26,596 bases of DNA, from contig JAGQRA010000116.1 of assembly GCA_020425885.1 (NCBI GenBank), forward strand, positions 1-26,596, written 5' to 3'. Positions 1-26,596 of this stretch are shown here, one piece after another (within the stretch, counting starts at the first letter, position 1; every line of letters starts with the position of its first letter). The position numbers were made by a program, and so were the translations under genes. The notes under the pieces are model-generated. The model searched no databases. It had not been told where the DNA came from and was given only the letters and a program-made list of their open reading frames with translations. Source of the stretch: Planctomycetota bacterium (GTDB lineage: Bacteria; Planctomycetota; UBA1135; UBA2386).

Positions 1-29
1 CGCTCGGCTTCGATCGAGACGGCGGGCGC

Positions 30-1340
30 TCAGACCCCGGCGCAAAGTGACCGCCGAGTCGCCATCGTCACATTGTTGCGCCGGAAGAGCGTGGCGACGA
101 CGGACCGGAAGAGCGTGACTCCCGACACGGTGACCCGGTAGGATCCCTGCAGGTTGCCCTGTGTCGAAGAGGATCCCGTCATCGTCCTGGACAGCGTCTT
201 CTCGACTTCGAACCCGGTCGCGGGGGTGTAGTCCATCGCAACTCGAATGGCGGCTTCGCTGTGATGGCTGATCGCGAAGGTGCCGCCTACTTTTGCGTCC
301 AGGTACAGGTTGACGGGTAGGTCGAGGCCGACTCTGCCGTAGACCGGGACCGATCCGACGAAGAAGACGAAGGGGCGCGAGAATCGCTTCATCGTGCCCC
401 AGCAATCCCAGTGGAAGCGAGCGTTCCCTCCTTGGTGGCCGGACACGGTCACTTCCATCTCGAAGTCGCAGATGGTGTGGACATTCAGCGTTCCATGAAC
501 GCTGGTGGCGCTGCCACCACCGAAGGACGGATCGAACTGCCAGGAAGGAGTGGCTCGGATCGAGCCTTGTGTGATCTTGACGGTGACGTGGCCGTTCGCC
601 ACGGCCGAGGTCGCGACCTCACCCAGCCCCGGGAAACCGGGGGTCAGCGACTCGCCGAGGAAGCTCGTGCCCGGCCAGTCGACGGCGCCGTTGCTGTCTA
701 TGGAGAGATCCAGGACCGGGTAATCCGATACCTGAATCGTGCCATCGGGGAGGACGGTGATCTCGGTGTCGTCCTCATTGTTGGCGGCGGCCCAGTCCGG
801 CGTTGCGCGAAAGGAGAAGCCCCCGTCCGGAAACACCTCAGGCAGGGAGGCCTGAGCAACCGAGAGGGTCGCTTCCTGCCCATTCATACGGATGCCTGTC
901 ACGCGGTAGGCGAACGTGAAGGTCCCATCACCGAGGATGATGTCGTCGACCTGGTAGGTTCGAAGCGGCGTTGCGAGGGTAACCGTGCCGGTGGCCGGGT
1001 CCTCCGAGATCCCCTCTGCTGCGTCGAGCACGTGGACATGGTTCGCCTGAACTGCAGACCCGCTCGCCACCAGGGTGCCGGGCGGATCGAGGTCGAGGAA
1101 GGACGGGTCGAACGGTGGTTCGCCGGGCGTGACGGTCCCCGGGTCGTTGCCACCACCCTTCTTGCAGCCGGCAAGGCCCACGATCAACGCGGCGGAGATC
1201 AGTGCAGCCCGGCGTGAGCAGTCGCCCAGGGCGCTGCGAGTCCTCGCCCGCGTCTCGGTCGGGGTGGAGTTGTTGGAGAGACGGAGCAACTCAGCGACCT
1301 TGTTGGTCGCCTTGGCAACGAGCATGGTGAGTGAGCGCAT
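30..1340 (-). CDS. Putative lipoprotein of unknown function
   Basis: A 436-residue protein. A hydrophobic stretch at about 45-58 ends in a lipobox (LAGC, Cys59), followed by a KKGGG spacer, so the mature protein is probably an outer-membrane or surface lipoprotein. The rest is rich in Thr, Ser, Gly, Val and Asp and looks beta-rich; I recognise no domain. The ATG at 1340 leaves an unusually long basic and polar stretch of about 44 residues before the signal core; no internal ATG lies between residue 6 and the signal, so a TTG or CTG start further in is the alternative. Two 60-base lines counted by hand in this gene (181-240, 241-300) are 62% and 60% GC, against 70% for a line in the TPR gene (4261-4320). 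It lies downstream of the 3' end of a tRNA gene. Function unknown. Confidence 0.7.
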   Translation of the reverse strand: MRSLTMLVAKATNKVAELLRLSNNSTPTETRARTRSALGDCSRRAALISAALIVGLAGCKKGGGNDPGTVTPGEPPFDPSFLDLDPPGTLVASGSAVQANHVHVLDAAEGISEDPATGTVTLATPLRTYQVDDIILGDGTFTFAYRVTGIRMNGQEATLSVAQASLPEVFPDGGFSFRATPDWAAANNEDDTEITVLPDGTIQVSDYPVLDLSIDSNGAVDWPGTSFLGESLTPGFPGLGEVATSAVANGHVTVKITQGSIRATPSWQFDPSFGGGSATSVHGTLNVHTICDFEMEVTVSGHQGGNARFHWDCWGTMKRFSRPFVFFVGSVPVYGRVGLDLPVNLYLDAKVGGTFAISHHSEAAIRVAMDYTPATGFEVEKTLSRTMTGSSSTQGNLQGSYRVTVSGVTLFRSVVATLFRRNNVTMATRRSLCAGV

Positions 1341-1658
1341 GAGGTCTCGAGGTCAGAGCCGATTGCTTCGCCTTGACGAACCTCTCCCGAACCGTTTCGG
1401 ACCATACTGGTGCTCCGCGACGTTCGGAAGATGCAGGCGGCTGCTCTGCTCGGTTCGGCAACGTGCAGATGTCGGGCGGCCGTGTGCTGCTCGAGAGTCT
1501 CAGAACACCGCGATGGCGTTCGCAATTCGGCGGCGGGGAGTGCGTCTGCGGACGCGGCGGTGAGGGACATTCTGGGGGACACTTCGCCCGCCGATTCGCT
1601 CCCTTTCCCTCTACGATTTCCCTCTACGATCCTGACTCCCTTCCCCGCAACGACTAAC
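1341..1658. other. 318-base gap between the lipoprotein gene and tRNA-Phe
   Basis: I see no gene here. It is the upstream region of the leftward lipoprotein gene and the 3' flank of the tRNA. The only clear structure is a 13-bp perfect tandem repeat near its right end. No convincing promoter could be picked by eye. Confidence 0.5.
1604..1629. repeat. Two tandem copies of a 13-bp unit
   Basis: The unit TTTCCCTCTACGA occurs twice back to back (1604-1616 and 1617-1629), perfectly, in noncoding DNA about 30 bases past the 3' end of the tRNA-Phe gene. It could be replication slippage or a remnant of an attachment site. It is not a copy of the tRNA 3' end. Confidence 0.85.
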
Positions 1659-1734
1659 TGGTGGGCAGGGCCGGAGTTGAACCGGCGACCCCAGCATTTT
1701 CAGTGCTGTGCTCTACCAACTGAGCTACCTGCCC
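1659..1734 (-). tRNA. tRNA-Phe (GAA)
   Basis: Reading the minus strand from 1734, a full cloverleaf can be drawn: acceptor GGGCAGG pairs with CCTGCCC, the D arm contains GCTC...GAGC, the anticodon stem CAGCA/TGCTG encloses the loop CTGAAAA with anticodon GAA, and the T arm is GCCGG-TTCAACT-CCGGC. The discriminator base is A and the CCA end is encoded. Total length is 76 nt. It stands alone, between ribF and the lipoprotein gene. Confidence 0.97.
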
Positions 1735-1762
1735 ATGCAGGTCCGGTCGAAACCGGGCGCGG

Positions 1763-1791
1763 ACGGTAGCCCGCGTTAGCGCCGGAAGCAA
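1763..1791 (-). promoter_or_regulatory. Candidate promoter for tRNA-Phe
   Basis: On the minus strand TTGCTT (1791-1786) is separated by 17 bases from TACCGT (1768-1763), about 29 bases before the tRNA. Each box matches the sigma-70 consensus at three of six positions, and the bases just after the -10 are GC-rich, as is common at stable-RNA promoters. A small hairpin (CCGGT-CGAA-ACCGG) lies between promoter and tRNA. Weak evidence. Confidence 0.3.
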
Positions 1792-1812
1792 GCTTCTGCA
1801 TCGCCTGTCGGC

Positions 1813-2811
1813 TCACGCCAATAGACAGCGCCTGGCCTCGGCGATGTCGCGACCGATCTGTTCGCACAGCGCGGCGGCATCGGCGAATCGCGCCACGTCG
1901 CGCAGCTTGCGCCGGAACACGACCTCCATCCGGCGGCCGTAGAGGTCACCCTCGAAATCGAGCAGATGGACTTCGAGTCCGACCTCGCCACCGCCGCCAC
2001 CGCCGCCAACACCGCCCGCCTTCACACCCGCGAACGTCGGCTTCGGTCCGAGGTTGGCCACCGCCGGATGCACCACGCCATCGAGGATCGCCTCGACGGC
2101 GTAGACCCCGGTCGGCGGCATCACCGCTGCCTGCACCGCGACGTTGGCAGTCGGGAAGCCGAGCGATCGGCCGCGGTCATCGCCGTGCACGACGTCACCG
2201 AGCGCGCCGGGAAACCGGCCGAGGAAGCGCTGCGCGAGATCGAGGTCGCCGCGGGCGATGGCGGCGCGGATCTCGGTCGACGACGCCACTTTGCCGTCGA
2301 CCAGGAACGGCGTTCCGGTGTGGACCTCGAAGCCGAACTCGGCGCCGAGCTCGGTGAAGCGCTGCGGCGTGCCTTCGCGGTCCCTGCCGAGGGCCGAATC
2401 GTAGCCGAGCAGCAGGCCGCGGGCGCGCAGGCTGCGATGCAGGACGTCGGCGGCGAAGTCGCGCGCCGTCATCTCGCGGAAGCGCCGGTCGAAGTCGAGC
2501 AGCACGAGGCGCTGCACGCCGGCGCGGCGCAGCAGGCGGAGGCGATGCGGCACGCTGACGATCAACGGTGGCGACTCGCCGCGCAGGATCTGCTGCGGAT
2601 GATTGGCGAAGGTCACCACGGTCGGCGTTCCGCGCAGCGCCGACGACAGCTCGCGCAGCTGTTGCAGCAGTCGCTGGTGGCCGAGATGGACGCCATCGAA
2701 GACGCCGACGGCGACGACGGAATGGCTGGCCAGCTCGTCGCCTTCACCGTCACCGTCACCGGCGCGGAGATCGAGGGCGAGCAGCTTGTCCAGTCCTTCG
2801 ATCAGACGCAC
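1813..2811 (-). CDS. ribF: Bifunctional riboflavin kinase / FAD synthetase RibF
   Basis: Makes FMN from riboflavin and ATP and then FAD from FMN, in the cytoplasm. The N-terminal adenylyltransferase half shows the nucleotide-binding motif GVFDGVHLGH (residues 36-45), TFANHP (67-72), GYDSALGRDREG (136-147) and SSTEIR (177-182). The C-terminal kinase half shows GRSLGFPTAN (214-223), PTGVYAV (233-239), NLGPKPTF (253-260) and VHLLDFEGDLYG (281-292). Its 332 residues are normal for the family. Oddities: a Gly-rich insert (about 262-278, seven Gly in a row) before the beta strand VHLLDF, and a short Asp/Gly/Glu repeat at 18-26. It starts 15 bases after the def stop, so def-ribF is probably one transcript. 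Confidence 0.95.
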   Translation of the reverse strand: MRLIEGLDKLLALDLRAGDGDGEGDELASHSVVAVGVFDGVHLGHQRLLQQLRELSSALRGTPTVVTFANHPQQILRGESPPLIVSVPHRLRLLRRAGVQRLVLLDFDRRFREMTARDFAADVLHRSLRARGLLLGYDSALGRDREGTPQRFTELGAEFGFEVHTGTPFLVDGKVASSTEIRAAIARGDLDLAQRFLGRFPGALGDVVHGDDRGRSLGFPTANVAVQAAVMPPTGVYAVEAILDGVVHPAVANLGPKPTFAGVKAGGVGGGGGGGEVGLEVHLLDFEGDLYGRRMEVVFRRKLRDVARFADAAALCEQIGRDIAEARRCLLA

Positions 2812-2826
2812 GTAAGACCCTGGGAC

Positions 2827-3339
2827 TCAGGCCTTCGCCTGGTAACGCTCTTCGAGTTCGGCCAGCTGGCTCCTGACGCGCATCTTGTCGACCGGGGTCA
2901 GGCGATCCGTGAACAGCACGCCCTCGAGGTGGTCGAGTTCGTGTTGGATGATCCGGGCCAGCCAGCCTTCGGCCGCCATGGTCTGCTCGGCGCCGTCGAG
3001 ATCCTGGTAGGTCAGGGTGATCTTGACGGAGCGCTCGACGTCGGCGTGGATACCCGGGAACGAGAGGCAGCCCTCCTCCTCGAACTCGTGGCCCTTCTTG
3101 CGCGTGATCTTCGGGTTGAGCAGCACGAGTTCGCCGCTGCGGTCGTCCTTGCTGCCGGACGGGTTGAGGACCAGCAGCTTCTGCTCGATTCCGACCTGGG
3201 GCGCGGCCAGGCCGACGCCGCCCTCGACATACATGGCCGCCATCATCTCGTCGGCCAGGTCGCGGAGATCCTGATCGAAGGTCGTGACGGTCTTGCCGCC
3301 ACGGCGGAGGACGGGATCGGGGTAGATGCGGATTTCCAT
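2827..3339 (-). CDS. def: Peptide deformylase
   Basis: Removes the formyl group from the N-terminal methionine of new proteins. All three family motifs are present in the 170 residues: GVGLAAPQVG (41-50), EGCLSFPG (89-96, with the metal-binding Cys91) and HELDHLEG (133-140, the HExxH-type pair of His ligands and catalytic Glu134). The start at 3339 gives the usual N-terminus MEIRIYPDPVLR; the frame stays open for another 131 codons upstream, but that part overlaps the divergent TPR gene and looks like antisense. No Shine-Dalgarno is visible: the minus strand reads CCTCCT before the start. It is followed 15 bases later by ribF. Confidence 0.96.
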   Translation of the reverse strand: MEIRIYPDPVLRRGGKTVTTFDQDLRDLADEMMAAMYVEGGVGLAAPQVGIEQKLLVLNPSGSKDDRSGELVLLNPKITRKKGHEFEEEGCLSFPGIHADVERSVKITLTYQDLDGAEQTMAAEGWLARIIQHELDHLEGVLFTDRLTPVDKMRVRSQLAELEERYQAKA

Positions 3340-3361
3340 GGCCAGGAGGGGGGTGGGGCCG

Positions 3362-3390
3362 TTGCGGGTAGCCCCGGGGGCAGGTAGATT
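3362..3390 (+). promoter_or_regulatory. Candidate promoter for TPR gene and rpsT
   Basis: TTGCGG (3362-3367), 17 bases, then TAGATT (3385-3390), in the divergent gap between def and the TPR gene, about 60 bases before the TPR start. The boxes match consensus at three and four of six positions. Weak. Confidence 0.25.
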
Positions 3391-3450
3391 CTTCGCCCCT
3401 TTCTCCGGCGTCAAGCATCCCCTGGCTGACGCCCGAGCCTGACAGCCGGC

Positions 3451-4785
3451 ATGGATCTCAGCAAACATCTCGAAAACGCGAAGGAAGCGACCAAGCGGCG
3501 CAACTTCCCGCTGGCCATCAAGATCTATGGCCAGGTGCTGCAGCTTCAGCCCGACTACGGCGAGGCTCGCGCCGGCCTGCGCACGGCCTTGTTCGAGAAG
3601 GCCAAGCTGAAGCCGCCGTCGAAGGTCACGGCGATCCTGTTCGGCGGCATCAATCTGCTGATGGCCCGCATCAGCCGCATGTTCCGCGGTCACGCCGCGG
3701 CCGCCCGCGCCTACGAGCGCTACCTCGCTCACGATCCGTTGGCCGAGGGTGCCAACCTGAGCCTCGGCGAGTCGCTGCAGCGGGCCGGCCTGTCGCGGTC
3801 GGCGCTCGCCGTCTACGCCGCCTACGCCGAGGCCGAACCGCGGTGTCTACCCGCCTGCCGGGCCGCCGGTGCGCTGTTCTACGAGCAGGGCAAGGTCAAG
3901 GAGGCGCTGGCGATGTACGAGCAGGCGCTCAAGATCGACCCGCGCGACCAAGAGTCGCTGAAGGCGCGCAAGAACCTCGCGGCCGAGGGCGCGCTGCGCA
4001 GCACCGGCATCGAAGAGGCGCAGAGTTCGCGCGATCTGATCAAGGACAAGGAGCAGCAGCGCAGCCTCGAGCGGCAGGAGCGACTGCAGCTCTCGGCCGA
4101 TGAGATCGAGACCGAACTCACCGAACTCGAAGAGAAGCTGCAGGCGAGTCCGGACGACAAGAAGCTGTTGCGCCGCATCGCGCGGTTGCGCGAGATGGCC
4201 AAGGATCTCGCCGGCGCGCTCGATCTGATCGAACGGCTGCTGGGGCTCGACCCCGGCGATGCCGAGCTGCAGGAGCTCGCGGCCGACCTGCGCATCCGCT
4301 TGCAGGAGCAGATGGTCGAGAAGGCGATCAAGCGCGGCGATGAAGCCGCGACGCAGCGGGCGCGCGAGACCCTGGCCCAGATGCGTGCGACCGAGAGTCG
4401 CCGACGCCTCGACCGCAATCCTGCGGATACCGCGGCCCGCTTCGATCTCGGCCGCAGCCTGCTCGAGACCGGCGAGGTCGACGCCGCCATCGCCGAGCTG
4501 CAGCACGCCGTCAAGGACCCGCGCAAGAAGACCGATGCGCTGTTCCTGCTCGGGCGCGCGTTCCAGAAGAAGGACCTCCCCGACCTGGCCCTGGGTCAGT
4601 TCGGCAAAGCTCTCGAAAGCGCCGGCACCGGCGTCCTGGCCAAGGAAGCGCTCTACGAAATGGGCGAGATCTGTGCCAAGATCGGCAAGCGCGACGAGGC
4701 GATGCAGCACTTCACCCGTATCCTCGAACAGGACATCGGCTTCCGCGACGTCGCGGACAAGGTCGAAGGTCTCAAGGCCTCCTGA
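3451..4785 (+). CDS. Tetratricopeptide-repeat protein
   Basis: A 444-residue protein built of helical TPR-type repeats: about 18-50 (FPLAIKIYGQVLQLQPD), 82-130, 134-175 (alanine-rich, EALAMYEQALKIDPRD) and again about 335-440 (DTAARFDLGRSLLETGEVDA, DALFLLGRAFQKKD, ALYEMGEICAKIGKRDEAMQ). Between them is a charged, probably coiled-coil section (about 185-330) rich in Glu, Lys and Arg. A moderately hydrophobic segment (ILFGGINLLM, 62-71) could touch a membrane, but there is no signal peptide. TPR proteins are protein-binding scaffolds; the partner is unknown. rpsT follows after 54 bases on the same strand, so the two may be co-transcribed. No Shine-Dalgarno precedes the ATG. Confidence 0.85.
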   Translation: MDLSKHLENAKEATKRRNFPLAIKIYGQVLQLQPDYGEARAGLRTALFEKAKLKPPSKVTAILFGGINLLMARISRMFRGHAAAARAYERYLAHDPLAEGANLSLGESLQRAGLSRSALAVYAAYAEAEPRCLPACRAAGALFYEQGKVKEALAMYEQALKIDPRDQESLKARKNLAAEGALRSTGIEEAQSSRDLIKDKEQQRSLERQERLQLSADEIETELTELEEKLQASPDDKKLLRRIARLREMAKDLAGALDLIERLLGLDPGDAELQELAADLRIRLQEQMVEKAIKRGDEAATQRARETLAQMRATESRRRLDRNPADTAARFDLGRSLLETGEVDAAIAELQHAVKDPRKKTDALFLLGRAFQKKDLPDLALGQFGKALESAGTGVLAKEALYEMGEICAKIGKRDEAMQHFTRILEQDIGFRDVADKVEGLKAS

Positions 4786-4839
4786 GCTTCCGCGCGTTCG
4801 AGTTCCGAATCAGTCGAATCCCTCCCACCCACAGCAAGA

Positions 4840-5103
4840 ATGGCTCACAGCAAGCAAGCCCTGAAGCGCGTCCGCCAGAACGAGCGTGACCGCTTGAACA
4901 ACAAGTCCAAGATGACCCGGATGAAGACCGAGGTCAAAAAGCTCCTGACCGCGGTCGCGGCCGGCGAGAAGGAGAAGGCCGCGCAGATGCTGCCGAAGGT
5001 CTGCCAGGTCATCGACAAGGCGGCCAAGCAGTCGGTGATCCACAAGAACACCGCCTCGCGCCGCAAGAGCCAGGTCGTCCGCGCCGTCGGCGCGATGGCC
5101 TGA
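4840..5103 (+). CDS. rpsT: Small ribosomal subunit protein bS20
   Basis: Binds 16S rRNA early in 30S assembly. The 87 residues have the family's look and length: MAHSKQALKRVRQNERDR at the start, a highly basic helical body, and the conserved tail SVIHKNTASRRKSQV. The region before the ATG (CCACCCACAGCAAGA) has no Shine-Dalgarno sequence. It ends 78 bases before the convergent flagellin gene; I see no clear terminator between them. Confidence 0.97.
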   Translation: MAHSKQALKRVRQNERDRLNNKSKMTRMKTEVKKLLTAVAAGEKEKAAQMLPKVCQVIDKAAKQSVIHKNTASRRKSQVVRAVGAMA

Positions 5104-5181
5104 TCATCCGGCCCTGCTCATCCGGGTGCCGCGCCACTGTCCTATCCCGGCTCGATCAGCGCGGCCCAAGGCTGGCGGGGC

Positions 5182-6012
5182 TTAGCCCTGTAGCAACTGC
5201 AACGCCGCCTGCGGCTGCGTGTTGGCCTGGGCCAGGATCGAGATCGCGGCCTGCTGCAGGATCGAGTTGCGGGTCAGCGCCGAAGTCTCGACCGCGACAT
5301 CGACGTCGCGGATGCGCGACTCCGCCGCCGACAGGTTCTCCGATTGGATCTGCAGATTGGCGATCGTCGTCGTGAGCCGGTTCTGGGCGGCGCCGAACTG
5401 ACCGCGGATCCGGCTGACGGAATTGATCGCGTCATCCAGCGCGCCTACGGCGATGGTCGGCTGGCCGGTGGAGCCGATGTCCAGGCTGGACAGTCCGAGC
5501 GTCAGCGCGAGGGTGTTCGAGGTCGTGAGCTGGATCGTGTCGATGCCCGACGTCGTGCCGGTGCCGACCTGGAAGGTGATGGTCGAGCCGGTGCCGTCGA
5601 GCAACCGCACGCCGTTGAATGTCGTCGACTGCGCGATCCGGTCGATCTCGTTGATCAGATCGGAGAACTCCTGGTTGAGCGTCGTCCGGTCGGCGGCGCT
5701 GACCGTGCCGTTGCTCGACTGGATCGCCAGTTCCCGCATCCTGATCAGGATCGCGCTCACCTCGTTGAGCGAGCCTTCGCCGGTCTGGGTCAGCGAGATG
5801 CCGTCTTGGGCATTGCGGATCGCCTGATTGGTGGAGCGGATCTGGGCGCGGAATCGCTCCGAGATCGCCAATCCAGCGGCGTCGTCGGAGGCCGTCGAGA
5901 TGCGCAATCCCGTCGACAGGCGGCGGTAGTTCGCCTGCAGGCGCTCGGTCGTGTTGGACAGCGAGCGCTGCGCGTTGAGGGATGCGATGTTCGAATTGAC
6001 CCGGAGGCCCAT
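5182..6012 (-). CDS. fliC: Flagellin
   Basis: The filament subunit of the flagellum, exported by the flagellar type III system. The N-terminal D0/D1 region is textbook (MGLRVNSNIASLNAQRSL, then RLSTGLRI, SDDAAGLAISERFRAQIR, NAQDGISLTQTGEGSL, about 1-105), and the C-terminal partner ends in ILAQANTQPQAALQLLQG. At 276 residues it is a short flagellin with only a small variable middle (about 140-190). A Shine-Dalgarno AGGAG lies 7 bases before the ATG. No other flagellar gene is in the window, so this is a detached filament gene, probably controlled by its own late-flagellar promoter. Confidence 0.97.
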   Translation of the reverse strand: MGLRVNSNIASLNAQRSLSNTTERLQANYRRLSTGLRISTASDDAAGLAISERFRAQIRSTNQAIRNAQDGISLTQTGEGSLNEVSAILIRMRELAIQSSNGTVSAADRTTLNQEFSDLINEIDRIAQSTTFNGVRLLDGTGSTITFQVGTGTTSGIDTIQLTTSNTLALTLGLSSLDIGSTGQPTIAVGALDDAINSVSRIRGQFGAAQNRLTTTIANLQIQSENLSAAESRIRDVDVAVETSALTRNSILQQAAISILAQANTQPQAALQLLQG

Positions 6013-6079
6013 TGCTGACTCCTGTTTGCTTTGCCTGCTGAAGCCAGAGCTCGTCGGCTCCGACCTCGTGTTGCAAACC

Positions 6080-6108
6080 TCATCGGCAGCGACTTGAGTC
6101 CTACTTCA
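6080..6108 (-). promoter_or_regulatory. Possible sigma-28 type promoter of flagellin
   Basis: On the minus strand GCCGATGA (6087-6080) matches seven of eight positions of the FliA -10 consensus GCCGATAA, 67 bases before the flagellin ATG. The upstream element is poorer: TGAAGT (6108-6103) resembles the TAAAGT start of the -35, but the spacing is about two bases longer than the usual. Confidence 0.4.
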
Positions 6109-6245
6109 GGAAATCTCTCAGTCGGACGCGATGTTTTCGATCGGGCCGGTGGCAAGGGAATGGAGCCGGCCGGCCCCCCTTCGGCCCGCTGACGGTCCCT
6201 GCGACAGCGTCGTCCTTGACCACACCGGCCGCAGCCCGTCGATCG

Positions 6246-7757
6246 TCAGCGCAACAGCGGGCTGTAGCGGTAGTGAGCCTCCAGGGTCAGGGCCAGGATG
6301 GCCGTGCTGTAGACGCGGCCGCCTTCCTCGCCCCAGGCGCCGGCCGGATCCCAGGAACCCGTGAGGTTCGCGCCGCTCGGGCTTCGATGCTGGGTCTTCA
6401 CGACCGCCGGCACGAGATGCCGCTGCCAGTCCCGCCATCGGTCCCCGCCCATCTGGAACAGGGCGTAGGTGGCGTAGTACCAGTAGTAGTGGTCGATGGA
6501 GCCATCCTTCTCGTTCCACACCGGGGGCTTGCCGACGATCAGGTCGGCGGCGGCCTTCATCTCCGGCTTCTGCTTCGGGTCCTGCCCCATGAAGAAGCGG
6601 CAGAACAGGCCGACCGCGGTCATGGCCTCGCCCTTGGCGACCGGGAACCGCGCCTCGTGGCTGCCCGGCTTGCGCGAACTCAGCTCGCCCTGCGCGTGGT
6701 ACCCGTGCCGGCCGGTCGCATCGGTGACCTGGTCGAGGAAGGCGGCGGCCAGCTGCAGCGCCGACCTGTTGACCTGCAGGCCGAAGAACTCACCGGACTC
6801 GTAGGCCATGATGGCCCAGCCCGCGATCGAGGTGTCGCCGTCGAGGTCGCGCGGCTGGTAGCGCCAGACGCCGTACGGGTTGCGGTGCGACTCGAGGTAG
6901 TTGAGGCCGCGCTGGGCCGTGGGTTCGAGCAGCCGATACCGCGACAGGCCATAGGCCTCGCACATCGCGTAGGTCGCGATGGCATGGTCGTAGATGAAGT
7001 CGTGCGACATGGCGTTGCCGAACAGGCCGTTCTCCTGCTGCTGCGACCGCAGCCACAGCACGGCCTTCTTGACGTTCTCGCGGTAGGGGCCGCCGCGCAT
7101 CGTGTTGTTGTCGCCGAGGAAGGCCAGCAGCGCGAGGCCGGTGACGCCGACGTCGTGCACGGCGTTGCCGGCGCCATCGCACGGGATGCCGTCGACGTCG
7201 TGCTTCATGAACTGGTCGCTGTCCCACTTGCCGTCGTCGTCCTGATGGCGGGCGAGCCAGCCCAGCGCGAACTGGACCGGGAGCTGGAACTCGCGCGGGG
7301 CGGTGCGCTTCCTCGCGCCGCGGTCGCCGCCGCGCCGATTGCTGGCGGCGCCGCCACCGATGCCGACCGCGGTGTTCCATTGGTTGTTCGTGAACGCCGA
7401 CAGCGTCTCGGTGGTGATGTCGTCGGCGACATCGACGCTGTCGGTGTCCAGGATCTGCGGGTCGACGAGCGTGATGTCGTCGGGAGCGACATCGGGGTCG
7501 GCCTCGATCGGCTTCTGCTTCTCGGGCGGCTGGACCATCTGCTGCGTCGTGTCGACGACCTCGGCGTGATGGTGCGCCTTCGGCTTGGTTTCGGCGGGGA
7601 TCAGCAACCACAGCATCAGGATGCCGATCGCATGCGCCGCCAGCGAGACGGCGAACCAGGGCGCCCGCTGCATCTGCTCGGCGAGCATGTCCTGGAAGCT
7701 CTCCGCTTCCTTCGTTGCCGCGACCGTGGCGAACCGTCTCGAATCGATCTGCGTCAT
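6246..7757 (-). CDS. TonB-like anchored protein with squalene-cyclase/prenyltransferase-type repeats, paralog 1
   Basis: A 503-residue protein. A short cytoplasmic N-terminus is followed by one membrane helix (about 34-53) containing SLAAH (Ser38...His42), the SxxxH pattern of TonB-family anchors that contact ExbB/ExbD. Then come a Pro/Asp-rich linker (about 75-120), a Gly/Arg stretch (about 131-150) and a large domain of alpha/alpha-toroid repeats as in squalene-hopene cyclase and prenyltransferase families (GLALLAFLGDNNT, QQQENGLFG, HAIATYAMCEAYG, WRYQPRDLDGDTS, GGRVYSTAILALTLEAHYRY). The class II cyclase DxDD motif is not present in standard form; DLDGDTS is the nearest. The start at 7757 has AAGGAG six bases before it and matches its paralog's start; the frame is open 35 codons further up. 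Paralog 2 is the next gene upstream. Role unknown; catalytic activity should not be assumed. Confidence 0.85.
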   Translation of the reverse strand: MTQIDSRRFATVAATKEAESFQDMLAEQMQRAPWFAVSLAAHAIGILMLWLLIPAETKPKAHHHAEVVDTTQQMVQPPEKQKPIEADPDVAPDDITLVDPQILDTDSVDVADDITTETLSAFTNNQWNTAVGIGGGAASNRRGGDRGARKRTAPREFQLPVQFALGWLARHQDDDGKWDSDQFMKHDVDGIPCDGAGNAVHDVGVTGLALLAFLGDNNTMRGGPYRENVKKAVLWLRSQQQENGLFGNAMSHDFIYDHAIATYAMCEAYGLSRYRLLEPTAQRGLNYLESHRNPYGVWRYQPRDLDGDTSIAGWAIMAYESGEFFGLQVNRSALQLAAAFLDQVTDATGRHGYHAQGELSSRKPGSHEARFPVAKGEAMTAVGLFCRFFMGQDPKQKPEMKAAADLIVGKPPVWNEKDGSIDHYYWYYATYALFQMGGDRWRDWQRHLVPAVVKTQHRSPSGANLTGSWDPAGAWGEEGGRVYSTAILALTLEAHYRYSPLLR

Positions 7758-7765
7758 GCGTGACT

Positions 7766-7785
7766 CCTTGGTGATGACGCCAAGG
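7766..7785 (-). promoter_or_regulatory. Hairpin that pairs with the ribosome binding site of paralog 1
   Basis: On the minus strand CCTTGG (7785-7780), an 8-base loop and CCAAGG (7771-7766) form a perfect 6-bp stem. The last bases of the right arm are part of the AAGGAG Shine-Dalgarno of the gene starting at 7757, so the folded RNA would mask the ribosome site. Sequence is certain; a regulatory role is inference. Confidence 0.45.
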
Positions 7786-7972
7786 GGAACGCCGCCGCGA
7801 TCGGAGCGGTTCAAGCCGGATCGCGAACGTACTCGCGAGCAAGGATGCGAGTGCGAACGCATGAACGCTGCGTGGACATGCGCTCCGCGCGCAGCTCAGC
7901 GAATCAGCTTCGAATCAGCATCCAGCCCACTCGCCGCAGCCGCGCAGCATGGCGCCGCGCCCCGTACAGCAT

Positions 7973-8007
7973 CGCGGGGAGGACCCTGCTCGAGAGTCCT
8001 CCCCGCG
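7973..8007. other. 12-bp perfect hairpin, first copy
   Basis: CGCGGGGAGGAC, an 11-base loop, then GTCCTCCCCGCG. It lies downstream of paralog 2 and could stop or protect its transcript end, but no T-run follows on either strand, so it is not a standard intrinsic terminator. A factor-independent terminator, an RNA-stabilising end or a protein site are all possible. Confidence 0.5.
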
Positions 8008-8222
8008 TTGGCCTTGATTCGCCCCGCGAAGCTCTGCTTCGCCTGCGGCCGGCGCGAGCCGTCTTCTCGCGCCGTCACCTCCTCCTACCGGCCGCGAAGG
8101 GGAGCATATGAATCTGATCGCTGTGCAGCGCGCTCCACGCGCAGCTCAGCGAATCAGCTTCGAATCAGCATCCAGCTCACTCGCCGCAGCCGCGCAGCAT
8201 GACGCCGCGCCCCGTACAGCAT

Positions 8223-8257
8223 CGCGGGGAGGACCCTGCTCGAGAGTCCTCCCCGCG
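8223..8257. other. 12-bp perfect hairpin, second copy
   Basis: An exact copy of the hairpin at 7973-8007, 250 bases on. The stems and loop are unchanged between the copies although neighbouring bases differ (for example G/A at 8011 versus 8261), so the hairpin is among the better-kept parts of the unit. This copy is 139 bases past the paralog 2 stop codon. Confidence 0.5.
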
Positions 8258-8395
8258 TTGACCTTGATTCGCCCCGCGAAGCTCTGCTTCGCCTGCGGCC
8301 GGCGCGAGCCGTCTTCTCGCGCCGTTACCGCTTCCTACCGGCCGCGAAGGGGAGCATACGAATCTGATCGCTGTGCAGCGCGCTCCGCGCGCAGC

Positions 8396-9916
8396 TCAGC
8401 GAATCAGCTTCGTATACCGGTAGAACGCCTCGAGCGTCAGGGTCAGGATCGCCGTGCTGTAGACGCGACCGCCGTCGTCGCCCCAGGCCCCGACAGGGTC
8501 CCATGAGCCGAGCAGGTTCTTCTTGGCCGAGTCGCCCTGCTGGGTCTTGATGACCGCGTCATTGAGCTTCTTCTGCCAATCGGTCCAGTGGCGGCCACCC
8601 ATCTGGAACAGGGCGTAGGTGCCGTAGTACCAGTAGTAGTGATCGATGCTGCCGTCCTTCTCGTTCCACACCGGCGGCTTGCCGAGGATCAGGTCGGCGG
8701 CGGCCTTCATGACCGGCTTCTCCTTCGGATCCTGGTTCATGAAGAAGCGGCAGAACAGGCCGACCGCGGTCATCGCCTCGCCCTTGTCGACCGGGAACTT
8801 GGTCTGGTGCTCGCCGGGCTTGCGTGAGCTCTGCTCGCCTTGCTTGCTGTAGCCGTGGCGACCCGTCGGGTCCGAGACCTGGTCGAGCCAGACCGCGCAC
8901 AGGTCCAGCGCCGTCTTGTTGATCTGCAGGCCGAAGAACTCGCCCGACTCGTAGGCCATGATGCACCAGCCGGTGACCGACGTGTCGTTGTCGTTGTCGC
9001 GCGGCTGGTAGCGCCAGACCGAGTACGGGTTGCGGTGCGACTCGAGGTAGTTGATCGCCTTCTGGGCAGTCGGCTTGAGCAGCGTGTAGCGCGACAGGCC
9101 GAAGGCCTCGCACATCGCGTAGGACGCGATGGCGTGATCGTAGATGTAGTCGTGCGACGTGTTGGTGCCGAACAACCCGTTCTCCTGCTGCTGCTCGCGC
9201 AGCCACTTGACGCCGTCCTTGACCACCTGCTTGTAGGGGCCGGCGCGCATCGTGTTGTTGTCGCCGAGGAAGGCCAGCAGCGCGAGGCCGGTGACGCCGA
9301 CGTCGTGCACGGCGTTGCCGGCGCCATCGCACGGGATGCCGTCGACGTCATGCTTCATGAACTGGTCGCAGTCCCACTTGCCGTCCTCGTCCTGGTGGTT
9401 CTTGAGCCAGATCAGGCCGCGGTCGATGGCCTGGGCGTAGGCCTTGCCGCCGCCGCGCTTGCCACCCTTGCCACCCCGGCCGCCGTAGCGACCACCGGCA
9501 CCGCCGCCGAGGCCGACGGCCGAGTTCCACTGGTTGCTGTCGAAGGCCGACTCCTTCTGGTTGACCTCGCTGATCGTCTCGACGTTCTCGGTCTCGGTGA
9601 TCACCTGGTCGGTCAGCTCGATCTCGTCGACGACCTCCTCGGTCTTGGTTTCCGGCGGCGGCGGCGGCGGCGGCTCGACGATCTCCTCCTGCTCCTTCTG
9701 CACCATCTCGACGGCGTTGGTCTCCTTCTTCTTCTCCTCGGTGGGCATCATGACCCAGAGGATGAGGATTCCGACGGCATGGAGAGCCGCCGACAAGACG
9801 AGCCAGGGCGCGTGACGGATCTGCTCCGCCATCATGTCCTGGAAGGTGACCTCGGACTCCCAGATGGGGACCGAGTTGGATTGGATATGGATCTTGGTCG
9901 GGTCGACTTGGGACAT
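8396..9916 (-). CDS. TonB-like anchored protein with squalene-cyclase/prenyltransferase-type repeats, paralog 2
   Basis: A 506-residue paralog of the next gene downstream, with the same plan: cytoplasmic N-terminus, one membrane helix (about 38-57) with SAALH (Ser42...His46, the TonB-family SxxxH), a linker with seven prolines in a row (82-88) then an acidic section (about 90-122), a Gly/Lys/Arg-rich hinge (137-157), and alpha/alpha-toroid repeats to the end. Conserved stretches include KHDVDGIPCDGAGNAVHDVG (188-207), QQQENGLFG (242-250) and WRYQPRDNDNDTS (301-313). The hinge and proline linker would let the domain reach across the periplasm. The start at 9916 matches the paralog; GAGG lies about 9 bases before it. 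A SurA-like gene is upstream on the same strand. Function unknown. Confidence 0.85.
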   Translation of the reverse strand: MSQVDPTKIHIQSNSVPIWESEVTFQDMMAEQIRHAPWLVLSAALHAVGILILWVMMPTEEKKKETNAVEMVQKEQEEIVEPPPPPPPETKTEEVVDEIELTDQVITETENVETISEVNQKESAFDSNQWNSAVGLGGGAGGRYGGRGGKGGKRGGGKAYAQAIDRGLIWLKNHQDEDGKWDCDQFMKHDVDGIPCDGAGNAVHDVGVTGLALLAFLGDNNTMRAGPYKQVVKDGVKWLREQQQENGLFGTNTSHDYIYDHAIASYAMCEAFGLSRYTLLKPTAQKAINYLESHRNPYSVWRYQPRDNDNDTSVTGWCIMAYESGEFFGLQINKTALDLCAVWLDQVSDPTGRHGYSKQGEQSSRKPGEHQTKFPVDKGEAMTAVGLFCRFFMNQDPKEKPVMKAAADLILGKPPVWNEKDGSIDHYYWYYGTYALFQMGGRHWTDWQKKLNDAVIKTQQGDSAKKNLLGSWDPVGAWGDDGGRVYSTAILTLTLEAFYRYTKLIR

Positions 9917-9943
9917 GGACGGTTTCCTCTGATCGGGACGCCG

Positions 9944-9996
9944 CTTCCGGGCACCGGAAGGACTTGGGCCGGACAACGACAGGTGTTGCCGTCCGG
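9944..9996 (-). promoter_or_regulatory. Two strong hairpins in the leader of paralog 2
   Basis: CTTCCGG-GCA-CCGGAAG (9944-9960) is a perfect 7-bp stem with a 3-base loop, 28 bases before the ATG at 9916. Next to it, CCGGAC...GTCCGG (9969-9996) is a 6-bp stem that can be extended by CAAC/GTTG with a small bulge. They may form a structured 5' leader or end the upstream SurA-like transcript; no T-run follows. Confidence 0.45.
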
Positions 9997-10113
9997 TTCA
10001 GGAGAGGGGCGCAGAAGTAGAGCGAAGCGGTGGGTTCATGGCAACCGGCACCTCGGATCGACCGATATGGTGGCCGGCTTGGTCGCCGGCGCCGGTCCAG
10101 GTGGCGGTGGGGG

Positions 10114-10127
10114 GGCGCGGCCGCGCC
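10114..10127. repeat. 14-bp perfect GC palindrome next to a G-run
   Basis: GGCGCGGCCGCGCC directly follows a run of seven G (within 10108-10115) and lies just past the 3' end of the SurA-like gene, in a cluster of further short GC palindromes (to 10140). It could fold in the transcript end of that gene. It lacks the T-run of an intrinsic terminator. Confidence 0.5.
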
Positions 10128-10149
10128 GGCCGGCCCGCCGGCGGACCGC

Positions 10150-11175
10150 CTATCGAAACGGCCTGGAGCGCCAGACTTCCGTCCGATCGGAGGCGCGGTT
10201 GTTGGCCTGCCGCTTGAACTCTGCGGTCACCTTTCGCAGGCAGATCCGGCGCAACTCGTGCTGAACGTCGGCATCTTCGAAGCGACCGGCACGGGGGGGA
10301 GCGTAGGCCAGGATCTTGGCGACCTGGAAGCCGCCGGCAACCGGGATCGGTGCCGAGACACGGTCCTGCGGCCCGGCGAGGGCGAAGTCGACGATGGCGT
10401 CGGAGAGCGCCTCGCGGCTGGCATCGGTGATGCCGGCCAGCGTCGGCAGCGCCTTGCCGGTGCTGCCGGGGACCGCGGCGATCAGCTGGGCCGCGGTGAG
10501 CTCCTGCTGGGCCCAGATCCCGGCCGCTGTCGTCGCCTGCCGCTCGGCGTCCGCGCCGGTGAACAGCACGATCGCGATGTCGGCCTGGCCGGCGTTCTGG
10601 AACCGCGCTTTGTCGGTGCGGTAGGTCTCCCGCAGCATGCGCGGCGTCAGGAACAGGTTGTGCTGCTTCTGCATGCGCATGTTGATGGCGAACTCCTCGG
10701 CCAGATCCGACAGCTTGTCGATGCGCTTCTCGCGCCAGTAGGTCTGCCAGGTGTTGCCCTGCCGCTTCAGCTCGGCGCTGTACTTCTGCCAGGTGCCGAG
10801 ATCGCGGACCTGACTCTCCTCGTCGCGCTTCAGCTCGTCGGCGACGAGATCCTCGACCTGCTGCGGCGTGGCGACCCCGAACGACTTCGCCGACTGCGCC
10901 ATCGAGTGCCGCGCGATCTCGGCGTCGAGGGCGCGGCTCAGCAGCAGGTGGATCTCCGATGGGCGCAGTCCGCTGCCGCGTCGCAGTTCCTCGGTTCGCC
11001 GCAGACCTTTGATCTGGCCGTTGATCGTGCTGAGCATGATCGCCGCGTCGTTGACGGTGGCGACGACGGTGTCGACCAGGACGCGGCCCGGTCGCCCCTT
11101 CTCGGTCGGTGGATTGACCTGGGCCGGCAGCAGTGGCAGAGCGGAGGCCAGTAGCAGGTGACCGAATGCGCGCAT
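10150..11175 (-). CDS. SurA-like periplasmic chaperone / parvulin-type isomerase
   Basis: A 341-residue protein with a signal peptide (MRAFGHLLLASALPLLPAQ). The mature start DTVVATVNDAAIMLSTING (35-53) matches the SurA N-terminal chaperone motif, in which DxIVAVVNDEVIL is typical, and is followed by helices rich in charged residues (about 55-200). The C-terminal third (about 215-320) resembles a parvulin PPIase fold, ending in GGFQVAKILAYAPPRAGRF, but the usual GGDLGW-type segment is replaced by LPTLAGITDASREALSDA, so isomerase activity is doubtful. SurA proteins carry unfolded outer-membrane proteins across the periplasm. Downstream on the same strand is TonB-like paralog 2; upstream, divergent, the DprE2-like gene. 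Other possibility: a PrsA/PpiD-type relative. Confidence 0.75.
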   Translation of the reverse strand: MRAFGHLLLASALPLLPAQVNPPTEKGRPGRVLVDTVVATVNDAAIMLSTINGQIKGLRRTEELRRGSGLRPSEIHLLLSRALDAEIARHSMAQSAKSFGVATPQQVEDLVADELKRDEESQVRDLGTWQKYSAELKRQGNTWQTYWREKRIDKLSDLAEEFAINMRMQKQHNLFLTPRMLRETYRTDKARFQNAGQADIAIVLFTGADAERQATTAAGIWAQQELTAAQLIAAVPGSTGKALPTLAGITDASREALSDAIVDFALAGPQDRVSAPIPVAGGFQVAKILAYAPPRAGRFEDADVQHELRRICLRKVTAEFKRQANNRASDRTEVWRSRPFR

Positions 11176-11220
11176 GCGCGGCGATCATCCGGCCGATGTC
11201 CGCAACTGGCAATCCTGCGG

Positions 11221-11248
11221 TTGCATTCCTCGCGGTCCCGAATATTGC
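11221..11248 (+). promoter_or_regulatory. Candidate promoter of the dprE2-dprE1-like pair
   Basis: TTGCAT (11221-11226), 16 bases, TATTGC (11243-11248), in the 82-base divergent gap, 10 bases before the ATG at 11258. Three of six matches in each box; the sequence AATATTGCTTTT is the only AT-rich patch there. Weak. Confidence 0.22.
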
Positions 11249-11257
11249 TTTTCGCCC

Positions 11258-12007
11258 ATGGCCAAGCGAACCGGGACCTGCATCGTCGTTGGCGCCTCCT
11301 CCGGTATCGGCACGGCTTTGGCGCGACGGCTGGCACTGCAGGGGCGCAAGGTGGCCATGCTGGCGCGGCGCGAGCCCGAGCTGCGGGCCCAGGCCGACAC
11401 CATCAACGACGTGCTCGCTCGCGAGGCCGCGTTCGCCTACGTCCATGACGTGTCCGATCTCGAGGCCGCCGAAGGCCTCTTCGAACGCATCGAAGCCGAC
11501 CTCGGTCCGGTCGACGAGGTCCACTTCGTCGCCGGCGTCAACCCGGAGGTGGGACTCGACGAGTTCGACCTCGCCAAGGACCGCTTGCAGGTCGAGGTCA
11601 ACATGCTCGGCTGCATCGGCTGGGGCAACGCGACGGCCCGGCGCTTCCTGCAACGCAAAGGCGGCTGCCTGGTCGGCGTGACCTCGGTCGCGCAGGATCG
11701 CGGTCGCGTCGGCCGCCCGGTCTACAATGCCAGCAAGGCCGGCATGGACACCTACCTCGAGGCGCTGCGCAACCGGCTGTGGCGGCATGGCGTGCAGGTC
11801 ACGACGATCCGCCCGGGCTTCGTCGAAACGCCGATGACGGCGGGCATGCAGCTGCGCGGTGCGGTCTCCGCGGACCGCGCTGCCGATCTGATCCTGCGCG
11901 CGCGCGATCGCCGCAAGGTGATCGCCTACGTGCCCGGCAAGTGGCGCCTGATCATGTTCGTGATCCGCAACATCCCTTCGTTCGTGTTCCGCAAGCTGTC
12001 GATCTGA
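11258..12007 (+). CDS. dprE2: DprE2-like short-chain dehydrogenase (polyprenyl-phospho-keto-pentose reductase)
   Basis: A 249-residue NAD(P)-dependent SDR enzyme. It has the nucleotide-binding GASSGIG (12-18), the catalytic Ser143 (VTSVAQ), Tyr156 and Lys160 (YNASK). The C-terminal tail WRLIMFVIRNIPSFVFRKLSI-like end closely resembles the tail of mycobacterial DprE2 (RHIPRSIFRKLPI), which sets it apart from ordinary SDRs. In mycobacteria DprE2 reduces the 2'-keto intermediate made by DprE1, completing ribose-to-arabinose epimerisation on decaprenyl phosphate. The DprE1-like gene starts 8 bases after its stop, so the two are one operon and probably one enzyme system. The start at 11258 was chosen because MAKRTGTCIVVGASS is a normal SDR start; the frame runs 28 codons further up without a likely start. 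Whether the sugar here is arabinose is inference. Confidence 0.85.
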   Translation: MAKRTGTCIVVGASSGIGTALARRLALQGRKVAMLARREPELRAQADTINDVLAREAAFAYVHDVSDLEAAEGLFERIEADLGPVDEVHFVAGVNPEVGLDEFDLAKDRLQVEVNMLGCIGWGNATARRFLQRKGGCLVGVTSVAQDRGRVGRPVYNASKAGMDTYLEALRNRLWRHGVQVTTIRPGFVETPMTAGMQLRGAVSADRAADLILRARDRRKVIAYVPGKWRLIMFVIRNIPSFVFRKLSI

Positions 12008-12015
12008 GGAACGCA

Positions 12016-13461
12016 ATGACTGCTACTTCGGACGGGATCTCGAACTGGCGCGACGAGGACGTCCGCGGCTTCGGCATGCTCATCGGCGGCGGCAGCCGGG
12101 TGCTGCGGCCGACCTCGACCGAGCAGGTCGCGGCGGTGTTCGCGGCGGCGCGCCGCGACGGCGAGACGATCGCCCTGCGCGGCGCCGGCTGCAGCTACGG
12201 CGACGCGGCGACCGGCGTTGGCCGCAAGGTGCTCGATCTGACGGCGATGAACCGCATCCTCGCCTTCGACCCCCTGACCGGCATCGCGACCGTCGAACCC
12301 GGCGTGACGGTGCGCGATCTGTGGCGCTGCGCCATCGCCTTCGGCTTCTGGCCCAAGGTCGTCAGCGGCACGATGGACGTGTCGATGGGCGGCGCGGCCG
12401 CGATGAACATCCACGGCAAGAACAACTACGCGCTCGGCTCGTTCGGCGAGTGCGTGCGGTCGTTCGAGATGGTGACGCCAGCCGGCGAGGTCGTGAGCTG
12501 CAGCCGCGAGGCGGAGCCCGAGCTGTTCCACGCCGCCATCTCCGGCTTCGGCATGCTCGGCTGCTTCACCAGGCTCGAGATCGCGACCAAACGCGTGCAT
12601 TCGGGTCGGCTGCGGGTCTGGGGCATTCCGGCCCGCGATCTCGAGCACAACATCGAGCTCATCGAGGAACTGCGCGGCAAGGCCGACTACCTGGTGTCAT
12701 GGCTCGACCTGCACGCCAAGGGCGCGGGTCTCGGCCGCGGCCTGCTGCATCGCGCCGATCAGCTGCAGCCCGGCGAGGATCCCGAGGGTCTGCGCTACCT
12801 CGACCCGATGTTACAGGACGTGCCGTCGCGCCTGTTCGGCCTCGTGCCCAAGGGTTGGCTGTGGCCGGGAATGTGGTGCGCGGTGCACCTCGGTCAGGTC
12901 GGCCTCGTCAACTGGCTGAAGTTCAAGGCCGGCTTCCGCGAGGCGCGCAACTCGCCCTACCTGCAGTCGCACGGCGCCTTCCACTTCCTGCTCGACTACG
13001 TGCCGCGCTGGCACTGGATGACGAAGCCCGGCGGGCTGATCCAGTTCCAACCGTTCGTGCCGGCGGCGGCGGCGCCGCGCGTGTTGCGCACGATCATCGA
13101 GCGCTGTCACCAGGCCGGCCACGTGCCGTATCTCGGCGTCCTCAAGCGGCACCGACCCGATCCGTTCCTGATGACGCACGCCGTCGACGGCTTCTCGCTG
13201 GCGATGGACTTCGCCGTGAGCTCGAGCAAGCGCAAGCGCGACGAGCTGTGGCGGCTCTGCCAGCAGAACGCCGAGCTCGTGCACGAGGCCGGCGGTCGCT
13301 TCTATTACGCCAAGGATGCGGTGCTGCTGCCGTCGTCGTTCGCCAAGGTGCACGGCGAGGACGCGGTGCGGAAGTTCCGCGAGTTGAAGCTGCGCTGCGA
13401 TCCCGACGGGGTGCTGCAGACCGATCTGTCGCGCCGGCTCGGCGTGCTGCCCGGGGCTTAG
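12016..13461 (+). CDS. dprE1: DprE1-like FAD-dependent decaprenylphosphoryl-ribose 2'-oxidase
   Basis: A 481-residue FAD oxidoreductase of the PCMH/VAO type. Landmarks shared with mycobacterial DprE1, recalled from memory: GAGCSYGD (56-63), the flavin-site segment NIHGKN (131-136, His133), GSFGECVRS (141-149), QFQPFVP (343-349), MDFAV (397-401), YAKD (431-434, Lys433 matching the catalytic Lys418) and a DxxRRLG-like end. At the place of Cys387, the covalent target of benzothiazinones, the sequence reads FSLAMDF with Ala396. The family oxidises the 2'-hydroxyl of polyprenyl-phosphoryl-ribose on the membrane face. The ATG at 12016 follows GAGGA, which overlaps the stop of the DprE2-like gene. 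No arabinosyltransferase or UbiA-type partner is in the window. Confidence 0.88.
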   Translation: MTATSDGISNWRDEDVRGFGMLIGGGSRVLRPTSTEQVAAVFAAARRDGETIALRGAGCSYGDAATGVGRKVLDLTAMNRILAFDPLTGIATVEPGVTVRDLWRCAIAFGFWPKVVSGTMDVSMGGAAAMNIHGKNNYALGSFGECVRSFEMVTPAGEVVSCSREAEPELFHAAISGFGMLGCFTRLEIATKRVHSGRLRVWGIPARDLEHNIELIEELRGKADYLVSWLDLHAKGAGLGRGLLHRADQLQPGEDPEGLRYLDPMLQDVPSRLFGLVPKGWLWPGMWCAVHLGQVGLVNWLKFKAGFREARNSPYLQSHGAFHFLLDYVPRWHWMTKPGGLIQFQPFVPAAAAPRVLRTIIERCHQAGHVPYLGVLKRHRPDPFLMTHAVDGFSLAMDFAVSSSKRKRDELWRLCQQNAELVHEAGGRFYYAKDAVLLPSSFAKVHGEDAVRKFRELKLRCDPDGVLQTDLSRRLGVLPGA

Positions 13462-13743
13462 CCCGCCCATGTCGGGGCGCCTGGCGTGGCTCCCTACCCC
13501 AGCCAGGGTTGCTCCCCGGCCGGGTCCGGCCTATGCTGCCGGCCAACCGGAGGGATGCCGAGGCGCCAATCCACCAAACCCCGGTCATTACCGCGGGGTC
13601 TCAAGTCGGGATCCGAAGTGGCCGATGACCACCGGACGTGTCCAAGAACACGTCAGCCCTCGGGACCGCGCCACCACGCGCGTCCGGCCAGTAATGTTCC
13701 GCGTGCCGCAACCGGCGCGCGCCTGTTGTGAGACAAGATACGA
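13462..13743 (+). other. 282-base leader region before the helicase gene
   Basis: No gene seen. The region holds two small inverted repeats: ACCCCG...CGGGGT (about 13579-13601) and the perfect 7-bp pair at 13635-13654. A long leader in front of a DEAD-box helicase would fit autoregulation through RNA structure, which is known for some members of this family; here that is only a possibility. Confidence 0.4.
13635..13654. promoter_or_regulatory. Perfect inverted repeat upstream of the helicase
   Basis: GACGTGT-CCAAGA-ACACGTC, 7-bp arms with a 6-base centre, about 90 bases before the helicase start. Its symmetry and spacing suit a dimeric repressor site, or an RNA hairpin in the leader. No -35/-10 pair nearby is convincing. 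Confidence 0.4.
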
Positions 13744-14955
13744 GTGAGTTTCCAATCCCTCGGGCTCGGTGAGCCCATCCTGCGCGGGGTGCGCGCGGCT
13801 GGCTACGAACAGCCGACCGACATCCAGGCGCAAGCCATTCCCAAGATCCTGAAAGGGATCGACCTGATCGGCCTCGGCCAGACCGGCAGCGGCAAGACCG
13901 CCGCGTTCGGGCTGCCCATGCTCGACCGGCTGCAGGGCGGCGAGCCCGGCCTGCGCGGTCTCATCGTCGTGCCGACGCGCGAGCTCTGCGTCCAGGTCGC
14001 CGAGAACCTGCGCGCCTATGCCGCCTTCGCCGGTCTGCATGTCTGCACCGCCTTCGGTGGCGTCGACATGTCGATCCAGGAGTCGGCGTTCAAGCGCGGC
14101 CGCGACGTCCTGGTCGCCTGCCCCGGTCGTCTGTTAGATCACCTCGAATGGCGCAACCTGACCCTCGAGAAGATCGAGATGGTCGTGCTCGACGAGTCCG
14201 ATCGCATGCTCGACATGGGGTTCATGCCGCAGATCCGCAAGATCTTCATCCGCCTGCCGCGCGAGCGCCAGAACCTGATGTTCTCGGCGACGATGCCGAA
14301 GGAGGTCGAGAGCCTCGTGGCCGACTTCCTGCCCGACGCCGAGCGCGTCCAGATCGGTTCGCGCAGCCAGTCGGCGACGACGATCTCGCACCGCTTCTTC
14401 GCCGTGCCCGCCGCCGACAAGCAGAACGCCCTCGAGCGCATCCTCGCCCGCGAGCGCGGCAAGGTGCTGATCTTCGTCAACAAGAAGATCGGCTGCGAAC
14501 GGCTCGGCAACGCCCTCAAACGCGACGGCCTGCCGGCCGACGCGATCCACGGCGACAAGAGCGCCGAGGCGCGCCACGCCTGCCTGCAGGGCTTCGCCCG
14601 CGGCAAGGTCCGGTTCCTCGTCGCCACCGACGTCGCCGCTCGCGGCATCGACGTCGACGACATCGACCTCGTCGTCAACTACGACTTCCCGCTCGGCCTC
14701 GAGGACTACGTGCACCGCACCGGCCGCACCGGCCGCGCCGGCCGGGAAGGCCGGGCGTTGTCGCTGGTCGGTCCGATGGAGAAGCGGTTGCACGCCACGG
14801 TCGCCGCCCATCTGCGTGGCGAGGAGGTCAGCAGCCTGACGTCCCACTACGGTCGCGGTGGTGGCGGGCGCGGCGGCGGCAAGGGCCGGCCGGGCGGCCG
14901 CGCAGGCGGCAAGAAGCGCCCGAAGAAGAGTGGCTTACAACGCGCCGCTTCGTAG
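13744..14955 (+). CDS. DEAD-box ATP-dependent RNA helicase, RhlE-like, with DESD motif II
   Basis: A 403-residue RNA helicase, cytoplasmic, for ribosome assembly or mRNA unwinding. Motifs in order: Q motif (GYEQPTDIQ, 20-28), I GQTGSGKTA (45-53), Ia PTREL (77-81), Ib PGRLLD (127-132), II DESD (150-153), III SAT (181-183), IV LIFVNKK (242-248), V ATDVAARGID (294-303), VI HRTGRTGRAG (324-333). The tail after about residue 365 is a Gly/Arg/Lys-rich basic tail typical of RNA binding in the RhlE/CsdA groups. Motif II has Ser (TCC, 14197-14199) in place of the usual Ala. It starts with GTG at 13744 (protein start read as Met); no Shine-Dalgarno is obvious. The convergent GroES-like gene ends 17 bases away. 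Confidence 0.93.
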   Translation: MSFQSLGLGEPILRGVRAAGYEQPTDIQAQAIPKILKGIDLIGLGQTGSGKTAAFGLPMLDRLQGGEPGLRGLIVVPTRELCVQVAENLRAYAAFAGLHVCTAFGGVDMSIQESAFKRGRDVLVACPGRLLDHLEWRNLTLEKIEMVVLDESDRMLDMGFMPQIRKIFIRLPRERQNLMFSATMPKEVESLVADFLPDAERVQIGSRSQSATTISHRFFAVPAADKQNALERILARERGKVLIFVNKKIGCERLGNALKRDGLPADAIHGDKSAEARHACLQGFARGKVRFLVATDVAARGIDVDDIDLVVNYDFPLGLEDYVHRTGRTGRAGREGRALSLVGPMEKRLHATVAAHLRGEEVSSLTSHYGRGGGGRGGGKGRPGGRAGGKKRPKKSGLQRAAS

Positions 14956-14972
14956 CCGACGGGGCGGCGACC

Positions 14973-15371
14973 TCAGAGTTCCGGCGGCAGCTGGTCGGGG
15001 ACGCTGCCCTTCTTGTCCTCACCGCGCACCAGGACCAGGATCGCGCCGTAGGGCACGACGAGATATTGCTCGTCGTCGAACGTGATCTCGATCGCGGCCT
15101 TGCGGAAGAACAGCGCGTAGTCACCGACCGCGACCTGCATCGGCATGAAGCGCGGCGTGCGGTAGTTCTCCTTCCACGGCTCGTGCTCCTCGTGCGGTGG
15201 CGGCAGCGGCTGCCCGGGCCCGATCGCGACGACGGTGCCGCTGCGCACGTCTTCCTTCTCGACCACCGAAGGCGGCAGCACGAGTCCGACCTTGGTCATG
15301 CTCTCGGATCGTTCGGCCTTCATCAGCACGCGGTCGCCGACGACGAACAGACGCTTGTTGCCTCGCTTCAT
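14973..15371 (-). CDS. Divergent stand-alone GroES/Cpn10-like co-chaperonin
   Basis: A 132-residue protein with the Cpn10 fold: VGDRVLMK (11-18), a mobile-loop-like segment about 21-40 (SESMTKVGLVLPPSVVEKED), SGTVVAIGPG (44-53), VAVGDYALFF (80-89), and a C-terminal strand YLVVPYGAILVLVRG (103-117). Against the usual ~97 residues it has a Pro/His/Glu-rich insertion between GPG and VAVGD (about 54-79) and a 15-residue tail. GroES caps GroEL folding cages; no groEL is nearby, so it is probably a secondary copy or has another job. The start at 15371 gives MKRGNKRLFVVGDRV; an ATG at 15395 adds 8 residues. It is convergent with the helicase and divergent from the sulfatase. Confidence 0.82.
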   Translation of the reverse strand: MKRGNKRLFVVGDRVLMKAERSESMTKVGLVLPPSVVEKEDVRSGTVVAIGPGQPLPPPHEEHEPWKENYRTPRFMPMQVAVGDYALFFRKAAIEITFDDEQYLVVPYGAILVLVRGEDKKGSVPDQLPPEL

Positions 15372-15488
15372 GGATGGACCGGCAGGATACGCCAATCCTG
15401 GAGTACCGAACCCGGTTCAAACCTCCAATCGGGCTAACATCGCGTCGCGCCCGAGCCGTGGCGTGCCCGCGCGACCCCGAGGTCCCTG

Positions 15489-17228
15489 ATGAAACGAATG
15501 CGAACTCCCTGGCTGCTCCTCGCCATCGCGCTCGGCGCGTTCGGCTGCGCCGTGTCGCCGCCGGCGGCGAAGCGCCCCAACGTCATCGTCATCATGACCG
15601 ACGATCAGGGCTTCGGCGATCTCGGCTGCCTGGGCAATCCGATCCTCGACACGCCTGCCATCGACCGGCTCGCCGCCGAGAGCGTCCGTTTCGACGACTT
15701 CTATGTCAGCCCGGTCTGCGCGCCGACCCGGGCTTCGCTGATGACCGGTCGCTACTGCTACCGCACGCGTGCGATCGACACCTGGGTCGGGCGGGCGATG
15801 ATGGAACCGGACGAGGTGACGCTGGCCGAGGTGCTGCGCGCCGCGGGCTATCGCACCGGCATCTTCGGCAAGTGGCACCTCGGCGACTGCTATCCGATGC
15901 GGGCCATCGATCAGGGTTTCGACGAGGCGCTCGTGCACCGCGGCGGCGGGCTGGCGCAGCCCTCCGAACCGCTCGAGAACGCGCGGCGCTACACCGACCC
16001 GATCCTGTTCCACAACGGTGAAGCGGTGCAGACCGAGGGCTACTGCACCGACCTCTACTTCGACGCCGCCATCGATTTCGTGCGCCGCGCCGGCGCGGCG
16101 CCGTTCTTCGTCTACCTGCCGACCAACGCGCCGCACACGCCGCTGCACGATGTCCCGGCGGAGCTGCTGGCGAAGTACACGGCGCGCGACATCGCCAGCC
16201 TGCTGCCGGAAGGGGCGAAGCACACCGAGGCCACCGCGCGCGTGTTCGCGATGATCGACAACATCGACCAGAACGTGGGGCGCCTGCTGGCCACCCTCGA
16301 CGAGTCGGGGCTGGCCGACGACACGATCATCGTCTACCTGCACGACAACGGTCCGCAGCAGCCGCGATGGAACCGTGGGCTGCGCGGCACCAAGGGTACG
16401 GTCTACGAAGGCGGCATCCGTTCGCCGCTGTTCGTGCGTTGGCCCGGCCACCTGCGGCCCGCCGATGTCGATGGGGTCGCGGCGGCCCATGTCGACGTGC
16501 TGCCGACCGTGCTCGATCTGGCGCAGGTGCTGCCGCCGCTGGGCGTCGCGATCGACGGGCGCAGCCTGCGGCCGTTGCTCGAGGGCGATGCCTCGGCGTG
16601 GCCCGCGCGGGATCTCGTGCTGCAGGTGCATCGCGGCGATGTGCCGGTGCGCGGGCATCACGTCGCCGTGATCGGTCCGCAGTTCAAACTGGTGCACCCG
16701 ACCGGCTTCGGCCGCGAGACCCCGCCCGATGACGTCGCCTGGGAACTCTACGACCTCGTCGCCGATCCGGGCGAAGCGCACGACGTGGCGGCGGCGCAGC
16801 CCGAGGTCGTGGCCCGCATGCGCGCCGTCTACGACGCCTGGTTCGACGATGTCTCGTCGACGCGGCCCGACAACTACGCGCCGCCGCGGATCGTGCTCGG
16901 CACCGACCGCGAGATCGAGACGGCTCTGACGCATCAGGACTGGCGCCGCCGCGGCGATCAGGGCTGGGGCGAGCACGGACGCTGGCTGCTGCGCTTCGTC
17001 GGCGGTCATCGCTACGACGTGCGTGCGTTGCTGCAACGACCGCTCGCGGTGACCGCCGCGACCCTGGTCGTTGGCGCGCGTCGGTGGCGGCAGGAGATCG
17101 CCGCGACCACCGCCGAGTTCACCTTCGCCGACGTCGAGATCGCCGATGGCGATGCCGAACTCGAGATCGAGATCGAACACGAAGGGGGCACCGCGGCCCC
17201 GTACCAGGTCATCGTCACTCGGCAGTGA
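15489..17228 (+). CDS. Lipoprotein sulfatase (arylsulfatase family)
   Basis: A 579-residue sulfate ester hydrolase. The signal peptide ends in a lipobox (FGC, Cys20), so it is membrane-anchored outside the cytoplasm. Active-site features: metal-binding DD (38-39), CAPTR (77-81) in which Cys77 would be changed to formylglycine, GKWHLG (127-132, Lys128 and His130), HDN (285-287) and GTKGTVYEGG (300-309, Lys302). This is the Cys-type sulfatase, which needs a formylglycine-generating enzyme not found in the window. The C-terminal 130 residues are beta-rich and longer than the core. N-acetylneuraminate lyase follows on the same strand after 54 bases, suggesting release of sulfate from sialylated or other host or algal glycans; the substrate cannot be read from sequence. 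Confidence 0.95.
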   Translation: MKRMRTPWLLLAIALGAFGCAVSPPAAKRPNVIVIMTDDQGFGDLGCLGNPILDTPAIDRLAAESVRFDDFYVSPVCAPTRASLMTGRYCYRTRAIDTWVGRAMMEPDEVTLAEVLRAAGYRTGIFGKWHLGDCYPMRAIDQGFDEALVHRGGGLAQPSEPLENARRYTDPILFHNGEAVQTEGYCTDLYFDAAIDFVRRAGAAPFFVYLPTNAPHTPLHDVPAELLAKYTARDIASLLPEGAKHTEATARVFAMIDNIDQNVGRLLATLDESGLADDTIIVYLHDNGPQQPRWNRGLRGTKGTVYEGGIRSPLFVRWPGHLRPADVDGVAAAHVDVLPTVLDLAQVLPPLGVAIDGRSLRPLLEGDASAWPARDLVLQVHRGDVPVRGHHVAVIGPQFKLVHPTGFGRETPPDDVAWELYDLVADPGEAHDVAAAQPEVVARMRAVYDAWFDDVSSTRPDNYAPPRIVLGTDREIETALTHQDWRRRGDQGWGEHGRWLLRFVGGHRYDVRALLQRPLAVTAATLVVGARRWRQEIAATTAEFTFADVEIADGDAELEIEIEHEGGTAAPYQVIVTRQ

Positions 17229-17282
17229 GTTGCGCCATGGGTTCGGCCGTGTCCGGGCGCTAACGTGATGCCGCATTCGCGT

Positions 17283-18227
17283 ATGGATCACCAACCCCTT
17301 CGCGGCCTGGTCGCTGCGCCGCACACCCCGTTCGATTCGGCCGGCAACCTCCTGCTCGAGGTCGTCGAGCGTCAGGCCGAGGCACTGCGGCGCGAGGGCG
17401 TCGGCGCCGCCTTCGTCGGCGGTTCGACCGGCGAGTTCGCCAGCCTGACCCACGACGAACGGGACGTGTTGGCGAAGCGCTGGCTCGAGGTCGGGCGGTC
17501 GGTCGGGTTGCGCGTCATCGTGCACGTCGGCGGCACGGCGGTCGAAGCCGGAGCCGAGCTGGCGCGCCGGGCACGGGCCGCCGGGGCCGAGACGATCGCC
17601 GCGCTGGCGCCGTTCTACCATCGGCCGCGCGACGCCGACGAGCTGCTGGCCTGCTGCCGGACCTACGCGGCCGGCGCGCCCGACGCGGCGTTCTACTACT
17701 ACGACATCCCGGCGCTGACCGGCATCACGGTGTCGCTCGTCGAGTTCGCGACCCGGGCGCGGCAGCAGATCCCGTCGCTGGTCGGGATCAAGCACACCAG
17801 CAGCGATCTGGTCGCGTTGCAGCAGTGCCTCGCCATCGACGGGCTCGACGTGCTGCACGGCAATGACGAGACCCTGCTGGCGGGGCTGGCGCTCGGCGTG
17901 CGCGGCGCCGTCGGCAGCACCTACAATCTGGCGCCCGGGGTCTACCTGCGGCTCGCTGCCGCGTTCGCCCGCGGCGATCTCGACGCCGCCCGGCAGGAGC
18001 AGCGGCGCTCGATCGCGCTGGTCCACACGCTCGCGGCCAGGGGTTACATGGCCGCGGCCAAGGCGACGATGGTCGAACTCGGCATCGACATAGGTCCGCC
18101 GCGGCTGCCGCACGCCGGGCTCGACGCGGCCGCACGCGCCGCGTTGCGCGAGGAGCTGCAGGCGATCGGCTTCTTCGACTGGCGTACGGCGGACGAGCTG
18201 GCCGCGTGCGGCGGCGCCGACTGGTGA
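17283..18227 (+). CDS. nanA: N-acetylneuraminate lyase (DapA/NanA superfamily)
   Basis: A 314-residue class I aldolase. It has GGSTGE (46-51; the STG form is typical of neuraminate lyases, where dihydrodipicolinate synthases have TTG), YYDIPALTG (139-147, Tyr140 as catalytic Tyr) and GIKHTSSDL (168-176) with Schiff-base Lys170. The expected reaction splits N-acetylneuraminate into pyruvate and ManNAc. The next gene, convergent with only 2 bases between stops, is an AGE-type epimerase that could take ManNAc to GlcNAc, which supports this over a dapA role. ATGs at 17265 and 17268 are alternative starts, giving 6 or 5 more residues; none has a good Shine-Dalgarno. Other DHDPS-like aldolases of keto acids remain possible. 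Confidence 0.85.
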   Translation: MDHQPLRGLVAAPHTPFDSAGNLLLEVVERQAEALRREGVGAAFVGGSTGEFASLTHDERDVLAKRWLEVGRSVGLRVIVHVGGTAVEAGAELARRARAAGAETIAALAPFYHRPRDADELLACCRTYAAGAPDAAFYYYDIPALTGITVSLVEFATRARQQIPSLVGIKHTSSDLVALQQCLAIDGLDVLHGNDETLLAGLALGVRGAVGSTYNLAPGVYLRLAAAFARGDLDAARQEQRRSIALVHTLAARGYMAAAKATMVELGIDIGPPRLPHAGLDAAARAALREELQAIGFFDWRTADELAACGGADW

Positions 18228-18229
18228 CG

Positions 18230-19420
18230 TCAGTCGGGTTCCGGAACACGATCCGGCCCGTGGGCGGCCAGTTCTTCGCACAGCCGCCAGGCCAGCAGCT
18301 GCATGCGCGGCAGGTGGAACGGACCCTTCCAGAGGTTGCCCTTGAGCGATGAGGCGCGGCTGCCGTCGCGATGCAGGTAGCCGAACCACTCGCCGTGTTC
18401 GCGGTCACGGAAGTGGCGGTCGCACCAGGTCGTGAGCTCGGCGTGGCGTTCGGCGAAGCGCGGCTCCCCGGTCGCGCGCAGGGCGTGGAGGCAGGCCAGC
18501 ACCGCCTCGTTGTGCGGCCACCAGAACTTCATGTCGTGCCAGTACTCCTGCACCGGCCCGCGATGCAGATCGGTGAAGTAGAGCAGGCCGCCGTGTTCGG
18601 CGTCCCAGCCGCGCTGCCACATGCAATCGAACATCGCCACGCCGAGGTCGCGATAGTCGGAGCGGTTCCGTTCCGCGGCCTCGCGCAGCAGGAACCACGC
18701 CGCCTCGATGGCGTGCCCGGGATTGAGTGTGCGGCCGTCGAAGTGGTCGCTGATCTCGCCATCGGGTCCGACCAGCTCCATGACGGCGCCGAGGTCGGGT
18801 TTGTAGAAGTGCGTGGCGATGGTCTCGGCGTGGCGATCGATGATCGCCGTGGCGTTGTCCAGCCCGATCGAGCGTCGCAGCTCCTGGGCCGTGGCGATCG
18901 CGATCATCGGCACGCCGATTCCGTGCAGCGGGCGCGTGGCGGTGAACTTCGGCGGCGGTTCGTGAGCGAGGAAACGCTGCAGCAGGGACGCCGCCCTCAC
19001 GGCCGCCGCGTCGGACCCGGTCGCGCGGGCGTGCTCGCCGTAGGCGATCGCGGCGAAGGCCTCGGTGAAGGCATAGCGTCGCTTGCGGATCGGTTTGCCG
19101 TCGCGCGTGACGTGGAACCACATGCGGCCGTCGTCGGGATCGAAGCCGTAGGCGTCGAGAAAGGCGATGCCGTGGGCGCACGCCTCGAGCCATTCCCCGC
19201 GCGCCTCGACCGTGTTGTGGAGGCGGCCGAGCAACCAGGTGAAGCGCGCCTGCTGCCACAGGCCCTTGTCGGTGTCGACCAACGTGCCGTCGCGGTCGCG
19301 CATGATCAGGAAGCCGCCGTGCTGCCGATCGATGGCGCGCGGCAGCCAGAACGGCAGCGTGTCGTCGAGCAGTGCGTCACGATAGCGGGTGGCTTCGGCG
19401 GCCCAGTCGGTGGCGGTCAT
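18230..19420 (-). CDS. AGE-family N-acylglucosamine 2-epimerase
   Basis: A 396-residue all-helical (alpha/alpha)6-barrel sugar epimerase of the RenBP/AGE family, normal in length (about 390-410). Conserved pieces: FWLPRAIDRQHGGF (24-37), KGLWQQARFTW (52-62), NPGHAIEAAW (233-242), WWPHNEA (300-306) and KGPFHLPRMQ (365-374); His236 and His369 fit the two catalytic histidines. Beside N-acetylneuraminate lyase it probably interconverts ManNAc and GlcNAc. The family also holds cellobiose and mannose epimerases, so the substrate is inferred from the neighbour. The start at 19420 gives MTATDWAAEATRYRD; an upstream in-frame extension of 37 codons lacks family features. Confidence 0.88.
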   Translation of the reverse strand: MTATDWAAEATRYRDALLDDTLPFWLPRAIDRQHGGFLIMRDRDGTLVDTDKGLWQQARFTWLLGRLHNTVEARGEWLEACAHGIAFLDAYGFDPDDGRMWFHVTRDGKPIRKRRYAFTEAFAAIAYGEHARATGSDAAAVRAASLLQRFLAHEPPPKFTATRPLHGIGVPMIAIATAQELRRSIGLDNATAIIDRHAETIATHFYKPDLGAVMELVGPDGEISDHFDGRTLNPGHAIEAAWFLLREAAERNRSDYRDLGVAMFDCMWQRGWDAEHGGLLYFTDLHRGPVQEYWHDMKFWWPHNEAVLACLHALRATGEPRFAERHAELTTWCDRHFRDREHGEWFGYLHRDGSRASSLKGNLWKGPFHLPRMQLLAWRLCEELAAHGPDRVPEPD

Positions 19421-19642
19421 CTCGGTACCGTTCCTGGATGCGGGTCTGGAAGGTCGCGATTCGCGGCGGCGGATGGTAGCCGCGATGCCCGGCACCGGTG
19501 CGTGCGTTCTGGCGCAAGGCGGTCGCCGCAATCAGGGCGAGCGGGTTGCATTGCGGTTGCCGTTGCCTTGTCTGCACGGGAGAATGCGCGGCAACTCGCA
19601 CGTCTCGCTCCAGGTAGGGTCGGGGGACCTTCAGGTAGAACC

Positions 19643-21310
19643 ATGAGTCGATTGAAGCTTCTCGTTCCGTTCGCGCTCGCCCTCGTCATCAGCTCCTGTG
19701 GTGGGGGCGGAGGCGGTGGCGGCGACACCCCGCCGGTCAAGGCCAACGTCGCCGAGATCCTCGCCGCGTTGCTCAACGGCAGTGACGATTTCTCGGGGAT
19801 GAGCGGTCAACTCGGCGCCGACACCAGCGGCGACCCGCAGGCGCGGCTGCTCAAGGGCATCGTCGACTTCCTGGCCATGCTCGACGGTTCGGGCACCCAG
19901 CCCGGCGGTCGGCTCTACGATCTCTACACCCGCGCCGGCCTCACGCCGGTGAACGCGGACGCGTCGTTCTGGGACTTCGACCTGACCGCAGTCGCGCACA
20001 ACGAGGGCGACATCAAGAACTCGACGCCGACGGTGACCGAGTTCGTCAACTTCCTGATCGACGAGTTCCGACCGGCGCTGCAGGCGCTGGCGACGGTGCT
20101 CGACGCCACCGAGGCCGGCTTCGAACTCGAGATCCCGGTGCCGACCAGTGGCCCGTTCGCCGCTGCCTTCGGCGCGGCCGGCGCCAACAGCTACGTCCTC
20201 GACTACGGCGATCTGATGGTGGTCGCGACCAACGTCTATCTGCTGATGGCGCAGGTCGAGATGTTCGTCGCGCTCGATTGGAACAACCTGGCGCCCAACG
20301 ATTTCGACGAGGCCGACTATCCCGGGCGCGACTTCCTGGCGCTGATCGAAGGCAACTACGGCGCGCTCGGCAACATCCTGCGCCCTGGCGAACTGGGCAA
20401 CGCCAAGCACCACCTGCAGACCGCCTATCAGCGCTACGGCGCGGCGGCGTCGCACCTCCGCAACGAAAACGCCCAGCAACAGCTCGACGGCATCCTGACC
20501 CTCGGCCGTGACACCTTCGCTTCCGAACAGGAACGCAACCAGTTCCTCGCCGACGAGCAATCGTTCCGGGCCTGGCTGCAGCCGATCGTCAACGCTTTCG
20601 ACAACGACAACCTGTTCATGATCGACACCGCGCCCGACGGTTCGTCGCTCGCGACCGAGGACACGATCGAGATCAACTTCTACCGCTTCTTCCAGGGCGT
20701 CGTCAGCCCGCGCAGCATCTACTTCAAGCTGGTCGGCGATCCGCTCGACAACGACCGCAGGACTTTCGGTGTGACCGACCTCAGTCAGCTCACCACCGAC
20801 ATGCAGACGCTCGGCGGCGTGATCGGCCGCATCGGTGGCCGGATGGCCACGGCCGGGGATCTGCAGGGTGCCTACGCGCTGCGCGTCGACAGCCCGGCGG
20901 TCTCGACCAAGATCATCGACGGCTCCTTCACCGATTGGGCGAGTGGCAGCACGCTGATCGCGGCGCGCCCGGCGCTGGGTACGGCCGCCGATCTCGGCCA
21001 GCTGTTCGTGGCCAAGGACGCGACCCACGTCTACCTCTACCTCGACCGGGACCTCAACCCGGTGGCCGACTACTACTCGATCGAAGTCGAGTCGGCGCTT
21101 GGCTACGCCAGCCTGACCAATTACTCAGGCACCTTCTACGAGAATGGCATCGCCAGCAGGCAGCACGTCAGCGGACAGGGCCTCGAGTTCAGCATTCCCA
21201 AGAGCCTGTTTCCCGGCGGTTGGGTCTCGATCTCGATCGACGTCGAGAAGTGGAGCGGCCCCGACAACTTCAGCTCGACGCGTGAACAGATGCTGGTCAA
21301 CATCCAGTGA
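19643..21310 (+). CDS. Glycine-rich-linker lipoprotein with C-terminal IDG/DW beta domain
   Basis: A 555-residue lipoprotein. The signal MSRLKLLVPFALALVISSC ends at Cys19 and is followed by eight glycines, a flexible tether seen in many outer-membrane lipoproteins. Residues about 30-410 are mixed helical and unrecognised (for instance FDEADYPGRDFLALIEGNYG). From about residue 423 a beta domain begins with IIDGSFTDWASG and continues LGQLFVAKDATHVYLYLDRD and GLEFSIPKSLFPGG, a pattern like CBM9-type carbohydrate-binding or related domains; this match is tentative. LptF/G starts 51 bases after its stop on the same strand. The frame is open far upstream, opposite the epimerase gene, but the signal peptide fixes the start here. 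Function unknown. Confidence 0.8.
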   Translation: MSRLKLLVPFALALVISSCGGGGGGGGDTPPVKANVAEILAALLNGSDDFSGMSGQLGADTSGDPQARLLKGIVDFLAMLDGSGTQPGGRLYDLYTRAGLTPVNADASFWDFDLTAVAHNEGDIKNSTPTVTEFVNFLIDEFRPALQALATVLDATEAGFELEIPVPTSGPFAAAFGAAGANSYVLDYGDLMVVATNVYLLMAQVEMFVALDWNNLAPNDFDEADYPGRDFLALIEGNYGALGNILRPGELGNAKHHLQTAYQRYGAAASHLRNENAQQQLDGILTLGRDTFASEQERNQFLADEQSFRAWLQPIVNAFDNDNLFMIDTAPDGSSLATEDTIEINFYRFFQGVVSPRSIYFKLVGDPLDNDRRTFGVTDLSQLTTDMQTLGGVIGRIGGRMATAGDLQGAYALRVDSPAVSTKIIDGSFTDWASGSTLIAARPALGTAADLGQLFVAKDATHVYLYLDRDLNPVADYYSIEVESALGYASLTNYSGTFYENGIASRQHVSGQGLEFSIPKSLFPGGWVSISIDVEKWSGPDNFSSTREQMLVNIQ

Positions 21311-21361
21311 CCCCGGTCGAACGTTGACCGCAACGACCAGGCGGGGACCGCGGCCGGCAGG

Positions 21362-22528
21362 GTGCTGGTCGCGGTGAGGCTCTTCACGCGCAGCTGCCTC
21401 GGCTACTTCCTGCGCCGCTTCGCCTGGGTCTTCGCGCTGGTCCATTCCTTCCTGGCCCTCGCCGGCCTGCTCGGCCTGCTGGCGAGCTTCCCGTACGTGC
21501 CGCTGCCGCGCCTGCTCGGCAGCCTGCCCGAGGCGCTGCTGCTGGCCCTGCCGGTCTCGATGCCGCTGTCGGTGTTGGCGGCCGGCGTGATGTTCTGCGG
21601 TGATCTCGGCCGGCGGCAGGGCTGGCTGTGGCTGCAGGCGGCCGGCGGTCGGACGTCGCAGGTGACGTGGCCGATCCACGTCTTCGTGCTGCTGATCTCG
21701 GTCGTTCTGCTGTGGCTCGAGTGCGAGGTCGTGCCGCACGCCGCGTACCGGGCGCGGTTCGTCATCGACGCCCTGCAGGAGAACCCGCAGACCATCGCGC
21801 TGCGGTTGGGGCGCAAGCAGAGCTTCCTGCGCGGCTTCAAGGTCGGGTTCGCGGACGAGGTCGACGGTGCGCTGACCGACTTCGGGCTGTGGACCGACGT
21901 CGAAGAGTCCGGGACCGTCCTGGTGCGGGCCGAGCGTGCCCGTATCGGCCTGGTCGCCGGGGGGCGGGATCTCGAACTCAGGCTCGAGAACGGTCGCTAT
22001 CTCGCGATCGATCCGACCGGACGGCTGACGGACAACCTGCGGTTCGCCCAGCTCAGGATGACGATGGATGCCCACCGGCTGTCGGTGCGATCCAAGGGTG
22101 AGATCCTGGATCTGACCTACTACTCCGAGGGCGAGTTGTCGCGGTTGCCGCAGCAGGCCAGCCTGCTGCGCGACAAGGCCGTCGCGATCGGCGACCGCCA
22201 GCGTGCAAGGCTTCGAGCCATCGACACGGTGCGGGCGCTCCGGCTCGGCTCGGCGGCGTTGCCGTGGCTGTTGCTGGTGCTGGCCCTGGTGCCGGCATCG
22301 GTCGTCGGTCAGGGCTCGCGACGACGCACCTCGATCGCGGTCGTCATCTGCGGTGCTGTCCTGCTGATCCAGCAGGTGACGCTCGAGACGCTCGCCGCCA
22401 AACACGGCGTGTTGTCTTGGCCGTTGCTGGCCGCCGCGCCGGCCTTCGAGGTCGCGGCCGTGGTATCGCTGCATCGGTTCGTGCGGCACCGGAGTCGGCG
22501 GCGGTCGTCGTTCACGGGAGGCCGGTGA
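21362..22528 (+). CDS. LPS export permease LptF/LptG family, first copy
   Basis: A 388-residue inner-membrane protein of the YjgP/YjgQ family. It has three N-terminal membrane helices (about 14-38, 53-78, 98-120; FLRRFAWVFALVHSFLAL, LLLALPVSMPLSVLAAGVMF), a large periplasmic beta domain (about 125-280) and three C-terminal helices (about 289-365). In the LptB2FG complex it pulls LPS out of the inner membrane. It begins with GTG at 21362 (another GTG four codons on). Its stop TGA overlaps the ATG of the next permease (TGATG), so the genes are translationally coupled. F or G cannot be told apart by eye. Confidence 0.85.
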   Translation: MLVAVRLFTRSCLGYFLRRFAWVFALVHSFLALAGLLGLLASFPYVPLPRLLGSLPEALLLALPVSMPLSVLAAGVMFCGDLGRRQGWLWLQAAGGRTSQVTWPIHVFVLLISVVLLWLECEVVPHAAYRARFVIDALQENPQTIALRLGRKQSFLRGFKVGFADEVDGALTDFGLWTDVEESGTVLVRAERARIGLVAGGRDLELRLENGRYLAIDPTGRLTDNLRFAQLRMTMDAHRLSVRSKGEILDLTYYSEGELSRLPQQASLLRDKAVAIGDRQRARLRAIDTVRALRLGSAALPWLLLVLALVPASVVGQGSRRRTSIAVVICGAVLLIQQVTLETLAAKHGVLSWPLLAAAPAFEVAAVVSLHRFVRHRSRRRSSFTGGR

Positions 22529-23466
22529 TGATCCTCGAACGCGCCCTGCTGCGGCGCTTCCTCACCCAGGCGACCGTTCTCCTCGCCGCCGCCACGTTGC
22601 TCGCGATCCTGGTGTTCGGCGGCCAGCTGCTCGGCGTGGCGGGAGAGGACGGAGTCGTGGCGCTCGTCGAGTTCTGCCGCGACACGCTCGGTTTCCTCAC
22701 CGTCGCCGTGCTGATCGCGGTGCCGCTGGCGGTGCTGCGGGTCCTCGTCGAGCTGCGCCGCAGCGGCGTCCTCGAGACCTGTTGTGCCGCCGGTCTGGCG
22801 CCGGCTCGGATCTGGCGTCTGATGGCCGGGGTCGCGTTGCTCACGGCGGTGCTCCACGCCGCCCTGCTCGAGCTCGGTGCCCTCGGGCGCGATGGCCACG
22901 GCGCCTCGAACCTGTGGACCAGCGGCGATCATCAGGTCTGGTGCCCATTGCCGCGGACCGCGCCCGAGCAGCTGCTGCTGTTCCGGATGGATCGCCTCGA
23001 TGTCGGGACCTTGTCGCGATCGGCGGCGGCCGCCGCCTCGGCCGCCACCCCGGCGAGGCCTCGGGTGATCGCCGGGCGCGAGATCGAACTCACCGCGTTC
23101 GCGCCGCCGCCGCCCCTGCCCGAGCCGTTCGGGATCCTGCCGATCTCGCGGTGGAGCGGCAGCGGTGTGACTCGCAACGCGGTCCTGACCGGGCTCGTGC
23201 ATCTGCTGCACGGACCGCTGCTGGTCCTGTTCGCCGCCTGCCTGGCGTTGCTGATGCCCGGCGACCGACTCGGCTTCGCCGCGTTGATGTTCATCGGGCT
23301 GGCGTTGCTCTCGGGGCTCGCGAGCGCGACGCTGACGGTGCTGCTGTGGCAGGATTCGGTCGCGGCTCGGGTCGGGGTCCTCGTCTGGTTGTCGATCTGT
23401 CTGGTCGCCCTGCTGGCCGCGCACGCGACCTACCGGCGGCGTGGCCTGCGTGGGGCATTGCGGTGA
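22528..23466 (+). CDS. LPS export permease LptF/LptG family, second short copy
   Basis: A 312-residue partner permease with six predicted helices (about 14-36, 50-72, 87-110, then 229-252, 255-275, 285-305). Typical pieces are LLRRFLTQATVLLAAATLLA and TVAVLIAVPLAVLRVLVELR, and ETCCAAGLAPARIWRL resembles the cytoplasmic coupling helix (usually E...RAxGxS). The periplasmic part is only about 115 residues, with a low-complexity Ala/Pro stretch (about 168-195), shorter than in the classic proteins (about 360 residues in total). It overlaps the preceding permease by one base and the ATPase gene follows directly, so LptF-LptG-LptB-LptC form one operon. Confidence 0.78.
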   Translation: MILERALLRRFLTQATVLLAAATLLAILVFGGQLLGVAGEDGVVALVEFCRDTLGFLTVAVLIAVPLAVLRVLVELRRSGVLETCCAAGLAPARIWRLMAGVALLTAVLHAALLELGALGRDGHGASNLWTSGDHQVWCPLPRTAPEQLLLFRMDRLDVGTLSRSAAAAASAATPARPRVIAGREIELTAFAPPPPLPEPFGILPISRWSGSGVTRNAVLTGLVHLLHGPLLVLFAACLALLMPGDRLGFAALMFIGLALLSGLASATLTVLLWQDSVAARVGVLVWLSICLVALLAAHATYRRRGLRGALR

Positions 23467-23471
23467 GCGTC

Positions 23472-24200
23472 ATGAGTCGACTCGAGATCCGAGATCTGCG
23501 GAAGAGCTACGGTCGGCGTCGCGTGCTCGCCGACGTCTCGATCGACGTGAGCGCCGGCGCGATCACCGGCCTGCTCGGCCCGAACGGTGCCGGCAAGTCG
23601 ACGATGTTCAAGATCCTGATGGGACTGGTTCCGGCCGACGCCGGCATGGCCACGCTCGATGGTTGCGAACTCCTCGGCCAGCCGCTGCACGGCATGGCGG
23701 CGCTCGGGCTCGGCTATCTGCCGCAGGACAGCTGCTCGTTCCCCGAACTCAGTGTCGCCGACAACCTGCTCGCGCTGCTCGAACTGCGGCCCATGCCGCG
23801 GACCGCCCGCCGCGCCCGGCTGGATGAGCTGCTGCAGCTCACGGGGCTGCCGGATCTGCGCGATCATCGCTACGAGACCCTGTCGGGCGGCGAGGCCCGC
23901 CGCGTCGAGGTCGCCAAGACCCTGATCGGCGAGCCGCGCTACCTGCTGCTCGACGAGCCGTTCGCGGCGCTCGACCCGCGTTCGATCGAGCAGTTGGCCG
24001 CCTTGCTGCGAGCCATGGCCGGCCGCGGCCTCGGCATCCTGCTCTCCGATCACAACGTCCACGTCGCCTTCCGTCACCTCGACTACGCCTACCTGCTCGC
24101 CGATGGAGAGGTGCAGGCCGAGGGGCCGCCCGATGCGGTCGCCGCCGACCCCGAGGCCCGGCGACTCTACCTCGGCGACAGCTTCCCGGAGACGCGATGA
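23472..24200 (+). CDS. lptB: LPS export ABC transporter ATPase LptB
   Basis: The ATP-hydrolysing subunit of the LPS extraction machine, cytoplasmic. In 242 residues (E. coli LptB is 241): Walker A GPNGAGKST (36-44), Q-loop Gln85 (YLPQD), signature LSGGE (137-141), Walker B YLLLDEP (157-163) and the switch His194 in LSDHNV, the LptB-type H-loop. A GTG at 23463 is an alternative start that overlaps the previous stop. The LptC-like gene overlaps its stop (ATGA). With two permease genes before it, the Lpt assignment is firm. Confidence 0.93.
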   Translation: MSRLEIRDLRKSYGRRRVLADVSIDVSAGAITGLLGPNGAGKSTMFKILMGLVPADAGMATLDGCELLGQPLHGMAALGLGYLPQDSCSFPELSVADNLLALLELRPMPRTARRARLDELLQLTGLPDLRDHRYETLSGGEARRVEVAKTLIGEPRYLLLDEPFAALDPRSIEQLAALLRAMAGRGLGILLSDHNVHVAFRHLDYAYLLADGEVQAEGPPDAVAADPEARRLYLGDSFPETR

Positions 24201-24661
24201 CCGGCCATCGCCTCGCGGCGGCAGTGTTGCTGGCGTTCGTGGTCATCGTCGGCTGGCGCGCCGTCGCGCTGGCGCGGACGCGGCCGTTCGAGCTCGGACG
24301 ACCCGAGTATCGGCGGCCGACGCTCGCGGCGAGCGAGCTCGAGTTCAACCACGACATGGACGCAGGGACGCTGCGCGTGCGGGCGGGCAGGGCTGCGCCG
24401 GGCCACGAGACGGTCGGCTTCTTCAAGCTCGGGCCGAGCACGTTCCTCGAGCTGCGGCAGGTCACCGCGAGCTTCGAGGCCAGAGGTGGCGACGACCCGA
24501 ACGGCCCGGTCGATTGGCGGGTCGACGGCGAGGTCGCCCGCCTCGGTGCCGACGAACTCGTGTTCGCCGAGGGGGCGCTGCTCGAGAACGCGACCGGCGC
24601 GTCGGAGCGCTGCAACGAGATCCGCATCGGGCTCCGCAGCGGTCGCGTTCGCGTGCGATAA
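24197..24661 (+). CDS. LptC-like membrane-anchored periplasmic protein
   Basis: A 154-residue protein: one N-terminal membrane helix (about 6-26, AAAVLLAFVVIVGWRAVAL) and a small soluble periplasmic domain likely to be beta-rich (FELGRPEYRRPTLAASELEF, FLELRQVTASFE, GEVARLGADELVFAEGALL). In family terms this is the layout and place of LptC, which hands LPS from LptB2FG to LptA. Sequence identity is too weak to be sure by eye; position (ATG overlapping the lptB stop) is the main support. No lptA or lptD is in the window. Confidence 0.6.
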   Translation: MTGHRLAAAVLLAFVVIVGWRAVALARTRPFELGRPEYRRPTLAASELEFNHDMDAGTLRVRAGRAAPGHETVGFFKLGPSTFLELRQVTASFEARGGDDPNGPVDWRVDGEVARLGADELVFAEGALLENATGASERCNEIRIGLRSGRVRVR

Positions 24662-24675
24662 GGAGCATCGGGCAC

Positions 24676-24704
24676 TTGACAGCGATAATGTAAGCGGATA
24701 CTTA
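24676..24704 (+). promoter_or_regulatory. Sigma-70 type promoter of the Skp-like gene
   Basis: TTGACA (24676-24681, perfect -35), 17 bases, TACTTA (24699-24704). It sits in the only AT-rich stretch of this region, directly between the LptC-like stop and the ATG at 24712. Transcription would start at about 24711, on or beside the ATG, and no Shine-Dalgarno lies before that ATG, so the mRNA may be leaderless. GATAAT (24684-24689) also resembles a -10 but is too close to this -35. Confidence 0.5.
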
Positions 24705-24706
24705 CA
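24689..24706. promoter_or_regulatory. Operator-like inverted repeat over the -10 box
   Basis: TGTAAG-CGGATA-CTTACA, perfect 6-bp arms around a 6-base centre, covering the spacer and -10 of the promoter and ending 6 bases before the start codon. A repressor bound here would block the promoter. As RNA it would be a weak hairpin without a T-run, so a terminator is less likely. Confidence 0.5.
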
Positions 24707-24711
24707 GATCT

Positions 24712-25257
24712 ATGAGAAAGCTGCAAACTGCTCTCGGCATCCTGCTCGGCGGGTGCCTGATGTCTTCCGCCCCGCAGGACCCCGCGACCCCGGCGACCGA
24801 TCCGACCGTCATCGTCGGCACGTTCGATTCCCGTGCCGTGCTCATGGCCTACGTCCGTTCACCTGCCTTCTCCGACTACGTCGCGGCCCAGAAGAAGGAC
24901 ATCGGCGCCGCGATCGCGCGCGCCAGGGAGGTCGGCGATCATGAGCTGATTGCCGAGCTCGAAGCGCTCGGCCCGGAGATGCAGAACCGCATCCATCGGC
25001 AGGGCTTCGGCACCGCGCCGATCGACGACGTCCTGGCCCGCATCGAGGACCGGCTGCCGAAGATCGCGGAGACGGCCGGCGTCGACGTGATCGTCTCGAA
25101 ATGGCAGTTGGCCTACCAGAGTCCGACGGCGCGGTTCGTCGACGTGACCGATCAGCTCGCTGCCGAGTTCGCGCCCGACGAGGCGACGAGAAAGGTGATC
25201 GAGCAGATCAAGACCAAGGACCCGGTGCCGCTGGAGGAGCTGAAGAAGCACCAATAG
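24712..25257 (+). CDS. Skp/OmpH-like periplasmic protein, short form
   Basis: A 181-residue exported protein. The signal MRKLQTALGILLGGC has a lipobox-like LGGC at Cys15, so it may be a lipoprotein. VIVGTFDSRAVLMAYVRSPA (33-52) resembles the first strand and helix of Skp (VVNMGSLFQQVPQ type), and the C-terminal IAETAGVDVIVSK...FVDVTDQLAAEF (about 119-152) matches the Skp end (DLVVDANAVAYNSSDVKDIT). Between them only about 55 residues remain for the helical arms, clearly shorter than the usual coiled-coil tentacles. Skp holds unfolded outer-membrane proteins. It follows the Lpt genes but has its own promoter. Confidence in the family is moderate. Confidence 0.65.
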   Translation: MRKLQTALGILLGGCLMSSAPQDPATPATDPTVIVGTFDSRAVLMAYVRSPAFSDYVAAQKKDIGAAIARAREVGDHELIAELEALGPEMQNRIHRQGFGTAPIDDVLARIEDRLPKIAETAGVDVIVSKWQLAYQSPTARFVDVTDQLAAEFAPDEATRKVIEQIKTKDPVPLEELKKHQ

Positions 25258-25272
25258 CGCCGCATCGCAGCG

Positions 25273-25641
25273 TTACCGCGGCGGGTCGGGTCGGCTGTCC
25301 GTGACCGGGAAGCCGCGGGCGGCGAACACCGACTTCAGCGCCTCGACATCCTGGCGATCCGGATCGTGGCGGACGGTCACCGTTCCGGTGCGGCGATCGA
25401 AGTGCTCGACGCGAGCGCCATCGAGTTCGTCGATGGCATCGCTGAGCTTGACCGCGCACCACACCGGGCAGTCGAGACCTTCGACGCTGAACTCGACGAG
25501 CGGCGCCGCGGTGCCGGGGTCGCGTCGGGCGTCGTCCCATGCCTGATAGCCGAGCCAGCCGCCGAGCGCGGCGACGCCGGCGATCATGATGCGTGTCCGG
25601 ATCGGCAGCGAGGCAGGGGTTCGGGGCGTACGTCTTGACAT
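25273..25641 (-). CDS. Membrane-anchored HMA-like metal-binding protein with CxxxC
   Basis: A 122-residue protein: basic N-terminus, one membrane helix or signal (about 16-35, RIMIAGVAALGGWLGYQAW) and a single domain of the heavy-metal-associated type (about 48-115). The order fits HMA: VEFSVEGLDCPVWC, a helix AVKLSDAIDELDG, VEHFDRRTGTVTVRHDP, then EALKSVFAARGFPV. The metal-binding pair is Cys58 and Cys62, so CPVWC (CxxxC) stands in place of the normal CxxC. It may be a periplasmic metal or redox sensor or carrier. It converges on the Skp-like gene and lies 85 bases downstream of the S9 peptidase gene on the same strand. Confidence 0.7.
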   Translation of the reverse strand: MSRRTPRTPASLPIRTRIMIAGVAALGGWLGYQAWDDARRDPGTAAPLVEFSVEGLDCPVWCAVKLSDAIDELDGARVEHFDRRTGTVTVRHDPDRQDVEALKSVFAARGFPVTDSRPDPPR

Positions 25642-25726
25642 GAGGCCGGGGCCGGCGCGCGGCCGCGGCCATGCTACGGCCGCCGAGCCGAGCCGTTCCG
25701 TATCAGATCGGCCCGGGACTTCACAG

Positions 25727-26596
25727 CTAGCGGCGCGGATCGCTGCCGGCAGAAGCCTCGGCGGCGGCCGCCGGCGCGCTGCCGGTCGCGTTCGGGTCTT
25801 TGATCAGGCCGGCCTGCAGCGCTTCGCGGTAGCTCGGCGCGAACGGGATCTTCTCGGCCATGCGCTCGTGGTACGGGATGCCGCGGCGCATCCACTCGGG
25901 AGCCGGCGCGCCCTTGAGATGGTGATCGAAGAACTCCTGCATGCGCCGGGTGTAGTCGCGCATGTTCTGGGTCTTGCGCAGGCCGTGATCCTCGCCGTTG
26001 TAGTTGAGCAGGTAGGCCTCCTTGCCGAGGCGTCGCATCGCGGTGAAGAACTCGATGCCCTGGTACCACGGCACCGCGCCGTCCTGGTCGTTGTGCAGGA
26101 TCAGCACCGGCGTCCGCACCTTGTCCATGTGGAACAGCGGCGAGTTCTCCCAGTAGCGCATCGGCTGCTCCCAGATCGTGCCGCCGATGCGCGACTGGGT
26201 CTGTTCGTACTGGAACTGGCGCGACATGCCCGAACCCCAGCGGATGCCGCCGTAGGCGCTGAACATGTTGACGACCGGCGCGCCCGACTCGGCGGCGGCG
26301 AAGATGTCGGTGCGGGTGATCAGGTGCGCGGTCTGGTAGCCGCCCCACGAGTGGCCGGCGACGCCGATCGCGTCGCGGTCGACGAAGCCCTGCGCGATCA
26401 GGTGCTGGACGCCGGCGACGACGCACTTCTCGCAGGACTCGCCGGGGTAGCCCTCGCGGTAGACGATGTCGGGCACGAACCAGAGGTAGCCGTTCGAGAC
26501 GTAGTAGGCGGCGTTCGGTGAGGTGCCGGGGCCGGGCGTGACGAAGCGATGGATGCCCTGCGAGCTGCGCTCGTAGAAGTAGACCATCATCGGGTA
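25727..26596 (-). CDS. Prolyl oligopeptidase family (S9) serine peptidase, C-terminal part
   Basis: Partial: the frame enters from beyond the right edge of the window, and only the last 289 codons or so are present. This is the alpha/beta-hydrolase catalytic domain of S9 peptidases, with the nucleophile motif GHSWGGY (Ser81, counted from the Met at 26590), catalytic Asp in HNDQDGAVP (Asp170) and catalytic His in GEDHG (His202). Before it come YYVSNGYLWFVPDIVYREGYPG, as in dipeptidyl-/acylaminoacyl-peptidases. The N-terminal beta-propeller expected for the family would lie outside. Pro/Ala/Ser-rich end. The exact substrate is unknown. Confidence 0.9.
   Translation of the reverse strand, partial: YPMMVYFYERSSQGIHRFVTPGPGTSPNAAYYVSNGYLWFVPDIVYREGYPGESCEKCVVAGVQHLIAQGFVDRDAIGVAGHSWGGYQTAHLITRTDIFAAAESGAPVVNMFSAYGGIRWGSGMSRQFQYEQTQSRIGGTIWEQPMRYWENSPLFHMDKVRTPVLILHNDQDGAVPWYQGIEFFTAMRRLGKEAYLLNYNGEDHGLRKTQNMRDYTRRMQEFFDHHLKGAPAPEWMRRGIPYHERMAEKIPFAPSYREALQAGLIKDPNATGSAPAAAAEASAGSDPRR

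Follow-up and report, generated by a model that had tools for sequence, protein, structure and literature searches.

The tandem genes at positions 6246 to 9916 of a Planctomycetota contig raise the question of what a membrane anchor of the TonB type would do on a protein whose remaining part resembles a terpene cyclase. The window analysed here, by which is meant the whole stretch of 26,596 nucleotides, encodes two such proteins, and the layout that the preliminary description had read in both is confirmed: in each, a membrane helix bearing SxxxH is followed by an acidic, proline-containing linker, then by a Gly/Lys/Arg hinge and last by an alpha/alpha-toroid, a fold known from class II terpene cyclases. 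It is probable, in our judgement, that the pair encodes periplasmic force transducers of the TonB/TolA kind, anchored in the inner membrane and headed by an alpha/alpha-toroid, for which we infer both the coupling to a motor and the ligand of the toroid. Planctomycetota envelopes are unusual, and to our knowledge the power source of the periplasmic machines of this phylum is poorly known.

Architecture and distribution of the family

6246..7757, minus strand: paralog 1, TonB-type anchor plus alpha-toroid, 503 aa (ORF; aligned with the family)
6258..7295, minus strand: paralog 1 alpha/alpha-toroid, about residues 155-500 (alignment)
7341..7394, minus strand: paralog 1 hinge motif FTNNQWNTAVGIGGGAAS, residues 122-139 (sequence; motif family)
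7632..7646, minus strand: paralog 1 membrane-helix motif SLAAH, residues 38-42 (sequence; conserved alignment column)
8396..9916, minus strand: paralog 2, TonB-type anchor plus alpha-toroid, 506 aa (ORF)
8408..9451, minus strand: paralog 2 alpha/alpha-toroid, residues 156-503 (AlphaFold model)
9491..9544, minus strand: paralog 2 hinge motif FDSNQWNSAVGLGGGAGG, residues 125-142 (common to A2M-, VIT/vWA- and YfbK-like proteins of relatives)
9704..9712, minus strand: V69-E70-M71, motor-box (D-box)-like strand of paralog 2, 23-25 residues past the His (hydropathy peak at +23/+25)
9746..9808, minus strand: paralog 2 N-terminal membrane helix, about residues 37-57 (AlphaFold helix 37-55; hydropathy profile of 87 homologues)
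9779..9793, minus strand: SAALH, residues 42-46 of paralog 2, Ser/His as in TonB Ser16/His20 (invariant columns S42 and H46)

The two paralogs are 64% identical in the family alignment, and the nearest relatives of both are Planctomycetota. For paralog 2, 2076 of 7995 candidate proteins scored reach E<=0.001, and the annotated names among the 120 matches listed are terpene cyclase, prenyltransferase/squalene oxidase repeat protein and hypothetical protein. The family profile matches 132 of the 149 sampled genomes at E<=0.001, often several times, though not in every case with the anchor. As relatives are thus widespread in Planctomycetota, the family may represent an undescribed machine that passes energy across the cell envelope. 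The surroundings of the pair, to which attention had been drawn earlier, do form a conserved neighbourhood with SurA-like and DprE-like genes, but no function follows from this conservation.

The anchor helix

The helix could merely tether a periplasmic toroid, be it enzyme or binding protein, with Ser and His needed for packing of the helix or for some unrelated partner in the membrane. Such a passive anchor is considered unlikely, as polar Ser and His within the membrane helix are kept while the rest of the helix is variable. S42 and H46 are invariant in the family alignment (23 sequences). The homologues were chosen by their matches to an alignment covering the N-terminus, so that the sample favours anchored proteins, and within it 97 distinct toroid ORFs were read, of which 90 are preceded by a TM-like segment, comprising 84 with SxxxH, three with AxxxH, two resembling signal peptides and one anchor without the His. 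When 87 anchors are aligned on the His, Ser stands at -4 in 97% and Pro at -9 in 99%, the remaining helix columns have an entropy of about 2-2.6 bits, and the near-invariant pattern of the helix reads P-W-xxx-S-xxx-H. It further speaks against a passive role that control TM-like N-termini from the same stretches contain SxxxH in only 2 of ~326 cases, a count that leaves out toroids missed by the filter and two genuine TonBs. The preliminary description had made its reading depend on the conservation of these two residues, and both are kept in close as well as distant relatives among those read. A passive anchor does find support in two distant toroids (L262:1133-2695 and L282), in which an apparent plain signal peptide takes the place of the anchor. 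For the main family, however, a cleaved signal peptide, another weakness foreseen at the outset, is rejected: to judge from sequence, a conserved N-tail of ~36 residues precedes the helix and no obvious cleavage site lies behind it, and the helix, followed by the linker, therefore looks like an anchor.

In E. coli, TonB Ser16/His20 and TolA Ser18/His22 contact ExbB/TolQ (PMC12215075). That TonBs of related genomes show the same pattern is a further point against a merely passive helix. The TonB_C profile found 19 ORFs in these genomes, of which 10 passed a rule asking for xxxxH in a helix, each of them showing SxxxH; the nine that failed were left out of the profile comparison, and at least one of the failures is a false negative (L112, the TonB that reads SCVLH in L137). 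Compared by profile, the 10 TonB helices match the toroid anchors with a probability of 86.7, against <=2.1 for eight control families, a match that is favoured because both anchor sets were centred on the His. The likeness to TonB that had been claimed for the anchor is supported by the shared motif and by this comparison.

A motor box, or D-box, has been described in TonB-type proteins (PMC10907165). Hydropathy alternation peaks at H+23/+25 across 87 homologues, with a strand-like V-x-M in part of the family. A strict D-box-like strand pattern at H+20 to H+30 is present in under half of the anchors (38 of 87; mean 14.8 and maximum 25 in 1000 shuffles). Like TonB and TolA, the family combines a single N-terminal SxxxH helix with a Pro/acidic linker and, in some members, a strand-like segment after the helix; unlike them, it lacks the TonB_C/TolA C-terminal domain and has a longer conserved cytoplasmic tail and an extra hinge motif. 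The suggestion that the C-terminal domain of TonB has been replaced agrees with the absence of TonB_C from the matches listed at E<=0.1 for either protein and with structure prediction, in which the C-terminal part is modelled as a toroid.

Motor genes and a proposed model of force transduction

The motor genes expected in genomes carrying the family are found, ExbD in 84 of 84 genomes of relatives tested and PF01618 (ExbB/TolQ/MotA) in 12 of 12 relatives' genomes searched; as ExbB/ExbD are common in diderms, their presence is necessary but not specific. Linkage of the toroid genes to exbB/exbD, which had been put forward as a check, is seen in part. The toroid gene is the first gene of an ExbB-ExbD-ExbD cluster in three genomes (G123, G070 and G050), where a same-strand series encodes the toroid, a ~960 aa protein, a ~372 aa TPR-like protein, ExbB, ExbD and ExbD. 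The cluster is kept between G123 and G050 at 55% toroid identity, and all three genomes lie within one class of 12 genomes. Most toroid genes examined, however, are not beside motor genes, which occur near the toroid in 2 of 65 stretches, plus G050, located by position, many of these stretches being short contigs and the ExbB/ExbD profiles, derived from one motor type, being liable to miss others. The 63 stretches with no motor gene nearby, the window among them, speak for a passive anchor, as does the absence of the His from the cluster-linked protein of G050/G154. Since the cluster-linked proteins of G123 and G070 in turn carry Ala in place of Ser, the motif is weakest where linkage is strongest. 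The idea of an ExbBD-energised anchor accordingly gains from the retention of Ser and His, from ExbD throughout and from the three clusters, and loses from the degeneration of the motif within those clusters. In the ExbBs listed, inspection by eye reveals no residue clearly corresponding to Trp38 of E. coli ExbB. Of the F2 proteins flanking the motor triad, the one tested is a secretin and not a TPR protein.

For the PVC group, transducers with a vWA head have been published that have TPR and tolQ-like genes as well as two tolR-like genes in their vicinity (Mol Biol Evol 2025; PMC12204202). These share with the window family a Ser/His TM helix, a disordered linker, a non-TonB head and Planctomycetes hosts, and their gene neighbourhood (TPR-like, ExbB/TolQ-like, two ExbD/TolR-like) is matched in the three toroid genomes. 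They differ in bearing a vWA rather than an alpha/alpha-toroid head, and in that most toroid genes examined lie apart from motor genes. The window proteins give no vWA match, their heads being toroid; the words toroid, squalene and cyclase are absent from the main text of PMC12204202, and the open-access literature searched yielded no account of transducers with a toroid head. The best reading is that the family is a proton-motive-force-coupled, toroid-headed sister class of these vWA-headed transducers. This model proposes that the anchor helix would dock on an ExbB/TolQ-type pentamer via the His (and Ser), that the post-helix strand may be captured by the ExbD/TolR periplasmic dimer, and that proton flow would put tension, via the linker, on a toroid gripping an outer-membrane or cell-wall partner, possibly protein, glycan or lipid. 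If true, TonB, TolA and the vWA class would be joined, as proton-driven transducers, by a large paralogous family that unites a TonB-type anchor with a toroid head.

Toroid head and shared hinge peptide

Another reading, likewise held to be unlikely, sees a membrane-bound enzyme whose toroid is of the terpene-cyclase or sugar-epimerase/glycosidase kind, whose substrate is lipid-linked or belongs to the cell wall, and whose anchor serves for placement. The toroid does bear a strongly conserved residue set, and PF13243 scores above its cut-off in paralog 2 only; paralog 1 reaches 21.8 bits, below that cut-off, and 698 bits with the toroid profile built for this analysis. The catalytic DxDD of terpene cyclases, however, is not conserved: it occurs in 10 of 97 toroids, with sequences that differ, and the conserved segment most often reads DNDNDTS. 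Curated cyclase models fall far under their cut-offs (TIGR01787, 28.5 vs 322.7 bits; TIGR01507, 25.4 vs 431.1 bits). Terpene cyclase function is thus disfavoured, and the toroid family is not a typical terpene cyclase; unlike the toroids of squalene-hopene cyclases and prenyltransferases, it lacks a conserved DxDD and carries a membrane anchor and linker. Toroid folds, moreover, have many functions, and an enzyme would leave the Ser/His anchor unexplained. An enzyme of this kind would be compatible with a passive anchor. Nothing favours the polyprenyl or lipid ligand once suggested for the barrel over sugar, peptide or protein; the proposal of a periplasmic barrel protein driven by the proton-motive force is supported in part by the anchor and motor evidence, but not as to ligand class.

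The hinge, of pattern [FY]xxxxxNxx[IV]GxGGGAGG, is unexpectedly common to A2M-, VIT/vWA- and YfbK-like envelope proteins and co-varies genome by genome. The hinge comparison gave 0.742 vs 0.527 (20 and 360 comparisons), six of the 20 rows being toroid-bearing VIT proteins, one a spurious regex match, and was repeated without the six. Recent gene conversion is not favoured as the source of the shared peptide, codon identity at shared residues being 157/256 (61%) vs 51% expected from codon usage, a modest excess. The TED domain of A2M is of the toroid fold class, and the same genomes have A2M-like proteins with this hinge. A macroglobulin/complement-like trap, in which the toroid would act as a TED-like domain on its own and be released or activated when a protease cuts the hinge as a bait, is nevertheless quite improbable: the hinge does lie between the bait-region and A2M domains in A2M-like proteins and ahead of vWA or toroid domains in VIT proteins, and TED_complement (PF07678) gives weak matches of 15.1 and 15.8 bits against a cut-off of 22, but the GCxEQ thioester motif is found in none of the 97 toroids nor, by regex, in 8 large hinge-bearing proteins, and the strong conservation of the hinge contrasts with bait regions, which tend to vary. 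Lacking the thioester and scoring below cut-off, the TED/complement domain is rejected as the family of the toroid.

For the force transducer favoured here, the hinge may instead be read by a single shared partner, perhaps a docking protein or a protease, and its co-variation offers a concrete handle on that partner. It is possible, and put forward tentatively, that a phylum-wide modular system exists in Planctomycetota, in which a proton-driven TonB-type anchor carries interchangeable toroid or VIT/vWA heads and the hinge, also found in free A2M-, VIT/vWA- and YfbK-like proteins, changes in concert within a given genome because it is read by one partner (for example a docking protein or a protease that processes it); such a system would be, in outline, a proton-motive-force-coupled counterpart of the metazoan A2M/inter-alpha-inhibitor/complement set. 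In L210 and L211 a VIT/vWA head does follow an anchor and hinge of the same kind, which also speaks for the transducer reading.

The toroid gene pair and its surroundings

The arrangement given in the preliminary description is borne out by the ORF translations of both tandem paralogs (64% protein identity when aligned), in which a membrane helix with SxxxH (the anchor) is followed by an acidic, proline-containing linker, a Gly/Lys/Arg-rich hinge and a C-terminal alpha/alpha-toroid domain of squalene-cyclase-like fold (the toroid). In both, APW closes the N-terminal tail of about 30-36 residues that precedes the helix.

Features of the window
5182-6012 (-), short flagellin of 276 aa, immediately downstream of the toroid pair
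6246-7757 (-), toroid paralog 1, ORF of 503 aa
8396-9916 (-), toroid paralog 2, ORF of 506 aa
11258-12007 (+), SDR like that of a DprE2/DprE1 pair (130/250 bits, under cut-off)
12016-13461 (+), FAD oxidase like that of a DprE2/DprE1 pair (251/500 bits, under cut-off)
21362-24200 (+), consecutive LptF/LptG family permease, second protein and LptB-type ATPase

A contig search returned 31 related loci, mostly from Planctomycetota MAGs, with a top protein identity of 85%, so that the window itself very probably derives from this phylum. The pair is neighboured in the window by rpsT, a TPR protein, the flagellin, a SurA-like protein, the DprE2/DprE1-like pair and a DEAD-box helicase, and the LptF/G and LptB genes lie farther along; the LptB-type ATPase matches TIGR04406 (248.6 bits vs a cut-off of 240) and the second protein in that row has no family match in NCBIfam. 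All four related regions shown repeat the order toroid/SurA-like/SDR/FAD oxidase/helicase, completely or partially, and 15 of the 24 loci L001-L024 have a second toroid in tandem, contig ends truncating several of these loci. In relatives, the adjacent SDR and FAD oxidase genes are conserved close to those for the SurA-like protein and the toroid, and the flagellin family has 14 members in 45 clustered stretches.

Conservation of the anchor and its likeness to TonB

Ser42 and His46 (paralog 2 numbering) are invariant in 23 aligned sequences, as are Met1, Phe25, Pro37 and Trp38, with the rest of the N-terminal region variable. The expectation that homologs would retain both helix residues held across the phylum: SxxxH occurs in 84 of 90 toroid ORFs with an upstream TM-like segment, in a sample biased toward anchored proteins by the selection of loci through a profile match spanning the N-terminus, and the other six comprise three AxxxH, two signal-peptide-like starts and one helix without His. 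These 90 derive from 97 distinct toroid ORFs of the window and other loci (five were too short to judge and two had no TM-like segment). When aligned on the His (n=87), Ser stands at -4 in 97%, Pro at -9 in 99% and Trp at -8 in 84%, the other helix columns having entropies of about 2-2.6 bits. Among 337 other TM-like N-termini of the same stretches, duplicates retained, 13 carried SxxxH, namely nine toroids overlooked by the filter, two TonBs and two others.

In E. coli, Ser16/His20 of TonB and Ser18/His22 of TolA touch ExbB/TolQ (excerpts of PMC12215075), and a D-box strand directly past the helix binds ExbD (excerpts of PMC10907165). In the toroid family, hydropathy peaks at the positions 23 and 25 residues past the His ([VI]x[MAV]), which are flanked by polar columns; a strict [VIL]-polar-[MVIL] at +20 to +30 is present in 38 of 87, vs a mean of 14.8 and a maximum of 25 in 1000 shuffles. 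Of 19 ORFs matching the TonB_C profile in related genomes, ten satisfied a helix-with-xxxxH rule, which permitted five different letters at -4, and all ten have Ser there. The TonB and toroid anchor profiles matched with a probability of 86.7, vs at most 2.1 for eight control families, both being His-centred, which favours a match. The SxxxH helix is common to the toroid proteins and the TonBs of related genomes. The toroid proteins have no TonB_C, and identity with TonB was rejected on that ground. Identity as a typical terpene cyclase was likewise rejected. Two TonB genes, each with SxxxH and TonB_C, are as follows.

L136:16494-17300 (+), TonB
L137:16980-17657 (+), TonB

A TonB gene lies 8-15 kb from a toroid gene in six of 12 genomes, the two being on separate contigs in the other six.

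Motor genes and described transducers

ExbD was present in every genome searched (sets of 12/12, 33/33, 33/33 and 12/12, 84 distinct), and PF01618 (ExbB/TolQ/MotA) and TonB_C each in 12/12. A scan with ExbB/ExbD profiles for the linkage of toroid genes to exbB/exbD showed it in L255 (genome G123) and L256 (G070) and not in the rest of 65 stretches. In these two, one strand encodes a toroid, a protein of ~960 aa, one of ~372 aa, ExbB, ExbD and ExbD; TPR matches in the G123 proteins are under cut-off for the former and barely over it for the latter (26.7 vs 26.3 bits). ExbD match positions located a third such cluster in G050 (identities to G123 of 55%, 33% and 38% for the toroid, ~960 aa and ~372 aa proteins). 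In G154 the contig is too short to show whether its near-identical toroid belongs to such a cluster. All four genomes belong to one class, of which 12 genomes were sampled. Their anchors are degenerate, reading AxxxH in G123 and G070 and lacking the His in G050 and G154, which counts against the anchor acting as a proton-motive-force-coupled transducer.

In the window's group, 8 of the 10 stretches listed hold a toroid-less ExbB-ExbD-ExbD set, preceded by a TPR protein (over cut-off in L124) and a relative of the ~372 aa protein (BLAST, E 2e-6, 28% across a 139-residue stretch). In L124 and L255 the proteins of ~950 aa gave no BLAST match at 1e-3. Proteins of family F2 (20 members in the clustering) mostly flank the triad on both sides, and the one tested, in L124, is a secretin; a motor beside secretins may be a separate system.

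L124:11745-14375 (+), F2 secretin flanking the triad (Secretin domain, 80.5 vs 27.5 bits)

Transducers with a Ser/His helix and a vWA head are reported from several phyla including Planctomycetes, frequently with TPR, tolQ-like and two tolR-like genes upstream of them (excerpts of PMC12204202). The words toroid, squalene and cyclase are absent from the main text of that paper, and the head in its excerpts is vWA whereas here it is a toroid; the family is therefore best filed as putative transducers of that kind, with the toroid head as the novelty.

ExbD-like stretches also occur within longer chains. The one in L267 matches PF02472 positions 50-121 (E 2e-5) and did not match our own ExbD profile.

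L267:2371-4599 (+), toroid protein, ORF of 743 aa, signal-peptide-like start, toroid preceded by an ExbD-like periplasmic stretch
L269:2092-4068 (-), several ExbD-like stretches
L271:1567-3522 (-), several ExbD-like stretches
L272:1729-3327 (-), several ExbD-like stretches
L273:2158-3312 (+), several ExbD-like stretches

The hinge peptide in other protein families

The peptide ESAFDSNQWNSAVGLGGGAGG pulled unrelated large proteins into the relative search, and a hinge profile has matches in 27 of 28 genomes at E<=0.01. Besides SxxxH-anchored toroids, the carriers examined include VIT/vWA proteins, either SxxxH-anchored (L210, L211) or with a signal-peptide-like N-terminus and a C-terminal toroid (L209, L213, L218, L219), A2M-like proteins, where it separates the bait-region domain from the A2M domain (L205, L206, L207, L215, L217, L222), YfbK-like proteins (L027, L214) and giant proteins with no Pfam match (L221, L026). 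With toroid-bearing proteins excluded from the non-toroid side, mean hinge identity was 0.743 to the toroid of the same genome (14 comparisons, 12 genomes) vs 0.544 to those of other genomes (154 comparisons), a value reached in 0 of 5000 label permutations that ignore kinship among genomes. The own-genome toroid hinge was unbeaten for seven of the 14 non-toroid copies and beaten by one to five genomes for the other seven. Recent copying as the cause is disfavoured, because codon identity at residues common to the hinges is 157/256 vs 51% expected; the simplest inference is that one putative common reader recognises the peptide. By regular expression, a GCxEQ-type thioester is absent from eight hinge-bearing large proteins (L204-L207, L028, L029, L221, L222), and Pfam A2M domains are present in four of them (L205-L207, L222).
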